A stretch of 64,000 nt of DNA from Paracoccus saliphilus (lineage in GTDB: Bacteria > Pseudomonadota > Alphaproteobacteria > Rhodobacterales > Rhodobacteraceae). The position numbers were made by a program, and so were the translations under genes. The notes below the pieces were generated by a model. That model was not told where the DNA came from, did not search any database, and saw only the letters and a list, made by a program, of their open reading frames with translations. Location of the stretch: the NCBI RefSeq assembly GCF_028553805.1, contig NZ_CP067140.1, forward strand, positions 2,170,001 through 2,234,000. The letters are read 5' to 3'. How positions within the stretch are numbered: position 1 is the first letter of the stretch; each line of letters opens with the position of its first letter. Below, one piece after another: positions 1-64,000 of this stretch.

Positions 1-838
1 TGGAATTTTCTTCCCGGATGGACAAGAGACTGCCCATAGCGACCGGCGACTGCTGGAGGCGCTTGCCGATCAGGTCGCATTGGCGCTTGAGCGTATCCGG
101 CTGACCGAGGATCTCGCACAGACGCGGGTGGTTTCGGAAGCGGAACGGTTGCGCTCGTCACTGCTGTCCTCGGTCAGTCATGATTTGCGCACACCGCTGG
201 TTTCGATCCTCGGCGCGGCGGAAGGGCTGGAGAATCCTGGACTGTCTCCCGATGCGCAGCGGATCCTGGTCGAAACCGTTCGAGAAGAGGGCGAACGGCT
301 TGACCGCTATATCCAGAACCTACTGGACATGACGCGGTTGGGCCATGGCGCGTTGAAGCCGAACGCCATCCCGTCCGATCTGCGCGAGCTTGTCGGTATG
401 GCGCGTCATCGGTTGCGTGGGCCATTGCGCGATCACCCGGTAAGCGTGCAAATGCCCGAGGATATGGCGCCGGTCCATGCCGATCCGGTTCTGATGGAAC
501 AGGTCCTGGTCAACATTCTTGATAATGCGGCGAAATATTCCGGACCGGCTACCCCTATCCGGATATCGGCAGAGGTGCGAGGTGCCCATGCGCTCCTGTC
601 CATCGAGGATGACGGCCCCGGCCTGCCGCCTGGCGCGGCGGATCGGGTCTTCGATATGTTCTGGCGCGCCGAGCAGGGGGATCGAGGGCAGGCCGGAACC
701 GGTCTGGGTCTTGCTATCTGCCGCGGAATTGTTGAAGCCCATCGAGGAAGTATCCGTGCGGGATCCGCCCATAGCGGCGAACAAGGAACGCGCATCGTGA
801 TAGAGCTGCCCCTGTCGAATCCGGAGACATTCTTGTGA
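1..838 (+). CDS. kdpD: Sensor histidine kinase KdpD, C-terminal part (5' end outside window)
   Basis: The reading frame is open from base 2, so only the end of the gene is in the window. The first ~25 residues (ending ALADQVALALERI) look like the end of the GAF-type domain that precedes the kinase core in KdpD. Next come the H box (SHDLRTPL, around base 175-200), an N box (NILDNAAKYSG), a G1 box (DDGPGLP) and a G2 box (GTGLGLAI). This is a complete dimerisation and ATPase core. KdpD senses low potassium or turgor at the inner membrane and phosphorylates KdpE. The stop overlaps the GTG start of kdpE (GTGA), as expected for a coupled pair. The name rests on the KdpD-like domain order and the KdpE-like partner; kdpABC would lie upstream. 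Confidence 0.9.
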   Translation, partial: GIFFPDGQETAHSDRRLLEALADQVALALERIRLTEDLAQTRVVSEAERLRSSLLSSVSHDLRTPLVSILGAAEGLENPGLSPDAQRILVETVREEGERLDRYIQNLLDMTRLGHGALKPNAIPSDLRELVGMARHRLRGPLRDHPVSVQMPEDMAPVHADPVLMEQVLVNILDNAAKYSGPATPIRISAEVRGAHALLSIEDDGPGLPPGAADRVFDMFWRAEQGDRGQAGTGLGLAICRGIVEAHRGSIRAGSAHSGEQGTRIVIELPLSNPETFL

Positions 839-1515
839 CCGCACATATCCTGATTGTCGATGACGAGACTCCGATCCGGCGTTTTCTGAGAGTCGCACTC
901 GAAGCCGAGGGTTATGCCGTCTCCGAGGCTGCAACGGCGCATGAGGCCGTCGCCAGCGCGGCAAGACATGCACCGGCAGCGATGATACTCGACCTGGGCC
1001 TGCCGGATGCGGATGGCGTCACGGTCATCGAGAAGCTGCGCGAATGGTCTCATCTGCCTGTTTTGGTCCTGTCGGTGCGAAGCGATGACGTAGGCAAGAT
1101 CGCGGCGCTCGATGCAGGCGCGCAGGATTACGTGACAAAGCCGTTCTCGACCGGAGAACTGCTTGCCCGGCTGCGCGGCCTGCTTCGCGATCATGCGCGT
1201 GAAGCGGCGCCGGCATCGCTGAAGCTCGGCCCGTTGGAGATCGATGTCGCGGATCACCGGGCCGTGCTGGAAGGAGAAAACCTGAACCTGACGCGAAAGG
1301 AATTCGACCTGCTCTGGCTGCTTGCCTCGCATGCCGGGCGGCTGGTAACGCATGACATGATCCTCAAGGCGATCTGGGGACCGGCACATGCGGAGGACAG
1401 TCAATATCTGCGGGTCTATATCCGCCACCTGCGCAGCAAACTGGGCGATGATGCGGCGAATCCGCGATGGATATTTACGGAGCCCGGCATCGGATACAGG
1501 CTGGCGGACAGATAG
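835..1515 (+). CDS. kdpE: Response regulator KdpE (OmpR family)
   Basis: A 226-residue two-domain response regulator. The receiver domain (about 1-120) has the acidic pair D9/D10, the phosphoacceptor D53 in ILDLGLPDADG, and the conserved Lys in VTKPF near residue 102. The C-terminal winged helix (about 130-226) has the OmpR-type pattern LTRKEFDLLWLLASHAGRLV and ends with a YIRHLRSKLG recognition-helix region. It starts with GTG inside the last codons of kdpD, so translation is probably coupled. Phosphorylated KdpE activates the kdpFABC potassium pump operon in known systems. There is no obvious hairpin terminator directly behind it. Confidence 0.92.
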   Translation: MTAHILIVDDETPIRRFLRVALEAEGYAVSEAATAHEAVASAARHAPAAMILDLGLPDADGVTVIEKLREWSHLPVLVLSVRSDDVGKIAALDAGAQDYVTKPFSTGELLARLRGLLRDHAREAAPASLKLGPLEIDVADHRAVLEGENLNLTRKEFDLLWLLASHAGRLVTHDMILKAIWGPAHAEDSQYLRVYIRHLRSKLGDDAANPRWIFTEPGIGYRLADR

Positions 1516-1839
1516 TATTCTCAGGAGCACCGGCCGCAACAACTGCCAGGTGACAACTTGCTGTTTGCCTTCCAGCGAATAGGCTCAATGCCAATAGGTG
1601 ATAGAGATTGCCGCACGGATGTCCGTTCTGGCGAAATGCTGCGGCCGCTATGCCGCGTCGCCGCAAGTCCGCTTACCGCCCCTCGGATCATGATTCCGTG
1701 TCTTGGTGCCCCCGTCATGAATGTCGTGAAAGGTGAAGGTTTTCCGATGCGGGTCGCGTTGGAACGCTGTTCATTGGCGCGACGACGACCCGGGTTGGAA
1801 AACCTCCCAAGGTGGAAGCCGCGGGGGTCTTGGATCAAG
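1516..1839. other. Intergenic stretch with no recognisable gene
   Basis: About 320 bases between kdpE and the IS91-like debris. Long open frames exist in this GC-rich DNA, but none has a domain, a good ribosome site or a sensible product. It may be decayed mobile-element DNA belonging to the block to its right; I see no terminal repeats that prove this. Confidence 0.5.
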
Positions 1840-2069
1840 CTATGGGCAAAGTGTGCGAACGGTCGCGGCGGCGGCTGCATCCGGGGCGCGGCTGATGGCG
1901 AGGCAGGCGCCGGATACGGTCTCAAACCCGGCTGATGATCCGGACGAGGCTGTGCGTTCTGGAGATACTGCCGCCTTGTGGCGCGTTGGAAGTAAAGGAG
2001 CACGCGCTGTTCGGACCGGGTCAGCGGAGTGTAGCCGGTGCTGTTTCGTGACGGATGACGGGCGATATG

Positions 2070-2828
2070 TCATGCTGCCTGCTCCATCGGTGGGGCGCGC
2101 GACATCGGTTTCTGTCCCCGCCTGAAGATCTCGATGATACGCATGGGCCCGCCGCAGCAGGGGCATGGCTCACGCAGGGTGAGCGGGGTGATCTCTGGCT
2201 CTGGAGTGGCGGGCGGTTCAATCTGCTGGACGCAGAGCAAGGCGCGGATCTTGGTGATGCTGGCCTTGCGGATCGAACTGGCCAGCAGGCCGTAATGCCG
2301 GATGCGATGGAAGCCATTGGGCAGGACGTGGATCAGGAACCGGCGGATGAACTCAGGCGTGGCCAGCCGCATGACCTTTTGCCGGTCGCCGGATTTGATG
2401 CGGTAATCTTTCCAGCGGAACGCCACGGTATCGGCATCCGCGCTGACCAGGCGGGTGTTGGAGATCGCGACCCTGTGCGTGTATCGGCTCAGATAGGCCA
2501 GCACGGCTTCGGGTCCGCCGAAGGGCGGTTTGGCATAGACCACCCATTCGGATTTGCGGAATGGGGCGAGCCAGGCGGTGAAGGTCTCCGCGTGGGCCAG
2601 TTCGGCCAGAGCGCCGAAGAAGGCCAGCTGACCGGCCCGGTGCAGGGCCATTAACCCCTCCAGAAACAGGCGGCGGAACAGTCGCGAGAGAACTCGCACA
2701 TGCAGGAAGAACCCTGGTTTGCAGGCGACCCACCTGGTGCCGTCTGGCGACAGGCCACACAACCGGCGGTGAGCGGCAGTTTCGAGCCCTTCTGCGACGT
2801 GCAGAACGCGCTCGATGGTTTGCGTCAT
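2070..2828 (-). pseudogene. Truncated IS91-family transposase
   Basis: The open frame of 252 codons matches the C-terminal half of IS91/IS801-type HUH (Y2) transposases. From about residue 26 on it carries the typical series LSPDGTRWVACKPGFF, RVLSRLFRRLFLEGL, YAKPPFGGPEAVLAYLSRYTHRVAISN, and the C-terminal zinc-finger-like CPCCGG. The N-terminal zinc ribbon and the HUH motif of the full ~400-residue protein are missing. The first 25 codons do not fit the family, so a rearrangement junction lies near 2753. DNA from about 1840 to 2070 on the 3' side is probably the rest of the element's end. It cannot be an active transposase. Confidence 0.8.
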
Positions 2829-2879
2829 GAGCGACCAGCCGCCGGCTTCAGCGGTGTGATTGGCCAGAGCCAGCCCCAG

Positions 2880-3400
2880 TTACTCGTGGAAGGTGACACT
2901 TTCAGAAACGGGCACACGGTCCATCCGCATACGGTTCCCTGGTGCTTCCTCGTCAGGATATCCGAACGAGATGCCGAAGAGCATCTTGTGGTTTTTGGGA
3001 ATGTCGAGCACCTCTCGGACCGTCCCGGCGAAGAAGCCCAGCATGGTCTGGGGGATGCCACCCAAACCCCGCGCCGCGAGCGACAACAGGAACGTCTGGC
3101 CGTACATGCCAATATCTCCACCCACTCGGACATCGTCGCCGAAGGAGGGCATGAACAACAAAGCGACCTGCGGAGCGCCGAAGAATGACAGGTTCTTGGC
3201 CGCGGCCCGGTGCCGGCCGTCCGTGTCCGCGCGCATGACGTTCATAGCCTCGAAATAGGCCTTTCCCTGAGCCTTCTGACGCGTTCGGTAGGGCTCGAAG
3301 TACTCGTCCATGTCGAAGGTGACACGAGATATCCCGTTCGCTTCTGACGCGATGGCGTCGCGAGGCGCGGGAGGGTCTGCTGATCGGCAACGGAGGTCGA
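2880..3400 (-). pseudogene. Nitroreductase-family protein, N-terminally truncated
   Basis: The frame ending at 2880 encodes the last two thirds of a nitroreductase-like flavoprotein: FDMDEYFEPYRTRQ, an AAAKNLSFFGAPQVALLF stretch, the FMN-pocket segment GGDIGMYGQTFLLSLAARGLGG, IPQTMLGFF, and a normal C-terminus ending SVTFHE. The N-terminal segment that in this family starts with a TRRSVR-like motif and binds FMN phosphate is absent. In-frame coding signal fades upstream of about 3390. The gene abuts the broken IS91 copy, so the two losses probably share a cause. Family members reduce nitro-aromatics or quinones with NAD(P)H; this copy is unlikely to work. Confidence 0.65.
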
Positions 3401-3484
3401 CCGCATTTTACGCCGGTTGACCGATATCGCGCGTTCGCTGGCAGAGGTCTGCCACGATGGTAAGGTGACCTTCAGCATGTCAGC

Positions 3485-3645
3485 CATCCCCTACCCGCCT
3501 ATCTGTCGCGAACGCCGAAGACGAAGCCGTCGGTGCACCTGCAGTCTCGCCATCATATCCCGGAGATCATTACTTGTTTCGTCGACACGACATACCGGGT
3601 AATTGCCGATCACAATATCGCGTTACACTATCGAACGAGAATATC
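3485..3645 (+). repeat. Leader repeat, copy A (upstream of the gene at 3646)
   Basis: About 160 bases directly upstream of the gene at 3646 match 34432-34600 at roughly 80% identity by eye. Both copies share CCCCTACC, AACGCCGAAGACGA, CCCGGAGATCATT, GTTTCGTCGACAC, an inverted CCGGG arm, and CACTATCGAACGAGAAT just before the start codon. The CCCGG...CCGGG arms could form a hairpin in the leader. The match continues into the signal-peptide codons. Confidence 0.8.
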
Positions 3646-4593
3646 ATGAACTCCTATTTGACCGCTGGTTTCGTAGTCTGCGCAACCGCCCTCCCGGTTT
3701 TTGCTGACAAGGCGGCATGTGTCGCCGATCTGGAAGCCACCAATCCAGTGCTTGACGGCGCGCTGGCCGAACTGGCGCCGGCGTTCGAGGAGGGTCGCTG
3801 CGTGCTACGCGACTTGGAGCTCGCGCTTCCGGGAAGCGGCCCCGAACAGGTCCTGCACGTGGAGGCGATCAGTTGGAAGGCGGAATGGGCAGACAGAGCG
3901 GAGGACTTAATCCCGCAAGCCCTCGGTCTGGATGTGCGGGATGCATGGCTGTCGACACAGGTGAACGACTTTGAAGAACTCGCCTACCAGATTCGACTGG
4001 TCTCCGAGCTGAACAGCACCGACCTGCTCCTGGATTACACATTGGACCCCGAGACCGGACGGTTTGACCTTAACAACCTGGATGTCCGTGAAACTTCGGG
4101 AAATCGGCTGACCGTGAGTGCGCAGCTCGGAAATTTCGACTTTTCCGCCCTGACCGCCCGACCACTGCAGGCGGACCGGCTGATGCAGATCCGGCTGGAC
4201 GATCTCGACTTAAAATGGCGCAATACCGGCTTTTTCGAGGGCATGGCACAGCTCTGGCTTCCCCTAGTCTACCCTCGTTTCGGTGATACGCCGGAACTAG
4301 CTGTTGGGAATACAAAGATATGGCTGCGGGACCAGATCAACAAACTGCCCGGCAGCCTGGTGATCACGGACAGTCGTGATACCTTGGCGGCAATGGTGGA
4401 CACCCTGCCCCATCCTGAAGGCGCCATGCATCTCCGCCTGACGACGGAGAACGGCCTCGCGCCACAGGATATCGCAGCAGTGTTTTTGACCGGCGCGCCG
4501 ATTTGGGACAGGCTGGAAGACGTGCTGGGCGGTGTTAGCATAGCAGCCGATTGGCAACAGCCTGAGGATTGCGGTTGCGACGATACGTGGTGA
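3646..4593 (+). CDS. Secreted protein of unknown function
   Basis: The protein has 315 residues. It begins with a Sec signal peptide (MNSYLTAGFVVCATALPVFA, cleavage likely after about residue 20). The start was chosen here rather than 72 bases upstream because the signal peptide begins exactly at this ATG. The mature part contains no domain I recognise. It is acidic, alternates short beta-like segments, and ends in a cysteine-rich tail (PEDCGCDDTW). It is predicted to be periplasmic. The leader and both ends of this gene are duplicated at 34432-34795, where the middle has been deleted. I cannot assign a function. Confidence 0.75.
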   Translation: MNSYLTAGFVVCATALPVFADKAACVADLEATNPVLDGALAELAPAFEEGRCVLRDLELALPGSGPEQVLHVEAISWKAEWADRAEDLIPQALGLDVRDAWLSTQVNDFEELAYQIRLVSELNSTDLLLDYTLDPETGRFDLNNLDVRETSGNRLTVSAQLGNFDFSALTARPLQADRLMQIRLDDLDLKWRNTGFFEGMAQLWLPLVYPRFGDTPELAVGNTKIWLRDQINKLPGSLVITDSRDTLAAMVDTLPHPEGAMHLRLTTENGLAPQDIAAVFLTGAPIWDRLEDVLGGVSIAADWQQPEDCGCDDTW

Positions 4594-4643
4594 CCGCAGC
4601 TTGATGATCGAAAACCGGATGATGGGTCCATTGAACAGGTTCG

Positions 4644-4760
4644 GCTTAGTTCGCCGATGACCAAATCGACTTGACCCTGCGCGAGCCGTTCGAGAACTTC
4701 ATCGAACGAGGCGACGTGACCGTGAATGGAGCATCAATTGGGTTGGCGCTGGCTCTCGAC
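4644..4760 (-). pseudogene. Relic of a LysR-type regulator (effector domain fragment)
   Basis: On the minus strand about 39 codons read HVASFDEVLERLAQGQ followed by VDLVIGELS, the pattern of the LysR effector domain where the ligand-binding fold begins. An in-frame stop lies a few codons before it, and no helix-turn-helix or remaining domain is present. It occupies part of the 300-base gap between the two secreted-protein genes. The match is short, so this is a tentative relic. Confidence 0.4.
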
Positions 4761-4895
4761 GCCTATAGGTTCATCACGTTATTGAAGTTGCAATCATGAT
4801 GTTCATCATACGCGAGAATCGTTCCACAATCAAAGCGTTGAGCCTTTCCGACGAGAGGTCCCATTTCGACACTTGCTCACAAGATAAGATGCCTC

Positions 4896-5996
4896 ATGCC
4901 TAAAATCACCCAGATCATCAGTACTTATATACCAGTCCGTCGCTTCTCGTGTTTACTCCTTCTGGGCGTTCTTTCCGGTTTTTCAGAACCGTCCCTGGCG
5001 CAAGTCGTGGCCTGTCCGCCTGCACCGGAGCCTGCGGATGCGCAGGCAGCGGAGGTATGCGCCACAGATCTGAGTTGTGTGCAGGCGCTTTATACGACTA
5101 TCGGTTGCAAGGTCTTCACTGGCTATGGGTTCGAAGATCCGGATTATGTGCCTGCGCTCGCGATAGCGCTAGGAGATGGTTCCAGTCCGCAGGTCACGGC
5201 TATGGCGAAAAAACTCGCAACGGAAATCGCGCAAGGTGACAATCGCGACTACAACAAGTTCCATGGCCTGTCTGCACTGGCGGAGGCGGTGGCCGGTCAC
5301 GGGCAGTACAAGGAGGCCTTCGACATGGCCACTGCGCTGCTGCAAACGCAAGAAATTCGGCGAGAAAGCATCACTGCGGATATTCTGGCAAATATCCTAT
5401 TGGACCAGTTGGATGCGGGAGGACCGACCGAAGCAAACGCCTTCTTTCAGATCATTCAGGCCAGCAATCTTGACGTCAGCGACCTCTATGCCTTCGAGCA
5501 AGCAGTGTCGTATCTGGATGGAATCGATGCAGATGACGCTTACGCAGCTGTACAGAAAGCCGTGGAGGAAAGAAGCGAGTACAACGATATGGAAGCGATA
5601 TTCGCGAGGAATGGGCTGCTCACTCTGCATCGAGCACGAGATAGCAGGTTCGAATCTGCTTTCGAGGCCTATACTGAAGTTTTCGGCTTTCTCGGAATGG
5701 AGGACTCCCCAAAGATGCCCCAGATTCTAGGGGCGCAACTGAAGCACCTGGCAGAGCAAGGCAATGCCGAGGAGGCTGAGCGGCTTGTGAAAGCATTCTT
5801 GGATCAAGTGCCGGGGCCGGAAGGGCATCGTACGGTACTCGCAGCACTTTACCCACTGGCGCGCGCAGATGTGTTCTGGGCAAATGCGTTGATCGAGCAG
5901 AACCTGATTGAGGTTCTGAAAGCGTATTCCGAAGGGGTACGGGTGAGACTGGAAGAGATACAAACCGGATTCTTCTATCTGGCGCATGGGCAGTGA
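4896..5996 (+). CDS. Periplasmic helical-repeat protein of unknown function
   Basis: The protein has 366 residues with an N-terminal export signal: a basic start, then a hydrophobic run around residues 17-35 ending in SLAQ. The mature N-terminus has a four-cysteine region (VACPP, VCATDLSCV, GCKV) likely to form disulfides. The rest, about residues 90-360, is a chain of amphipathic helices with TPR-like spacing (for example KEAFDMATALLQ, AEEAERLVKAFLDQ), suggesting a tetratricopeptide or Sel1-like solenoid. Such proteins usually act as interaction scaffolds. It is not recognised as a named family. It lies alone and co-directional with the secreted gene before it. Confidence 0.7.
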   Translation: MPKITQIISTYIPVRRFSCLLLLGVLSGFSEPSLAQVVACPPAPEPADAQAAEVCATDLSCVQALYTTIGCKVFTGYGFEDPDYVPALAIALGDGSSPQVTAMAKKLATEIAQGDNRDYNKFHGLSALAEAVAGHGQYKEAFDMATALLQTQEIRRESITADILANILLDQLDAGGPTEANAFFQIIQASNLDVSDLYAFEQAVSYLDGIDADDAYAAVQKAVEERSEYNDMEAIFARNGLLTLHRARDSRFESAFEAYTEVFGFLGMEDSPKMPQILGAQLKHLAEQGNAEEAERLVKAFLDQVPGPEGHRTVLAALYPLARADVFWANALIEQNLIEVLKAYSEGVRVRLEEIQTGFFYLAHGQ

Positions 5997-6159
5997 CATG
6001 AACGGCGCTATCGAGCCGAGTTTGGATCGGCACGGAGTCCAGGCACCAATAGACGTTACATATTATTCAAATAGTAAACATGACGGTAGTTCACTTCCTT
6101 TGCCGCCACGACACTTGTTATGCATTTGCCCGACACGAGTTATAGTGAGCTCTCACCGC

Positions 6160-7074
6160 TCATTGCCGCAAAGACAGAATTCCTGCCGCGACGATCAGTA
6201 TCATGCCAAGCGTCGAGATCATGTCAGGTATCTCGGCAAAGAAGATCAGCCCCCAGATGACGGCAAACCCGATATAGGCGAAGTCGAAGGCGCCTATCAT
6301 AGCAGGTGGGCCGTTCTGATAAGCGACGGCAGCGCCGATGCTACCGATCAGGATCGCCGTCGCGAGTAGTCCCATCGAAAGCCACTCGGCACCTCCCATT
6401 GCGGCCCATGGTGCGAACAGGAAACCGTGTCGTATGGCACCGGGCAGCAACGCAATCAGGCTTGACGCCGCGACTCCGGCAATGACGAATGCCACATTCA
6501 GCGCCAGCGACAGGACAAGGGGGTTCTGGGCGCGGCACTTACTGCGCGTCAGGATCATCGCTCCTGCATAGAGCATGGCCGAAATAAGCGGCAGAATCGC
6601 ATAGACATTGAAATCGCCTGCCTTGGGCCGCAGGATCAGCACCACACCCAGAAATCCTGCGAAAACCGCAATCCAGCCGTTCCGGGAAATCCTGTCACCG
6701 GTGAACAGGGCTGAAAACAGGGTAATGAAGATCGGCAGCGTGTAATATGCGGCAGCGGCGGCCGATAACGTCAGTTTGGGTAGCGAGAGGTAGTAGAAAA
6801 TCCACATCGCCACCAGCAGCCCGCTTCGCAGAACAATCCAGATACTTTCGTCCGGCACACGCAAGTTGAAGGGCGCGGTTATCGCCAGAACCAGCAATAA
6901 GTTCGGGATCGCGATAAGAGAACGGAGCACGAATATCTGCCAGATGACAAAGTTTCCACTCGTCAACTTGATCAATGCGTCGCCCAGAGAAAGTGCCAAA
7001 ACGGTCAGAATAATGACGCCGACCGCCAAGGGAATGTTGTCAGCGTATTTATCCCGAGAGTTCACATGTGCCAT
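6160..7074 (-). CDS. EamA/DMT-family transporter
   Basis: The 304-residue protein is almost entirely hydrophobic, with about ten predicted membrane helices arranged as two five-helix halves, the EamA repeat layout. Typical features include LSLGDALIKLTSGNFVIWQIFVLRS in helices 1-2, AAYYTLPIFITLFSALFTGDRIS before the mid-point, and the matching second-half segment FDFAYIGFAVIWGLIFFAEIP. Family members export amino acids, nucleosides or other small metabolites across the inner membrane. The start has a G-rich ribosome site about four bases upstream. It lies next to an AraC regulator on the same strand, separated by 190 bases holding a 12-bp palindrome. The substrate is unknown. Confidence 0.85.
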   Translation of the reverse strand: MAHVNSRDKYADNIPLAVGVIILTVLALSLGDALIKLTSGNFVIWQIFVLRSLIAIPNLLLVLAITAPFNLRVPDESIWIVLRSGLLVAMWIFYYLSLPKLTLSAAAAAYYTLPIFITLFSALFTGDRISRNGWIAVFAGFLGVVLILRPKAGDFNVYAILPLISAMLYAGAMILTRSKCRAQNPLVLSLALNVAFVIAGVAASSLIALLPGAIRHGFLFAPWAAMGGAEWLSMGLLATAILIGSIGAAVAYQNGPPAMIGAFDFAYIGFAVIWGLIFFAEIPDMISTLGMILIVAAGILSLRQ

Positions 7075-7170
7075 TCATCCCCCCATCGACCAAGGAGAAA
7101 CATAACCAGAACATTTGTGCCGTGCAATGAGCGAGACCGGCCCATCTTGGCCCTGTGCTATGCATACGAG

Positions 7171-7182
7171 ACCGTATACGGT
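7171..7182. promoter_or_regulatory. Perfect 12-bp palindrome upstream of the EamA gene
   Basis: ACCGTATACGGT is a perfect inverted repeat about 100 bases upstream of the transporter start, between the transporter and AraC genes. It could be an operator. It could also occur by chance, so confidence is low. Confidence 0.3.
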
Positions 7183-7264
7183 GACGCAGACTGCTCAGGA
7201 AAACCGTAGAACCTACTTGCAAACGGGGCGAGCCATAGGTTGAGGTTGATCCTTTTAATTGATT

Positions 7265-8056
7265 CTATACTCGCACCCCAAGAAGGCTCCCTGACGGCGG
7301 AGCACCGAACGTCCGGCGGAAATCGTTGGTAAAATGTGCCTGGTCTGCAAATCCGGCAGCGTGAGCTGCGGTTGTGAAATTGCTCCCCTGTGTGATCGCC
7401 TTGATAGCTATCCTCATCCTGCTCCAGGCGCGATAGCGACGGAAAGGAACCCCCACCTCCTGAGTGAACAAATGCTGGAACCGGGAGGAGGATATACCCA
7501 CACTTCTAGCGAGCTGTGCCACCGGCTCACACTCATCGATGCAGGTCTGTATACCGCCAAGCGCGGCTGAGATCCGCGAGTCCATGCGCCTCGCCGCCCG
7601 CCGCCTGGAGAAGGCCAGCAGATCGTCCAGTGCTTCGCCAGTCCATGTGACGCTGGTACTATCCTCCCACAAATCGCGCATGGTGGAAAACTCGCCGGTG
7701 CGTCCGATGACAGCCCCGTTCACTTCATAGGCATCATTAATCAGCGGTGTGAGGGCCTCAACACCGTCCACACTTGGTTCGATGTAAAGCACCGCCAGTG
7801 GGTTGCCGCCAAGATTGAGCTCGTGCAATACGCCGGCTGGGATGACTGCTGCACGGCACAACTGCCAGCCGCCGCCTTGAACTCGCAAACTGAAAGATCC
7901 ATAAATCCCAGCAAGATAGACCGGTGCACCGTGCTGATGAAGCCCATTATATTCAAGTGGGCCAACAAAAAATGTCCGGCCTTCGTCCACAAACCAAAGC
8001 GGACCAAGCGTTTCTGAACCTGCCGTAGCATGTTCATACAAGCGACATCCAGCCAT
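7265..8056 (-). CDS. AraC-family transcriptional regulator
   Basis: A 263-residue regulator. The N-terminal 140 residues form a cupin-like effector domain (FFVGPLEYNGLHQHGAPVYLAGIYG, then GGWQLCRAAVIPAGVLHEL). The C-terminal ~95 residues carry two helix-turn-helix units: CEPVAQLARSVGISSSRFQHLFTQEVGVPFRRYR and the second, diagnostic TAAHAAGFADQAHFTNDFRRTFG. GGAAG sits nine bases before the ATG. It diverges from the metallo-hydrolase gene at 8193 across a 136-base shared promoter region, so it probably controls that gene, the EamA transporter, or both. Confidence 0.9.
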   Translation of the reverse strand: MAGCRLYEHATAGSETLGPLWFVDEGRTFFVGPLEYNGLHQHGAPVYLAGIYGSFSLRVQGGGWQLCRAAVIPAGVLHELNLGGNPLAVLYIEPSVDGVEALTPLINDAYEVNGAVIGRTGEFSTMRDLWEDSTSVTWTGEALDDLLAFSRRRAARRMDSRISAALGGIQTCIDECEPVAQLARSVGISSSRFQHLFTQEVGVPFRRYRAWSRMRIAIKAITQGSNFTTAAHAAGFADQAHFTNDFRRTFGAPPSGSLLGVRV

Positions 8057-8192
8057 CGTGAGTAACTTCCATTCCTGTCTGGTCTGGGATCCTCATTGCA
8101 GCGCATGAATCGCAGCTTAGCACCACAAAGTATGTCGAACAGCAGGACGAAGGTACCAGCACATACCCACGCTCACCCGAAGGAAATGCGTC

Positions 8193-9200
8193 ATGTTTCA
8201 GCATTATACTAATTTATCTCGCCGTCAGTTAATTGTATCGGCAGGCACTCTGATGGCTGCACCAGTCTTACCTGGTCTCCTCACCTCGTCAGCGAACGCT
8301 GCGGCAGCGTTGCTTGGTCCCTCGATGCCAGAATATTATCGCTTCACGCTTGGAACCTTCGAGGTAACGAATATCCTCGACGCTGGCGCCATGCTCGACG
8401 GACCATGGCCGATTGTCGGGGAAGATCAGCCACAGGTCGAAGTTGAGCGGTTCATGCATGAAAATTTTCTGCCCAAAGACAAGTTTCAGCCCGGTTTCAC
8501 GTCCACGCTCATAAACACTGGCAAGGAACTCATCCTCTTTGACACAGGTAATGGCGCCAACGGTTTCGTTTCGCGGCCGGAAGGCGGATGGCTAGCGGAA
8601 CTACTAGGTCCGGCGGGTTTTAAACGCGAGCAGATCGACATTGTTGTTCTGACCCATGCCCATCCGGATCATATCGGCGGCCTGATGGAAGAGGGTAAGC
8701 CTTTGTTTCCCAACGCTCGCTATGTGATAGGCGACGTGGAATACAATTTTTGGTCCTCCGAGGATCGCTTGTCGGCTTCTCCCAACGACAATGAGTATAT
8801 ATCTGCCAAGCTGTTTGCGGCGAATGTGGCGCCTCATGCAGATCGGATGAGCTTCATCAAGCCTGGCGACGAGATAGTCCCGGGGGTTCATGCTGTCGAA
8901 GCTTTTGGCCACACTCCCGGTCACCTGGCCTTCCATGTTGAGAGCGAAGGCAAACGGCTTCTCTTATGGGGAGACTGTGCACATCATGAGGTAGCTTCGC
9001 TGGCGCACCCCGAATGGCATGCTTATTTCGATATGGACAAGGAAAAGGGGGCGGAAACCAGGAAACGCATTTACGATATGGCAGCAACGGACCGACTTCC
9101 GGTCATAGGGTATCACACATCATTCCCCTCTGTCGGTTTTGTCGAGAAGAGAGGGGCGGGTTACCGTTGGCTGCCAGCTTCCTATCAGCTCAACCTGTAA
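8193..9200 (+). CDS. Tat-exported metallo-beta-lactamase-fold hydrolase
   Basis: A 335-residue protein. The N-terminus SRRQLIVSAGTLMAAPVLPG is a twin-arginine signal and cleavage probably follows SANAAA. The metal site is complete: H155, H157, D159 and H160 in THAHPDHIGG, a later His in FGHTPGHLAFH, the bridging Asp in WGDCAHHE, and a final His in YHTSF near the end. The family includes periplasmic lactonases, alkylsulfatase-like and other hydrolases; the layout resembles MBL-fold proteins sometimes called lactonases, but the substrate cannot be read from sequence. AAGGA lies eight bases before the ATG. It is divergent from the AraC regulator. Confidence 0.85.
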   Translation: MFQHYTNLSRRQLIVSAGTLMAAPVLPGLLTSSANAAAALLGPSMPEYYRFTLGTFEVTNILDAGAMLDGPWPIVGEDQPQVEVERFMHENFLPKDKFQPGFTSTLINTGKELILFDTGNGANGFVSRPEGGWLAELLGPAGFKREQIDIVVLTHAHPDHIGGLMEEGKPLFPNARYVIGDVEYNFWSSEDRLSASPNDNEYISAKLFAANVAPHADRMSFIKPGDEIVPGVHAVEAFGHTPGHLAFHVESEGKRLLLWGDCAHHEVASLAHPEWHAYFDMDKEKGAETRKRIYDMAATDRLPVIGYHTSFPSVGFVEKRGAGYRWLPASYQLNL

Positions 9201-9429
9201 CCAATCCAGCTCTCCGCTAGTTCCGCACCGCGTGTCCTCACAGTCGTTTGGGTGATGGCCCTAGCGGACCAGTTCCAGGCCAAACCGGCCAAGACTCGCC
9301 GCTTCCTCAGCGGTCAGCTCGACACAGTGCGCACCCGCGAATTGGCAGATAGCAAGTGTCGCGTAGTCCTTAATTGGGTTCCACCTCACTCTGTGTGGCG
9401 GAGGGGCAGCATTCGGGCTCTGAGTATAT

Positions 9430-9575
9430 TCGGCTCGACTCTTCCGCACATCGCGCGCTTGAGGGTCTCGGAGAAAAGTCGGAACAGTTCGTCTTCGCGG
9501 AAACGGCCGTGGCGGTTCTTGGAGAACGTCGAATGATCCGGAACAAGATCAATCAAATAGAGCCTACGAAACCAT
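9430..9575 (-). pseudogene. Relic of an IS1182/IS5-type transposase
   Basis: The 515 bases between the hydrolase and the GntR gene contain a minus-strand frame reading RWFRRLYLIDLVPDHSTFSK followed by NRHGRFREDELFRLFSETL. That is the conserved N-terminal segment (PDHSTFSKNR) of IS1182-like and related IS5-superfamily transposases. The rest of the transposase is missing and no terminal repeats were found. The remainder of the gap shows no gene. Confidence 0.7.
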
Positions 9576-9716
9576 CTAAACGGCAAGCAGAAAGCGCCCG
9601 ATAAACATGTGCCTCTCGGGATTTGATATGACGGAGCTAAGCCAACCGGAGCACGAGCCTTGCGCAATTTTTCTCTATACATCACGTAACTGCTCAACCC
9701 CGCTTAGACTGGCGGA

Positions 9717-10448
9717 CTACGATTGTTGCGCCATCGCAATGACGTCGAAGTCAAAGTCATTGTCATAGCGCGCGTGCAAGAACTCCATGAACCGGGAGTG
9801 GAACTGCCGCGTGTGTTCGTGAGCGAGCTTGTCGGCCTCACCCGCATTCCGGGCGCGGATTGCCTCAATGATGTCGTAGTGATCAGAGGAGAGCAGTCGG
9901 TCCGAGGAAGACGAGTGGATATAGTCGAAATGCATATGCAGCATCCGTCGCCCTTCGTCGAGAAGCCGTTCGTAGGAGCGCGCGAGATATGGGTTCTTGC
10001 CCGCCGCGGCAACGCTCATGTGGAAGTCACGGTTCGTTGCTGACATCGCGAGATAGTCGTTCTCGCGGCACGCGGCGTCAAAAGCCTGTGCTTCGGCCTC
10101 CATGGCGGCGAGGTCGGCTTCGGTTCGGTTGCGTGCCGCGAGGCGCGTGTTGATCCGCTGCAAATAGTCGAGCGCCTCGACATACCGCGGGAAACCCACA
10201 AGGTCGATCGGAGCTACAAGTGTAGAGCGGTTCGATAGCATTTCCACAAGACCGTCGCCCGAGAGCCGGACAAGCGCCTCTCGGACCGGCGATCGCGACA
10301 TTGCGAATCTGTGCGAGATGGTTGTCTCGTCCAGTGGAGCGCCAGGTTCGAGCTCGAGCGTCAGAATCTCCCGCTTAAGTTCCTCGTAGATGTAGCGCGC
10401 GCCTTTTCCGCGCGCCTGTTTTTCTGCCGCCGAGTTCTTTTCGTTCAT
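9717..10448 (-). CDS. GntR-family (FCD) repressor of the hydroxyproline operon
   Basis: The protein has 243 residues. The ATG at 10448 (MNEKNSAAEK) was chosen because the longer frame would read into the operator region. The N-terminal winged helix (about 15-80) contains YIYEELKREILTLELEPGAP and the recognition segment SHRFAMSRSPVREALVRLSGDGLV. The C-terminal FCD all-helical ligand domain (about 95-225) has the metal-ligand pattern typical of the family: D and H in NRDFHMSV, and later His residues in SSDHYDIIEAIRARNAGEADKLAHEHTRQF. It is divergent from the ABC-transporter operon and probably represses it and itself through the TGTCGACA sites at 10508-10560. A matching block upstream of 20433 suggests a second target. 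Confidence 0.9.
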   Translation of the reverse strand: MNEKNSAAEKQARGKGARYIYEELKREILTLELEPGAPLDETTISHRFAMSRSPVREALVRLSGDGLVEMLSNRSTLVAPIDLVGFPRYVEALDYLQRINTRLAARNRTEADLAAMEAEAQAFDAACRENDYLAMSATNRDFHMSVAAAGKNPYLARSYERLLDEGRRMLHMHFDYIHSSSSDRLLSSDHYDIIEAIRARNAGEADKLAHEHTRQFHSRFMEFLHARYDNDFDFDVIAMAQQS

Positions 10449-10507
10449 CTTTCTCAACCTGTCTCGTGAGTGTCGTTTCGAGCTTACCAAACTCTCAACG
10501 GGAAATC

Positions 10508-10560
10508 TATTGACAAGACGACATGATGTCGACAAGCATTTGAATGCAGATTGTCGACAG
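10508..10560 (+). promoter_or_regulatory. Promoter and GntR operator of the hydroxyproline operon
   Basis: A consensus-like -35 box TTGACA (10510-10515) is followed by the palindrome CGACAT-G-ATGTCG (10519-10531), which overlaps TGTCGACAA. A second TTGTCGACA follows, with its GTCGAC core at 10553-10558, 25 bases after the first core at 10528-10533. TTGTCGACAA fits the TnGTnnnACnA-type half-site logic of FCD GntR regulators. The block sits between the divergent repressor and transporter genes and recurs at 20364. Confidence 0.65.
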
Positions 10561-10570
10561 GGAGACATCG

Positions 10571-11614
10571 ATGAAACTCGCAAAAAAATTCATGCTGGCA
10601 ACCACGGCTTTGGCGGGGCTCGCCTCCGCAGCCTCATCAGAGGTTGCCGATGACAGCCGCCTGAAGACGGTTCTCGACCGTGGATTACTCCAATGTTCCG
10701 GACATAACGGCTCGTTCTTAGGCTTCGCTGAGGTGAATGATGAGGGCAACTGGAAGGGTATCGATATTGATCTATGCCGCGCTCTGGCTGCGGGTCTTTT
10801 CGGCACCGCAAAGGACAACCTCGAGATTGTGCCGATCTCCTGGGCGCAACGGTGGCCCGCGCTTCAGTCCGGGGATATAGACGTGGTTATTAAAGCGTCT
10901 GGCTGGACGCAAAGCCGCGATACTGATTTGAACCTCGCGTTCAGCCGCCCATATTTCATCTCCACTTACCAAACGATGGCGCATGCCGAGCTCGGCGCGG
11001 AAACTTTGGCGGACCTTGGAGGCGGCACCCTTTGCGTTGGTGCCGGCACCTCGACGGAACGCGCCGCAGCAACGTATCTCGAGGCCAATAACATCGAAGC
11101 GGAATTATTGACTTTCGAGAACGGGGACGAACTCCGCAACTCCTATTACGAAGGCCGTTGCGACGGTCAGGTCGAGATTGCGCCAGGCCTAGCGGCTGGT
11201 CGCGTCGACGCTCCGAATGGAGCTGAGAACCATGTGATATTACCTGACGTTATCGCACTCGAAGCAGTTGGAATCGTAGTGCCAGAAGGAGATGATGACT
11301 GGCTGGACATTCAGAACTGGATGCTGTCGTCACTCTGGTTCGCCGAGGCGGAAGGCATCACGTCAGAGAACGTCGACGACATCCGCGCCAACCCACCCTC
11401 TGAGGTGGTGGCCAAGTTTCTCGGCGTAACGCCCGGCTACGGTGAGCGTCTCGGCCTCGACGACGACTGGGCCTACAATATGATCAAGGAAGTGGGCAGC
11501 TATTCCGAGATTTATGATCGCAATATCGGCTCAGGTTCACGCTACGGCCTCGAACGCGGGCTAAACGCGCTCTACAAGGATGGGGGCGTTTTCTATCCGA
11601 TGATCATCGACTGA
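10571..11614 (+). CDS. Amino-acid ABC transporter substrate-binding protein (AapJ-like)
   Basis: The protein has 347 residues with a Sec signal peptide (KKFMLATTALAGLASAASS). The start at 10571 has GGGAGA six bases upstream. The mature part is a family 3 polar-amino-acid binding protein: LKTVLDRGLLQCSGHNG, then GIDIDLCRALAAGLFG, DVVIKASGWTQSRDTDLNLAFSRPYF, and a C-terminal domain with NRYGLERGLN-like text (SRYGLERGLNALYKDGGVFYP). This matches the large ~340-residue AapJ/BztA subtype rather than the ~260-residue HisJ type. It captures the substrate in the periplasm for the AapQMP-like importer that follows, probably hydroxyproline or its betaine given the catabolic genes downstream (inference). 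Confidence 0.9.
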   Translation: MKLAKKFMLATTALAGLASAASSEVADDSRLKTVLDRGLLQCSGHNGSFLGFAEVNDEGNWKGIDIDLCRALAAGLFGTAKDNLEIVPISWAQRWPALQSGDIDVVIKASGWTQSRDTDLNLAFSRPYFISTYQTMAHAELGAETLADLGGGTLCVGAGTSTERAAATYLEANNIEAELLTFENGDELRNSYYEGRCDGQVEIAPGLAAGRVDAPNGAENHVILPDVIALEAVGIVVPEGDDDWLDIQNWMLSSLWFAEAEGITSENVDDIRANPPSEVVAKFLGVTPGYGERLGLDDDWAYNMIKEVGSYSEIYDRNIGSGSRYGLERGLNALYKDGGVFYPMIID

Positions 11615-11697
11615 TCCATCTTCGGTCGGAAAGGAGGCGATCTTTCCCGGCCAATCAGAAAAACCTATAACCTGCAAATGGTTGAGGAACGCCAATT

Positions 11698-12864
11698 ATG
11701 TCCGCGATACCGAAGAACAAATATATCCGCGACACTGGACTGCAGATTGTTTTCGTTGGGGGCCTGATCCTGCTGATCCTGATGATGGTGCTCACCGCCC
11801 GAACGAACCTCGCCGCGCAGGGGTTGACCTCGGGGTTCGGCTTTCTCGAGCGCACCACCGGGTGGCGGATCAGTTTCTCGCTGATCGAGTATTCAACCTC
11901 GTCCACCTATGCGCGTGCCATCCTTGTCGGCCTACTGAATTCGCTCTTTTTGGGGGTCCTGTCGCTGCCATTGGCAACTCTGATCGGTATCAGCATCGGC
12001 GTTATGCGCACGTCGGGCAACGGCATGGCCGAACTTCTCGGTACGATCTATGTCGAGATCTTCCGGAACGTGCCGATCATCCTTCAGCTCTTCTTCTGGT
12101 ACGCGCTCCTCTTGGCGCTTCCCTCGCCCCGCAACGCTGATCCGATCCTGGGATCGATTGCTCTGACTGGGCGCGGCATCTACATCCCTGGCCTTAACGT
12201 GTCGGGGGCGTCGGTTCTTGTCGCCGTGCTGATCCTGCTTGCGGGTGCAGCCCTGCATCTCCGGGGCCGGAAAACCCGATGGGCCCGGGCCGACCGCGGT
12301 CAGATTCGGCGCGAGCAACGTTTCCTGTGGGCTGTGGCCAGCCTTTTCACCGTAATGTGCTTCTGGCTGGGCCGCCTCCCCGGGACCCCGCTACTCTCGC
12401 TACCCGAGGCACGCGGCCTCAATTTCGACGGCGGCATCAGCATCTCGCCCGAACTCATGGCCTGCGTGATCGCGATCTCAGTTTATGGCGGGGCCTACAT
12501 TGCCGAAATCATCCGCTCCGGTTTCAATGCCGTACCGAAGGGCATGAGCGAAGCCGGCCGCGCGCTCGGGCTTTCGGGCTTCCAGGTCTTTGCACGCATT
12601 CGTCTGCCATTGGCCATCCGGATCGTCATGCCCACAATGATCAACCAGTTCGTCTGGCTGTTCAAGGCGACGACTATCGGCATCGCCATCAGCTTCACCG
12701 ATTTTTTCATGGTTATCTCTACCTCGATCAATCAGTCGGGTCAGACCCTGGAACTGATCGGAATTCTCATGGCCGGCTTCCTCGCCATTAACTACTCGCT
12801 CGCCTGGGTGTTGAACCGTGTCAACGACGCGATCGCGCTCCGCGGCACACAGCTGAGGATGTGA
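11698..12864 (+). CDS. Amino-acid ABC transporter permease (AapQ-like)
   Basis: The 388-residue inner-membrane permease of the His/Glu/Gln/Arg family has the long insert between helices typical of AapQ/BztB. The N-terminal membrane helix (about 15-38) is followed by LVGLLNSLFLGVLSLPLATLIG and VEIFRNVPIILQLFFWYALL. The EAA loop that docks the ATPase is EIIRSGFNAVPKGMSEAGRALGLSGFQVFARIRLPLAIRI near residues 270-305. It lies 83 bases after the binding protein and is followed four bases later by its partner permease. With that partner it forms the heterodimeric channel. Confidence 0.9.
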   Translation: MSAIPKNKYIRDTGLQIVFVGGLILLILMMVLTARTNLAAQGLTSGFGFLERTTGWRISFSLIEYSTSSTYARAILVGLLNSLFLGVLSLPLATLIGISIGVMRTSGNGMAELLGTIYVEIFRNVPIILQLFFWYALLLALPSPRNADPILGSIALTGRGIYIPGLNVSGASVLVAVLILLAGAALHLRGRKTRWARADRGQIRREQRFLWAVASLFTVMCFWLGRLPGTPLLSLPEARGLNFDGGISISPELMACVIAISVYGGAYIAEIIRSGFNAVPKGMSEAGRALGLSGFQVFARIRLPLAIRIVMPTMINQFVWLFKATTIGIAISFTDFFMVISTSINQSGQTLELIGILMAGFLAINYSLAWVLNRVNDAIALRGTQLRM

Positions 12865-12868
12865 TCCA

Positions 12869-13951
12869 ATGACTGTCGGTTTCTCCGCCCACCAGATCCC
12901 CCGCCAGCCGTTGCCGCAGATCCTGAAGGATCACTATTTCGCGACGAAGGTCGACACCGTGGTCACAGTCAGCTTCGGCCTTCTTACGCTCTGGTTCCTC
13001 TGGTCCATCCTCGAATGGGCAGTACTGCATGCCTATTTCGACCCCGCGAACCGCGATGCCTGTGTACAGTCCAAAGGTGCCTGCTGGGCCGTGGTCTCGG
13101 CCCGCTGGCGGATCGTCCTTTTCGGGCTCTATCCCTTCGAGGAGCAGTGGCGCTCGGGGCTTGCCTGCCTTGCCATCATCCTGACCGTCGGGCTAAGCTG
13201 CCTGCCGTGGTTCTGGAACGCCAAGCGCCTTCCAATGCTCTGGATCGCTGGTTTCGCCGCTTTCTATATCCTGATGCGCGGGGGTGTCTTCGGGTTGACC
13301 CCAGTTAACGAACGCGACTGGGGCGGGCTGGCGCTGACCCTCTTCATCTTCGCAGCGGTCGTGCTGATCGGAATGCCGCTGGCCATTGTCTTTGCGCTAC
13401 TACGCCGATCAGAGCTGCCGTGGATTTCCCGGACAATGGCGCTTGTCATCGACACCATCCGGTCTCTGCCGCTTCTGACGATCATGTTCGCCTTCGCGAT
13501 CGTGCTGCCCTTCGCTACGCCGCACTGGATGAGCGGCCAGCAGCTCTATCGCGTAATCGTAGGCTACGCGATCTTCTTCGCCTGTTACCAAGCCGAAATC
13601 ATCCGGGGCGGGATGCAATCTCTGCCGGCCGGGCAGGAGGAAGCGGCCAAGGCGCTCGGCCTTGGATACTGGCAGCGTATCAGCCATATCGTCCTACCGC
13701 AGGCCTTCCGCAACGCCCTGCCGCCCACAATCAACCAGGTCGTCATCACCTTCAAGGAAACCTCGCTCGTGACGATCATCGGGTTCTTCGACATCCTGGC
13801 CTCGGGGCGGGCGGCGTCCGGTACCAGCGAGTGGTCCTTCGCGACGGTCGAGGTCTACGTCTTTGTCGCCTTTATCTTCTTCGTCTTCGTCTTCTCGCTC
13901 TCCCGCTATGGCGCGTATCTCGAACGCCGCCTTGGCGTGGGCGTCCGATAA
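12869..13951 (+). CDS. Amino-acid ABC transporter permease (AapM-like)
   Basis: The second permease subunit has 360 residues. It shows several membrane helices, two cysteine-containing periplasmic segments ([13 protein letters not shown]), and the EAA motif [40 protein letters not shown] near residues 245-285. Family members pair with AapQ-type permeases. The stop TAA overlaps the first possible ATG of the ATPase gene, giving tight coupling. It acts in the inner membrane as half of the channel for the substrate delivered by the protein encoded at 10571. Confidence 0.9.
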
Positions 13952-13962
13952 TGGAGGCTACC

Positions 13963-14703
13963 ATGTCAGCCCCCGCCATCCGCATCTCCGGCATGAACAA
14001 GCTCTACGGCCAGTTCCATGCGCTCCATGACATCGACCTGACCGTTGAGCGCGGCGAGAAGGTCGTCATCTGTGGCCCCTCCGGGTCGGGCAAGTCGACC
14101 CTCATCCGCTGCATCAATAGGCTGGAGGAACACCAGTCCGGCACTATTGAGGTCATGGGCACCTGCCTCGACGACAACGTCGACCATATCGACGAAATCC
14201 GGCGCGAGGCGGGCATGGTCTTTCAGAACTTCAACCTGTTCCCGCACATGAGCGTGCTGGATAATTGCACGCTCGCTCCGGTGCTCGCCCGGAAGACACC
14301 GCGGGCCGATGCCGAAGCGACGGCGCTGCGCTACCTCGCGCGAGTCAAGATCCCCGAGCAGGCACACAAATTCCCCGGCGAGCTGTCCGGTGGACAGCAG
14401 CAGCGTGTCGCGATCGCGCGGGCGCTGTGCATGAACCCCAAAATTATGCTCTTCGACGAGCCAACCTCGGCCCTCGACCCCGAGATGATCTCAGAAGTTC
14501 TGGACGTCATGGTGGGCCTCGCGAGGGAAGGAATGACCATGGTCTGCGTGACCCACGAGATGGGCTTTGCGCGGCAGATAGCGGACCGGGTTATATTCAT
14601 GGCCGACGGCCGAATCGTCGAACAGGCTCCGCCTGAGGACTTCTTCAACAACCCGCAAAACGACCGCACGAGAGCCTTCATCGGCCAAGTGATGGGGCAC
14701 TGA
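13963..14703 (+). CDS. Amino-acid ABC transporter ATP-binding protein (AapP-like)
   Basis: The 246-residue ABC ATPase has Walker [10 protein letters not shown], the Q loop [10 protein letters not shown], signature LSGGQQQR, Walker B IMLFDEP, the D loop SALDPE and the switch His in CVTHEM. The start at 13963 is preferred over the ATG at 13951 because GGAGG lies five bases before it. The earlier ATG overlaps the upstream stop and remains possible. It energises import through the AapQM-like permeases. A 58-base gap separates it from the first catabolic gene, which has its own AGGA site. Confidence 0.93.
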
Positions 14704-14761
14704 TCTGCACTGGCTCGACCCGGCGGCCACGAACACAGGACAAGAAAAAAGGACTCCCACC

Positions 14762-15640
14762 ATGAAACTTCAAGGTGTCATGCCTGCCCTCGTCACGCCC
14801 TTCGGCGAGGACAACAAGATCGACTTCAAGGCCTTTGAAACTCACCTGACGAACCTGCGTGCTGCAGGCGTCTCGGGCTGGGTGCCCTGCGGGTCGTCTG
14901 GCGAATACAACCTGATGAGCGATGCTGAGCGCGACGAGGTACTGAAGTTCGTCAAGGACTTCTCCAGCGAGGACGAGATCTTGATCGCTGGCACCAACGC
15001 GCCGCATACGGCGGGCGTGATCGAAAATACGCGCCGCGCCAAGGAGATCGGCTTTGACACGGTGCTTCTAGCGCCCCCTTTCTACACCAAGCCCACCGAC
15101 GCGGAGCTTGTGAGCCACTTCAAGGCGGTGCTTGAGGCGGTGGATGTTAATATCGTGCTCTATTCCTACCCAGACAAGGACGGGATCGAGATCAGCTATG
15201 ACTTATTGGATGCACTAGCCGACCACCCTCGCGTTATCGGGATCAAGGAAAGCTCAGGCTCACTGCAGCGCGCCATTGGTATCGCAACCCGCTACAAGAA
15301 TCGCATCCAGCTTGTCTCCGGCTCGGACGACATTGCGCTCGACTTCATGTTCTGGGGCGCGGATTCGTGGATCTGCGGACCGGCCAACTGCATGGGCAAG
15401 GCGGTCTGCGATCTCGACCGGACCTACCGGGCCGGCGACCTCGGCAGGGCGAAAGAGCAGATGGCGACACTCTACAACGCAATGAACATTCTCGAATCCG
15501 GAAAATTCGTTCAGAAGCTGAAATACGGCTGCGAGCTTCAGGGCACATCAGTCGGCGAATGCCGTCTGCCGCTTGGGCCGTTGAGCGACGAGGAAAAGGT
15601 GGCGTTCCGCACGGCGATGGAACCCATCCTGAACTGGTAG
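14762..15640 (+). CDS. 1-pyrroline-4-hydroxy-2-carboxylate deaminase (DHDPS family)
   Basis: A 292-residue member of the dihydrodipicolinate synthase / N-acetylneuraminate lyase family. The TIM barrel carries the Schiff-base lysine K162 in VIGIKESSG and the partner tyrosine Y134 in IVLYSYP. The substrate-carboxylate loop reads CGSSGEYNLMS, where DHDPS proper usually has GTTGE. In the company of an epimerase, a D-amino-acid oxidase and a semialdehyde dehydrogenase, the natural role is deamination and ring opening of 1-pyrroline-4-hydroxy-2-carboxylate to 2-oxoglutarate semialdehyde. Assignment is from family plus neighbourhood; sequence alone would also allow other aldolase or lyase activities. 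Confidence 0.82.
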   Translation: MKLQGVMPALVTPFGEDNKIDFKAFETHLTNLRAAGVSGWVPCGSSGEYNLMSDAERDEVLKFVKDFSSEDEILIAGTNAPHTAGVIENTRRAKEIGFDTVLLAPPFYTKPTDAELVSHFKAVLEAVDVNIVLYSYPDKDGIEISYDLLDALADHPRVIGIKESSGSLQRAIGIATRYKNRIQLVSGSDDIALDFMFWGADSWICGPANCMGKAVCDLDRTYRAGDLGRAKEQMATLYNAMNILESGKFVQKLKYGCELQGTSVGECRLPLGPLSDEEKVAFRTAMEPILNW

Positions 15641-15702
15641 CCTCCTCAACTGGGGCGGCCCCGACCGTCCCGATCTTTTACCCTGATAAGGTGGAAGGCA
15701 TC

Positions 15703-16950
15703 GTGACTGACACTGGCTGGACAACACTTGTCATCGGCGCTGGCGTGATCGGGGCGGCAATTGCGCATGAACTGAAAAAGCGTGGTCGACGGGTGATCCT
15801 CGTCGACCGGGATGCGCCGGGCCGGGGTGCCTCCTATGGCAACATGGCCTCTATCGCCGTGACCGAGTTCATGCCATCCTCACGCCCGTCCGTGTGGCGC
15901 CAGATCCCTGGCTGGCTCATGGACCCGGAAGGTGCGGTCTGCGTGCGCCCCGCCTACATGCCGAGGCTGACGCCGTGGTTCCTACGGTTTCTCGCGGCAA
16001 GCCGACCGCGCAAACTGCGCGACCTTGAGGCGCAAGGGGCGGCGCTCTGCAAGCGCGCCCTGCCCGACACGCAGGCTCTCCTGCTGGAGATCGGCGCAGC
16101 GGACGACCTGTCGCAGGAAGGCTGCCTCTCGCTCTATACCGGTAAGGCCGAGTTCGCGGCGGACCGCGACCATATAGAGATCCTCGAACGCTTCGGTTTC
16201 CGGCACGAAATCCTTGGTCACAACGCCATTCGCGACCTCGAACCCGAGATCACCGCGAAGATCGACAGGGCCGTACTGTTCCCCGACAACCGCTCACTGA
16301 AGGATCCGTATCGTTATGTCACCCGGCTGGTGGAACGGTTCGAAGGGCTCGGCGGCACCGTTCTGCGCGGGACCGTGGCTGATTTCGAAAGGGGCGCACG
16401 TATCGAGGCGGTGCGGCTGGTCGATGGCACGCGCCTCGCGGCAGACGAGGTTGTGCTCTGCGCCGGCGCCTTCACCGCGCGGCTGTCAAAAAAGCTCGGC
16501 GAACCGATCCCGCTCGAGACGGAGCGCGGGTATCACACGCAGATCGCCAAGCCAGGTATCTCGATACGCCATTCGATCATCTGGCCGGCACGCGCCTTCA
16601 TGGTGACGCCGACGGCCGGTGGCATCCGCGTGGGAGGCACTGTCGAAATGGCGGGCCTCGAGGCACCCCCGGACTATCGTCGGGCGAAGATCACCGTGAA
16701 GCGCGCCTGCGAGGCTCTGCCGAACCTTACCGTTGAGGACACAACCGAATGGATGGGCCACCGCCCCGCGCTGCCTGACACAGTTCCGGTGATGTCCGCC
16801 TCCGCGAAGATTCCGGGCGTTTACTACGCGACGGGCCACGGTCACCTCGGACTGACCTATGCCGCCACCTGCGGGCGGTTGATGGGCCAGCTGATTACCG
16901 GGGAAAGGCCCGAGATCGACCTTCATCCCTATCGTATCAACCGTTTCTGA
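15703..16950 (+). CDS. FAD-dependent D-amino-acid (cis-4-hydroxy-D-proline) oxidase/dehydrogenase
   Basis: A 415-residue DAO-family flavoprotein. The dinucleotide fold is at the N-terminus: TLVIGAGVIGAAIAHELKKRGRRVILVDRD, then GRGASYGNMA. The C-terminal FAD-binding end GVYYATGHGHLGLTYAATCGRLMGQLI is also present. A GTG start is used, with GGAAGG a few bases upstream; an earlier in-frame GTG at 15691 is possible. Family members oxidise D-proline or D-hydroxyproline to the cyclic imine. Here it would produce 1-pyrroline-4-hydroxy-2-carboxylate, the substrate of the gene before it. It probably passes electrons to the membrane or oxygen. Confidence 0.85.
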   Translation: MTDTGWTTLVIGAGVIGAAIAHELKKRGRRVILVDRDAPGRGASYGNMASIAVTEFMPSSRPSVWRQIPGWLMDPEGAVCVRPAYMPRLTPWFLRFLAASRPRKLRDLEAQGAALCKRALPDTQALLLEIGAADDLSQEGCLSLYTGKAEFAADRDHIEILERFGFRHEILGHNAIRDLEPEITAKIDRAVLFPDNRSLKDPYRYVTRLVERFEGLGGTVLRGTVADFERGARIEAVRLVDGTRLAADEVVLCAGAFTARLSKKLGEPIPLETERGYHTQIAKPGISIRHSIIWPARAFMVTPTAGGIRVGGTVEMAGLEAPPDYRRAKITVKRACEALPNLTVEDTTEWMGHRPALPDTVPVMSASAKIPGVYYATGHGHLGLTYAATCGRLMGQLITGERPEIDLHPYRINRF

Positions 16951-16963
16951 AAGGAGCCGAGAC

Positions 16964-17665
16964 ATGACCGACAAGGTATGCCTCATCGTCGGTGGGGGGC
17001 GCGGCATGGGTGCCGCGACCGCCCGAGAAATGTATGGACGTGGCTACAAGCTGGCCTTGATGTCCCCGTCGACAAGTTGCGAAGAACTGGCCGCCGAACT
17101 CGGCGGCGTCGCGCGTCGCGGCAAAGCCGAGAATGCCGAGGACATACAAGGCATCTTCGATCTAGCCATGGGCGCATGGAGCCGCGTCGACGCGGTGCTG
17201 ATCCATGTCGGCGGACCGCCCAAGGGGGACCTTCTGGAGATTTCCGAACAGGATTGGGATAAGGCGAACGCGATGGTCATCAAGCCGGTGATCCGCATGG
17301 CTAAACTGGTCACGCCAGTGATGGAGAAACAGGGCGGCGGCTCGATCGTGAACATCACAACATTCTCAGCCTTCGAGCCCTCGCTGATCTTCCCGACGTC
17401 CAGCGTCTACCGCGCCGGGGTCTCCTCCTTCACAAAGCTCTACTCTGATCGCTATGGCCCCTCAAACATCCGCATGAACTGCATCCTGCCGGGCTTCACT
17501 GACAGCCTCGATCTTCCGCAGAAATACGCGGACATGTCCGCCTTGGGACGCCTTGGCCACGCTAAGGAGCAGGGCAAGGCTGCAGCCTTCCTGCTATCGG
17601 AGGACTCGAGCTACATCACCGGCCAGAGCCTCCGGGTCGACGGCGGCGTGACGCGGGCGATGTGA
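16964..17665 (+). CDS. Short-chain dehydrogenase/reductase with an altered active site
   Basis: The protein has 233 residues with a Rossmann fold: CLIVGGGRGMGAATAREM at the nucleotide site and the C-terminal SSYITGQSLRVDGGVTRAM typical of classical SDRs. The catalytic Ser is present (S135 in NITTFSAF) and so is the Tyr (Y149). The lysine of the YxxxK motif is replaced by Val (YRAGV, V153). It is embedded in the hydroxyproline operon, 13 bases after the oxidase and 7 bases before the aldehyde dehydrogenase, but no standard step of the pathway needs an SDR. Its role is unknown; it may act on a side product or have lost reductase activity. Confidence 0.8.
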   Translation: MTDKVCLIVGGGRGMGAATAREMYGRGYKLALMSPSTSCEELAAELGGVARRGKAENAEDIQGIFDLAMGAWSRVDAVLIHVGGPPKGDLLEISEQDWDKANAMVIKPVIRMAKLVTPVMEKQGGGSIVNITTFSAFEPSLIFPTSSVYRAGVSSFTKLYSDRYGPSNIRMNCILPGFTDSLDLPQKYADMSALGRLGHAKEQGKAAAFLLSEDSSYITGQSLRVDGGVTRAM

Positions 17666-17672
17666 GGCCAGC

Positions 17673-19148
17673 ATGAGGGATCAAATATACATCGACGGCA
17701 GGTATGTCGCATCAGCCTCGGGCGAGATGTTCGACGTCATCGACCCTTCGAACCGTGAGGTGTTCCACCGGGTGCCGGCCGGCAACGCCGAAGATATTGA
17801 CCGCGCCGTGAGGGCCGCGCGCCGTGCCTTCGACGCGGGCCCCTGGCCACGCATGTCGGGCGTCGAGCGCGCCGCAGTACTGCGCAAGATGGGCGACGAG
17901 ATCGCCGCGCGCATCAGCGAGATCGCGCGCATCGAGGTACAGGACAACGGCAAGCCGCTGCCCGAGGCCGTCTGGGACATCGAGGACACGGCGGGCGTCT
18001 TCCACTACTACGCCGACCTCGCTGAGCGCTTCGACCAAGAGGCGGAGCAGAAAGTCGAACTGGGCATGGAGGGCTTCAGTTCGAAGGCCGTGAAAGAACC
18101 CGTTGGCGTCGCGGGTGCAATCATCCCATGGAATTTCCCTCTACTGATGGCCGCGTGGAAGGTCGCCCCGGCCCTCGCTGCGGGATGCACGGTGGTGCTC
18201 AAACCCTCGGAACTGACTCCGGTCAGTGCGTTGGAACTCGGCGGGATCGCTGAGCGTGCCGGCCTGCCTGCCGGATGCCTGAACATCATCACGGGCTTTG
18301 GCTCCGACGCTGGTGCACCCCTGACCGAGCATCCGTTGGTCGACAAGCTCGCCTTCACCGGCTCGGTGCCGACGGGATCGCGGATCATGGCGATGGCGGC
18401 GAAGGATATCAAGACTCTGAGCCTCGAACTTGGCGGCAAATCCCCGCTAGTGATCTTCGCCGATACGCCCATTGAGGACGCCGTAGAATGGATCCTCTTC
18501 GGCATCTTCTGGAACCAAGGCGAGGTCTGCTCCGCCACTTCCCGCGTGCTGATCGAGGAGCGCGCGTTTGAAGCGCTGATGGAGCGCCTTGTCGCGGAGG
18601 CGCAGAAGATCAGGATCGGCCACGGGCTGGAGGACGGGGTCCTACTCGGCCCGCTCGTCAGCCCTGTGCAGCACGAGAAGGTGCTTAACTGGATCGAGAC
18701 GGGAAAGAAAGAAGCCAGACTCGTCACTGGTGGTGGTGTGCCCCCGGGCCTCGAAGGCGGCTGCTATGTGGAGCCGACGATCTTCGCCGACGTGCCCGAG
18801 GAAGCGACGATCTGGACCGAAGAAATCTTCGGGCCCGTCGTTTGCGTGAAGACCTTCCGGACCGAGGAGGAGGCCATCCGCCTTGCAAACAACACACGCT
18901 TCGGCTTGGCTGCGGCGGTCATGTCGGACGACCTCGATCGCGCAAACCGCGTGGCAAGGGCATTCCGTGCAGGGATCGTCTGGATTAACTGTTCGCAGCC
19001 CACATTCACCGAAGCGCCTTGGGGTGGCTACAAGCAATCCGGCCTCGGCCGTGAGCTCGGCGAATGGGGCTTAAACAACTATCTTGAAGTCAAGCAGGTC
19101 ACGACTTGGGACCGTCACAGGCCCTGGGGTTGGTATCTGAAGGAGTAA
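17673..19148 (+). CDS. 2-oxoglutarate semialdehyde-type aldehyde dehydrogenase
   Basis: The 491-residue NAD(P)-dependent aldehyde dehydrogenase has the nucleotide-binding IIPWNFPLLMAAWK, the general base E252 in LELGGKSP, and the nucleophile C286 in NQGEVCSATSR. The C-terminal oligomerisation end is PWGGYKQSGLGRELG. By sequence it resembles betaine-aldehyde-type enzymes; by position it most likely oxidises 2-oxoglutarate semialdehyde to 2-oxoglutarate, the last hydroxyproline step, feeding the TCA cycle. Another aldehyde such as a betaine aldehyde cannot be excluded. It starts 7 bases after the SDR and stops 3 bases before the epimerase, so it lies inside the same transcript. Confidence 0.85.
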   Translation: MRDQIYIDGRYVASASGEMFDVIDPSNREVFHRVPAGNAEDIDRAVRAARRAFDAGPWPRMSGVERAAVLRKMGDEIAARISEIARIEVQDNGKPLPEAVWDIEDTAGVFHYYADLAERFDQEAEQKVELGMEGFSSKAVKEPVGVAGAIIPWNFPLLMAAWKVAPALAAGCTVVLKPSELTPVSALELGGIAERAGLPAGCLNIITGFGSDAGAPLTEHPLVDKLAFTGSVPTGSRIMAMAAKDIKTLSLELGGKSPLVIFADTPIEDAVEWILFGIFWNQGEVCSATSRVLIEERAFEALMERLVAEAQKIRIGHGLEDGVLLGPLVSPVQHEKVLNWIETGKKEARLVTGGGVPPGLEGGCYVEPTIFADVPEEATIWTEEIFGPVVCVKTFRTEEEAIRLANNTRFGLAAAVMSDDLDRANRVARAFRAGIVWINCSQPTFTEAPWGGYKQSGLGRELGEWGLNNYLEVKQVTTWDRHRPWGWYLKE

Positions 19149-19151
19149 GCC

Positions 19152-20168
19152 ATGCGCTGGTCAAGAATGCTTCAGACGGTGGACGTGCATTGCGCGGGCG
19201 AGATCGGTCGCGTGATCACCGGGGGAGTCCTGAACGTCCCCGGCGTCACCATGACCGCGAAACTACATCACCTGAACCACGTGGACGATAGCCTGCGCCG
19301 GTTCCTGTGTTCCGAACCCCGTGCCGCGCCGGCGGGGTCGTTCTGCCTTCTGGTGCCGGCGACGGTGCCGGAGGCCGACATGGGTCTTATCATCCTGCAA
19401 CCAGATCAGGCGCATGCCATGTCTGGTTCGAACGCTATGTGTGCCGCCACGGCAGTGCTCGAGACCGGCATGGTGCCTATGATTGAGCCGGAAACCGTGA
19501 TCACCTTCGATACTGCCGCCGGGTTGGTAAGCGCCACCTGCGCCTGCGTAGGCGGCAAGGTAACGAGCGTCGCAATCGGCATGCCGCCCGCCTTCGTCGC
19601 GGTACGCGGGGCGACGATCGAGACCAGGGCTTGGGGTGCCGTCACTTATGATCTCTGTTTCGGTGGTGTCTTCTACGCGCTGGTCGACGCCACGGAACTG
19701 GACCTGACGCTGACACCCGAGAACGCGCGGGAGATTGCGACCAAGGGCGTCGCGCTGCGCAACCTCATCGCGCCGGCCTGCGCGGCCAAGCATCCGACCG
19801 TGCCGGAGCTTGATGGCCTTGCCTACGTGATGTTCCGCGCAAACGACCCTGACGGGGCGATCCGGACCTGCACAACCCTGCGCCCAGGGCGGGCCGACCG
19901 GTCGCCCTGCGGCACTGGGTCGAACGCGAACATGGCGGTGCGGCATGCCGCTGGCATAGCGCGGCCGGGTGACCGGATTGTGTCACGCTCGATCATCGGC
20001 GGAGAGTTCGTGACCGAGTTCATCGAGGAAACGACCGTCGGAGATGTACCCGCCGCGCTTAGCCGGATCTCGGGCCAGTGCTGGATCTATGCGATAACGC
20101 AGATCGGCCTCGACCCGACTGACCCTTTCCCGGAGGGGTTCACCCTCTCCGACACCTGGGGCGGCTGA
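19152..20168 (+). CDS. 4-hydroxyproline 2-epimerase (proline racemase family, Ser/Cys type)
   Basis: A 338-residue proline racemase superfamily protein. The first catalytic position is Ser (S91 in AMSGSNAMC) where proline racemase has Cys; the second is Cys (C253 in DRSPCGTGSN). Ser/Cys members are reported in the literature as hydroxyproline epimerases, some with 3-hydroxyproline activity. Neighbouring oxidase, deaminase and semialdehyde dehydrogenase point to conversion of trans-4-hydroxy-L-proline to cis-4-hydroxy-D-proline, the entry step. It is the last substantial gene of the operon, three bases after the dehydrogenase. Confidence 0.88.
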   Translation: MRWSRMLQTVDVHCAGEIGRVITGGVLNVPGVTMTAKLHHLNHVDDSLRRFLCSEPRAAPAGSFCLLVPATVPEADMGLIILQPDQAHAMSGSNAMCAATAVLETGMVPMIEPETVITFDTAAGLVSATCACVGGKVTSVAIGMPPAFVAVRGATIETRAWGAVTYDLCFGGVFYALVDATELDLTLTPENAREIATKGVALRNLIAPACAAKHPTVPELDGLAYVMFRANDPDGAIRTCTTLRPGRADRSPCGTGSNANMAVRHAAGIARPGDRIVSRSIIGGEFVTEFIEETTVGDVPAALSRISGQCWIYAITQIGLDPTDPFPEGFTLSDTWGG

Positions 20169-20171
20169 GCG

Positions 20172-20288
20172 ATGGAGCTGGAAGAACAGACAATCCTGCT
20201 CTCCGGCGCGAACGGCGCCATGACTCTTCCGGCTGATCGCTCGGACGCTGCGGGGCCCAAGCGCGAGGTTAACAGTTATATCGACTGA
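20172..20288 (+). CDS. Very short open frame after the epimerase, possibly a gene stump
   Basis: A 38-codon frame starts three bases after the epimerase stop. It reads MELEEQTILLSGANGAM at the start, faintly like the first strand and glycine loop of an SDR, then becomes unstructured. It may be the stump of a lost last operon gene. Nothing supports it as a functional protein. Confidence 0.3.
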   Translation: MELEEQTILLSGANGAMTLPADRSDAAGPKREVNSYID

Positions 20289-20363
20289 GCCTATTTCCGC
20301 GTTGGATGTGTTACCGCCAGTGCCGACAAAACCAGCTCGGCGCAGGTCTCTACCTACCCACCG

Positions 20364-20418
20364 ATTGACAAGACGACATTGTGTCGACAACAATGTAACT
20401 GAAGGCATAGTGTCGACA
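20364..20418 (+). promoter_or_regulatory. Second copy of the hydroxyproline promoter/operator
   Basis: The stretch starting ATTGACAAGACGACAT matches the block at 10509 in 25 of 27 positions, including the TTGACA box (20365-20370) and TGTCGACAA (GTCGAC core 20383-20388). A second core GTGTCGACAT lies 29 bases on (20412-20417). It ends 15 bases before the start codon of the cobalamin-dependent protein. The same GntR repressor most likely binds both promoters. Confidence 0.65.
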
Positions 20419-20432
20419 TTGCGAGGATAAAA

Positions 20433-22172
20433 ATGCATGAGCTGTCACGCCTATCAGAACTTGTTCCGTCCCGCATGCGACCCGGCGAGGAGCTGTTGGC
20501 TGAGGGTAGAGAGATGGCCAAAGATTGGCCCCTCGGACGTTCGGCTTTCATGGAAGCCACAGGCTTTGCCTCAGAAGTTGAGTACAAAACCTCCGTTACA
20601 TCTCGTGTCATGCAGCACGCTGTCATAGGCTTTCGAAGCGTTGACCGCACGCTAGAAGCATTAAAGCAGGTACACGGCACCTGTGAAGAACAAGGCGTGA
20701 CAGTGGATCGGTTTGGAATCATCCTCGATTGGTCGATGGGGTATCCGCAGGCATTGCGCGAAAAGGCCACCCGGGGCACGGGGATCGTCCTGTCTGGCCC
20801 TGACGATTTTGCACGCTTCACGGGTGCTGCCCATGCCTCGATGCACTTTGGCGATTTCATGTTGGGCCTACCAGGCGCGCTCGACAATACGAAGGCCGCG
20901 ATTGCTGCTGGAGCAACCGCCCTCGGCAACTTAGGACAGTATTTCACTTTTCGCCTTCCTGGCTGGGACGATGATGTAGCTACGACGGAGGCGACCGTAA
21001 CCGCACTTGGCCTTATCGCGGCCCAAAATGGTGCAGTATTGGTCCACTCCAACATTGATGACGGATTTGCCGGCCTATTTCAGGATATGTGCTGTAGCTT
21101 CGGAATGGTTTTGGTAGAGAAACACCTTATTGAAGGTCTAATCGGTGCACCGCTGGGACATTGTTACGGCCACCATTTCTCTGACCCATTATCGCGTATG
21201 GCCTTCCAGGCGGCATTGGCGTCTGTCAGCACCACACCTGGCACCATGATCTACGGCAACACCGTGGGTTATCAGTCCACCGAGGCCGGGAACTACGCTA
21301 GTCTTTCCAGCTACCTTCTACCGGACATTATGGCCTTGGGTCGATGGCCCACAGGACACGCTGTCAACCCGGTTCCAGTGACCGAAAACCAGCGCATCCC
21401 TGATGTGAGTGAGATCATCGACGCACAAATTTTCGCTCACCGGCTCAATCAACATGCACCGAAGCACGCGGCTTTGGTGAACTGGACGGTCGTTGAGGAT
21501 TTGGCTGAACGGATGGTTTCTGGTGGCCGTCGCTTTGCAAGCAATCTGCTGTCGGGTCTTGAAGCGTTAGGCATCGATATGGACGATCCCGCCCAAATCT
21601 TTATTGCTATTCGCCGTCTTGGCCCGCGAGCGCTAGAAGCCAACTTCGGCCCCGGCCTGCTCACCGACTCATTTCGAACTCCCGAAATTCGTGCGGAATG
21701 GGCTTACGAGCTGGACGAGATGGCCGAGGACTGGCTCGCCACTCGGGGCGAAGTTGGTTTGCTCAAAGGAGCTGCTCTGAAGGTATGTGTCGGCACCTCC
21801 GACGTTCACGAGCACGGCAAGTATCTGGTCGAACGCGCCCTCACTGGCCTTGGTGTCGAGGCATGCGACGGCGGCGTTTCCGTTGATGCGGAAGTTCTTG
21901 TGGAGCGCGCACTGTCGTTCAGGGCCGACGCAATCGCCATATCCACCTACAATGGTGTTGCTCGTAGATATGTTGCTGATGTTCGAAATGCTCTTGCCGA
22001 AAAAGGGAGCGAACTGCCCGTCTTGGTTGGCGGTATGCTCAACGAAGTCCCACTAGACTCGAACTCGGACTTACCCATCGATGTCTCAACTGACATCGCA
22101 GCGTTGGGCGCGATTCCGTGCGCTGACTTGGATGACATGCTGACAACACTGAATGAAATGGTAAGGAGATAA
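20433..22172 (+). CDS. Cobalamin-dependent mutase-like protein, uncharacterised
   Basis: A 579-residue single chain with two parts. The C-terminal ~130 residues form a B12-binding Rossmann domain of base-off/His-on type: DVHEHG (457-462, cobalt ligand H459), STYNG (about 504-508) and LVGGML near 531-536. Residues 1-440 look like a TIM-barrel catalytic domain related to glutamate-mutase-type large subunits, with conserved-looking runs FTFRLPGWDDD, IYGNTVGYQSTEAGNY and ALGRWPTGHAVNPVPVTENQRIPD. AGGAT precedes the ATG. Known carbon-skeleton or aminomutases carry these parts either on two chains or fused; this fusion does not match MCM, glutamate mutase E, or ornithine aminomutase closely by eye. 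Its promoter carries the hydroxyproline operator. The reaction is unknown. Confidence 0.72.
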   Translation: MHELSRLSELVPSRMRPGEELLAEGREMAKDWPLGRSAFMEATGFASEVEYKTSVTSRVMQHAVIGFRSVDRTLEALKQVHGTCEEQGVTVDRFGIILDWSMGYPQALREKATRGTGIVLSGPDDFARFTGAAHASMHFGDFMLGLPGALDNTKAAIAAGATALGNLGQYFTFRLPGWDDDVATTEATVTALGLIAAQNGAVLVHSNIDDGFAGLFQDMCCSFGMVLVEKHLIEGLIGAPLGHCYGHHFSDPLSRMAFQAALASVSTTPGTMIYGNTVGYQSTEAGNYASLSSYLLPDIMALGRWPTGHAVNPVPVTENQRIPDVSEIIDAQIFAHRLNQHAPKHAALVNWTVVEDLAERMVSGGRRFASNLLSGLEALGIDMDDPAQIFIAIRRLGPRALEANFGPGLLTDSFRTPEIRAEWAYELDEMAEDWLATRGEVGLLKGAALKVCVGTSDVHEHGKYLVERALTGLGVEACDGGVSVDAEVLVERALSFRADAIAISTYNGVARRYVADVRNALAEKGSELPVLVGGMLNEVPLDSNSDLPIDVSTDIAALGAIPCADLDDMLTTLNEMVRR

Positions 22173-22473
22173 GCTTATAAATCCCAGATATTCGCACAAG
22201 GACAATATATCTGCAGGCGAGGATATAGATGGCATTCTCTATAGTTGCAGATCACATTTTGCCAACGCAAGGCGTAGTCAGATCTTATTCTTGTATGAAT
22301 TGACCTCACCAAACCACATCACAGGAAGCCACGATAAAATTAAAATAAAGGCCACCTTTCTTGATTACCTTCTCCGTCGAGAGAGGTAAACTCCACTTCT
22401 CGGCGGCTGTTTTCAGTTCATTCTTCTTGTGTGTCGCCATGTCAAACAAATCGATCAAGCGAGAGGATTCACC
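22173..22473. other. AT-richer spacer before the ProC-like gene
   Basis: Three hundred bases, lower in GC than the surroundings, between the cobalamin protein and the ProC-like gene. A minus-strand 44-codon frame starting at 22440 (MATHKKNELKTAAEKW) has no clear ribosome site and no known match. No terminator hairpin was found, so read-through into the ProC-like gene is possible. Confidence 0.45.
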
Positions 22474-23259
22474 ATGAGTTCACCCTCCTGTATTGGCTTC
22501 ATCGGGACTGGTACGATAACCGCACACATAGTTCGAGGATTAAAAAATTCGAACTTGAGAGACCGGCCAATTACCTTGTCACCAAGGAGTAAAAAAATTG
22601 CACAAGAATTGGCTCGGGACTTTAAAAGGGTTGAAGTCGCAAAGACTAATCAGGCGGTGATAGACCGTGCAGATATTATCATTCTTGCCGTCCGTCCCCA
22701 GATAGCGAAAGATGTCCTGCGACCGATATCCTTTTCCCGTGAAATTCCAATAATAAGCCTCATGGCCACGTTACCGATAGAGACACTACGTGGCTGGACT
22801 AGCGCGTCCCGTATTTGCCGTGCGATCCCTTTGCCCTTCGTTGAGCGTCGCTGCGATGTTATCCCTGTATTTCCACCTCTTCCCGAAGCTATAGAAATCT
22901 TCAACGCCCTTGGGCAAGCCTTACCGGTTACTGATCTTACGTCTTTTGACGCATACGCCTCCGGTAGCGCGTTGATGGCCACATATTTTGGAATGATTGA
23001 AAGCACAGTTGCGTGGATGGAGGCGCAAGGGATTCCTGAAATGAACGCTGCGACCTACATTGGAGCTCTTTTCTCCAATCTCTCAGCGACACTAGCTGAA
23101 AACCCTACTTCTGTCTCAACACTTCGCGATGCCCATGCCACTCAAGGTGGGCTGAACGAACAGTTGCATCAAGAATTCAAGGCTTACGGCGGTGAAGATG
23201 CAATTAAAGCTGGTCTAGAGGCGATATTAAAGCGAATCAAAGCCGCTTCACCAACATAA
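22474..23259 (+). CDS. Pyrroline-5-carboxylate reductase-like protein (ProC family)
   Basis: The protein has 261 residues; GAGAGGA lies seven bases before the chosen ATG. The N-terminal Rossmann domain reads IGFIGTGTITAHIVRGLK, with DIIILAVRPQIAKDVL following, as in ProC. The C-terminal helical dimerisation domain includes FDAYASGSALMATYF and the family pattern LRDAHATQGGLNEQ where ProC has a V-T-SPGGTT-like segment. The usual RVMPNTP motif is replaced by CRAIPLPFVE. It therefore belongs to the family but may not be the biosynthetic proC; it may reduce another cyclic imine. It follows the cobalamin protein on the same strand. Confidence 0.8.
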   Translation: MSSPSCIGFIGTGTITAHIVRGLKNSNLRDRPITLSPRSKKIAQELARDFKRVEVAKTNQAVIDRADIIILAVRPQIAKDVLRPISFSREIPIISLMATLPIETLRGWTSASRICRAIPLPFVERRCDVIPVFPPLPEAIEIFNALGQALPVTDLTSFDAYASGSALMATYFGMIESTVAWMEAQGIPEMNAATYIGALFSNLSATLAENPTSVSTLRDAHATQGGLNEQLHQEFKAYGGEDAIKAGLEAILKRIKAASPT

Positions 23260-23398
23260 GAGGCGAAGCGGATTGTTGCTCCGACGCGCAATATTCAATC
23301 GCTTGCGGTAAGAGCCACTTTTGCAACCATCCGGCGTAGCTTTGAGTCACCCCAAAATATCCGGAAGTGGGCGACATGGCGCTTCCACAAAAAGCAGC

Positions 23399-24016
23399 CT
23401 AATCCTCGACTTTATACCCAAGTCCGGAAATGAGACTGGAATCAGCATCAAGTTTACTATTCCGTGCTTCCAGCGCCTGCTTGACGACATGCGCCAGTTC
23501 GTCTGGAAAATTAACGACGCTCTTCTCTTGAAAGCTCAACCATTGCTGAATTTCATTGATCTGACGGTCGATCTCAGATTTGACCCTTTCTTGCGACAAA
23601 TCGGTGCCACTGATTGTGAAAACGATCGAGTTGGCCTCCACTCGCCCGCGTGGAATTCTGGTAGTCCAGGTGTTGGGCTTAACATCGAACATGTCAGGAT
23701 CGCCGTGAAATGGCACCCGAACGTCAATAGCCGTCCCTTTGACGTAATGCGGTCCACCAGTCGAGAAGTGGCGCATTCGGTCATGGCTAATGTCGATCTC
23801 AATTTCTCGCTGTTTGATCGAAGTATTGTCGGGGTCGAGTTTAGGGACCTCTAATGAGTACTTCTCGCAAAGATGGCTAGCGAGTTCTTCGATGCTCGTG
23901 CTGTTAAAGTCTGAGTTTGTTTTTTTGTCTGCGTCTCTTCTCGCCGCCAGTTTCTGGGCCTCAACAACGCGATTCCAATCGTGTTTAAAGAACAATATAT
24001 CGTCACGCATTGGCAT
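23399..24016 (-). CDS. Protein of unknown function, second gene of a two-gene module
   Basis: A soluble, charged protein of 205 residues (or 203 if it starts at the third codon, 24010, which has GGGAG nine bases upstream against three for the first ATG). There is no signal peptide or membrane helix. The C-terminal half has long helices (SQERVKSEIDRQINEIQQWL, then FPDELAHVVKQALEARNSK). The middle contains beta-rich text (GTAIDVRVPFHGDPDMF). It overlaps the upstream gene by 14 bases, so the two are co-translated. No family is recognised. Base composition is lower in GC than the flanking catabolic operons, which hints at horizontal transfer. Confidence 0.7.
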   Translation of the reverse strand: MPMRDDILFFKHDWNRVVEAQKLAARRDADKKTNSDFNSTSIEELASHLCEKYSLEVPKLDPDNTSIKQREIEIDISHDRMRHFSTGGPHYVKGTAIDVRVPFHGDPDMFDVKPNTWTTRIPRGRVEANSIVFTISGTDLSQERVKSEIDRQINEIQQWLSFQEKSVVNFPDELAHVVKQALEARNSKLDADSSLISGLGYKVED

Positions 24017-24857
24017 CTACTCCCTCTTGATCGGCGCTTTCAGCGCCTTGGGTGTCATCGTAGTACTCGAGCTTTGGAGTGATTTCGTTCATCGCATAGT
24101 GAACAAACTGTTGTCCCAATGCAGTCAGTTCATACCCATCTCCATCATCAAAGGCAGACTTCATGCGGGGGTCAGCGCGATTGGTTCGTTTAGGGTGTTG
24201 CTTCTTGACGAAGTTACCTGCGTAGTCCGTGTCCCGGTGCTGGCGAACAACACCACCCGTCGAGAGGTCGCGAAATAGCAACTTGTAAAGGTCGGCCTCC
24301 GCCGAATCTTCCCGTGGGCGTCCTTTGCCCAGTCGATCCCAAATCTGACCGCGTGTAATTCCGTCGTTATTGTAGATTTCGCCGATCACAGCGAAATGCA
24401 ACTCGGAGTAGGTGTGGAGCCAGTCGAGAAAGAGGCGCACGACATCGTCTGACGTGAGGCTTGCCGCTGCGGCGTTCGTCAAGATGTTTCTCACGTATTT
24501 TTGTTTCTTCTGGCTTTCGGTTCCAGCCCAGTCTCGGAATGCCTTCTTGACCAGTGCCTGATACTCATCTGAGCGCACGCGAGTCGCGATCTCCTCGTCC
24601 TGTAGATTTAACCTAGCTGCGATCTGCGCAATCGTCTGCTGCTTCTCACGCAGTTCGTCCTCAAGCATCTTAATCCACTGCTTAAGGAACTCATTAAGGC
24701 GACCCTGTTCTTGCTCGGACCAAAATCCAGCAGCAGCTGAGAACAAGCCTCCGGCGAATGGAACTGCCCCGGCTGCTTGCAGCGCCCCACGCGCGGCTTT
24801 TTTCCAACCCTTACTTTTAGGTTCCGTCAGCTTCTTTGTTCCATCGTTGCTGCCCAT
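24003..24857 (-). CDS. Protein of unknown function, first gene of a two-gene module
   Basis: The protein has 284 residues. The ATG at 24857 is preferred over the one directly before it because AGGAGT then sits seven bases upstream. The N-terminus is basic (KSKGWKKAARGAL), followed by a short Gly/Ala-rich hydrophobic hairpin (AAGAVPFAGGLFSAAAGFW). Residues ~50-100 form a coiled-coil-like helix (EQGRLNEFLKQWIKMLEDEL). A C-terminal region with winged-helix flavour follows (NDGITRGQIWDRL ... DLSTGGVVRQH ... YELTALGQQFVHYAM). This mix of a membrane-inserting hairpin, a coil and a wHTH is seen in some phage-defence proteins, but I cannot name the family. It forms an operon with the overlapping downstream gene. 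Confidence 0.7.
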   Translation of the reverse strand: MGSNDGTKKLTEPKSKGWKKAARGALQAAGAVPFAGGLFSAAAGFWSEQEQGRLNEFLKQWIKMLEDELREKQQTIAQIAARLNLQDEEIATRVRSDEYQALVKKAFRDWAGTESQKKQKYVRNILTNAAAASLTSDDVVRLFLDWLHTYSELHFAVIGEIYNNDGITRGQIWDRLGKGRPREDSAEADLYKLLFRDLSTGGVVRQHRDTDYAGNFVKKQHPKRTNRADPRMKSAFDDGDGYELTALGQQFVHYAMNEITPKLEYYDDTQGAESADQEGVDANA

Positions 24858-24970
24858 CATTGCAACTCCTTGCACGGCCAGGCTATACTTTCCGGAGTCA
24901 CTAGATCGGCTCCACCTACGACCTATCGACACAGAATATGGTATAGGGGAGCAATGTTGCAAGTGGCGCG

Positions 24971-25190
24971 TTAACATTTCACCGCCATTCTAGCCAGAGC
25001 CTTTACGCGCAGTGGTCTGGAAACATGTTCGCGGATCCACTGTATCGCAGCGGCGATACGCGACAATGCCAGGTCAGGCATCGCGATATCGCGCAGCATC
25101 CAGCCGAGTGGTGGCCCCAGAAGTATCCGACACAGAATCTCACGCTCATAGGCTGGGGCAAGGGCGGTGATTTTGTCAGGCCACCAATCA
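24971..25190 (-). pseudogene. Relic of an AraC-family regulator
   Basis: The minus strand reads LAPAYEREILCRILLGPPLG, then DLALSRIAAAIQWIREHVSR and PLRVKALARMAVKC, ending in a stop at 24971. This is the linker and first DNA-binding helix of a type I AraC regulator with the AYEREIL...RAIRWIRxH pattern. The effector domain before it and the two helix-turn-helix units after it are lost. It fills the gap between the two-gene module and the leucine-rich-repeat gene; the remaining 160 bases show no gene. Confidence 0.65.
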
Positions 25191-25357
25191 GGAGAAGCAT
25201 GCGCGATCAGGCATCCAGAAATTCCGGCTTCACCGGCACATCTGGGAAGCCAGTATTATATAGATCTCCCCGGCAAATTTGGGCAAGACTGACAGAAAAT
25301 TGGCGACGATGGGCGGAAAGGGTGTCAGGCTAATCGCCAGATATGGGCAAGGCGCGG

Positions 25358-26371
25358 TCATGGCTGGGCAGTCACCTGAACACCACGCGCCTGCAGTGTT
25401 TCGATCTGATCAGCCATTAACGTTGATGCTTCAGCATCAATTCTCAAGTCATACAGGTCTTCATGTTTCATGACAGCTGCCAGATCGTCGACTTTCGTGC
25501 CGGAGATAAACAGGGCTTGCAGATTTGGACTGTTTCTCAGAAAATCAATGTTCTCGATGCCCGTGCCGTCCAGAATGGCCACCTCAAGGGACGGCAGGGC
25601 AAGCGTTTCCGGCACCGATGTCAGACCCGCGCCCGAAAAATCAATACGGGTCAAGCTGGACATTCCATCGATTCCCGAAATATCTTCGAGCGCGCTACAG
25701 GACAGGGTCAGGTCCGACAACATAGGTGCAGAGGCGATGGGAGACAGATCCGTTAATTCGTGACTGCAGATATAAACCGTTCTTAAATTTGGTAGATTGG
25801 CAAGCGGGCTAATATCCTCAATCGAGGATGGCAAGAAGTAGACGCTTTGAAGCGTGCCCACATTTTCCAATGCCGTCAGATCGGAAAGCTTGGGGTTCGT
25901 CATGAGCAATTCTTCGAGCCTGGGCAATGTCGAAAGCGGGGAAAGATCATCTATCTTCACGCCATCTGCCCGAATATCGCGCAGTGTCGGATGATCCCGC
26001 AACGCTTCAAAGTCGGATAACGAGGTATTCGAGAGATGTAATCTCTCCAGCTTCGGAAGCTGGCTGACGACCGAAATGTCATCAACGCCGGTATAGGAGA
26101 GATTCAGGAATTCCAGGTTCTTGAGGCTGCCGATCATTGATATGTCAGTGATTTTGGACGAGCTGATACTGAGTACCGACAACCCTTCCAGACTCGCCAA
26201 CGTCTCGATCCCATTGAGATTATCCATCTCATATGGATAGATGGACAGTTCGGTGCATTGCAGTTCCAGACATTCCTGAACAGAATTGGCGCGAATGGGG
26301 GGCTTGGCTTCATCTGCAATCGCCGCCCCGGTGGCCGCTAACAATGCGAAAATCGCAAAAATCCTGTTCAT
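25358..26371 (-). CDS. Secreted leucine-rich-repeat protein (SDS22/internalin-like)
   Basis: The protein has 337 residues. A Sec signal peptide (MNRIFAIFALLAATGAAIADE) is followed by a Cys-containing cap (QECLELQCTELSIYP) and about eleven 21-22-residue leucine-rich repeats of the type LxxLxxLxLsxTxisDIsxL, ending near residue 320. The repeats match the SDS22-like class, which forms a curved binding surface. The start is set at 26371: the seven codons upstream (MQTTPKG) come from the end of an inserted IS element, which separates the gene from its original promoter. A role in binding or recognition outside the inner membrane is likely; its partner is unknown. Confidence 0.82.
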   Translation of the reverse strand: MNRIFAIFALLAATGAAIADEAKPPIRANSVQECLELQCTELSIYPYEMDNLNGIETLASLEGLSVLSISSSKITDISMIGSLKNLEFLNLSYTGVDDISVVSQLPKLERLHLSNTSLSDFEALRDHPTLRDIRADGVKIDDLSPLSTLPRLEELLMTNPKLSDLTALENVGTLQSVYFLPSSIEDISPLANLPNLRTVYICSHELTDLSPIASAPMLSDLTLSCSALEDISGIDGMSSLTRIDFSGAGLTSVPETLALPSLEVAILDGTGIENIDFLRNSPNLQALFISGTKVDDLAAVMKHEDLYDLRIDAEASTLMADQIETLQARGVQVTAQP

Positions 26372-26378
26372 TCCCTTA

Positions 26379-26393
26379 GGCGTCGTCTGCATT
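26379..26393 (+). repeat. Left terminal inverted repeat of the IS427-group element
   Basis: GGCGTCGTCTGCATT. It pairs with the right end at 27207-27221. The preceding TA is the target duplication. Confidence 0.8.
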
Positions 26394-26449
26394 CAGTGGC
26401 TTCCCAATTTTTCAACTGTCTGATTCAAGATCGAAAACAGGAGGCGATC

Positions 26450-27207
26450 TTGAGCAGACGAACTTTGAGTGACGCACAATGGGCGATCATTGAGCCATTG
26501 GTTCCCGGCAAGAAGGGTGATCGTGGCCGCACGGGTGCCGACAACCGGCTTTTCGTCGACGCCATCCTCTGGCTGGCACGGGGAGCCACGCCCTGGCGCG
26601 ATCTGCCGCCCGAACTCGGTAACTGGCGCACGGTGCATTCGCGTTTCCGCCGCTGGACCCTGGCGGGTGTGTGGGAGAATCTTTTCAAAGCCTTACGCAA
26701 AGACCCGGATTTCGAGTATGTGCTGGTGGATGCGACGATCTGTAAAGCGCATGCCGATGCGACTTCTCAAAAAGGGGGCTTGAAGCTGCCGGTATTGGCC
26801 GCTCCAGAGGCGGCCTGACCACAAAGGTCCATGCGGCCGTGGATGCCTTGGGCCTGCCGGTCCGGTTCACCATTACGCCCGGACAATGGGGCGATTGCCC
26901 GCAGGCGCAAGGCTTGATCGACGGGCTGTCTGACGTGGGCCATGTCATCATGGATGCCGCTTATGATGCCGATTATCTTCGCGATTTCATTGCAAATGAC
27001 CTCGGTGCGGTGGCGCATATCAAGCGCAATCCAACCCGGCGTGAAGATCGCCCGATTGACTGGGTGCTGTATAAGGAGCGCCATTTGGTTGAATGTTTCT
27101 TCAATCGGATCAAACGGTTCCGGAGGATCGCCCTGCGCTGCGAAAAGACCATCTCCTCATTCAAGGCTTTCGTCGATCTCGCCTGCGCTATGGCATGGCT
27201 CGCTTAA
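26450..27207 (+). CDS. IS427-group transposase made by -1 frameshifting
   Basis: The first frame starts at a TTG preceded by AGGAGG at five bases and runs to 26818. It contains LSDAQWAIIEPLVPG, the RTGADNRLFVDAILWLARGA region and the first catalytic Asp in YVLVDATICKAHADA. The second frame, entered by slipping back one base at CAAAAAGGGGGC (around 26768-26779), reads LEAAGIGRSRGGLTTKVHAA. It then gives the second Asp in VIMDAAYDADY and the catalytic Glu in HLVECFFNRIKRFR. The fused product is about 250 residues. This A-run/G-run slippage design is known for IS427 elements. Confidence 0.85.
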
Positions 27208-27221
27208 ATGCAGACGCCGCC
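27207..27221 (-). repeat. Right terminal inverted repeat of the IS427-group element
   Basis: AATGCAGACGCCGCC, the complement of the left end with one mismatch. It is followed by TA. Confidence 0.8.
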
Positions 27222-27589
27222 TAGCCTTTCAAACCGTGCATTTTACCAAGCGACCTATCACTTCGGGGTTACAGCGTCAGTATCCTCGAGCATCCTGGCT
27301 GCATTCTGAGCCAACACAGCACCTCCTGCAGCCCTGTCGGCATCGTTTCGGAAGCCTTCCTCGCGTGCGAGTTCGTCGCGACTTTTGGCACACCCGCACG
27401 CCAAGCCTTCATGCGTTACTTCCAGATCGGAACTGGACCATCTTGTTGGCGTAGGCCATGATGACCTGGAGTGATGTCCCGTTCTTTGGGTCAGATGGCA
27501 TTGCCCCGGAGACGTGGAGAAGGGACCGGTTCAATATCATTATGTAATTACCGCCTTAGCTAGACACTTGAGCAACTGATATTTCTCAT
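27222..27589. other. Non-coding stretch right of the IS element
   Basis: About 370 bases with no convincing gene. The part closest to the IS should be the original leader and promoter of the leucine-rich-repeat gene, now 843 bases away from it. No other signal was found. Confidence 0.5.
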
Positions 27590-27892
27590 ATGGATGTTCT
27601 GATTGTACTCGTTTTCGTGTTCGTCGTGGCGCCATTCGCGCTGTTGATGTGGATGCCGGGCTGGAAGTCGTTCACGGTCGCAGCCGTGATACTGCTCGGC
27701 TTGGTAACATGGTTCTGCTTCGAGGCAGCCACAACGCCGCCGAACTATCAACCGGGTGCGGCTTTTGTCGATTGGCTGGTGGCCGCGTTTACCATCGCAG
27801 TGATCGTTGGCATCGGGATCAAGGCCACCCTGCTTTGGATAAGGCGAGGAACGCGGACGATGAGAACAGGGGTTGGGGATGACAATGGCTGA
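27590..27892 (+). CDS. Small inner-membrane protein, unknown
   Basis: The protein has 100 residues with three likely membrane helices: VLIVLVFVFVVAPFALLMWM at the N-terminus, FTVAAVILLGLVTWFCFEA in the middle and WLVAAFTIAVIVGIGIKATLLWI. It ends in a basic tail (RRGTRTMR). Its 3' end overlaps the next gene, suggesting an operon. No family is recognised. It begins a run of small unassigned genes extending to 30907. Confidence 0.6.
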   Translation: MDVLIVLVFVFVVAPFALLMWMPGWKSFTVAAVILLGLVTWFCFEAATTPPNYQPGAAFVDWLVAAFTIAVIVGIGIKATLLWIRRGTRTMRTGVGDDNG

Positions 27893-28340
27893 GCCGCTGA
27901 CGGAAGCCGACTACAAAGTTGTGCTCGGGAGCATCTTGCTAACGCATACATCCTCAGCTTTGGAAAAGCTCCATGCCATCAAGCAATCACTTCCAGAAAA
28001 GACTCGACAGCTTTTGGTCGGAGTTCATCCGGGTCAGGACGGGGAAGGTTTCTTTGACGTCATGGTTCATCTGGATGGTCCGGATATCTATGTGCTCAAC
28101 AAGGCAATAGCGCCGTATCGGTCACTGTTTGAAATCCGATGTGTCGATGGCCGCATGCAACCCGATGTTCCCATGTTTGATCCAGATGAACCGGAGTTTT
28201 CTGTGAACGATGCCATCGTGGATACATGCATGGAGTGGATCGAGGCACTGTGGCAACAGCTCGAGGGCGTCGGCCTGCCAGCCTTCGTTTTCGGAGAGGA
28301 AGGCTACGGGACCGTGGAAAGAAGAACTTTGCGTCCTTGA
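27879..28340 (+). CDS. Small acidic soluble protein, unknown (immunity-like)
   Basis: A soluble protein of about 153 residues (start at 27879 with AGGGG six bases upstream; an ATG two codons later is also possible). It is acidic, has no signal peptide, and consists of helix-beta-helix text such as ALEKLHAIKQSLPEKTRQLLVGVHPGQDGEGFFDVMVHLDGPDIYVLNKAI. It overlaps the membrane protein gene before it by 14 bases. Size, charge and setting resemble immunity proteins of contact-dependent toxin systems, but there is no toxin gene nearby and no family name can be given with confidence. Confidence 0.6.
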   Translation: MTMAEPLTEADYKVVLGSILLTHTSSALEKLHAIKQSLPEKTRQLLVGVHPGQDGEGFFDVMVHLDGPDIYVLNKAIAPYRSLFEIRCVDGRMQPDVPMFDPDEPEFSVNDAIVDTCMEWIEALWQQLEGVGLPAFVFGEEGYGTVERRTLRP

Positions 28341-28397
28341 AAGATCAGGACCGCCCTGTTCTCTCATCTCCGTCGCGCTGACATAGAAACGCGGATA

Positions 28398-29240
28398 ATG
28401 AATACAAGGATCATGATAGCTGGCTTATTGGTGATGATCGGAGCGGGCAACCTGCCCGTCGTGGCGGAAACGGCATGGCATAATTCACGCCATCACGGTG
28501 AGAGCCATATCCGCAGCCGGGTCACCAACGCGACACCAAAGCTGCACGCCCTATTTCCTGAACTGAACCATGTCACACTCAACCTGTCCACCCTATCCGA
28601 AGTCGCCCTGGTAATGAACGCGACGGATTGGACGCCAGAAAGGAAGCGCGAGGCGGCGAAAGCCGGACAGGCTATTCTAGTGATGCCGGTGCGCATGGTT
28701 TTCCCGGACACCGGCAGTAGCGTCTATGTTCCCAACGGCAATGGAGACCGAACCCAATATTTTCCCAATCCTGAAATCTTTGCGAAGGCCATTGGCAAAA
28801 CGCATATATCCCGCGAAGGACAGGCACTCTTTGATGCTCTGGGAATCACGGAGGCGGATTTTCAGAAACATCCCAAGGGGGTGGCCGAGCTACGGATATG
28901 GGGCGACATGAATCAGGGAGTTCAGCTTGGGTTCGAAGATGTCGGCGCCAGAGAGGCGTACATCCACTATAGCATCGGGAAAGGCCCCTGGCTAATCACT
29001 GAGGTGATTTTCTGGAACATTCCGGCCAGCGGGCAGCCCTATGCAGGAGCAAAACCATTCGGCATCCAGTTCGACATGACAAGACAGGAAGTTCGGGAGC
29101 GAGTGACGGTAGAGATGACCGTTGAAGATGCTGCGGCCGATGTCTGGGACTTGGGTGACCTCGAACTGGTCGTCAACTACATCGAGGACACGCAATCCAT
29201 ACGATGTGTCAGCTATAACGTGCCACAAGAAATCGATTAA
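28398..29240 (+). CDS. Exported protein of unknown function
   Basis: The protein has 280 residues with a Sec signal peptide (MIAGLLVMIGAGNLPVVAE). The mature part has no recognised domain. Its C-terminal third contains AKPFGIQFDMTRQEVRERV, a motif echoed in the next gene (LPLGLRLDMMQDEVVALLGEP). In both cases it is followed by beta text that could close a small alpha/beta fold. It lies 13 bases before that gene, so the two are likely co-transcribed and perhaps distantly related in their C-terminal parts. Confidence 0.6.
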   Translation: MNTRIMIAGLLVMIGAGNLPVVAETAWHNSRHHGESHIRSRVTNATPKLHALFPELNHVTLNLSTLSEVALVMNATDWTPERKREAAKAGQAILVMPVRMVFPDTGSSVYVPNGNGDRTQYFPNPEIFAKAIGKTHISREGQALFDALGITEADFQKHPKGVAELRIWGDMNQGVQLGFEDVGAREAYIHYSIGKGPWLITEVIFWNIPASGQPYAGAKPFGIQFDMTRQEVRERVTVEMTVEDAAADVWDLGDLELVVNYIEDTQSIRCVSYNVPQEID

Positions 29241-29253
29241 CAGGGGAGCCCGC

Positions 29254-29745
29254 ATGGCACTCAACATCGATAACGCCATCAAGCTGATCGGGCATTCGTC
29301 GGATCACCCTAGTCTGGAGAGGTTGCTTCTCGACGCCGGTATCGAGAAGCTGCCTGAGGACGGCGACGACTTTACCTTGAGACAAGTTGAGGCAGATAAA
29401 GGCGCGGTCATACTGCAATTCACCACAGCCTATCAGCATAGCTATGGCCCGCCCCGTAGTGAGGGGTCACTGATCCTGGAGGACGTGACGGTTCAGAACT
29501 CGCGTTTTGAAGAGGGGATCGGGCCAATCACGGGCAACCTCCCCCTGGGACTCCGGTTGGACATGATGCAAGACGAGGTTGTCGCGCTACTGGGCGAACC
29601 GACATCAAGCATGGAATTCCTCGGTGGGTTTTTCCTGACCTATGACGGTCTCTTTCCCGAACTGACCGTGAATATCAGGTTGGACCTCGACAGCCGGATT
29701 ATCCATTTCGTCCGTTTCATGCCCGCGGAAATCTTGACGGATTGA
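29254..29745 (+). CDS. Small immunity-like protein, unknown
   Basis: A 163-residue cytoplasmic protein; CAGGGGAG lies seven bases before the chosen ATG. The C-terminal half has NLPLGLRLDMMQDEVVALLGEP, then FLGGFFLTYDGLFPELTVNIRLD and a final beta hairpin. This 'L-G-L...s...V...LG.P' arrangement is common in small immunity-type proteins that accompany polymorphic toxins. There is no toxin nearby. It shares the motif with the exported protein immediately upstream. Confidence 0.6.
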   Translation: MALNIDNAIKLIGHSSDHPSLERLLLDAGIEKLPEDGDDFTLRQVEADKGAVILQFTTAYQHSYGPPRSEGSLILEDVTVQNSRFEEGIGPITGNLPLGLRLDMMQDEVVALLGEPTSSMEFLGGFFLTYDGLFPELTVNIRLDLDSRIIHFVRFMPAEILTD

Positions 29746-29764
29746 ACGTCAGAGAATCAACAAT

Positions 29765-30907
29765 ATGGAAGGTAACAACAACATTGCTCCAGCTCTTTCG
29801 ACCTTCAGTCGACGACATTTGCTAACCACTCTTGGTTCGGCAGGCTTTCTAGCCAGGTTCAGTTCATCAAGATCATTATCGCAGGAAAGACCGATGAAGC
29901 ATGACGGTGCGTTTCCCACGCTGCTAGATCTGGATGCATCACTGGCATCTCGTGGTGTCTCCGGCGCAGATCGACAAATGCTTCTCAAACTGGCCAAACC
30001 CGCCATGGCCTTCCCGTCAACGGTAATGGAAGACAGCAACATACCAACAGGCACCAGCAAGATTGGTGGTGCTCCTGATATGCCGCGGGGTATGGGCTGG
30101 CCTTTTCGGGAGGCAACCGAAGTCGGAATGAGAGAGGTGGCACAGCTGCGTAAAATGCTCGCAGAAAACCCCAGCGATTATCTGGAAGGCGAGTTGTCTC
30201 TGAAAGCGCCCCTCGCATCAGCAGCTGCGCCACTCACCTTCATGGCGCAAGTCGATCTTGTGGCCTGTGCCGCAACGGGAGGCGATATGGATCCCGACAT
30301 TCCAACGGAAGGAATATTCCTGCTCTTTTACGACCTCGTATTCCGGCCTTGGTATGGTCATGAATCAAGCGGGAATGCCGTCTTCCGGCTTCTGCATGTC
30401 ACAGCCGAAAAGACGATGCTTGTGCGGCGGGAACCTCCAGAGATCGGCTATCCCCTTTTCGGTTCCATGGAGGAGTTCAAGGATCGGCTGCCATCGGCGC
30501 TCCTCGATCCCGTGCCCACATACACATTGCCGGACTCAGGCTCCTCTCCGTTTCTACTTCATTACGACATCACCAAACCATTGCCGCATGACGAATGGCT
30601 GGACAGTGACCGTTTCAGCCTTGGAAGCGCAATCCAATTGGGTGGTTGGCCGGAAAACATACAAGGCGATATGGCAATTGAACTGGCAGCCGATGATGCC
30701 GGTATTGAACTGCCTTACGGCGACGCGTTCCTACCTGCCGCGCGGGCCATCGAACCCCTGGCGGAACAATGGGTTCACCTGATCCAGCTCGGCGATTACG
30801 ACACGCCTTACAATGATTTCGACGGGCTCTATCACGTCTGGATCAAACGCGAAGACCTTCGACGGCGAGATTTCACCAAGGCGCGTCTTGTCTACCGAAC
30901 AACCTGA
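29765..30907 (+). CDS. Tat-exported DUF1963 (YwqG-like) protein
   Basis: The protein has 380 residues. A twin-arginine motif and hydrophobic stretch (SRRHLLTTLGSAGFLARF) near the N-terminus suggest Tat export. The body has the DUF1963/YwqG marks: SKIGGAPDMPRGMGWPF, then LTFMAQVDLVAC, EGIFLLFYDL, and a C-terminal HLIQLGDYDTPYNDFDGLYHVWIKREDLRRRDFTKA. The family has no established biochemical role and is often found near toxin-immunity genes. Export of a YwqG-like protein is unusual. It is the last of the row starting at 27590. Confidence 0.75.
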   Translation: MEGNNNIAPALSTFSRRHLLTTLGSAGFLARFSSSRSLSQERPMKHDGAFPTLLDLDASLASRGVSGADRQMLLKLAKPAMAFPSTVMEDSNIPTGTSKIGGAPDMPRGMGWPFREATEVGMREVAQLRKMLAENPSDYLEGELSLKAPLASAAAPLTFMAQVDLVACAATGGDMDPDIPTEGIFLLFYDLVFRPWYGHESSGNAVFRLLHVTAEKTMLVRREPPEIGYPLFGSMEEFKDRLPSALLDPVPTYTLPDSGSSPFLLHYDITKPLPHDEWLDSDRFSLGSAIQLGGWPENIQGDMAIELAADDAGIELPYGDAFLPAARAIEPLAEQWVHLIQLGDYDTPYNDFDGLYHVWIKREDLRRRDFTKARLVYRTT

Positions 30908-31470
30908 GCCCCGTCACCTTCCAATTGCCATGTTTGCCATCCCAATTCCAGGGTATTGAAAGGAGCAGCTAGGCTCGACACAAAGGCTCAGCGGGGTTCC
31001 GTTTAAGAGGTGCCTTCGGCTCGGCTTGGCCATCTCCCGGCCGCTCAGGACATTCATTTGACGGCCGAGACGCGCAAATCGATCGATCAGGCTGATGACT
31101 TGTCTGGGAGAAATGGGTCGGGATGATGTAACACCCACGATCCCTGGTGCGATGATCCATCCGGTTGCGCCTGGTTCAACCCTGCCCTTAGACGTGTCTC
31201 CGCCTTCAAACGTGGACTGCCGACCGCCACCGCCGATGTGTCTGCAAAATGAATGACCAGTCCGAGAGAGAACTTGGCAGGATCGTTCGATGTGGCGTTC
31301 TTCCCGTCCGCGTCAACATAGAATTGGGAAATATCAGATTGACGCGACGCAGCACCAACCGCTCTATTGGCATTCAATGGCAAGAAAATGCGTATAGCAG
31401 TTAGATGGCAAGCTGCCCAAGCAAGAGCAACAGAGATCAACCAACTCCTGAACTGATCTGGAGGCCTTTT
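30908..31470. other. Intergenic stretch with no recognisable gene
   Basis: About 560 bases. Short frames exist on both strands but none shows a family motif, a signal peptide or a good ribosome site. It is likely decayed DNA between two unrelated blocks. Confidence 0.5.
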
Positions 31471-31968
31471 GTGACAAGCACACCAAGCAGCGAAGAGCGT
31501 ATTCCTCTATCAAAGCTGAATTTCCCGAAATTTCATTACCGAAGCAATGAACGCCTCGTCGGCAAGTTTCCGGAAGACAGGCTTCTCTTCGTTTACGATG
31601 GCGTTTGTGTGCTCTGCTCGGGTGGCGCTAAAATGGTGGCAAAACGTGACAAATTCGACCGCGTTCGTTTTGTTAGCGGTCAATCTGAGCTTGGGAAGGA
31701 GTTCTTCAAGCATTACGGTTTGCCTTCCACTGAGTTTACAGCGCAGCTCGTGATCGCTGACGGTGAAGCGTTCACAGGCTTCGATGGTTTCGCCGAGACC
31801 ATCAGACGACTCCCCATCAGCTGGCTGCATCTGGGCAGGCTATTGCGATACCTGCCATTCAAGGAAAAGATATACAGCTGGTTGGCAAGAAATCGTTATC
31901 GCGTGTTTGGGCGCCGTTCCAACTGTATGATACCGCCCGTGGAATTGAAGAAGCGATTTATCGCTTGA
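31471..31968 (+). CDS. DCC-family (DUF393) thiol-disulfide oxidoreductase-like protein
   Basis: The protein has 165 residues. The GTG start is supported by GGAGG six bases upstream; the longer open frame has no ribosome site. The hallmark LLFVYDGVCVLCSGGAKMV gives the D-x-x-C-x-x-C motif of the DCC family. It is followed by the typical VRFVSGQSELGKEFFKHYGLP and GFDGFAETIRRLP, and a C-terminal RYLPFKEKIYSWLARNRYRVFGRR. Family members are thioredoxin-like proteins of uncertain role. It stands alone. Confidence 0.85.
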   Translation: MTSTPSSEERIPLSKLNFPKFHYRSNERLVGKFPEDRLLFVYDGVCVLCSGGAKMVAKRDKFDRVRFVSGQSELGKEFFKHYGLPSTEFTAQLVIADGEAFTGFDGFAETIRRLPISWLHLGRLLRYLPFKEKIYSWLARNRYRVFGRRSNCMIPPVELKKRFIA

Positions 31969-32062
31969 TCAAACAGTTAAACCGGATCAATCGGATTGGG
32001 CCGATCAGGTTGGTATCAACACGGTTCCATAGGCGAAAATCAGAAATGGGTATGAAACACAT

Positions 32063-32188
32063 ATGACAAAGATCACCGCCATCCTCGTATGCCTGCTGCT
32101 TGCAGGCTGCATGGGAGAAGATGATCCGGTGCCAACCACGGTGTGCGATGAGCCGGATCCGGTAACGGGAGTCCAAAGCTGCGGGTGA
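32063..32188 (+). CDS. Small lipoprotein, 41 residues
   Basis: The frame starts at an ATG and reads MTKITAILVCLLLAGCMGED. It has a perfect lipobox (LLAGC, C16), then an acidic proline-rich tail with two more cysteines. The first 15 residues are a type II signal peptide. No ribosome site of high quality is visible. Small entericidin-like or orphan lipoproteins of this size are common; the function is unknown. Confidence 0.6.
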   Translation: MTKITAILVCLLLAGCMGEDDPVPTTVCDEPDPVTGVQSCG

Positions 32189-32225
32189 TGTGGAGTCTGA
32201 GATCAGGCTAATGGATTAAGTGTTA

Positions 32226-33128
32226 TCAGCCTTCATTCTGCTTGATTTGCGCCATGGCGCCGAGCAGCGCGTGTTCGACTCCGCTCTTCGTGTTCCCGGC
32301 GACGAAAACGATATTTCCCCCGGCTTCGGCGGCAGTCGTTACGGCCTCCATCTCGTTCACGGAGGTGAAGAAATCCAGCGCGTCCTTGTCTGTCAGGCCC
32401 GTGGTGGCCGTGAATTTTTTCAAAGCCTCGGCATTCCCTTCCGCAATGATATTGCGGAACTTGGCATAGGCCTCACCCTTGATGCGCAGGGATTCTCCCT
32501 CGGCATTCGCCGCGGCAACGGATTTGATCCGCAGCGCCTCGCCTTCATTCGTCGCGGCGTCTTTCAGGCGTTGGGCGGCGATCACCCGGTCGAAGGCTTC
32601 CCGAAGCTCGGTCGAGGGCTGCGGGTCATCCACGAGGACGTTCTCGATCTTGAAGCCGAACTCGCCCATCCGGGCAGCGAGAGTTTGCTCCACATCCGTT
32701 TCGAACGCGTCACGGGACTTGAACAGATCATCGAATGTCATGCTCGAGGCTGTGGCACGAACCTGGTTCACGACATATGAGCGGATCTGGGTTTCCGGGT
32801 CATCGAGACGGTAGAAGGCATCCTGCGCGCCGCCCTCCTTCACCGCGAACTGGACACGGATCGGAACGACCACGAACGCGTTGTCCGAGCTTTTCACGCC
32901 CACGTCTTCGCCGATCTCGCGGACGCGCATCGAAAAATTGCTCGTGGCGGACTGGATGGGCCAGGGCAGCTTGAAAGAAAGCCCCGCCTGACGAACCGAG
33001 CTGAATTTCCCGAAGGTCTCGATCAGCCGGACGTTTTGCTGACTGGTGATGACAATCATCGATGGGAGCAGGAGGATCACCAGGAAGATGATGATAGGGA
33101 GCCAGGGGTTGGAAAGCAGGAAATACAT
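32226..33128 (-). CDS. SPFH/band-7 (stomatin-like) membrane protein
   Basis: The 300-residue protein has one N-terminal membrane helix (about 7-30, WLPIIIFLVILLLPSMIVI). A band-7 domain follows (QQNVRLIETFGKFSSVRQAGL, LPWPIQSATSNFSMRVREIGEDVGVKSSDNAFV, QIRSYVVNQVRATASSMTFDDLFKSRD). Then comes an alanine/glutamate-rich coiled coil (RVIAAQRLKDAATNEGEALRIK onward) that drives oligomerisation. Such proteins build membrane microdomain scaffolds and often regulate FtsH/HflB-type proteases or membrane stress responses. It stands alone, transcribed leftward, about 70 bases from the cupin gene. Confidence 0.88.
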   Translation of the reverse strand: MYFLLSNPWLPIIIFLVILLLPSMIVITSQQNVRLIETFGKFSSVRQAGLSFKLPWPIQSATSNFSMRVREIGEDVGVKSSDNAFVVVPIRVQFAVKEGGAQDAFYRLDDPETQIRSYVVNQVRATASSMTFDDLFKSRDAFETDVEQTLAARMGEFGFKIENVLVDDPQPSTELREAFDRVIAAQRLKDAATNEGEALRIKSVAAANAEGESLRIKGEAYAKFRNIIAEGNAEALKKFTATTGLTDKDALDFFTSVNEMEAVTTAAEAGGNIVFVAGNTKSGVEHALLGAMAQIKQNEG

Positions 33129-33198
33129 GATGGCCCTTTCGGGATGGGGTTTCGGAACAGGTCAGTGATCAGGAAATGCGTATTCAGCCAAGCTGTCG

Positions 33199-33594
33199 TC
33201 AATTTAAGTAATCGGCGTCCGTGACTTTCTCCATCCACGTAACAGGTGATCCGTCGATGGATTCCTGTATTGCGATATGGCTCATGGCGGTGTCGGGAGC
33301 GGCGCCGTGCCAGTGCTTTTCCCCGGCCGCAAACCAGACGACATCACCGGCGCGAATTTTCTCGACCGGCCCGCCCTCACGCTGGACGCGGCCACAGCCA
33401 AAGGTCACGATCAAAGTCTGACCGGCCGGATGGGTGTGCCATGCCGTGCGCGCGCCCGGCTCGAATGTCACATGAGCGCCACTGGTACGGCCCGGAGCCT
33501 CCGCCGAGAACAACGGATCGATACGGACAGGACCGGTAAACCAGTCAGCCGGGCCAGCACCGGAGGGCGTTTGCCCCGGGCGGATGATTTTCAT
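33199..33594 (-). CDS. Small cupin protein
   Basis: A 131-residue single-domain cupin. Motif 1 is [22 protein letters not shown] with two His ligands; motif 2 is [35 protein letters not shown] lies seven bases before the ATG. Family members of this size (carboxymuconolactone-decarboxylase-associated cupins, quercetinase-like) bind a metal and often act in small-molecule isomerisation or sensing. No neighbour gives a specific role. It is transcribed toward the SPFH gene. Confidence 0.85.
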
Positions 33595-33908
33595 TTGCCA
33601 ATCCTTTCGCTTGTTTGCAGTTGCTGCATGATCTGCTGAACATCTCCGAAATGCACCCTCGCTCCGTGCCTGGCGTAGATCTGAACAGTAGATCCCGAGT
33701 TAGTCGATCTGAAGCTGCACATTATGCGGAGCTGGGGCATGGAGATGCCCAGAATATGTTGACATGTTTACACCCGAAATGGGCGTTGCGAATATCCTTG
33801 CTTCGTCACCAGCGTCCCGATCAGGATCAGACCGCCGTTCAAAGCGGGTTTTGCCAGAAATATACCTTCGGTGTTAGGGTCATCTCACCCCCACATCCGG
33901 AGATCATC
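33595..33908. other. Intergenic stretch before the small lipoprotein gene
   Basis: About 310 bases between divergent genes. A TTGACA lies in the sequence ATGTTGACATG near 33759, without a convincing -10 partner. No gene was recognised. Confidence 0.4.
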
Positions 33909-34178
33909 ATGCGCATTCTCCTGCCAATCCTTTTCCTCGCCCAACTCTCGGCATGCGTCGAGGCTGAATCACCGGCGATCCTGCGCGACCGGCAGGAGGC
34001 CGCATGCACCGCCGTCATCGCCGCACATGTTCGGCGTCCCGCCAGCTCCGTCGCCTCTCGTTGGCTTTCCGAGACAGGGGGCGTGGCGAAAGTCGAAGCA
34101 TGGGACAGCGACCGGCGGCATATCTGCGATGTGGACAGCTCAGCAGAGGTTCTGGGCTATTCTCATCCGAATGCGTGA
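33909..34178 (+). CDS. Small lipoprotein, unknown
   Basis: The protein has 89 residues. The ATG at 33909 has CGGAG seven bases upstream and opens a lipoprotein signal (MRILLPILFLAQLSACVEAE, lipobox LSAC, C16). The mature part contains ACTAVIAAHVRRPASSVASRWLSE and one more cysteine pair position (HICDVD). Its compact alpha/beta pattern recalls small envelope lipoproteins that bind other envelope components. No family is recognised. Confidence 0.65.
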   Translation: MRILLPILFLAQLSACVEAESPAILRDRQEAACTAVIAAHVRRPASSVASRWLSETGGVAKVEAWDSDRRHICDVDSSAEVLGYSHPNA

Positions 34179-34431
34179 CCTGAGCCCTTCCGATTGTAAG
34201 GCCCTACCCCGCTGGAAAAGGTGAATAGTCAGTTCCATATGCCTTCGCCGGGCTGGCAGGAAAGCTCTGATTCGGCCAGTAAACGACTTGCTTTCGCTTT
34301 GCTGAGGCATGACCCGAGCAATTGCAGCGGAGTCATACTATCCGCCCACCCTGTTTTCTTTTGAGCAGACATATCGGATGCAACACTATCAGTCCAAATC
34401 CGCCTTACCCGCTATGACATGCGCAGTTTGG

Positions 34432-34600
34432 TCACCCCCCTACCCTCCTATCTTCAACGAAACGCCGAAGACGATGGCGAGTCCAAGGATACTTTATAAT
34501 CTCGCCAACACATCCCGGAGATCATTGCTGGTTTCGTCGACACTGCATTCCGGGAAATTGCCGGACATGAAATCGCGATACACTATCGAACGAGAATTTC
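34432..34600 (+). repeat. Leader repeat, copy B
   Basis: Matches copy A at 3485-3645 at roughly 80% by eye, including the CCCGG/CCGGG inverted arms and the CACTATCGAACGAGAATTTC run before the start codon. It is followed by the deleted paralogue at 34601. The 250 bases before it (34179-34431) hold no recognisable gene. Confidence 0.8.
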
Positions 34601-34795
34601 ATGCGATCTCTGTTGGCCAGCGCTTTTCTGGTCTGCGCAACTACCCGCCCTTTCTTCGCTGACTCGGCGAAATCCCGCGTTCTGATGGACATCCGGACAT
34701 CGGATATGCTGAAGAACCGTATGAATGGGGTCAGCATCGTGGCCGATTGGCAACCACCCAAAACTTGGGATTGTGAAGATCGCTGGCAACCATGT
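34601..34795 (+). pseudogene. Internally deleted paralogue of the secreted protein at 3646
   Basis: The first codons give a signal peptide (MRSLLASAFLVCATTRPFFA) homologous to that of the 3646 gene. After about ten unrelated-looking codons the frame passes directly into the C-terminal end of that protein: DMLKNRMNGVSIVADWQPPK followed by TWDCEDRW, against DRLEDVLGGVSIAADWQQPE in the intact copy. Some 270 codons in between are missing. The stop has also been lost, so the open frame runs on, antisense to the next gene. It was a full paralogue with its own leader and is now a remnant. Confidence 0.75.
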
Positions 34796-34852
34796 CACAA
34801 AAGCCGCAACCGGACCGACTTCCCGAAAGAGTTCGCGCTTCAAGGCCCGATC

Positions 34853-36133
34853 TCACATATTCTTACGCTGCACGAGGAGTTTGTCGATCCGGCGCCCGTC
34901 CACATCCACAACCTCGATCCGCCAGCCGCCAAGCTCGAAATGTTCGCCCGGTTGCGGCAACATCCCCAGCTTTTCCAACACGAGGCCAGCCACCGTCGCG
35001 TAGTCGCGATCCCCGTCGAGCAACAATCCTATTCGTTCCGCGAATTCATCGACGGGGGTCCAACCTGCCACCAGAAGGCTGCCGTCCTCGCGGGAAACGA
35101 TCTTCGCTTCGGCTCCTTCGCCCTCGTGGAATTCACCGACAATTGCCTCGAGTACGTCCATCGGGGTGATGATTCCCTCGAAATGACCGTATTCGTCATA
35201 TACGAGAACCATATGCGCAGGGGTCTTGCGTAGCATCTCGAGCACATCAAGCGCAGCCATCCCGTCGCGAACCACCGGCGCTTCGACGATCAGATCGCGC
35301 AGTTCCGGCGCTACACCGGATGCTCCGGCATCAAGGAAATCGCGGGACTTGACGACACCGACAATATCGTCGGGACCGCCACCTCGCACCGGAAGACGCG
35401 AATGATCCGTTTCCCGAAAGCGCGCGACCACGGCCGCCGGATCATCCGCTATATCCACGAGTTCGACCTCGTGCCTCGGCACCATCAGCCCCCGCGCCGT
35501 GCGGTCGGCAATCCGCATTACCCCGGCGATCATCTCGGTTTCGGCCACTTCCATCACGCCGGCGGTGCGGGCCTCCGACAGAACCAGCCTGATCTCCTCA
35601 TCCGTCACGCCGTTATCCGGGGTGCCGGACTGACCGAGAAGCGCAAGCACGATCTTGCCAGATTTGTCGAGCAGCCAAACCACCGGCGCGGCGGCAATCG
35701 AGATGGCTTGAAGAAGCGGCGCGATCCGCGCGGCCGCGCTTTCGGGGGCACGAAGCGCGATCTGCTTGGGCACCAATTCCCCGAACACCAGCGATAGATA
35801 GGTGATCGCGACCACAACACCCCCGACACCGATGGTCTGTGCCAGGGCGACGCTCAACCCGGCCGCAGTCAGGGCATCGGCCAAGCGCACGCCGAGCGTC
35901 GCCCCCGAAAAGGCCCCGGACAGGATACCGACCAGGGTGATGCCGATCTGCACGCTGGACAGGAACCTGCCGGGGTCCGCCGCAAGGCGCATGGCGATCC
36001 CGGCCCCGCGGCTGCCATTATCGGCCATGACCTTGAGACGCGCAGTGCGCGAAGAGACGACGGCAAGCTCGGACATGGCCAGAACGCCATTAACAAGCGT
36101 CATGGTAAAAACGATCAGGATCTCAAGCAGCAT
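34853..36133 (-). CDS. CorC/HlyC-family membrane protein (DUF21, CBS pair)
   Basis: The protein has 426 residues. The N-terminal DUF21 membrane domain (about 1-180) has four hydrophobic segments, including FTMTLVNGVLAMSELAVVSSRTARLK and ITYLSLVFGELVPKQIALRAPE, both diagnostic. Two CBS motifs follow (about 205-325: GLMVPRHEVELVD, then VRDGMAALDVLEMLRKTPAHMVLVYDEYG). A C-terminal CorC_HlyC domain (FAERIGLLLDGDRDYATVAGLVLEKLG) ends the protein. Members are linked to magnesium or cobalt efflux and were once called hemolysins. It stands alone and is transcribed leftward. Confidence 0.92.
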   Translation of the reverse strand: MLLEILIVFTMTLVNGVLAMSELAVVSSRTARLKVMADNGSRGAGIAMRLAADPGRFLSSVQIGITLVGILSGAFSGATLGVRLADALTAAGLSVALAQTIGVGGVVVAITYLSLVFGELVPKQIALRAPESAAARIAPLLQAISIAAAPVVWLLDKSGKIVLALLGQSGTPDNGVTDEEIRLVLSEARTAGVMEVAETEMIAGVMRIADRTARGLMVPRHEVELVDIADDPAAVVARFRETDHSRLPVRGGGPDDIVGVVKSRDFLDAGASGVAPELRDLIVEAPVVRDGMAALDVLEMLRKTPAHMVLVYDEYGHFEGIITPMDVLEAIVGEFHEGEGAEAKIVSREDGSLLVAGWTPVDEFAERIGLLLDGDRDYATVAGLVLEKLGMLPQPGEHFELGGWRIEVVDVDGRRIDKLLVQRKNM

Positions 36134-36530
36134 GCTCTATCGGTTCCCTACGGGTCCAATCTCTCTTCCGGTTCTCGCGGCCAACGTTCCTCCTGAACAT
36201 CCGCCACCTTGACCCAGCCTAAACTAGGTCGGACATGGCGACCATGGAAATGATGCGCCTCCTCTCTCTCACGATCATCTTATCCCATGCCGACACGGAT
36301 GAGCGATAGAAGCAGATCATCACAGTGGCGAAGGTGGGAACGGATGCCATAGATGCGGAATGCATCTCGGATTTCATCTGTCCGAGATACCTGCGCCATT
36401 CCGAAGATCGATGCCGGATGGGATTGCTTTCCTTGCGGCGCCTTCAGCGGTTCGGCCATAATTTACCCAAATCGCCCGTCTTTCCATGATTCTGAGCGTC
36501 GCGAGCCGAAATGCCGTCATTCGAACAAGA
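36134..36530. other. Intergenic stretch upstream of the CorC-like gene
   Basis: About 400 bases with no recognised gene on either strand. The short frames here have no motif or signal peptide. Together with 36661-36857 it separates the CorC-like gene from the methyltransferase. Confidence 0.45.
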
Positions 36531-36605
36531 TTACTCCTTTGGTGGCGATAGATGTCTGCTCGCCTTGACCATGACATATGCGCCGACCAAACTATCCTTG
36601 GTCAT
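36531..36605 (-). CDS. Possible 24-residue peptide with a strong ribosome site
   Basis: A minus-strand frame MTKDSLVGAYVMVKASRHLS plus four residues is preceded eight bases upstream by AGGGAGG, one of the best Shine-Dalgarno matches in the window. It has no relatives I recognise. It may be a leader peptide or the stump of a lost gene. Confidence 0.3.
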   Translation of the reverse strand: MTKDSLVGAYVMVKASRHLSPPKE

Positions 36606-36630
36606 TTTGACCACCTCCCTGTTGGACTTG

Positions 36631-36660
36631 CCTCGCGCCGACCGGCGCGAGGTCTTTAAT
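36631..36660 (+). terminator. GC-rich hairpin, possible terminator
   Basis: CCTCGCGCC-GACC-GGCGCGAGG is a perfect 9-bp stem with a 4-base loop, followed on the + strand by TCTTTAATT. The T run is weak. No + strand gene lies just upstream. On the minus strand it is part of the leader of the 24-residue frame, so it may be regulatory instead. Confidence 0.35.
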
Positions 36661-36857
36661 TCGACTGCTTGCAAGATTTTGGGGGTGGATCAGGTCTGAG
36701 ATTCAAACAGGATGCTGGCAGCGAGATAGCCCGTATGTGGTGGTGCGGGACCTACTTCGTTTTTCCAGACCCGGGCAGTTTTCGAAGCCCTTGGGGTGGA
36801 CAGAGGCTTAATTCTGCCAAGCAGGAACGTCTTGAGCTTGAAAATGAAAGACTCGGA

Positions 36858-37733
36858 TCAGGGGTCCTGCAGCTCATCAAGTCGCGCGTTGGCAAGCTCA
36901 GCGTAGGCTTCATCAATCTCGATGCCTATCCCGTGCCAGCCAAGTATCTGGGCCGCGACCAGCGTGGTGCCTGACCCCACGAATGGATCCAGAACGACAC
37001 CTGCCTTGCCGTGCATGCGAAGGCATCGCAGCGGAAGGCCGACGGGAAAAGCTGCGGGATGATTGAACTTTCCGGCCCTGCTGCGAACCGTCTCGTAAGG
37101 AATGTACCAGGAGTTTCCAGCGCATCTCCTGTCCGATCTCGCATGTCTCCAGCGGTCAATATTACTCTTGTCCTGGTAGGGTACGCCGACAGCGAGACGA
37201 TCAATTTTCACATCGCCACGCTTCGTAAAATGGAAGATCTCTTCGTGAGTGCGGTTCAGATATCGCTGGCTGTTGACCGGTTTGAAATGGCCGATCGATT
37301 TCTCTCCGATACTGATATTCTTGACCCATGAAATCCGATTCTGCAGCATCAGGTGCTTTCGAAACTCCGCCGCGACATCCGACGAAATCCACGGATCCGG
37401 CCCCGCACCGAGATTGATAAAGACTGATCCGTCATCCGCCAGCACCCGCGTAATCTGCGAGGCAATTTCTTCCATCCATTCCATATATTCGGAACGAGGC
37501 TTGCTGTCGTGATACGTGCGATACCTGATGCCAATATTATATGGCGGGGAGGTGACCACGGCATCAATACTGTTTGCTTCGATCTTGCGCAGGAGATCAA
37601 GGCAGTCACCGACCACAACGGTCTGGGAAGGATCATGGTCCTTGCGAGATGGGATCGTGTTGGGAAAGGCGGGAAAAACAGGCGCGGCATCGAGATGCCC
37701 GCGCTGCAGGAAATTGCGATCATTGATTGTCAT
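36858..37733 (-). CDS. Site-specific DNA methyltransferase (beta class), orphan
   Basis: The protein has 291 residues. Motif IV comes first, TSPPYNIG (61-68), in the order seen in beta-class N4-cytosine or N6-adenine methyltransferases. AdoMet motif I, VVLDPFVGSGTTLVAA, lies near the C-terminus around residue 255, followed by GWHGIGIEIDEAYAELA. The start at 37733 was chosen because the conserved region begins here and GGAGTG lies about ten bases upstream; the longer open frame reads through transposon debris. No restriction endonuclease gene is adjacent, so it is an orphan by context. Target base and sequence cannot be read off. Confidence 0.88.
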   Translation of the reverse strand: MTINDRNFLQRGHLDAAPVFPAFPNTIPSRKDHDPSQTVVVGDCLDLLRKIEANSIDAVVTSPPYNIGIRYRTYHDSKPRSEYMEWMEEIASQITRVLADDGSVFINLGAGPDPWISSDVAAEFRKHLMLQNRISWVKNISIGEKSIGHFKPVNSQRYLNRTHEEIFHFTKRGDVKIDRLAVGVPYQDKSNIDRWRHARSDRRCAGNSWYIPYETVRSRAGKFNHPAAFPVGLPLRCLRMHGKAGVVLDPFVGSGTTLVAAQILGWHGIGIEIDEAYAELANARLDELQDP

Positions 37734-37744
37734 TCTTGTCGGCA

Positions 37745-38010
37745 CTCCGGTTAAACAAGCCGACAGGAATAATAGTGCCGTAAATGCTGCTGGAAACAAG
37801 TGTGTGCGCGTAATCCACAGGTTTCGATTGCTGTGGCTCTCCCATGGCCAGGCAGGGAATGAACTGAGTGAAGGCCTTTTCCACAACCGCCACGCGCCTC
37901 GTGTTGCCTTCATCAATCACGCCGGCCTGCTGCCCAGCGTCGATGGTTTTCCTGAGCAGCCTTTCCACACTTTTCACGCCAATCCACTTACGCCAGCGGG
38001 CCAGGGTACG
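37745..38010 (-). pseudogene. Relic of an IS5-family transposase
   Basis: The minus frame reads NPRTLARWRKWIGVKSVERL, then LRKTIDAGQQAGVIDEGNTR and RVAVVEKAFTQFIP. This follows the IS5-type pattern LTRWRKRLGxxGVExLLxxTIxxAxxAGVI...RVxVDTTVQEKAI, with the catalytic Asp region altered (VVEKA) and everything downstream replaced. It lies directly upstream of the methyltransferase gene. The 260 bases between it and the thiolase stump carry no further recognisable coding. Confidence 0.55.
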
Positions 38011-38276
38011 CGGATTGAGCGGAGGGCAATGGGAGATAGATTTGACACTTCAGCGGAGGGCTAATTGCCTTACTCACCGCGCCCTGGCTGTCAGGCAATT
38101 GAAATCACAGCACCTGCGGGAAATAGCAGTCCGTTGCAGGGGTGCGGCGCTGCAGAACAGGCAGATGCCGTTCGTCCTAAGTCCATACCAGGCAAGGCCC
38201 GATGCGGCTGATCTCGATCTTGGAGGTATCGCTAAGATGTTCCTCATCGACCTACTGGAAATCGACCCGGCAGGGG

Positions 38277-38327
38277 CTAGATGTTGACAACTTCGAGATT
38301 GTAATCGCGGATGAAGGTGTCGGTCAT
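38277..38327 (-). pseudogene. Stump of a beta-ketoacyl-CoA thiolase gene
   Basis: An ATG overlapping the stop of the CoA-transferase beta gene (ATGA) opens 16 codons, MTDTFIRDYNLEVVNI. The first nine match the start of PcaF-type thiolases (MT-x-x-F/Y-I-x-D) that follow pcaIJ in many relatives. The similarity then breaks off and a stop follows. The rest of the gene was evidently replaced by the rearranged DNA that carries an IS5 relic. The match is short, so the identity leans on gene order. Confidence 0.5.
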
Positions 38328-38995
38328 GGCAACTCCGGGACCATCAGGTCATCAACTGGACCATCCAGATGCAACCGTGCGCCGGTCAGAGCTTGCAGTT
38401 CGTCAAGGGAAACCGTGGTCAATTTCTCGCGCAGCACAAAATGCCCTTCCCGTATGTCCACGACTGCCAGCGACGTGTAGACGCGGGTCACACAGCCTAA
38501 CCCGGTTAACGGCAAAGTGCAGGTCTCGACCAGCTTTGGCCGGCCGTCCTTGGTCACGTGATCGCTGATCACGGCGACCTGCTTCGCGCCATGAACCAGA
38601 TCCATCGCGCCGCCCACCGCCGGAACATGCTTTGGCCCGGTAGACCAGTTCGCGAGATCGCCATTCGCGGCGACTTCATAGGCGCCAAGAATTGCCACAT
38701 CCAGATGACCGCCGCGAACCATTGCGAAGCTGTCGGCATGGTGAAAGAACGAAGCACCGGGTTTAAGGGTCACCGCCTTCTTCCCGGCGTTGATGAGATC
38801 CCAGTCCTCCTCTCCGGCTGCAGGAGCCTCGCCAAAATTCAGGATCCCGTTCTCGGTGTGAAAGATCGCCTCGCGTCCAGGAGGCTGGTATCGAGCCACC
38901 ATCTCGGGAAACCCGATGCCGAGGTTGACGTAAGCACCATCGGCAATGTCCTGTGCCGCACGCCAGGCGATCTGGTTGTTTGTCAGTTTGTCCAT
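38324..38995 (-). CDS. 3-oxoacid CoA-transferase, beta subunit (PcaJ/ScoB-like)
   Basis: The protein has 223 residues of the family I CoA-transferase beta type. It carries the catalytic glutamate in HTENGIL (E48), LGIGFPEMVARYQP before it, and GGHLDVAILGAYEVAANGDLANW plus GAMDLVHGAKQVAV after it. GGAG lies nine bases before the ATG. It starts three bases after the alpha gene. The two subunits move CoA from succinyl-CoA to a 3-oxoacid such as 3-oxoadipate or acetoacetate. The aminotransferase upstream suggests a 3-oxoacid derived from a beta-amino acid. Confidence 0.92.
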   Translation of the reverse strand: MDKLTNNQIAWRAAQDIADGAYVNLGIGFPEMVARYQPPGREAIFHTENGILNFGEAPAAGEEDWDLINAGKKAVTLKPGASFFHHADSFAMVRGGHLDVAILGAYEVAANGDLANWSTGPKHVPAVGGAMDLVHGAKQVAVISDHVTKDGRPKLVETCTLPLTGLGCVTRVYTSLAVVDIREGHFVLREKLTTVSLDELQALTGARLHLDGPVDDLMVPELP

Positions 38996-38998
38996 GGT

Positions 38999-39730
38999 TC
39001 AGTTCTCCAATGGGTAGGCAGCACCTGCGCGCACCAGGTCCTCTTCCTGATGAGGCCTGGAAAGATCGACGACCTTCTGAACGAAGATTCCCGGCGTGAC
39101 GACGGCCTCGGGATCGATGCCTCCAGGGGCCACAATACGCCTCGCCTGAACAATAGTCTCGGCCGCAGCCATGCACATCAATGGGCTGAAGTTGCGTGCG
39201 GCCATCCGAAAAGTCAGGTTACCATGGCGGTCCGCCATATCTGCCTTGATCAGCGCGACATCGGCCTTCAGCCAGCGCTCCTGCAGGTAGACGCGTTTCT
39301 CGAACTCGGCGACCGGCTTGTCGCGCGCCAGATCGGTGCCGACTCCGGTTGGAGTGTAGAAGGCAGGAATACCCGCACCCCCCGCGCGAATGCGTTCGGC
39401 CAGCGTGCCCTGCGGGACGAGTTCAAGCTCCACCCTGCCCTCGCGCCAGGCAGTATTGAACACGCTTGCGTCAGCTGAGCGGGGGAACGAACAGATCATC
39501 TTGCGAACCATCCCCACTTCGATCAGCGCAGCAAGGCCGAGATGCGCGTTGCCTGCGTTATTGTTCACCACGGTCAGCTCACCCGGATGCCCGGTCGCCC
39601 GAAAGCGGTCAATCAGCGCATGGATCAATTCAAGGGGTGACCCCGCGCCGCCGAAACCGCCGATCATCACCGTCATGCCATCCTCGATACCGGAAACTGC
39701 GTCGGCCAAATTCGCTACAATCTTGTCCAT
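38999..39730 (-). CDS. 3-oxoacid CoA-transferase, alpha subunit (PcaI/ScoA-like)
   Basis: A CoA-transferase alpha subunit of 243 residues. The characteristic N-terminal glycine loop is IEDGMTVMIGGFGGAGSPLELI, followed by LTVVNNNAGN, the GTLAERIRAGGAGIPAFYTPTGVGT segment, and GNLTFRMAARNFSPLMCMAAAETI. The ATG at 39730 has GGGAG seven bases upstream; a GTG one codon earlier is also possible. It pairs with the beta subunit encoded just downstream. Confidence 0.92.
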   Translation of the reverse strand: MDKIVANLADAVSGIEDGMTVMIGGFGGAGSPLELIHALIDRFRATGHPGELTVVNNNAGNAHLGLAALIEVGMVRKMICSFPRSADASVFNTAWREGRVELELVPQGTLAERIRAGGAGIPAFYTPTGVGTDLARDKPVAEFEKRVYLQERWLKADVALIKADMADRHGNLTFRMAARNFSPLMCMAAAETIVQARRIVAPGGIDPEAVVTPGIFVQKVVDLSRPHQEEDLVRAGAAYPLEN

Positions 39731-39772
39731 CACCTCTCTCCCAATCTTCCCGACTGATCCGCAAATTGTCGA

Positions 39773-40156
39773 TCAGCTGTCGATAACAGCCGTTGCCGCA
39801 ATCTCGACCAGCAGGTCATCGGCAATCAGGGCACCCGCCTGCAGCAGCGTCGTCGCCGGACGGATATCCCCGAACACTGCACCATGAGCACGTCCAACGG
39901 CGTCCCAATCCTCCATGCGCTTCAGAAACACCCGCGTTTCGATTACGTCAGCCAAAGACGCACCGACCTCCGTTAGCGCGGCTCCGATCCGCGAAAGAAC
40001 CTCGCGGGTCTGCGCCTCGGCATCTCCAGGATACATCGCTCCGTCCGGCCCCGAAGCTGCAGTGCCGGATACCACCACCAAATTGCCTGCGCGCACCGCC
40101 CGCGAATAACCGATGGCGGCACCCCAGTGGCCGGTGACCTCAACTTGTTGTCTCAT
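39773..40156 (-). CDS. RidA/YjgF-family protein
   Basis: A RidA-fold protein of 127 residues: VSGTAASGPDGAMYPGDAEAQTREVLSRIGAALTEVGASLADVIETRVFLKRMEDWDAVGRAHGAVFG, then RPATTLLQAGALIADDLLVEIAATA. The arginine of the R-P-A-x-T motif that binds the imine carboxylate is present. The ATG at 40156 has AAGGAG eight bases upstream; a GTG overlapping the upstream stop is an alternative. RidA proteins hydrolyse reactive enamines and imines made by PLP or flavin enzymes. That fits between the aminotransferase and the CoA-transferase. Confidence 0.9.
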   Translation of the reverse strand: MRQQVEVTGHWGAAIGYSRAVRAGNLVVVSGTAASGPDGAMYPGDAEAQTREVLSRIGAALTEVGASLADVIETRVFLKRMEDWDAVGRAHGAVFGDIRPATTLLQAGALIADDLLVEIAATAVIDS

Positions 40157-40161
40157 GGCTG

Positions 40162-41475
40162 TCACTCCTTCGAAAATGCCTTGGGCAACGCCCGGTCAAA
40201 GGCATCGATAATTTCCTGGATGTCATCGGGCGTCATGGCTGTCGAAAAGGCCATCAGGCCGTTTGCTGCAATGATCACGCCCTCGTCGAACAAGGAACGG
40301 GCCAAGGCTGCTACACGCTTCGGTCCGTCCCCTGCGGCGAAGGTCGAGCGGAAATCGGTCAGTTCGGCATTGCTCAGGTGCATGCGGCGCAGCGAGCCTA
40401 GTCCCGTCACCTGGCCTTCAATGCCATGGCGGCGGAAACAGTCGCCGATACCTGCATCGAAAAGTTCGCCAAGGCTTTCGAGATGTTCAAACGAAACTGG
40501 CGTCAGGTCTTCCAGTGCCGCGATGCCGGCCATCATGGACATGGGATTGGCGCTGAAGGTTCCGCCATGCGGCACAGCCGGGCTGCCTATTGTCGGGTCG
40601 AAGACGGACATGACTTCCCGCCGCCCTCCGATCGCGCCGATGGGGAACCCGCCACCGATCACCTTCCCTAAGGTGGTGAGATCGGGATCTACACCGAACC
40701 GCCCTTGCGCACCATGATAGCCCAACCGGAAGGTGATAACCTCGTCCAGGATCAGAAGTGCGCCGAGTTCGCGCGTCACGCGGCGCAGCATCTGAAGAAA
40801 TTCAGGCTTAGCCGGCACGAGACCGGCACGATTCGGCATCACGTCGACCAGAACTGCCGCCAGGGAATTGCCCTTTGCCCGGAGGATCGCTTCGGCAACG
40901 GGCGTGTTGTTGAAAGGTATGACGACCACATCGTCCAGCACGCCTTGTGGCGTACCTTTTGCGGTCGGCACGGAGGCCGGATTGTCAATCTCACCCCAGG
41001 ATTCCGGGCGGGCTTCCTGGCTGGTTTCAGCCGGGTCGTAGGTGCCGTGATAGGCCCCCTCGCATTTGGCGAATCTCGAACGCCCGGTGAAGGCTCGCGC
41101 CACCTTGATCGCGTTCATCACGGCCTCGGTTCCGGAGTTCGTATAGCGCAAAAGCTCGACCGACGGCAGGCGCTCGCAAAGCATCTCGGAAAGCCTGATC
41201 TCACCCTCGGTAGCCATTCCGAAGCACGGACCCGCGTCAATCTGGCGCCGTGCAGCTTCGCGGATACGTTCGCTGCCATAGCCATGGATCAGCGCAGTAA
41301 AATTGCCGACCGCATCTATACGATCATCTCCGTCGATGTCTGTGATGCGGCAACCGTGGCCTCGCAGGGCGTAAACCTGATGAGGCTGGCGAAAAACGGT
41401 GTGACGGGTATTTCCCCCTGGCATCACCTTTTTTGCGCGATCATAAAGTGTAGCGGATTTCGAGGTTTCGAACAT
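40162..41475 (-). CDS. Class III aminotransferase (GSA-aminomutase-like)
   Basis: A fold-type I PLP enzyme of 437 residues. The N-terminus has RAKKVMPGGNTRHTVF as in glutamate-1-semialdehyde aminomutases. SGTEAVMNAIKVARAFTGR binds the cofactor phosphate, D244 in LILDEV pairs with the pyridine nitrogen, and K271 in TTLGKVIGGGFPIGA forms the Schiff base. GSA-like class III members outside heme synthesis include beta-amino-acid and beta-phenylalanine transaminases. With a RidA and a 3-oxoacid CoA-transferase directly downstream, a beta-transaminase making a 3-oxoacid is the best guess (inference). It stops six bases before the RidA start. Confidence 0.85.
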   Translation of the reverse strand: MFETSKSATLYDRAKKVMPGGNTRHTVFRQPHQVYALRGHGCRITDIDGDDRIDAVGNFTALIHGYGSERIREAARRQIDAGPCFGMATEGEIRLSEMLCERLPSVELLRYTNSGTEAVMNAIKVARAFTGRSRFAKCEGAYHGTYDPAETSQEARPESWGEIDNPASVPTAKGTPQGVLDDVVVIPFNNTPVAEAILRAKGNSLAAVLVDVMPNRAGLVPAKPEFLQMLRRVTRELGALLILDEVITFRLGYHGAQGRFGVDPDLTTLGKVIGGGFPIGAIGGRREVMSVFDPTIGSPAVPHGGTFSANPMSMMAGIAALEDLTPVSFEHLESLGELFDAGIGDCFRRHGIEGQVTGLGSLRRMHLSNAELTDFRSTFAAGDGPKRVAALARSLFDEGVIIAANGLMAFSTAMTPDDIQEIIDAFDRALPKAFSKE

Positions 41476-41489
41476 GTTTGGTCAGCCTT

Positions 41490-43541
41490 TCACGGGACGA
41501 GGTCAAAGGAAGAAGACGGTGCCAGATCTATCCGCTCGCGCCGGAACGTGGCTCCGACCTCGAACTCTTCAGCAAAGCGGCGGCCGGACCAGACGGCCTG
41601 GAAAATGGCAGCTGGCGCCTCGCAATCACCGATACGGGAGACCGCCGGTCCGCCCGACATGTCTGAGAGTTCAGCGAAAAGGCCGCCATGCGGCTGGCGC
41701 GCTGTGACAAGCACAACCGCGTCCGTGTCAAGGATGGTTTCGACACCAGTACGGACGTCATACAACGTGGCCTTGTCGCCATCGGTGCCGTTCAAGCCGG
41801 TGTGAGTCACCATCCGCACACCCAGTCCCTGAAGACGGCGAACCGTTCGGATATTCTCCAGCGTGTTGAGGGTGAATGCTGAGATATCCGCTGCGGGTGT
41901 TACGAGCGTTACCTGCGCCCCCTCATAGGCCAGCTTTTCGGCAATCACCGCACCCATGTAATAATGGTCATCGTCATAAACGAGCACATCGCCTGGCGGC
42001 GGGCAGCGGCCGCGCATGATGTCGTCCGGCGTGTAGAGCGGCATCAGGGAAGAGAGCGGCAGAGGCCGATGTGAGGCCCGGCCAATGCCGTCCTTGCGCC
42101 AAGACGATCCGGTTGCCAGCACGACCTGATCGGCCTCGAACTCGAGGATATCCTCGGCGCTCAATTCGCTGGACAGATAAACGTCAACATTTGGCATCTT
42201 ACCGATCTGGGTCACGCGCCAGTCGCGGACCCGCAGCCATTCGCGCAGGCAGGGCAATTCAGCTTCCAGCGTCACCCGCCCTCCCAGCCGCTTTTCGCTC
42301 TCGGCCAGCGTCACTCGATAGCCGCGCTGTCCCAAGGCGCGGGCACATTCCAGCCCTGCCGGCCCTCCTCCGACGATCAGAACGGATTTCTCGGATTTCG
42401 CCGGTCCGATGCGTTCTGGGTGCCAGCCACGTCGCCATTCGTCTCCGATCGTCGGGTTCTGCGTGCATCGCAAATTCACCATCGCGAAGTGGCTGGAGAC
42501 ACAGATGTTGCAACCAATGCACTCGCGGATATCCTCATAGCGTCCTTCCTCGATTTTCTTGGGAAGGAACGGATCCGCAATCGACGGACGCGCCGCGCCG
42601 ATCATATCCAGGACGCCTCGGCGCACGAGGCTGGCCATCGTATCGGGAGAGGTAAAGCGGCCGACACCGATCACCGGCTTGGTGGTCACGCTCTTGATAC
42701 CCAGCATGAACGGCTCGTGGTCGTTTTCGGGGGCAAAGCGCGAGGTGGGGGAGTCGTCGGCCCAGGTTCCGACCACCAGGTCCCAGAGATCGGGCAGTTC
42801 GGCCAGCATCGAGATCGCCTCGATCCCCTCATCGGCGACGCGAAGGCCTTGGTCACCAAACAGCTCATCCACAATCAGGCGGACCGAGATCGCCACTCCC
42901 TCGCCGGCACCCTCGCGTGAAACCTCAATCAGCTCCTTCAGCAAGCGCACCCGGTTCGCAAGACTGCCACCATATTCATCGCTACGCTGGTTGCGCGGGG
43001 AAAGAAACTGAAAGGCGATGGTCGAGAAATTCGAATCGACATTGATGATGTCGAAGCCAGCCTTGCGGGCCCGGATGGCTGCCGCCTTCCACCAGTCCCG
43101 CAGATTGCGGATATCGCTCTTGTCCATCGCGCGAACCTGGACGGGATGATAGCCGCTGACGGGGCGGTCCATCGGCCCCAATGGCACCTCCCGGGTCAGG
43201 CGATTGCCATTGTAATTGGCAGGATAGGCCAGTTGCACCCCAGCGAGAGAGCCGTGCTCGTGAACCGCATCACACATCAGCGCGAGGGGCGGGATATCCC
43301 CGTCGTCCCACAGCATTTGCAGCACTTCCGGCATCAGGTCACCGGTGGGGTGAACAGAGCAATGTTCGGTATTTACGACCGCCCATCCGCCTTCGGCCTT
43401 GATTCCCCGCATCCTGGCATGTGCCTGCGGCCGCAGGTTGCCCATTCCGTTGCAGTGCGGTGTCTGGTAGAAACGGTTCCTGGCGATATGCGGACCGATT
43501 TTCACGGGCTCGAATAGTATATCGAAGCGGGGATCGCGCAT
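41490..43541 (-). CDS. Trimethylamine-dehydrogenase-family flavoprotein (N-demethylase-like)
   Basis: The protein has 683 residues; GGAG lies five bases before the ATG at 43541. The first ~340 residues are an FMN TIM barrel of the old yellow enzyme type (FDILFEPVKIGPHIARNRFYQ, SPRNQRSDEYGGSLANRVRLL, VIGVGRF). Four cysteines (C341, C344, C347, C359 in the C-x2-C-x2-C-x11-C pattern) bind a 4Fe-4S cluster. The C-terminal part is a two-domain ADP-binding flavin fold (VLIVGGGPAGLECARALG). Family members demethylate trimethylamine, dimethylamine, N-methylproline or oxidise histamine. The nature of the amine is open. It lies 14 bases before the aminotransferase gene and 63 after the aldehyde dehydrogenase gene. 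Confidence 0.85.
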   Translation of the reverse strand: MRDPRFDILFEPVKIGPHIARNRFYQTPHCNGMGNLRPQAHARMRGIKAEGGWAVVNTEHCSVHPTGDLMPEVLQMLWDDGDIPPLALMCDAVHEHGSLAGVQLAYPANYNGNRLTREVPLGPMDRPVSGYHPVQVRAMDKSDIRNLRDWWKAAAIRARKAGFDIINVDSNFSTIAFQFLSPRNQRSDEYGGSLANRVRLLKELIEVSREGAGEGVAISVRLIVDELFGDQGLRVADEGIEAISMLAELPDLWDLVVGTWADDSPTSRFAPENDHEPFMLGIKSVTTKPVIGVGRFTSPDTMASLVRRGVLDMIGAARPSIADPFLPKKIEEGRYEDIRECIGCNICVSSHFAMVNLRCTQNPTIGDEWRRGWHPERIGPAKSEKSVLIVGGGPAGLECARALGQRGYRVTLAESEKRLGGRVTLEAELPCLREWLRVRDWRVTQIGKMPNVDVYLSSELSAEDILEFEADQVVLATGSSWRKDGIGRASHRPLPLSSLMPLYTPDDIMRGRCPPPGDVLVYDDDHYYMGAVIAEKLAYEGAQVTLVTPAADISAFTLNTLENIRTVRRLQGLGVRMVTHTGLNGTDGDKATLYDVRTGVETILDTDAVVLVTARQPHGGLFAELSDMSGGPAVSRIGDCEAPAAIFQAVWSGRRFAEEFEVGATFRRERIDLAPSSSFDLVP

Positions 43542-43604
43542 GGCTACTCCATTGCCCCCGCCGGGCTTCGGCGGGGGAGACATAGGTGGCTGGAATGGTC
43601 AGGA

Positions 43605-45098
43605 TCAGCGCAGCTTGATCCAGGTGGTCTTCAGTTCGGTGTATTTCTCGATTGCGTGCAACGATTTGTCCCGGCCGATGCCCGACTGCTTGTAGCCCCC
43701 GAAAGGCACGGTGACGTTGCTTTCATCGAAGTTGTTAACCCAGACCGAGCCCGCCCGCAGCCGGCGCGCGGTGTTCAGCGCGGTGTTGATGTTGTCGGTC
43801 CAGACCGCTGCCGCAAGGCCGTAGATCGAATCATTGGCGATCCGCACAGCATCCTCGGGGTCCTTGAAGGTGATCGTGGCAAGGACAGGACCGAAAATTT
43901 CCTCCTGCGCGATGCGCATGTCGTTTTTAACATCATCGAACACAGTCGGTTCAACGAAGTAACCGCCGCTTTCCGTACGGACACGCTGTCCTCCAGCGAT
44001 CAGTCTGGCGCCTTCTTCCTTTCCGATGCCGATATAGCCAAGAACGCGATTCATCTGTTCTTCGGTGACGATGGCGCCCAACTTAATCGATGGATCCAAC
44101 GGGTCGCCGGGTTCGAGTGTCTTGCCTACCGCAATGACTTTTTCGATGAATTCGTCCTTGATGCTCTCCTGCACCAGAAGGCGCGATCCGGCATTGCAGA
44201 CCTCGCCCTGGTTGAAGAAGATCCCAAAGGCGGCCGCCGTCGCAGCCTCGTCCAAATTGCCGCAATCGGCCATGACGATATGCGGCGTCTTACCCCCGCA
44301 TTCCAGCGCGATGCGTTTCATATTGGATTGCGCGGAATAGCCGAGGAAGAATTTGCCCACCTGCGTCGAGCCGGTGAAGGTCACCGCATCCACGTCCATA
44401 TGCAGTCCAAGCGCTTTGCCCGCTGTTTCGCCGAACCCGGTCACCACATTTAACACGCCTTCGGGGATGCCCGCTTCCAGCGCAAGTTGACCTAGGCGAA
44501 CAGCAGAAAGCGGCGACTGTTCGGCTGGTTTCAGGATAACCGAGTTCCCAGCCGCCAGTGCTGGGCCCAGCTTCCACGACGCCATGAGAAGCGGGAAGTT
44601 CCAGGGCACCACCGCAGCAACGACACCAAGCGGCTCGCGCGTGATCATTGCGAGCACATTGTCAGGCGTCGGGGCAATCTCGTCATAGAGCTTGTCCACT
44701 GCCTCGGCATACCAGGAAATGGTATTTGCCGACCCAGGCACGTCCACCGACAGAGCATCGGAAATTGGTTTGCCCATGTCCAGCGTCTCGAGAAGCGCCA
44801 GTTCTTCCGCGTGCTCGTGCATCAATTCAGCAAAGCGTTGCAGGATCTTCTTGCGTTCGGCAGGTGCGCGACGCGACCAGCTTCCACTTTCGAAAGCGGC
44901 CCGCGCCGACCGAACCGCTGCGTCCACGTCGGCGACGTCCAGAGACGCCACTTCGGTAAGAACTTGGCCGGTCGCCGGATTGATGGTGCCGAAAGTCTTA
45001 CCCGATTGCGCATCAACCAGCTTTCCGCCGATCAAAGATTTACCAACGAACCGATGCGCCTTGGCCGCATCGTGCCATTTTGATTGATTGACCGTCAT
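43605..45098 (-). CDS. PuuC-like aldehyde dehydrogenase
   Basis: A 497-residue NAD(P)+ aldehyde dehydrogenase with VVPWNFPLLMASWK for the nucleotide, E266 in ALECGGKTP and the nucleophile C301 in NQGEVCNAGSR. The C-terminus is PFGGYKQSGIGRDKSLHAIEKYTELKTTWIKL. The KYTELKTTWI ending and length match gamma-glutamyl-gamma-aminobutyraldehyde dehydrogenase (PuuC) and related polyamine aldehyde dehydrogenases. It is first in the leftward catabolic block; the 200 bases upstream are AT-rich and carry operator-like repeats. It would oxidise the aldehyde made by the PuuB-like oxidase at 46109. Confidence 0.88.
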   Translation of the reverse strand: MTVNQSKWHDAAKAHRFVGKSLIGGKLVDAQSGKTFGTINPATGQVLTEVASLDVADVDAAVRSARAAFESGSWSRRAPAERKKILQRFAELMHEHAEELALLETLDMGKPISDALSVDVPGSANTISWYAEAVDKLYDEIAPTPDNVLAMITREPLGVVAAVVPWNFPLLMASWKLGPALAAGNSVILKPAEQSPLSAVRLGQLALEAGIPEGVLNVVTGFGETAGKALGLHMDVDAVTFTGSTQVGKFFLGYSAQSNMKRIALECGGKTPHIVMADCGNLDEAATAAAFGIFFNQGEVCNAGSRLLVQESIKDEFIEKVIAVGKTLEPGDPLDPSIKLGAIVTEEQMNRVLGYIGIGKEEGARLIAGGQRVRTESGGYFVEPTVFDDVKNDMRIAQEEIFGPVLATITFKDPEDAVRIANDSIYGLAAAVWTDNINTALNTARRLRAGSVWVNNFDESNVTVPFGGYKQSGIGRDKSLHAIEKYTELKTTWIKLR

Positions 45099-45113
45099 AT
45101 TAGTCTCACTTTT

Positions 45114-45142
45114 TGATAATAAAGATCATTAAGTGATAATAA
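45114..45142. promoter_or_regulatory. Direct repeat TGATAATAA, two copies 20 bp apart
   Basis: TGATAATAA at 45114-45122 and again at 45134-45142, spaced two helical turns apart, 15-45 bases upstream of the aldehyde dehydrogenase start. It lies in a markedly AT-rich leader and is plausible as a regulator site. Confidence 0.4.
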
Positions 45143-45191
45143 TGGCAGAGATTCGCAGTCTGTCAATCAAAAATATCCTCGTAAGCCATTG

Positions 45192-45208
45192 TATTATTTG
45201 AAATAATA
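45192..45208. promoter_or_regulatory. Perfect palindrome TATTATTT-G-AAATAATA, candidate IclR operator
   Basis: An 8-bp inverted repeat around one central base, about 95 bases upstream of the aldehyde dehydrogenase start and downstream of the iclR gene in the same orientation. IclR regulators often bind AT-rich palindromes of this length. Confidence 0.45.
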
Positions 45209-45302
45209 TTGAATATATATCATCATCCCCTAAGCGATATGCAGAGGGACGGCCATCAATTCAATTTTCTCGCCATTTACCGAGGCGAAAGAACCCAGAG
45301 TT

Positions 45303-46130
45303 TCAGCTCTGAAGCGGGAGGCTCGCTCGATGCTCGAGTAAATTTACAAGGCGGCTCGCAGAGTTCTTCAATTCAGTCTCAATCAGAGACCTCTTTCGTT
45401 CTGTCAGGGCGCTGATTGTCCCGGTGACACAGATACTGAGCTGCACGTCAAAACCCGGAACGATGATGGGAACGGCAATTCCAGCGAATCCGTCCACATC
45501 CTCACCAATGCACAAAGCTATACCAGCTTTCCGCACTTCTGCGAGTTCGGATAACAATTCCTTTCGGTCCGTTTTTGTCTGAGCAGTGAAACGCGGCAGA
45601 TCGCCCGATAGAGCGGCCTCCCTTACTTCCTTGGGCTGGAATGCCAATATCGCTTTTGCGGATGCTCCGGTATGAGGCGTAATCTCCTGTCCTGGAACAA
45701 TATAAGCGCGAAGGTGGTTGTCCGGGGCCACCATTTCGACGCTCCTTACCTTTTCCCCTCCAAAGCGCGCCATGAAGCAGGCTTCGCCCGTCTGTTCGGT
45801 CAGCTCAGACAAGATCGGTCGAGCGACTATCCGCAGCCATCCGTCACTTGCCCCAGCAAAGAGTAAACGCTCCAGCCGCGCGCCCAGCCGACAGGAGGCC
45901 GAAGGCGGCGCAGTCATCTCGACAAGACCAACTTCTGCCAGGCTCCGAATCAACCGATACGCGGTGGCCTTCGGGAGGTTGAGCATCTCTGCGATGGCCG
46001 TAGGCGAGATGCCTTCGGGAAAGCCGGAGATGACTTCCAGGGCACGGACATATCGTTCCAGTGGCTTCTCGGCCACCCTCCCCAGCTCGCCGGATTGGTG
46101 CTTCACGTTCATTTCCCCTTGGTTATCCAT
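45303..46130 (-). CDS. IclR-family transcriptional regulator
   Basis: A 275-residue regulator. The N-terminal winged helix (about 24-85) reads RYVRALEVISGFPEGISPTAIAEMLNLPKATAYRLIRSLAEVGLV. The C-terminal GAF-like effector domain (about 95-265) includes ARPILSELTEQTGEACFMA, TPHTGASAKAILAFQP, and RKAGIALCIGEDVDGFAGIAVPI. Its start overlaps the 3' end of the PuuB-like gene by 22 bases; a later ATG at 46112 would nearly remove the overlap. It is embedded between the transport/oxidase genes and the catabolic genes and most likely senses the amine or its oxidation product. Confidence 0.92.
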   Translation of the reverse strand: MDNQGEMNVKHQSGELGRVAEKPLERYVRALEVISGFPEGISPTAIAEMLNLPKATAYRLIRSLAEVGLVEMTAPPSASCRLGARLERLLFAGASDGWLRIVARPILSELTEQTGEACFMARFGGEKVRSVEMVAPDNHLRAYIVPGQEITPHTGASAKAILAFQPKEVREAALSGDLPRFTAQTKTDRKELLSELAEVRKAGIALCIGEDVDGFAGIAVPIIVPGFDVQLSICVTGTISALTERKRSLIETELKNSASRLVNLLEHRASLPLQS

Positions 46131-47476
46131 CGGTCGTGAAGGTTGAAATACTGCATCGCGAGGGGTGCGACCAACCCTGTTCCGTTGAAAAGTGGCAGTG
46201 TCGGAAATTTTTCAATGTCGAAAGCAGAACTTCCGCCGCCCTTTCCCAGGATGCGGGAGGCTAGTTTGCGCCCGAAATGCGTGCCGAGGGGCACACCGGC
46301 AAAGTTGTAGCCAAGCGCATAGTGGATACCGTCATGTATTCCCATATGCGGCATAAAATCAAACGTGCCAGCACAGAATCCGGTCCAGGATCGGCTGATC
46401 TTGACACCTTCCAAATCCGGCATGATCCTTGTCATACGCCGATAAAGGGCGGGAACGAGGGAGGTGGAAGTTGAGTTGAGTCGACCAGTCAGGCCCCCGA
46501 ATAGGATGCGTTCAGAATCCGGCGCGGACCGGATGAAATCGATCCCCATTTTTGTATCGAGATATGTCCGGCGTTTGGGCAGCACTTTGTCGATCAGTTC
46601 AGATGGCAGAATTTCCGTCGCCGTAATGAAGCCTCGGAAGGGAACCAGTCGCCTCGCGAACCATTTCAAGTTTCGAGGGGTGTAGCCATTGGTTGCAACG
46701 ATGACCTGCGTCGCAGAAATTTCTCCCCTCTCGGTCCGTACGCTCTTGCGTCCGCCGTTGGAGTCTATTGTGAGCACCGCGGCGCGCTCCAGGAAGCGCA
46801 CACCCGCCTCTTTGCCCCGTTTTAGCAAGCCGGAATGGTAGAGTCCCGGATGGATCGATCCGAGATCAGGAACGACTACACCGCCGAAATAACAATCGGA
46901 AGCCAGCTCCGAATGCAGGTCCGATTTGCTAACCACCTCATAATCAAAGCCAAGGCGGTGCTTCATCTCTTCCATGTCTTTGATCAGGTGTCGCAGGTGC
47001 GGCTCGGAATTGGCCGATATAAGCCGGCCACAGGTGCGACGATGGCATTCAATCTGCTCGCTGTTGACCAGGCTTTCGATACCCTTCAGCGCCTCGTCTA
47101 ACTCACGATAGACTCGAACCGCATACTCGGAACCGACGTGCTTATCCAGCCATCCGATTGACCTCTTCAACGTGCGTCCGAGAAAGCCTGCGTTCATGCG
47201 TGCCGCACCGCCGCCGATCTCGCCGGAGTCGACAACGATCACGTCCGCCCCTCCGCGCGCAAGAAAGAGTGCTGCCGTCAAGCCAGTGATACCGCCTCCG
47301 ACGATCGCCACGTCGGCTTTCACCGGCCCTGGCACAGAGGCCGTGACATCTTCTCCGGACGGCGGCGCGGCCATCCACCAGTAAGGCTCTTCACGGTAAT
47401 CGGGAGCGAATATACTCACGAGATTAGACCTTCCATGATGATTGAGCTGGGCAATCGCGGAGTTGGAGAAAAGCAT
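46109..47476 (-). CDS. FAD-dependent amine/amino-acid oxidase (PuuB/DadA-like)
   Basis: A DAO-family flavoprotein of 455 residues. After a ~20-residue lead, the mark APDYREEPYWWMAAPP is typical of PuuB-like gamma-glutamylputrescine oxidases. The ADP-binding fold follows: KADVAIVGGGITGLTAALFLARGGADVIVVDSGEIGGGAARMNAGFLG. The C-terminal FAD end is IHYALGYNFAGVPLGTHFGRKLASRIL. It starts five bases after the permease stop, with AGGAAAAGG upstream; a GTG at 47419 is an alternative start. It probably oxidises the imported amine to an aldehyde, releasing ammonia or a small amine, ahead of the PuuC-like dehydrogenase. Confidence 0.85.
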   Translation of the reverse strand: MLFSNSAIAQLNHHGRSNLVSIFAPDYREEPYWWMAAPPSGEDVTASVPGPVKADVAIVGGGITGLTAALFLARGGADVIVVDSGEIGGGAARMNAGFLGRTLKRSIGWLDKHVGSEYAVRVYRELDEALKGIESLVNSEQIECHRRTCGRLISANSEPHLRHLIKDMEEMKHRLGFDYEVVSKSDLHSELASDCYFGGVVVPDLGSIHPGLYHSGLLKRGKEAGVRFLERAAVLTIDSNGGRKSVRTERGEISATQVIVATNGYTPRNLKWFARRLVPFRGFITATEILPSELIDKVLPKRRTYLDTKMGIDFIRSAPDSERILFGGLTGRLNSTSTSLVPALYRRMTRIMPDLEGVKISRSWTGFCAGTFDFMPHMGIHDGIHYALGYNFAGVPLGTHFGRKLASRILGKGGGSSAFDIEKFPTLPLFNGTGLVAPLAMQYFNLHDRWITKGK

Positions 47477-47480
47477 TCCG

Positions 47481-48281
47481 TCACCTTTTCCTTGCGACAG
47501 CCAAGGCTACGAGCATCAAGAGACTGGTAATCAGGACCATGGTGACCGCAGCTGCGATGATCGTCGGATCCAGTTGCTCTCGCAGACCCGTAAACATCTG
47601 TTTGGGCAGGGTTCGCTGTCCAGGGCCGGCGATGAAAAGCACTATCACCACTTCGTCAAATGAGGTTGCAAAGGCAAAGACCGCACCCGCACCAACGCCA
47701 GGAGCAATTAGAGGCAGCATGATATCCTTAAAGGCTGCTACCTTTCCTGCACCGAGATTTGCGGCTGCCCGCATCAACGTGAAGTCGAAGCGGGTCAGCG
47801 TCGCGGTGACAGTAATAACGACAAAAGGCGTCGCCATGAGAGTGTGTGCAATTACGACCCCCATGAAGGTATAGTTCAGCCCGAGCGAGGAATAGAAGAT
47901 AAACAGGGCCAGGCCCAAAACCACTACGGGCATCAGCATCGGCGAAATGGCTAGCGCCATCACGAACCGTCGCAGAGGAAAGTTGGAATTGACCAGGCCG
48001 ATCGAGGCTAGCGTCCCCAGCGTCGTGGCCAGGAATGTCGTGGCAAGCGCGATCCCTACGCTATTTAACAGCGCGCCAATCCATATCTCCGAACCGAAGA
48101 GCGCCTTGAACCAGCGCAGCGACAGGTCCGGAAACGGGTACGTAAACCAAGGCGCCGAATTGAATGAAATCGGCAAGGCCGCCGCAAGCGGCAGTATAAG
48201 GAGCGCAAGCGAAATGCCGACGAAGAGATAGAGCGGGAAACGAATCGACAGAGGCAAGTCTGCATAGCGGCGGGTCGACAT
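47481..48281 (-). CDS. Polyamine-type ABC transporter permease (PotC/PotI-like)
   Basis: The 266-residue inner-membrane protein has six predicted helices. The EAA-type docking loop is RAAANLGAGKVAAFKDIMLPLIAPGVGAGAVFAFATSFDEVVIVLF. The start at 48281 has GGAGG six bases upstream and overlaps the stop of the partner permease (TGATG). A proline-rich N-terminal periplasmic segment (WFTYPFPDLSLRWFKALF) matches PotC/PotI proteins. It forms the channel with the protein encoded at 48281-49531. Confidence 0.9.
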   Translation of the reverse strand: MSTRRYADLPLSIRFPLYLFVGISLALLILPLAAALPISFNSAPWFTYPFPDLSLRWFKALFGSEIWIGALLNSVGIALATTFLATTLGTLASIGLVNSNFPLRRFVMALAISPMLMPVVVLGLALFIFYSSLGLNYTFMGVVIAHTLMATPFVVITVTATLTRFDFTLMRAAANLGAGKVAAFKDIMLPLIAPGVGAGAVFAFATSFDEVVIVLFIAGPGQRTLPKQMFTGLREQLDPTIIAAAVTMVLITSLLMLVALAVARKR

Positions 48282-49531
48282 CAGAACCTCCCTGAAGAAT
48301 GCGTGGAAATGTAGCGAGAGAGTGGAAGGGCGATGACGGTCGCACCCCCTATCAGGACAAGACTCAAGGCCGACGCAAGCCCCCAATTAAGCTGCTCATT
48401 CGTAAAGCGCGCGATGAAGAAGCTCACCATCTGATCGCCGGGACCACCCACAAGCGCAGGCGTGAGATAAAAACCCAGGCACAGGACGAATGTCAGGAGC
48501 GCGCCCGCGGCTATACCTGGAACTGCTTGTGGCATAAACACCGAAAAATGTGCCGCCAAAGGTGAGGCTCCCATGCTGCGCGCAGCTCGAACATGGCTTG
48601 GCGGGATGACACGCATTACGCTGATCATAGGCAGAACCGTAAAGGGAAGCTGAATCTGCACCATCGCTAACACCGTAGCAAATCGGGTATAGAGTAGGGG
48701 TGCGGGTTCGGATATCAGGCCGCTTGTCATGAGCAGATCGTTCATTACCCCATTCCTCTGAAGCACCACGATCCATGACATTGTGCGGACAAGAAGCGAG
48801 GTCCAAAACGGTAGAAGAACAAGGAATATCAGTATCTTTCCGACAAATCCCGAAGAGGTCGAGACGACGTAGGCCATGGGGTAGCCGATCAGAACCGTCA
48901 AGGCAGTAACGGCGACGCTGATGACAATGGTGCGCAGATAAATTGCAGGAAAATTGTAACTTATCTCTGAAGTGAACTGCCCGTCTGCACGGTGCTTCAC
49001 ATCCAAACCCAGGGCCCACTTGAGGTAAAACAACGAATACGAACGTGAGCCGGCATTGATCGCATTCCAAACACCGCTCTCTCCCCATGCAGAATTGCTC
49101 TCGATCACGGCTTGACGGATCTGGCCAGGCTGCTTCGCTATCAGGTCGTCCCCAGCGATACGCGCAACGTCCATGACAGCAGTCGATCCACCCTCCACTC
49201 CATATTCCATCCTTCGGGCCAAAGGCCGCAGAAGCCCCGATTTTTTTGCGATGATCAGATCGTCGACCAGCAACGCAAATGCTTGGTCGTCCGATCCGGA
49301 GGTGGCCAGATGTTCAACCGTTGCAGGCAAGGCGGCAACAATTTCCCGATCTTGAATGGCAGTCTTGATGATGATCGCAAGCGGGACCACCAGAAACATC
49401 GCCAAGAATACTATCAACGGCACTGCAGGAAGAACTGCGCCCAGCTTGCGCCGGATCATGGCCATGCGACGATTCGATTCGGCTTTTTTTGCCTGGGGCA
49501 TCGGCGATTCAGGAAGGACGGTCAGTGTCAT
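48281..49531 (-). CDS. Polyamine-type ABC transporter permease (PotB/PotH-like)
   Basis: The protein has about 416 residues (start taken at 49531, MTLTVLPESPM; upstream codons are also open and ribosome sites are weak). The first helix lies near residues 25-55. It is followed by an unusually long (~130-residue) periplasmic insert before the conserved core, which includes TIVISVAVTALTVLIGYPMAYVVS. The docking loop is AARSMGASPLAAHFSVFMPQAVPGIAAGALLTFVLCLGFYLTPALVGGP. PotB-type permeases are usually ~290 residues, so the insert is notable but is known in a subset of this family. Confidence 0.88.
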   Translation of the reverse strand: MTLTVLPESPMPQAKKAESNRRMAMIRRKLGAVLPAVPLIVFLAMFLVVPLAIIIKTAIQDREIVAALPATVEHLATSGSDDQAFALLVDDLIIAKKSGLLRPLARRMEYGVEGGSTAVMDVARIAGDDLIAKQPGQIRQAVIESNSAWGESGVWNAINAGSRSYSLFYLKWALGLDVKHRADGQFTSEISYNFPAIYLRTIVISVAVTALTVLIGYPMAYVVSTSSGFVGKILIFLVLLPFWTSLLVRTMSWIVVLQRNGVMNDLLMTSGLISEPAPLLYTRFATVLAMVQIQLPFTVLPMISVMRVIPPSHVRAARSMGASPLAAHFSVFMPQAVPGIAAGALLTFVLCLGFYLTPALVGGPGDQMVSFFIARFTNEQLNWGLASALSLVLIGGATVIALPLSRYISTHSSGRF

Positions 49532-49637
49532 GGAAGGCTCGCACATAATCGACAAGAGCTGATGACTGGATCGCAGCCACCAGGGTGTCGGAAATAGGCG
49601 ACGTTGTTGTCGCCTAAGACTTTCCAGGAAGGTTCAC

Positions 49638-50675
49638 CTATCGGGCGATCCAGGCCGAGAATTTCGCGTTCAATGCATCCCCGTTCTTCGCCCAGAACGC
49701 ACCGTCCTGCGCCAGCGCGCCCTCGCTATTCTGTGGTGCCGAAGGCAAGTTTTCCAGCGTTTCGGCATCAATCGAATCGGCCGCTGCGACAACTGTAGGA
49801 CCGTAAGCGATATATTTGGATATTTCAGCGTTGGTTGCGGGCTGGAGGGTGGTCAGGATAAAATCGCGCGCCGCATCACCATTCTTGGCACCAACCGGGA
49901 TCGTCCACATGTCGAAGCCACGAATCTGATTTGACCAGGCTATGCCCAAGTCGGCATTTTCGTTCGCGTTCACATCCGCGATCCGGCCGTTCCAGGCCAG
50001 CGCCATTGCTACCTCGCCGGACATCAGCAACTGGGCCGGTTGCGCACCGGCTTCCCACCAGACGATATCGTCCTTGATGGTGTCGAGCTTGGCAAAAGCG
50101 CGGTCCACGCCCTCCGGCGTTGACAAAACCGAATAGATCTCGGTAGGGGCCACACCATCGGCCAGAAGCGCCGCCTCCAAAGTATCTACGGGGCTTTTTC
50201 GGAAGGAGCGCTTACCTGGAAATCTGGCTGTGTCGAAAATGTCCACCAGACTCTTGGGACCGTCAGCAAAGGCGTCCTTTTTAAAGGCGAGGATCGTCGC
50301 ATAGGTGCTGGTGCCCACGGCACAATCCAACAATGCTCCTTCGACCAGATCCAACGCTTGGAAAACCTCTTCCGAGCCGATAGGCTCCAGCAGCCCCTGT
50401 TCGCAGGCAATGGCGCCCGTCTGCGGATCCACGTCCACAGCGTCCCAAACCACGTTGCCGCTGTCGACCATGGCGCGCAATTTCGCCAGTTCGCCGCTCC
50501 AGGTGTCTTGCACGATCTTCGTGCCCGTGGTTTCTGCGTAGGGTTTCATGAACGCCTTCGTCTGCGCCTCTTGCAGCGCTCCGCCCCAGGATACGACGGT
50601 CAGCTCCTGAGCGAAGACCGGGCCGGTCAGAAGGGCAATAGCCGATGCCGAAAGCAGTGCAGTTTTCATTTTCAT
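49638..50675 (-). CDS. Polyamine-type ABC transporter substrate-binding protein (PotD/PotF-like)
   Basis: A 345-residue periplasmic binding protein. The signal peptide is MKMKTALLSASAIALLTGPVFA; GGGAG lies seven bases before this ATG. The mature part begins ELTVVSWGGALQEAQTKAFMKPYAETTGTKI and has VWDAVDVDPQTGAIACEQGLLEPI and GVDRAFAKLDTIKDDIVWWEAGAQPAQLLMSGEVAMALAWNGRI, typical of family 1 spermidine/putrescine-type binders. That fold also serves other amines and aromatic-amine or opine ligands. It captures the substrate of the locus. Confidence 0.9.
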   Translation of the reverse strand: MKMKTALLSASAIALLTGPVFAQELTVVSWGGALQEAQTKAFMKPYAETTGTKIVQDTWSGELAKLRAMVDSGNVVWDAVDVDPQTGAIACEQGLLEPIGSEEVFQALDLVEGALLDCAVGTSTYATILAFKKDAFADGPKSLVDIFDTARFPGKRSFRKSPVDTLEAALLADGVAPTEIYSVLSTPEGVDRAFAKLDTIKDDIVWWEAGAQPAQLLMSGEVAMALAWNGRIADVNANENADLGIAWSNQIRGFDMWTIPVGAKNGDAARDFILTTLQPATNAEISKYIAYGPTVVAAADSIDAETLENLPSAPQNSEGALAQDGAFWAKNGDALNAKFSAWIAR

Positions 50676-50700
50676 TTCCGTTCTCCCTGTTGAATGATTC

Positions 50701-51795
50701 TCAGGCGTCCAGTGCCCAGGCGTCTTCCCAAGCCCAGCCCACATGGACCGTTTGACCCTTGATCGGGTGAATTGCCTCCGAATGGGCAGCGCTTTTCACC
50801 ACGAGGCTTTCCTTCCCAGCCAGTTCCACAACCGTGCGGGTCTGATCGCCGCAGAAGATCGAATCTGACACAATCGCCTCCATTGCGCCCTCAAAGGGCT
50901 GGTCCGACATCCGCAAGGCCTCAGGTCGGATAACAGAGGTGGACATGGAACCCGGTCTGACATGTTCCGTCGTGCGGGCGTAAATGATCGTGCCGTTCTC
51001 GAGTTTAAGCGATGCGCGTTCGTCCTGAACTGCGGTTACGCGACCGCGCAGGCAATTGTTGTCCCCTACGAATTCCGCGACGAAACGGTTCACTGGACGT
51101 GCGTAAATCTCCTCGGCTGAACCGAGTTGCTGAACCTGGCCATCGTTGAAAATGGCGATCCGGTCCGACATGGTGAGCGCCTCATACTGGTCATGGGTGA
51201 CGTAGATCACCGTCAAGTTGAAGCGCTGTGCGATCTGGCGGATCTCGAACTGCAGATGTTCTCGCAGCTTTTTATCCAACGCTCCCAGCGGCTCATCCAT
51301 CAGAACGATACTCGGCTCGAATACCAGTGCCCGCGCAAGCGCTACACGCTGTTGCTGACCTCCAGAAAGCATCCCGGGTCGGCGATCCGCCAGTTCCGCA
51401 AGATGGACAGTTTCAAGAACCGCTCGAACCCTGCGATCGATCTCGGTTTTGGAAACGCGCCGGACCTTCAAACCGTAGCCTATGTTTTCGGCCACGGTCA
51501 TATGTGGAAACAGCGCATAGTTCTGGAAAACCATGCCGATGTTTCGCTTCTCGGGTGGCATGGCATGAACAGGCGCGCCGTCGATGCGAATTTCTCCGGA
51601 CGTCGGATATTCGAATCCGGCCAGCATCATCAACGTCGTTGTTTTGCCTGATCCGGATGGACCCAGCAAGGTCAGAAATTCGCCCTTGCGGATCGAAAGG
51701 TTCAAATCGCGCACAACGAGGTGGCGGCCATCGTAGCTTTTCGTGATAGCGGACAGCACCACGTGTCCGTGGCCGCCCGGCGTGACGTCGAGCAT
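50701..51795 (-). CDS. Polyamine-type ABC transporter ATP-binding protein (PotA/PotG-like)
   Basis: A 364-residue ATPase with Walker A GPSGSGKTT, Q-loop FQNYALFPHM, signature LSGGQQQR, Walker B IVLMDEP, D-loop GALDKK and switch His in YVTHDQ. The C-terminal ~120 residues form the TOBE regulatory domain (RPEALRMSDQPFEGAMEAIV onward). It is the first gene of the leftward locus, with a 15-bp palindrome 19 bases before its start and the binding-protein gene 26 bases after its stop. It drives amine import. Confidence 0.93.
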   Translation of the reverse strand: MLDVTPGGHGHVVLSAITKSYDGRHLVVRDLNLSIRKGEFLTLLGPSGSGKTTTLMMLAGFEYPTSGEIRIDGAPVHAMPPEKRNIGMVFQNYALFPHMTVAENIGYGLKVRRVSKTEIDRRVRAVLETVHLAELADRRPGMLSGGQQQRVALARALVFEPSIVLMDEPLGALDKKLREHLQFEIRQIAQRFNLTVIYVTHDQYEALTMSDRIAIFNDGQVQQLGSAEEIYARPVNRFVAEFVGDNNCLRGRVTAVQDERASLKLENGTIIYARTTEHVRPGSMSTSVIRPEALRMSDQPFEGAMEAIVSDSIFCGDQTRTVVELAGKESLVVKSAAHSEAIHPIKGQTVHVGWAWEDAWALDA

Positions 51796-51813
51796 GTCGA
51801 TCTCCCTATTTTG

Positions 51814-51828
51814 TCTCGATTATCGAGA
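51814..51828. promoter_or_regulatory. Palindrome TCTCGAT-T-ATCGAGA in the leader of the importer operon
   Basis: Perfect 7-bp arms around one base, lying 19-33 bases upstream of the ATPase start. It is a candidate operator for the IclR regulator of the same locus, though its sequence differs from the AT palindrome at 45192. Confidence 0.45.
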
Positions 51829-52079
51829 TCACATGTTATTATTCGAGAATGATGCGAGATCGTGCACCACCCGTCAAGGATTTACTGCTACGATCATGAC
51901 TCTGGCATCTTGTGAGGTTTTTTATGATTTTGTTTCAAACCACTACTGGCCCTTACACCATCAAAACTCTACAAGTACTCTTCTGACAAAGCGTCAGTTG
52001 GTGGTGAGTTCGTGGTGTAAGAGTGATTCGCTTGCAAAGGTCCGGAAGTGAACATCGCCGAAGGTATGGAAAGTGTACG

Positions 52080-52290
52080 CTTCGCAGTTCGCCACAGCGA
52101 ACTTTCATCCGTGCAACGCCAACCAAGCATGTAGGGACGGATGCCGCACCCCCTGAGGTCATCGTGCAACCAGTCGGCATCACAATTGTCGCGGATCGAC
52201 GGGGGCTTTGACGGAGGCAAGAAGACGGCGAAAAAGTCCATCGTGCTTGCGCCCGCAGGTCATTTGAAGGGATTGAACAGCGGGTTTGAG
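52080..52290 (-). pseudogene. Relic of an IS5-family transposase with a frameshift
   Basis: The minus strand reads QMTCGRKHDG..RRLLASVKAP in one frame and then DNCDADWLHDDLRGCGIRPY in another. This matches the central IS5/IS427 pattern (T-G-Q-x-H-D...A-D-K-G-Y-D-A-D-W...L-x-x-x-G-I-x-P). The frame break and missing ends show it is dead. It lies in the ~980-base gap between the amine locus and the NADH dehydrogenase gene. Confidence 0.55.
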
Positions 52291-52774
52291 ATCCAGATCG
52301 TGCCATATTTCATTGAATGTCATCTATTCTGGAATGCACTCGAGGATCTTGCGCACGCGGAAAAAGATCGCTTCCTGCCCAAGCTGTCTGACGAGTAATT
52401 CGGCCGAACGCACCCTGTGTGGCGTTGCTTTGGTCAGAAAATTTTGGCTTTTCCGGCTCACGCGCGGCGAACAGTGGGTCGCCTGACATGCCCATCTCGG
52501 CGAGTATGAACTTCTGCCCTGGAATTGAAAGGCTCAGCCCGAAACCCTCCAGCCTGCATTGCCGCGGCTATTGGCAAACGCTTACGATAAGCGCCACAAG
52601 CTATTGAAACAACAAACGTGGACGGGTTCCACCTAGAAATCCGATCCACACTCTGCGCCAGAATACCCAGCGCAAACCTTGAACTTTCATACCGTGAGAC
52701 GGGTCACCCTGTTCCAGGCGGACATGGTTCCAGCTATACCAGACCCATAAATGCTGCATAAACTTGAACATCGC
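52291..52774. other. Non-coding debris next to the IS5 relic
   Basis: About 480 bases without a recognisable gene on either strand. Fragments of open frame are short and lack motifs. It is probably decayed mobile-element DNA. Confidence 0.45.
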
Positions 52775-54076
52775 TCAATCTCGGTCTCGTCTCGCGAAGC
52801 CATCGTCCTCGATGGATTGGCCGGATGATGGACTGTGCTCCTTTTGGGTGATCAGCCGTGCGGAATTTTGTCCCGACAGGAAACTCCAGAGCCAATTCAG
52901 GGACACGAACAAACGCGACCGCGCTCCGATCAGAAAATAGATATGAGCAATTCCCCAAACCCACCACGCAAGCCACCCTTTCATCTGAAAGCGGCCGTAT
53001 TCGATCACTGCTGCATTCCGTCCGACGGTGGCAAGATTTCCCATGTTGCGATATCGAAAACGACCAGGTGGCTCCGCGCCTGTCAGCCGCGCACGGATTG
53101 TACGGGCGGTATGGCTGCCTTGTTGCTTGGCTGCGGGAGCGACGCCGGGAACCTGCTGACCGTCGCTTTCGACATGCGCAGTATCACCCAGCACGAAAAT
53201 CGAGGGATCACCAGGCAGTGTCAGGTCGTCATTCACGATCACACGGCCAGCATGATCTGCCTTCGCATGCAACCAGTCCTTGGCCTGTGACGCCTGGACA
53301 CCAGCTGCCCAGATCACCGTATGCGTTGGTATGAATTCCTCTCCGAGTACGATTCCATCGCTTGTGCATTCAGTCACCGGCGTGCCCGTCCTGACCTCAA
53401 CGCCCCTCCGCGAGAGCGCATGCTTCGCGTAGGCCGACAACTTGTCGCCGAAGGCCGGGAGAATGCGTGCCCCCGCTTCAATCAACATCACCTTTGCACG
53501 ACGCGTGTCGCTGCGGCGGAATTCACCGGGAAGGATGCGATGGGCCAATTCGGCGATTATCCCGACCAGTTCGACGCCCGTCGGCCCCGCTCCGATAACC
53601 GCAAAGGTCAACTGTGCGTCGCGTTCCGCTTCATTCTCGCTCATTTCCGCGCGCTCGAACGCCAGAAGAAGCCTGCGCCGGATGGTTGTCGCGTCCTCAA
53701 GTGTCTTCAGCCCTGGTGCATACTCTTCCCAGTGATCCTTGCCGAAATATGCGTGGCGCACACCAGTTGCGATGACCAAGCTGTCATAGGGAACCCGGGT
53801 ACCGTGACGCAGAATTACTTCGCGGGCATCACGGTCAACACCATCCACCTTGCCCAGCAAGGTCGTCACATCCTTTCGATCCCGTAGCAGCGACCGGATC
53901 GGCCAGGCGATGTCGGAGGTGGCGAGCATGCTTGTCGCAACCTGGTAAAGCAGCGGTTGAAACAGATGATGATTGCGCTGGTCGATCACGGTAATGTCGC
54001 AATCAACACCCTTCAGGCCCTGCACAACCGTCAAGCCGGCGAATCCCGCTCCGACAATGACGATGCGATGTTTCAT
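52775..54076 (-). CDS. Type II NADH dehydrogenase (Ndh-like)
   Basis: A 433-residue flavoprotein with two nucleotide folds: HRIVIVGAGFAGLTVVQGLKG for FAD and TFAVIGAGPTGVELVGIIAELA for NADH. The typical marks HHLFQPLLYQVATSMLATSDIAWPIRSLLR, VIWAAGVQAS, FVLGDTAHVE and VAPAAKQQGSHTARTI are present. The C-terminal amphipathic region (WLAWWVWGIAHIYFLIGARSRLFVSLNWLWSFL) anchors it to the membrane face. It oxidises NADH and reduces quinone without pumping protons. It stands alone; GGGGAT lies seven bases before the ATG. Confidence 0.9.
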   Translation of the reverse strand: MKHRIVIVGAGFAGLTVVQGLKGVDCDITVIDQRNHHLFQPLLYQVATSMLATSDIAWPIRSLLRDRKDVTTLLGKVDGVDRDAREVILRHGTRVPYDSLVIATGVRHAYFGKDHWEEYAPGLKTLEDATTIRRRLLLAFERAEMSENEAERDAQLTFAVIGAGPTGVELVGIIAELAHRILPGEFRRSDTRRAKVMLIEAGARILPAFGDKLSAYAKHALSRRGVEVRTGTPVTECTSDGIVLGEEFIPTHTVIWAAGVQASQAKDWLHAKADHAGRVIVNDDLTLPGDPSIFVLGDTAHVESDGQQVPGVAPAAKQQGSHTARTIRARLTGAEPPGRFRYRNMGNLATVGRNAAVIEYGRFQMKGWLAWWVWGIAHIYFLIGARSRLFVSLNWLWSFLSGQNSARLITQKEHSPSSGQSIEDDGFARRDRD

Positions 54077-54189
54077 AGCGGATATCCCCAGTTAAATTTG
54101 CGGTATCTATTCTATATCGTGACCGCTCCATCCGTGTGGTGTTTCATGGTGATCCAAGACCAATGGCGGGCTCGGGAACCTGTCCTGCA

Positions 54190-54831
54190 TTAGAGGAAAT
54201 AATCGAAAGTGATTTTGCGCGACGCTTCGATATGGCTGCGAACGCTTGCTTCCAGCCGCTTCTCATCGCGCGCGAAAAATGCATCAATGATATCGAGATG
54301 CTCGGTGATCGACCGATCATCCGGGCTATAGGGTCGTGACACCTTGATGCGGATGCGGTGGTTGTGGTCCAACACCATCTGCATGGTCGACAGCAGAAAA
54401 CGGTTCCTGGAGTTTCTAAGAAACCCATCGTGGAGAGCCCGGTCCAATGCAATGTAGTGGCGACGCTGGTGGGCTTCCGGTTGGTCGAGTTCCGGTGACA
54501 GCAACTGCTCACGAATCTCTTCCAGCCATTCCCGCCCGGTATTAAGCCGACACGCCTGCACCACAATGAATGGCTCGTTGAGCAGCCGCATCTCGTAAAT
54601 ATCGCGGATCAGATCCGTTGTGATATCCGCAACGATCATCCCCTTACTGGGATAAATCTGCACAAAGCCCTCCTTGGAGAGGCGCTGACAGGCCTCGCGG
54701 ATTGGTGTCCGGCTCAGGCTCATCTCCCTTTCCAATGTCTCTTCAGAGATATCACATCCAGGGGCGAGCTCCCCTTCCAGGATTTTTGTCTTGATCGCCT
54801 CGTAAGCGATATCACTCTTCGTGCTGGCCAT
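54190..54831 (-). CDS. GntR-family (FCD) regulator of the sugar-acid locus
   Basis: A 213-residue FCD-type regulator. The winged helix (about 5-72) reads AYEAIKTKILEGELAPGCDI and EREMSLSRTPIREACQRLSKEGFV. The FCD ligand domain (about 80-205) has helices with YIALDRALHDGFLRNSRN and HLDIIDAFFARDEKRLEASVRSHIEAS carrying the metal-binding His and Asp positions. It is divergent from the TRAP operon at 55043, with a 16-bp palindrome between them. It probably represses that operon until a sugar acid or its breakdown product binds. Confidence 0.9.
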   Translation of the reverse strand: MASTKSDIAYEAIKTKILEGELAPGCDISEETLEREMSLSRTPIREACQRLSKEGFVQIYPSKGMIVADITTDLIRDIYEMRLLNEPFIVVQACRLNTGREWLEEIREQLLSPELDQPEAHQRRHYIALDRALHDGFLRNSRNRFLLSTMQMVLDHNHRIRIKVSRPYSPDDRSITEHLDIIDAFFARDEKRLEASVRSHIEASRKITFDYFL

Positions 54832-54917
54832 ACTCTTGCTTACCTGCTGCCACCGGCATCTCGCCGTTCATATCCCTGCGCCCCCTCCTTCAGTTAGACG
54901 AGTCAAAACCGAAATTC

Positions 54918-54933
54918 AACCAATATATTGGTT
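54918..54933. promoter_or_regulatory. Perfect 16-bp palindrome AACCAATATATTGGTT, candidate GntR operator
   Basis: It lies in the divergent promoter region between the GntR gene (87 bases away) and the TRAP operon (110 bases away). It is perfectly symmetric over all 16 positions, as expected for a dimeric FCD repressor. Confidence 0.6.
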
Positions 54934-55042
54934 GCGCATCGGTTGTATTGCATGCTAATAGCAGCACATCCCGCAAGGAGGTGCGGGCCGAATCGAAACA
55001 CGTCGCACCATCTGTTTGCACCGAAGATTCAGGAGGAAGCCC

Positions 55043-56029
55043 ATGAAGTTTTTCACATTTTCTCTCGCCATGCTTGCCGTCACCTCCCTCGCGCCGCCTG
55101 TCGCGGCGCAGGATACGACCATCTCGGTCGGTTTCGGCCCCGTCATGGACACCCCCTATGGCAAGGGTCACGCCGAATGGAAAAGGCTACTGGAGGAAAA
55201 TTCCGGCGGGCAGATGACGCTTGAGCTTTTCCCCTCCGATCAGCTCGGCTCAGGCAGGCAGGTGATCGACCAGATGCTTCTGGGTGAACCCATCTGCTAC
55301 TCGACTGATGCGTCCTTCTTTGCTGAACTCGGCGTGCCGGATATGAGCATCGTCCAGGCGCCATTTCTCTTCAGGAACTGGGAGGAGGCCGACCTGCTTT
55401 TCGCCTCGGACTGGTGGGCGGGCCTGGAAGATCAGTTGGCTGAAAACGGCGTCAAGATCATCGCAAACAACTGGCGCTACGGCGCGCGCCAGACCCTGAC
55501 CACACGCAAGGTCGAACATCCGGAGGATTTCTCTGGTATGAAGATCCGAGCTCCGCAATCAACCATCTATGTCAAGACATTCGAACATCTCGGCGCCTCC
55601 CCCACGCCAATGGCGCTTGGCGAGGTCTATACCTCGCTCCAGCAAGGGGTCATTGACGGCCTTGAAAACCCGCTTTCGGTGATTTGGGGCGGCAAGTACC
55701 ACGAGACGGCCAAATATCTGCTGCTCGACAATCACATGCGAACAGTTAACCTGATGGCCTGCAGCACCACCCTGTGGGACAGTCTGCCACCCGAACAGCA
55801 GAATGTGCTTGCGGAAACCGCGCGGGATGCCGGCAATTTCCAGAACGAGTTGATGACCAAAACCGATGCCGAATTGCTTGAAAAGCTGAAGGCCGAGGGC
55901 GTCACCGTCACCGAAGCCGAACATGACGAGTTCTCGCGGGCCGCCGTGAGCTTCTTTGAAGATCCCGCCTTTTCGGGCTGGTCACCGGATCTGCACAAGA
56001 AGGTGCTTGGCCTGATCGGCCGCGACTGA
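55043..56029 (+). CDS. TRAP transporter substrate-binding protein (DctP family)
   Basis: A 328-residue periplasmic protein with a Sec signal (MKFFTFSLAMLAVTSLAPPV) and AGGAGG eight bases before the ATG. DctP family marks are GHAEWKRLLEENSGGQMTLELFPSDQLGSGRQVIDQMLLG, the carboxylate-binding region GMKIRAPQSTIYVKTFEHLGASPTPMALGEVYTSLQQGVIDGLENP (with the conserved Arg), and VNLMACSTTLWDSLPPEQQNVL. It binds an organic or sugar acid and passes it to the DctQM channel encoded downstream. The downstream enzymes make a hexonate- or uronate-derived acid the likely ligand. Confidence 0.92.
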   Translation: MKFFTFSLAMLAVTSLAPPVAAQDTTISVGFGPVMDTPYGKGHAEWKRLLEENSGGQMTLELFPSDQLGSGRQVIDQMLLGEPICYSTDASFFAELGVPDMSIVQAPFLFRNWEEADLLFASDWWAGLEDQLAENGVKIIANNWRYGARQTLTTRKVEHPEDFSGMKIRAPQSTIYVKTFEHLGASPTPMALGEVYTSLQQGVIDGLENPLSVIWGGKYHETAKYLLLDNHMRTVNLMACSTTLWDSLPPEQQNVLAETARDAGNFQNELMTKTDAELLEKLKAEGVTVTEAEHDEFSRAAVSFFEDPAFSGWSPDLHKKVLGLIGRD

Positions 56030-56119
56030 ACACGTCTCTAATCGAAGGGCGGCGCAACGACGCCCCCCTCCATGGTTACTTGAGAACCCCGCAATCCTGC
56101 TGCTGCCCGAGGTGCACCG

Positions 56120-56608
56120 ATGCTCAGCACGGCCCTGGCGCTGATACGCGCCATCGACTTGACGGTTTCCTATATCTCCACGATTGCGCTGGTTTTGATC
56201 ACAGTCCTGGGTGTGATCATGCGCTATTCCCTCGGAGCGCCGCTCACCTGGCTGGAAGAGGTGCAGATGATCCTCATCGTCTGGCTGGTCATGTTCGGCG
56301 GCAGCGTCGCGTTCCGGGAGTTTGCGCATGTCGCTATCGATGCCATATGCGAAATGTTACCGCCCACAGCGCGCCGCATCCTGGACAATGTCGTTGCGCT
56401 GGTCGTGCTGGCGGTCCTTGGGCTCGTTGTTTGGACCGGGTTCGCCTTCATCCAGTTCCAATTCGGCGCCAACCGAACCACTGACGTCCTGCATATTCCT
56501 TATGGCATCGCCTATCTCGCGGTTCCGATTGGTGCGAGTCTCATGATGCTCAGCTTTGTTTGCTCCGATCTGCTGCCGCGTCTCGCGCGCTTGCCGTCGG
56601 ACGATTGA
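56120..56608 (+). CDS. TRAP transporter small permease (DctQ family)
   Basis: A 162-residue inner-membrane protein with four predicted helices. The family signature is VLGVIMRYSLGAPLTWLEEVQMILIVWLVMFGGSVAFREFAHVAID. A GAGG site lies seven bases before the ATG. It forms the TRAP membrane complex with DctM. It lies 90 bases after the binding-protein gene. Confidence 0.9.
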   Translation: MLSTALALIRAIDLTVSYISTIALVLITVLGVIMRYSLGAPLTWLEEVQMILIVWLVMFGGSVAFREFAHVAIDAICEMLPPTARRILDNVVALVVLAVLGLVVWTGFAFIQFQFGANRTTDVLHIPYGIAYLAVPIGASLMMLSFVCSDLLPRLARLPSDD

Positions 56609-56620
56609 AAGGCGGCTACG

Positions 56621-57913
56621 GTGTCCACGATACTTACCCTCTCGATCATCATTCTGTTCATCGCATTGATGATCCGTGTACCGGTCTTCATCGCCATTCT
56701 GGCCGGAACCGCACTCTATTTCCTCGCAGCAGGCCATGCGAATCCGCTTCTGCTCGTGCAGCGCTTCGTATCCGGGCTCGAAAGCGTTCCCCTTCTGGCC
56801 GTGCCCTTTTTCGTGTGCGCCGGAGTATTCATGAATCACTCGGGCATCACGCGGCGCATAATGACCTTCTGCGCCGCGCTCACCGCTGCAATTTGGGGCG
56901 GTCTGGCCCAGGTCAATATTCTCCTGTCCACCTTGATGGGCGGGATGTCGGGCTCAAGCCTCGCCGATGCCGCCATGACGGCCAAAATGCTGGTCCCCGA
57001 GATGGAGCGCCGCGGCATGTCCAAGCCATTTTCCACAGTGATCACTGCCTTCTCCTCGACAATCACGCCACTCATCCCGCCTGGCATCGGTATGATCATT
57101 TACGGCGCTACCGCCAATGTCTCGATTGGACAGCTCTTCATGGGCGGGATCTCCGTCGGTCTGCTGACTTGCGTGACGATGATGGTCATGACGTCCTGGG
57201 TGGCTCGACGCCGCAACTATGCGCCCCTCAAAGCAGCCGATGATTATGTCGCAGTTCCCATCGGCAAGGCATTCCTGTCTGCGGCATTTCCGCTATGTCT
57301 GCCGCTCATCGTGCTGGGCGGCATCCGCCTGGGCGTCTTTACGCCGACCGAGGCCGGCGCAGTCGCGGTCGTTTATGCGCTGGGTCTTGGTATCGCCTAT
57401 CAGGAACTATCTCCTTCCAAGCTGTCACTGTGCCTCAAGGAGACTGTCCTGACCACGGCGGTCATCATGCTGATTGTCGGCGCGGCCTCCGCCCTTGCCT
57501 GGGTGCTGACACGCGAGCGTATCCCACAAGGCCTGACAGCATGGATGGTCGATGCGGTCGCGAGCAAATACCTGTTTCTGATCATCGTGAACATCTTCCT
57601 GCTGGTCGTCGGCATGTTCATTGAAGGCAATGCCGCGATGATTGTCCTGGTGCCGCTTCTCGTGCCAATCGCCCGGGCATTCGGCATTGATGACATCCAT
57701 TTCGCCTTCATCTTCATCTTCAACCTCGCGATCGGGGCGATCACTCCTCCGCTGGGAACGCTGATGTTCGTAACCTGCGGCATTACCGGCTGCCGCATTC
57801 GCGCCTTTCTAACCGAGAGTATCCCTTACTTTGCGCAGATGCTGCTTTGCCTGCTGCTCGTCACCTTCGTACCGCAGATCTCCACATGGCTGGTTGACCT
57901 CCTGTACCGCTGA
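56621..57913 (+). CDS. TRAP transporter large permease (DctM family)
   Basis: A 430-residue membrane protein with about twelve hydrophobic segments. It carries the family marks PLLAVPFFVCAGVFMNHSGITRRIM, LLSTLMGGMSGSSLADAAMTAKMLVPEM, FSSTITPLIPPGIGMIIYGATANVSIGQLFMGGI and IFNLAIGAITPPLGTLMFVTCGI. GTG start; AAAGGCGG lies just upstream. It is the sodium-driven channel subunit of the importer. Confidence 0.93.
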   Translation: MSTILTLSIIILFIALMIRVPVFIAILAGTALYFLAAGHANPLLLVQRFVSGLESVPLLAVPFFVCAGVFMNHSGITRRIMTFCAALTAAIWGGLAQVNILLSTLMGGMSGSSLADAAMTAKMLVPEMERRGMSKPFSTVITAFSSTITPLIPPGIGMIIYGATANVSIGQLFMGGISVGLLTCVTMMVMTSWVARRRNYAPLKAADDYVAVPIGKAFLSAAFPLCLPLIVLGGIRLGVFTPTEAGAVAVVYALGLGIAYQELSPSKLSLCLKETVLTTAVIMLIVGAASALAWVLTRERIPQGLTAWMVDAVASKYLFLIIVNIFLLVVGMFIEGNAAMIVLVPLLVPIARAFGIDDIHFAFIFIFNLAIGAITPPLGTLMFVTCGITGCRIRAFLTESIPYFAQMLLCLLLVTFVPQISTWLVDLLYR

Positions 57914-57941
57914 ATCCAAATCCGAAAGCATCACCGATCTC

Positions 57942-58958
57942 ATGAAAAGCATACTCGTCGAAGCCCCGCGGCGCATGTCTATCGTCGACCTGCCGATCCC
58001 CGATCCGACACCGGGCGAGGTCCGTATCCGTGTCCGCCATGCCGGAATCTGTGGCTCGGACCTGCATATCTTCCATGGCAACCATCCCTATGTGCAATTT
58101 CCCCGCGTGATCGGCCACGAATTTGCCGGACATATCGATGCGGTCGGCGACGGCGTCGATCCTGCGCTGGAGGGAACGCGCGTGGCCGTTAACCCGGTTG
58201 TCAACTGCGGGCAATGCTATCCCTGCCGGGCCGGACGCCCGAATGTGTGCCTCAACCTGCAGGTTGTCGGCGTCCATCGCGAAGGCGGTTTCGCCGAATA
58301 TTGCTGTGTACCCGCCCAATGTGCCGTACCGGTGCCGGACGAGGTCGATGATCGTGCGGCAGCGACGGTCGAGCCGTTTTCCATCGCAGCCAACATGCTG
58401 TCACGCACCGAGGTCATGGCCGAGGATACGGCGCTGGTCTACGGCGCGGGACCGATCGGGATGACCGTGATCCAGGCGCTAAGCGGCGTTCACGGGCTGG
58501 ACCGCCTGATCGTCGCTGACCGGATCGACAGCCGCTTGGATTGGGCGCGCACATCGGGCGCGAGCATAGTCGTCAACACCACTCGCCAATCACTGGCAGG
58601 CACACTTGCCGAAGCAGGCCTGAGTCCCAGCCTGATCATCGACGCGGCCTGCCACCCCTCGATTGTCGAAGAAGCTCTCGACTTGGCCTCTCCCGCAGCG
58701 CGCATCGGCCTTATGGGGTTCTCGAGTGAGGCCAGCGCGATCCCGCAGCGCAAGCTGAACGCCAAAGAACTCACGCTCTATGCCTCGCGATTGAACAACC
58801 GCAAATTTCCCGAGGTGATTGGTTGGATGTCTCACAAGCAGATCGAACCTGAACGTTTTATCAGCCACAGCTTCCCCGCAACCGCCGTGCACGAAGCCTT
58901 CGCCCTGCTCGAAGGGCATCCGATCGCGTGCTGTAAGGTGCTGCTCGACTTCAACTGA
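57942..58958 (+). CDS. Zinc-dependent sugar-acid/alditol dehydrogenase (MDR family)
   Basis: A 338-residue medium-chain dehydrogenase. The catalytic zinc site has C in AGICGSDLHIFHG and the GHE in RVIGHEFAG. The structural zinc site is CGQCYPCRAGRPNVC. The NAD fold begins ALVYGAGPIGMTVIQALSG. It resembles L-gulonate 5-dehydrogenase, galactitol-phosphate dehydrogenase and related enzymes. In this operon it may oxidise a hexonate or its C5 epimer to a keto acid. It starts 28 bases after the DctM gene. Confidence 0.85.
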   Translation: MKSILVEAPRRMSIVDLPIPDPTPGEVRIRVRHAGICGSDLHIFHGNHPYVQFPRVIGHEFAGHIDAVGDGVDPALEGTRVAVNPVVNCGQCYPCRAGRPNVCLNLQVVGVHREGGFAEYCCVPAQCAVPVPDEVDDRAAATVEPFSIAANMLSRTEVMAEDTALVYGAGPIGMTVIQALSGVHGLDRLIVADRIDSRLDWARTSGASIVVNTTRQSLAGTLAEAGLSPSLIIDAACHPSIVEEALDLASPAARIGLMGFSSEASAIPQRKLNAKELTLYASRLNNRKFPEVIGWMSHKQIEPERFISHSFPATAVHEAFALLEGHPIACCKVLLDFN

Positions 58959-59022
58959 AGTGCACCGTCGAACCCATGTCATTCCGCATTTCCCGGTCCG
59001 CGCCGGTTCAAAGGAGATCCCG

Positions 59023-60210
59023 ATGAAAATCACCAAGGTTGAAGCCCGCCATGTCCCTCAATCCATGTGGGGCAATTTCTGGCAGCAGCAGAAAAGTGTC
59101 CGCGGCCCCAGCCCGATGAACGAGTTCGCCCGCCGCGGCGAGGGATGGTCCTGGTATACCTGGCCACAAGGCATCACCGTGGTCCGTATCACGCTGGACG
59201 ACGGTACGACCGGGCTGGGTTATGCCGAGGACGGGATTGGCGTGGCAACGCTGATGGTCAACGCTCACTTGGCCAGCCTGGCAACCGGTCTCGATGCGTG
59301 GTCGACCGAAGGTATTTGGGAGCAGATGTACCGCGCCTCGATCGTCTACGGACGCAAGGGAGCGGCGCTGCTGGCGATCTCGGCCATCGACATCGCGATC
59401 TGGGATGCGCTCGGTAAATCTGTCGGCCGGCCGGTCTATCAGTTGCTGGGCGGCCATCACGCGAAGGACGTGCGGGCCTATGCCTCGAAGGTGCAACCCG
59501 ATGACGATCTCTCGGTTGTCAAGCGCATGGCGCGCGATTACCTCGAGCGCGGCTATCAGGCAATCAAGGCGAATTTTCCGTATGGTCCTGCTGACGGGCG
59601 TGAAGGCTTGATGAAAAACATCCGGTACATTGCGGCCATACGCGAGGAAATCGGTGATGACGTGGATCTCATGGCCGATGCCTATATGGGCTGGAACCGC
59701 CCTTTCGCGCTGGAGATGATACGGGAGCTGCGCCCGTTCTCGCTGCGCTGGGTTGAAGAACCGCTGATCCCTGACGATATCTCCGGTCATGCGATGCTGC
59801 GTGGGCAGCATTTCGTGCCGATCGCCACGGGCGAGCACGAATTTTCACGCTACGGCTTCCAGCAGCTTCTGGATGCTGGTGCAGCCGATATCCTGCAACC
59901 CGATGTCCACCGCGTTGGCGGGTTAACCGAATTCCGCCGCGTGGCGCAGATGGCCTCCGGCGCCGGGATCGAGGTGACCCCGCATGTCTATTCCGCCGCT
60001 ACGCTTCACGCAGTCCTGTCGCAACCGAACTGCACCTGGATCGAACATCTGACCAACCCCTCCTGGTGGGGCCTCGACCAGCGAGTCAACTCGCTGTTTC
60101 TGGGTGAGCCCGAAGTCCACAACGGACGCCCCGGCATGCCGACAGAACCGGGCATCGGGCTGCGGATCAACACGGATGCGGTGCCGGACCTTTCCGACTG
60201 GTCCGACTGA
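59023..60210 (+). CDS. Enolase-superfamily sugar-acid dehydratase (mandelate racemase subgroup)
   Basis: A 395-residue barrel enzyme; AAGGAG lies six bases before the ATG. Catalytic and metal residues are visible: K182 in AIKANFPYG, metal ligands D219 (LMADAYMGW), E245 (WVEEPL) and E271 (ATGEHEFSRYG), and the base H321 with D294 (TPHVYS). This His/Asp dyad pattern matches rhamnonate, fuconate, galactonate or lyxonate-type dehydratases. It dehydrates an aldonate to a 2-keto-3-deoxy acid. Together with the kinase and aldolase downstream it gives a De Ley-Doudoroff-like route. Which sugar acid it acts on cannot be read from sequence. Confidence 0.88.
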   Translation: MKITKVEARHVPQSMWGNFWQQQKSVRGPSPMNEFARRGEGWSWYTWPQGITVVRITLDDGTTGLGYAEDGIGVATLMVNAHLASLATGLDAWSTEGIWEQMYRASIVYGRKGAALLAISAIDIAIWDALGKSVGRPVYQLLGGHHAKDVRAYASKVQPDDDLSVVKRMARDYLERGYQAIKANFPYGPADGREGLMKNIRYIAAIREEIGDDVDLMADAYMGWNRPFALEMIRELRPFSLRWVEEPLIPDDISGHAMLRGQHFVPIATGEHEFSRYGFQQLLDAGAADILQPDVHRVGGLTEFRRVAQMASGAGIEVTPHVYSAATLHAVLSQPNCTWIEHLTNPSWWGLDQRVNSLFLGEPEVHNGRPGMPTEPGIGLRINTDAVPDLSDWSD

Positions 60211-60247
60211 CGCGCATCCTAAACTACCAAGATTGGAAGGAAGTCAC

Positions 60248-61003
60248 ATGAGCAACGCAACTTCAACGAACCGGACACTTTCCGGCAAGACCGCATGGAT
60301 CCTTGGTGGGGGCAGCGGTCTCGGCGCCGCCTCCGCCGAGGCACTTGCCGCACGTGGCGCGCGGGTCGTACTGTCCGGACGTCGAGCTGATGCGCTGGAG
60401 CGCGTCGCCGCGCGCGTGATCGAAGCCGGGGGGCAGGCTGATTGCCACAGGCTCGACGTGATAGACCGCGATGCAATCGCCGCCTCCGCCGAGGCGATCG
60501 GACCAGTCGATATCCTGGTCTACAGTTCGGGCACCAATGTGCCACGGCGGTCGCTCTGCGATCTCGACGGTCGCGACTGGGACCGGATCGTCGAGGTGAA
60601 TCTTTCTGGTGCACTTCACTGCGTGCAGGCAGTGCTGCCGGAGATGCGGGCGCGGAGTGCAGGCACCATTGTCATCATCTCTTCCTGGGCGGGCTGGCGG
60701 ATGGAGCCGGTGGCCGGGGCATCTTATTCGGCAACGAAACATGCGCTTCCCGCTCTCTGCGAGACGATCAATATCGAAGAAGGCCACAATGGTATCCGTG
60801 CGACCTGCCTGATGCCCGCCGAGGCCGCCACTGATGTGTTAGACACCCGGCCGAACCCGCCTTCCCCGGAAGCACGGGCCCGCATGTTGCAAGCTTCGGA
60901 TATCGGCGAAACGGTGGCCTTCATCACCACCGCCCCGTCACGCATGTGCATCAATCAGCTCGTGATGAGCCCGCTACACAACAACTTCTATACCCGGACC
61001 TGA
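60248..61003 (+). CDS. Short-chain dehydrogenase/reductase
   Basis: A 251-residue classical SDR. The cofactor loop is AWILGGGSGLGAASAEALAARGARVVLSGRR. The NAG-like strand reads ILVYSSGTNV. The catalytic Ser lies in IVIISSWAGW and the Tyr/Lys in ASYSATKHAL. GGAAGGAAGT lies just before the ATG. It sits between the dehydratase and the kinase genes, so it probably acts on a sugar acid or keto-deoxy sugar of the same pathway. It could provide a redox epimerisation together with the zinc dehydrogenase. Confidence 0.88.
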   Translation: MSNATSTNRTLSGKTAWILGGGSGLGAASAEALAARGARVVLSGRRADALERVAARVIEAGGQADCHRLDVIDRDAIAASAEAIGPVDILVYSSGTNVPRRSLCDLDGRDWDRIVEVNLSGALHCVQAVLPEMRARSAGTIVIISSWAGWRMEPVAGASYSATKHALPALCETINIEEGHNGIRATCLMPAEAATDVLDTRPNPPSPEARARMLQASDIGETVAFITTAPSRMCINQLVMSPLHNNFYTRT

Positions 61004-61008
61004 CCAGG

Positions 61009-61938
61009 ATGACGACCTCACATAACCATGTAGCCGCCCGGTTCGCTGCGGTCGACTGGGGCACCTCCAGCTTTCGTCTTTGGGTTCTCGGCGCGAGCGG
61101 GCAGGTGCTTGCGGAGCGACGCAGCGATGAAGGCATGATCCGCTGCGCGGAGGTCACGGGATTCCAGGCCGTCCTGGATGCGCATCTTGCCGCGCTTTCG
61201 GTTTCACCTTCATTACCGGTCCTCTGTTGCGGCATGGTCGGAGCGCGCCAGGGTTGGATCGAAGCGCCCTATGCCGAAACCGGCACTCCGCTTTCAGGTT
61301 TGTCCGGACAAGCGGTGCAGGCGCCTCATCCCGCGCGGAAGGTGATGATACTTCCAGGCGTCGCACAGCGCCGGGACGGACCGCCCGATATCATGCGTGG
61401 CGAAGAGACGCTCATCCTCGGCATCATGGATGGAACCGCAGCGGTTGTCGCGCAGCCGGGAACCCACAGCAAATGGATCGAAACCGATGGGCACACGATC
61501 ACGCGTTTTTCAACCCAGTTGACGGGCGAGTTGTTCTCCCTGATCAGCTCGAAATCCACACTCGGCCCATTGATTTCGCCTGACGCGGAGTTTGTTCCCG
61601 ACACGCCCACCTATCTGAAGGCAATGGACCGCACACTTGCAGATCCTGCTGTGGTGCTGGAAGAGCTCTTCGCCCTGCGCGCGGGTGGTGTCCTGGGCCT
61701 GACGAGCCCCGAAGCGGCACGGGCAACACTTTCGGCCTTGCTCATCGGTGCCGAAATCGCCCTCGTCCGACGCCGCTATCACAAGACTCATGTTCGCCTC
61801 CTGGCCTCGGGCACAGCTGCAAAGCTCTATGGCGCAGCGTTGAGCCGCGCCGGGATTGCATTCACCCTTGATGATGCCGAGTCCGCTACCCGCCGCGGAC
61901 TCTTCCTGGCGGCTCGAAACCTCGGATGGACTGAATGA
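61009..61938 (+). CDS. dgoK: 2-dehydro-3-deoxygalactonokinase
   Basis: A 309-residue kinase of the DgoK family. The phosphate-binding start is FAAVDWGTSSFRLWVLGASGQVLAERRS. GMVGARQGWIEAPY follows. The family marks DIMRGEETLILGIM and QPGTHSKWIE come next, then RFSTQLTGELFSLI and LASGTAAKLYGAALSRAG. It phosphorylates 2-keto-3-deoxy-galactonate (or the matching deoxy-keto acid) at C6 with ATP. It starts five bases after the SDR stop and ends in an ATGA overlap with the aldolase. Confidence 0.92.
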   Translation: MTTSHNHVAARFAAVDWGTSSFRLWVLGASGQVLAERRSDEGMIRCAEVTGFQAVLDAHLAALSVSPSLPVLCCGMVGARQGWIEAPYAETGTPLSGLSGQAVQAPHPARKVMILPGVAQRRDGPPDIMRGEETLILGIMDGTAAVVAQPGTHSKWIETDGHTITRFSTQLTGELFSLISSKSTLGPLISPDAEFVPDTPTYLKAMDRTLADPAVVLEELFALRAGGVLGLTSPEAARATLSALLIGAEIALVRRRYHKTHVRLLASGTAAKLYGAALSRAGIAFTLDDAESATRRGLFLAARNLGWTE

Positions 61939-62582
61939 TAACCAAGCGCGTACCCTTGCACAGCTTCAAGCGACCCCTCGTCGCCATCCTGCGCGGTCTG
62001 ACCACGCAGGAGGCACTGCCTCTGATTGAAACCTTGATCACTGCCGAATTCGAGGCAATCGAGGTGCCGTTGAACTCACCCGAGCCATTTGCTTCGATCG
62101 GTGCGGCGGTGCGCGAATTCGGTGATCATGTGCTGCTGGGCGCGGGCACGGTGTTGGACAGGTCGGATGTCGACAGGCTGGCCGATCTTGGTGCGCGCCT
62201 CGTGGTGACGCCCAACACCGACACCAATGTGATCGATCGGTCGGTTAGTTGCGGTATGGTGACAATGCCGGGTGTCTCCACGGCCACCGAAGCACTTCTT
62301 GCCTGGAGACATGGCGCCTCGGCACTGAAATTCTTTCCCGCCGGGATCCTTGGTCCCGATGGTATCGCGGCAATTCGGACGGTACTACCATCCGAAGCCC
62401 CTGTCGCAGCCGTAGGCGGAGCGTCGGAGCAAAATTTTGATGCCTATCTTGCAAGAGGTATCAAGATCTTCGGACTGGGCTCCTCGCTTTACAAACCTGG
62501 CATGGATCGTACCGAATTGGGCAACCGTGCCCGCGCAATAATTACAGCCTATGATGTCGCGACGGACCAGCTTCGCCGATGA
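61935..62582 (+). CDS. dgoA: 2-dehydro-3-deoxy-6-phosphogalactonate aldolase
   Basis: A 215-residue KDPG/KDPGal aldolase. The catalytic residues are visible: R20 in VAILRGL, the base E43 in IEVPLNSP, and the Schiff-base K132 in ALKFFPAG. GAGTV and FGLGSSLYKPG are also conserved. KDPGal-type enzymes have this PLNSPEPFASI segment. It splits the phosphorylated keto acid to pyruvate and glyceraldehyde-3-phosphate. The start overlaps the kinase stop, and this is the last gene of the operon. Confidence 0.92.
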   Translation: MITKRVPLHSFKRPLVAILRGLTTQEALPLIETLITAEFEAIEVPLNSPEPFASIGAAVREFGDHVLLGAGTVLDRSDVDRLADLGARLVVTPNTDTNVIDRSVSCGMVTMPGVSTATEALLAWRHGASALKFFPAGILGPDGIAAIRTVLPSEAPVAAVGGASEQNFDAYLARGIKIFGLGSSLYKPGMDRTELGNRARAIITAYDVATDQLRR

Positions 62583-62810
62583 AGCTGGGGATGTTTGCGC
62601 TTGATGCGTATGCCCGCCTGATCTTGATCACGGCGATCACAAAGCTGGTTTCGTTTGTGATCCGGGTCGGCGCGCAGGCCGGCTCACGGTACTGAGGCGT
62701 ATCCTGACAATGGCCGGAGTAGCTCGTGATTCTGTGTCATTGAAGGAGTATTTGATATTGCGGCTCAAGAAGAAAGCGTCCGTTTGCCGACCGGCCTTCG
62801 TCTGGGGTGT

Positions 62811-64000
62811 CTAGCCAGTCGTTATGTCCACGGGTAACAGTGAAAGCGGCATATTCTGATAGCTCACAGGCCGCAGAAAACGCCGGATGGCCATCGTGCC
62901 GACAGATGTAGCACCGAAATTTGTCGAGGCAGGATAAGGTCCGCCATGGACCATCGCATCGCAAACCTCGACCCCAGTCGGGAAACCGTTGACCAGCACG
63001 CGGCCCGCCTTGCGTTCGAGGACCGGCATCAGACGCTGCGCCAGCGCCGTGTCACTCTCGTCCAAATGAATAGTGGCGGTAAGTTGACCCTCGAAGCCTT
63101 GCGCCAGTCCCATCATCTCGTCCTGGCCGCTCACCCGCACCACGAGACCGAGCGGGCCGAAGACCTCTTCGCCGAGCGCTGGGTCACGCAGATAATTGGC
63201 GGCATCGGTTTCGAAGAGATTCGGCAGTGCGTTCCGTCCCTCGCTTTCGGTGCTCAGCACCGGCTTTACTGTATTGCGCTCATCGAAGCGGGCCTTGCCG
63301 CCCCTATATGCTTTCGCGATGCCGTCTGTGAGCATGCACTGAGCGGTCACGCCTTTCAGCGCCGCGGCGGCGGCGGCGATGAAGGCGTCTCCGTCAGAGC
63401 CCCTCTCCACCACGGCAATGCCGGGGTTGGTGCAAAATTGGCCGGCACCCATCGTAAGCGAGCCTGCCCAGTCGGTGCCGATCTCGGGGCCGCGCGCTTT
63501 GACCGCTGCGGGAAGCAGAAACATCGGATTGACCGAACCCAGCTCTCCGAAGAAGGGGATCGGCACATCGCGCTGCGCGCAGAGATCAAAAAGAGCGCGT
63601 CCACCGCCGAGCGAGCCGGTGAAACCCACTGCGTTGATCAACGGGTGTTGCACCAGAGCTTGGCCGACGTCGCGTTTGCCACCTTGTACTAAAGAGAAAA
63701 CACCCTTGGGCATGCCGGTGTTCTCGATAGCGGCGAGGATCGCCTCGGCGACGAGCTCACTGGTGCCGGGATGCGCGCCGTGGCCCTTTACGACCACCGG
63801 GCAGCCGGCGGCCAACGCCGCGGCGGTGTCGCCGCCGGCGGTGGAGAAGGCGAGCGGGAAGTTCGAGGCTCCGAAAACGGCGACCGGGCCGATCGGACGT
63901 TGCACAAGCCAGATATCCGGGCGCGGCAGCGGCCTACGGTCTGGCAGCGCCCTATCGTGGCGATGGTCAAGGTAGTCGCCCTTGAGGATGTGCTCCGCGA
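62811..64000 (-). CDS. Ketoglutarate-semialdehyde-type aldehyde dehydrogenase (5' end beyond window)
   Basis: The frame is open to the right edge, so only the C-terminal ~395 residues are seen. These show PIGPVAVFGASNFPLAFSTAGGDTAAALAAGCPVVVKGH for the nucleotide, FGELGSVNP with the catalytic Glu, and GAGQFCTNPG with the nucleophilic Cys. This is the pattern of 2,5-dioxopentanoate (2-oxoglutarate semialdehyde) dehydrogenases that end pentonate, glucarate or galactarate routes. It converges on the dgoA end of the operon. Its presence suggests a second, non-phosphorylating sugar-acid route starting further right. The 230 bases between it and dgoA show no gene. Confidence 0.88.
   Translation of the reverse strand, partial: AEHILKGDYLDHRHDRALPDRRPLPRPDIWLVQRPIGPVAVFGASNFPLAFSTAGGDTAAALAAGCPVVVKGHGAHPGTSELVAEAILAAIENTGMPKGVFSLVQGGKRDVGQALVQHPLINAVGFTGSLGGGRALFDLCAQRDVPIPFFGELGSVNPMFLLPAAVKARGPEIGTDWAGSLTMGAGQFCTNPGIAVVERGSDGDAFIAAAAAALKGVTAQCMLTDGIAKAYRGGKARFDERNTVKPVLSTESEGRNALPNLFETDAANYLRDPALGEEVFGPLGLVVRVSGQDEMMGLAQGFEGQLTATIHLDESDTALAQRLMPVLERKAGRVLVNGFPTGVEVCDAMVHGGPYPASTNFGATSVGTMAIRRFLRPVSYQNMPLSLLPVDITTG

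Follow-up and report, generated by a model that had tools for sequence, protein, structure and literature searches.

The classical 4-hydroxyproline operon encodes an epimerase, a DAAO, a DHDPS-type deaminase and an ALDH, and the pathway as laid out in the main text of eLife.03275 has no B12 step, the words B12, cobalamin and mutase being absent from that text. In cluster 9 as described there, the assayed Ser-Cys members are 4-hydroxyproline epimerases. A reaction of anaerobes is described in the sections of eLife.51420 that treat it, in which HypD (trans-4-hydroxy-L-proline dehydratase, a glycyl-radical enzyme) turns hydroxyproline into pyrroline-5-carboxylate (P5C) and is encoded near a P5C reductase; the same sections state that several glycyl-radical eliminases have B12 counterparts. 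Hydroxyproline genes of Streptomyces are under GntR control, with a motif that, in the part of PMC6608401 concerned, differs from the one described below.

The window analysed here, 64,000 nucleotides of Paracoccus saliphilus (contig NZ_CP067140.1, positions 2,170,001 to 2,234,000), contains what looks, from its gene content, like an ordinary 4-hydroxyproline pathway, with genes at 14762-20168 that correspond to those of the classical operon. It is compared below with homologous operons on the Phyllobacterium zundukense plasmid NZ_CP017943 and at a locus of our genome collection, L020. A GntR/FCD-type regulator is encoded on the minus strand at 9717-10448 (54% over 219 residues to the P. zundukense GntR), in a frame that is open to 10583 and whose start is uncertain. 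The plus strand carries the open reading frames of an amino-acid ABC transporter (binding protein, two permeases and ATPase, 10571-14703), the ATPase matching its equivalent in L020 at 68% and that in P. zundukense, annotated as an amino acid ABC transporter, at 48%. There follow on the same strand a DHDPS-family protein (DapA, 14762-15640; 73% to P. zundukense and 75% to L020), likely the pyrroline-4-hydroxy-2-carboxylate deaminase of the pathway as given in eLife.03275, an FAD (DAO-family) oxidoreductase that is likely a cis-4-hydroxy-D-proline dehydrogenase (15706-16950; 68-69% to the two equivalents, 68% in P. zundukense), an SDR oxidoreductase (16964-17665; about 27% to the SDRs of related loci) and an aldehyde dehydrogenase, likely acting on 2-oxoglutarate semialdehyde (17673-19148; 62-64%, with 62% in P. 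zundukense). The last gene, at 19152-20168, encodes a protein that fits the proline racemase family (PF05544, E 8.1e-100, 334.5 bits; 52% to P. zundukense) with a Ser/Cys dyad as in cluster 9 (motifs MSGSN and DRSPCGTG), and is likely the 4-hydroxyproline epimerase. It scores below the cut-offs of all NCBIfam epimerase models (NF010578, 181.9 against 376; NF052296, 115.7 against 450) and below that of its best NCBIfam model, the trans-3-hydroxyproline dehydratase NF047722 (300.6 against 550).

Beyond this operon, on the plus strand, lies a gene for a B12 radical-enzyme-like protein (20433-22172). The sequence-only reading had claimed a mutase-like B12 enzyme of 579 residues, with a C-terminal B12-binding domain fused to a barrel-like N-terminus, and the open reading frame, Pfam, structure prediction and structural alignment bear this out, the last two as far as a predicted structure can. 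B12-binding PF02310 is the sole Pfam match at E up to 1 (residues 456-536, E 1.7e-9, 37.9 bits against a cut-off of 32.1), and the named motifs are all present, DVHEHG at 457-462, STYNG at 504-508 and GG at 533-534. Their spacing, DxHxxG-41-SxY-26-GG (residues 457-462, 504-506 and 533-534), fits what we take to be the base-off rule, DxHxxG-(41)-SxL-(26-28)-GG, with Tyr in place of the usual Leu. In the predicted structure a barrel with helices occupies residues ~14-440 and the B12-binding domain residues ~446-579; the barrel would share the fold of GlmE, and mutases are the nearest folds by structural alignment. DVHEHGK is invariant in the family. No Rfam family was found in the window at gathering threshold, hence no cobalamin riboswitch was seen. 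The protein is placed in a family of single-chain, base-off B12 enzymes that is apparently undescribed, and no description of this family or of its pairing with ProC was found in the open-licence literature among the matches listed.

The B12 gene is followed, after a gap of 301 bp, by a plus-strand gene for a ProC-like (pyrroline-5-carboxylate reductase-like) imine reductase of 261 residues (22474-23259, ATG start, with an upstream GTG at 22429 possible). Like the PRK06476/NF005063 P5C-reductase subfamily it stands above the cut-off of NF005063 (265.6 bits against 254), and PF03807 and PF14748 are also above theirs, while it falls far under the TIGR00112 proC cut-off (76.8 against 196.75). The scan listed no plus-strand terminator-like site in the gap and the two genes may be co-expressed; the GC content of the ProC gene is 48.3% against 61.5% for the hydroxyproline operon. 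Another ProC-like stretch lies in the same genome at C1:589470. A ProC-like gene with the motif PLPFVE does follow the B12 gene, as had been claimed, but PLPFVE is not singular, being a variant of R-A-I/V-P-L/M-P, which occurs in at least 8 of 22 other loci of the window ProC clade (at most three matches were shown per locus, and some may be missed). That clade, in a quick tree, joins the window ProC to the P. zundukense ProC (43% identical) and rhizobial genes, and its identity to the remaining B12-linked ProCs compared is 23-32%. In an alignment judged by eye, both ProC groups depart in the substrate-side domain from what we take to be the usual P5C-reductase motifs.

The link between the B12 gene and hydroxyproline is carried by its promoter. 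As the earlier reading had it, the operator/promoter block of the hydroxyproline operon (plus strand, 10509-10549), which is flanked by the GntR gene and the operon's first gene, is copied before the B12 gene (plus strand, 20364-20418), with 33 of 41 nucleotides of 10509-10549 identical to 20364-20404 and a local alignment score of 29, where 500 dinucleotide-preserving shuffles gave no more than 15. Both blocks open with TTGACA (at 20365 in the copy), next to which the palindromic core CGACA-N3-TGTCG (CGACATGATGTCG in the hydroxyproline block, 20374-20386 in the copy) lies within the spacer of a promoter-like site. CGACANNNTGTCG occurs three times in the window against 0.11 expected, the third time at 53435, away from both promoters, and ACGACANNNTGTCGACA, the core with its flanks, is found with zero mismatches at the two promoter sites only in the whole 4.62 Mb genome. 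At up to two mismatches ACGACANNNTGTCGACA has 29 sites genome-wide against 21 for the reversed control, which is background level. The duplication of the operator is observed; the GntR regulator would bind at both sites, and from this arrangement the B12 gene looks like its second target.

A comparable arrangement is present in P. zundukense, where the homologous operon is followed by the GntR gene, a P5C-reductase gene and a B12 gene (49% to the window). There the ProC-B12 pair is preceded by a second copy of the promoter of the transporter/hydroxyproline side, with 60 of 69 nucleotides identical and a score of 51, and none of 500 shuffles scored above 14. Between the two species the letters of the operators differ and the operators are not clearly alike, 8 of 500 shuffles being as good for the hydroxyproline promoters and 320 of 500 for the B12 promoters. 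The B12 proteins fall in separate clades of a quick family tree; our trees have long branches and are relied on only for this separateness. We read these loci, on sequence grounds, as two separate recruitments of B12 genes into one kind of candidate regulon. In L020 a window-like operon accompanies a B12 gene with a different GntR (26% to the window's), and no copy of the operator core was found in the locus. The same 21.7 kb holds the B12 gene, the hydroxyproline-type operon and a glutamate mutase set, the E subunit named through an identical protein and the S and L subunits by eye.

The B12 family comprises 1212 homologues at E <= 0.001 among 8000 candidates scored, and 202 stretches were confirmed in the genome collection, of which the best 80 form the neighbourhood set. 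Neighbour genes were called with a codon-scored home-made gene finder trained on the B12 genes themselves, which missed some genes (the DapA gene in the window and the B12 gene itself in L203, for example), and neighbour families are similarity clusters, mostly named by eye, with Pfam/NCBIfam run on one member of some. The claimed pairing with ProC recurs: a ProC-like gene is present in 49 of the 80 loci, within 1.5 kb in 22 and within 300 bp in 18, the last being divergent upstream in 14 and downstream on the same strand in 4. An aspartate-dehydrogenase-like gene is found in 45 of 80; among the 31 loci that lack a ProC-like gene, 19 have it and 12 have neither. In an even class-wide sample of 387 genomes the B12 gene is present in 15 (20 hits), and of the 19 hits in genomes other than the window's, 8 have ProC in the 1.5 kb flanks, always in the order B12 to ProC on one strand and with B12 proteins 43-49% identical to the window's. 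NF005063 at E <= 1e-40 matches 22 of these 387 genomes, which include 8 of the 15 carriers of the B12 gene, and in 4 of those 8 the match is on a different contig from the B12 gene. Order-wide, 8 of 390 genomes carry the B12 gene, with ProC in the flanks of 1 of 7 non-own hits, and in the window's genus its distribution is patchy, with a full-length gene in 2 of 37 genomes. In one other family, of which 374 genomes were sampled, the B12 gene was present in 15, and ProC in 13 of 15 fetched regions, many of them on the same contigs as in the set of 202. ProC-like imine reductases are the most frequent recognised partners of the B12 family. ProC and B12 genes are neighbours in several clades of its tree, and the pairing probably arose more than once.

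The copied hydroxyproline operator is seen in two genomes, but most members are not beside a window-like operon, which in the locus layouts was found in 1 of 80 loci (L020). Because of this, and of the single ProC neighbour among the seven order-wide hits, the label hydroxyproline-linked or ProC-linked cannot be given to the whole family. A rhizobial layout, for which annotated examples exist, combines the B12 gene with cupin, aspartate-dehydrogenase-like, alpha/beta hydrolase, E1/E2 (2-oxo-acid or acetoin dehydrogenase type), NIPSNAP, carnitine-dehydrogenase-like, ProC and GntR genes and a branched-chain amino-acid transporter. In a second layout (Ancylobacter, Ochrobactrum, Bosea sp. 117 and others) it stands with DAO, DapA and either one racemase-family gene or two; in two loci whose sequences were inspected, the two were a Cys/Cys and a Ser/Cys protein. 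Loci of type B (DAO, DapA and one or two racemase-family genes) have the look of hydroxyproline clusters but are not counted here as the same pathway, their DapA being only 23-25% identical to the window's in the three compared. A third layout consists of ProC-B12 pairs alone or with a PhyH-type oxygenase (PhyH in 4 of 80 loci), and in a further set genes for a sulfatase, an enzyme of sulfatase-modifying type and a class IV aminotransferase lie near the B12 gene (Pfam, one example each). DAO-family genes occur in 17 of 80 other loci, and racemase-family genes likewise in 17. Hydroxylated amino compounds may be a recurring theme of these neighbourhoods. Eight plasmid records carry the B12 gene, of which three were opened. 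The window's ProC subfamily matches 224 plasmid records, and in five that were opened besides P. zundukense no B12 gene was found within 8 kb; in Shinella WSD5-1 the ProC gene lies in a hydroxyproline cluster with GntR, with the B12 gene absent within 8 kb.

We tentatively propose a model in which the B12 enzyme and ProC together provide an oxygen-tolerant radical route from hydroxyproline, or a close isomer, to proline via P5C. Adenosylcobalamin bound base-off would yield the 5'-deoxyadenosyl radical, which would abstract a hydrogen from C5, beside the ring nitrogen, in trans-4-hydroxy-L-proline or a near isomer; loss of the neighbouring hydroxyl would then give P5C, which the ProC-like enzyme would reduce to proline. 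Such a route would parallel that of anaerobic HypD and P5C reductase in oxygen-tolerant form, and the amino acid would be saved rather than burnt to 2-oxoglutarate. The stronger form of this proposal, a B12-dependent hydroxyproline dehydratase that is the first of its kind, base-off and of mutase fold, by whose product and partner aerobes reverse prolyl hydroxylation, we regard as doubtful; it would also be, to our knowledge, the first eliminase on a base-off mutase architecture. Dehydration explains the hydroxyproline control and the pair's standing alone. The sequence-only reading had invoked a radical rearrangement and an imine reduction of some compound other than hydroxyproline; the mutase-like predicted fold and the recurrent ProC-like reductase agree with its outline, but a rearrangement as such gains no support, since a 1,2-elimination is no worse a fit to ProC and the hydroxyproline control, and a substrate other than hydroxyproline finds no support either. 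Several observations count against dehydration. The base-off (DxHxxG) B12 radical enzymes that we know of are mutases and the B12 eliminases that we know of are base-on. The window already holds the full epimerase route, the window-like operon accompanies the B12 gene in just L020 of the 80 loci, ProC is lacking from 31 of 80 and flanks one order-wide hit in seven, and the gene is patchy. The window ProC, with its low identity to other B12-linked ProCs (only 23-32%), lower GC, distance of 301 bp and non-standard substrate-side motifs, counts on the same side, as do the five plasmids that carry its subfamily with no B12 gene within 8 kb and the operators of the window and P. zundukense that are not clearly alike. 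In the account given in eLife.51420, hydroxyproline dehydration is without precedent in B12 enzymology.

The predicted fold is fitted by a glutamate-mutase-like shift, and it is almost as probable as the dehydration that the enzyme is a carbon-skeleton (or amino) mutase moving a fragment within a small amino acid related to hydroxyproline or glutamate, to give an amino aldehyde or oxo acid closing to a pyrroline (or an aspartate-like amino acid) that ProC-like or aspartate-dehydrogenase-like partners would reduce or oxidise. The nearest folds of the predicted structure are those of mutases, the aspartate-dehydrogenase-like gene occurs in 45 of the 80 loci (the one member tested is above the cut-off of an NCBIfam aspartate dehydrogenase subfamily), and L020 keeps a glutamate mutase set beside the B12 gene and hydroxyproline-type operon; yet a linear or branched precursor is not evident in the window, and hhalign of the family against 14 GlmE rows gave a probability of 0.4%, without profile-level relation to glutamate mutase E, so active-site residues are not transferable from GlmE. 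A lysine and a glutamate contact the cofactor of glutamate mutase, and no obvious counterpart of these was seen by eye.

Less probable, and on balance unlikely, is that the substrate of the pair has nothing to do with hydroxyproline, and that its place under the hydroxyproline operator in two genomes reflects the co-supply of compounds from, for example, plant cell wall or collagen. The many loci in other company, with branched-chain amino-acid transporter, aspartate-dehydrogenase-like, alpha/beta hydrolase, cupin and E1/E2 genes or sulfatase clusters, speak for this, but the hydroxyproline operator has been duplicated twice, in differing arrangements, and the DAO-family and racemase-family genes of other loci point the same way. 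That methionine synthase is the best-scoring solved chain for the B12 domain, and that the invariant DVHEHGK resembles its DVHDIGK, would suit a corrinoid methyltransferase demethylating N-methylated (hydroxy)proline, which we consider very improbable. We give hardly any credence to ProC alone serving hydroxyproline use, for example by reducing a pyrroline intermediate, next to an independent B12 gene: the Shinella cluster and the differing composition of the window ProC would allow it, but the operator copy in the window precedes the B12 gene and not ProC, and the ProC-B12 neighbourhood returns across the family tree.

Radical B12 enzymes are few, and here a whole family appears without an assigned substrate, for which the ProC pairing and the copied hydroxyproline operator in two genomes allow a testable proposal. 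If the dehydratase reading is true, aerobic alphaproteobacteria, rhizobia included, would have a means of turning an abundant modified amino acid back into proline. It would also fill a gap stated openly in the text of eLife.51420 on these enzymes.

When set against known B12 enzymes, the window protein differs from the methylmalonyl-CoA mutase family in length (579 against about 700 residues) and has no methylmalonyl-CoA mutase Pfam match at E up to 1. It differs from the D-lysine 5,6- and D-ornithine 4,5-aminomutases, whose PLP lysine we take to lie 11 residues after the cobalt-binding His, in having Leu470 and no lysine at H459 + 11, and no second subunit was seen. From glutamate mutase (GlmE and GlmS) it differs in being one chain, with a B12 domain bearing DVHEHGK and S-T-Y, and PF06368 (glutamate mutase E) has no match at E up to 1 in the protein and none in its whole genome. 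Glycyl-radical/PFL-type domains likewise gave no Pfam match in the protein at E up to 1. The locus differs from HypD and its P5C reductase in having a B12 barrel protein, in being alphaproteobacterial and in that its reaction is a proposal only, and resembles them in pairing a radical-enzyme gene with one for a P5C-reductase-like protein in a setting of hydroxyproline genes.

Several loci carry further genes beside homologues of the B12 gene, which encodes a B12 radical-enzyme-like protein. In L072, L037, L212, L220 and L224 the B12 gene and ProC, encoding a pyrroline-5-carboxylate reductase-like imine reductase, are adjoined by a PhyH-type 2-oxoglutarate oxygenase, which in the last three of these loci shows 74-81% identity to its best named match. 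At L122, L124, L203 and L119 the B12 gene is clustered with genes for a sulfatase, a class IV aminotransferase, a GntR protein and an amino-acid transporter, with a sulfatase-modifying-type enzyme additionally present in L122, L124 and L203; the substrate of these four clusters is perhaps a sulfated hydroxy amino acid.

In L215, L216 and L217 a ProC-like gene, together with two ABC-transporter ATPase genes, again adjoins distant B12 relatives, which are 37% identical to the Phyllobacterium zundukense protein. At G693:C20:4099-11242 (L145, L152 and L156) the B12 gene is present as a tandem triplicate, one copy of which contains an internal stop, and the same contig bears a ProC-like gene.

Within the window, a third CGACA-N3-TGTCG palindrome lies at 53435-53447, distant from the hydroxyproline genes, and ORFs at 26396-27207 resemble, as judged by eye, a broken IS5-type transposase.

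Finally, in a Mesorhizobium MAG the B12 gene and a hydroxyproline-type operon are followed, 6 kb further on, by a glutamate mutase set (L020:17843-21159), whose S-like and MutL-like subunits were called by eye and E from the name of an identical protein.
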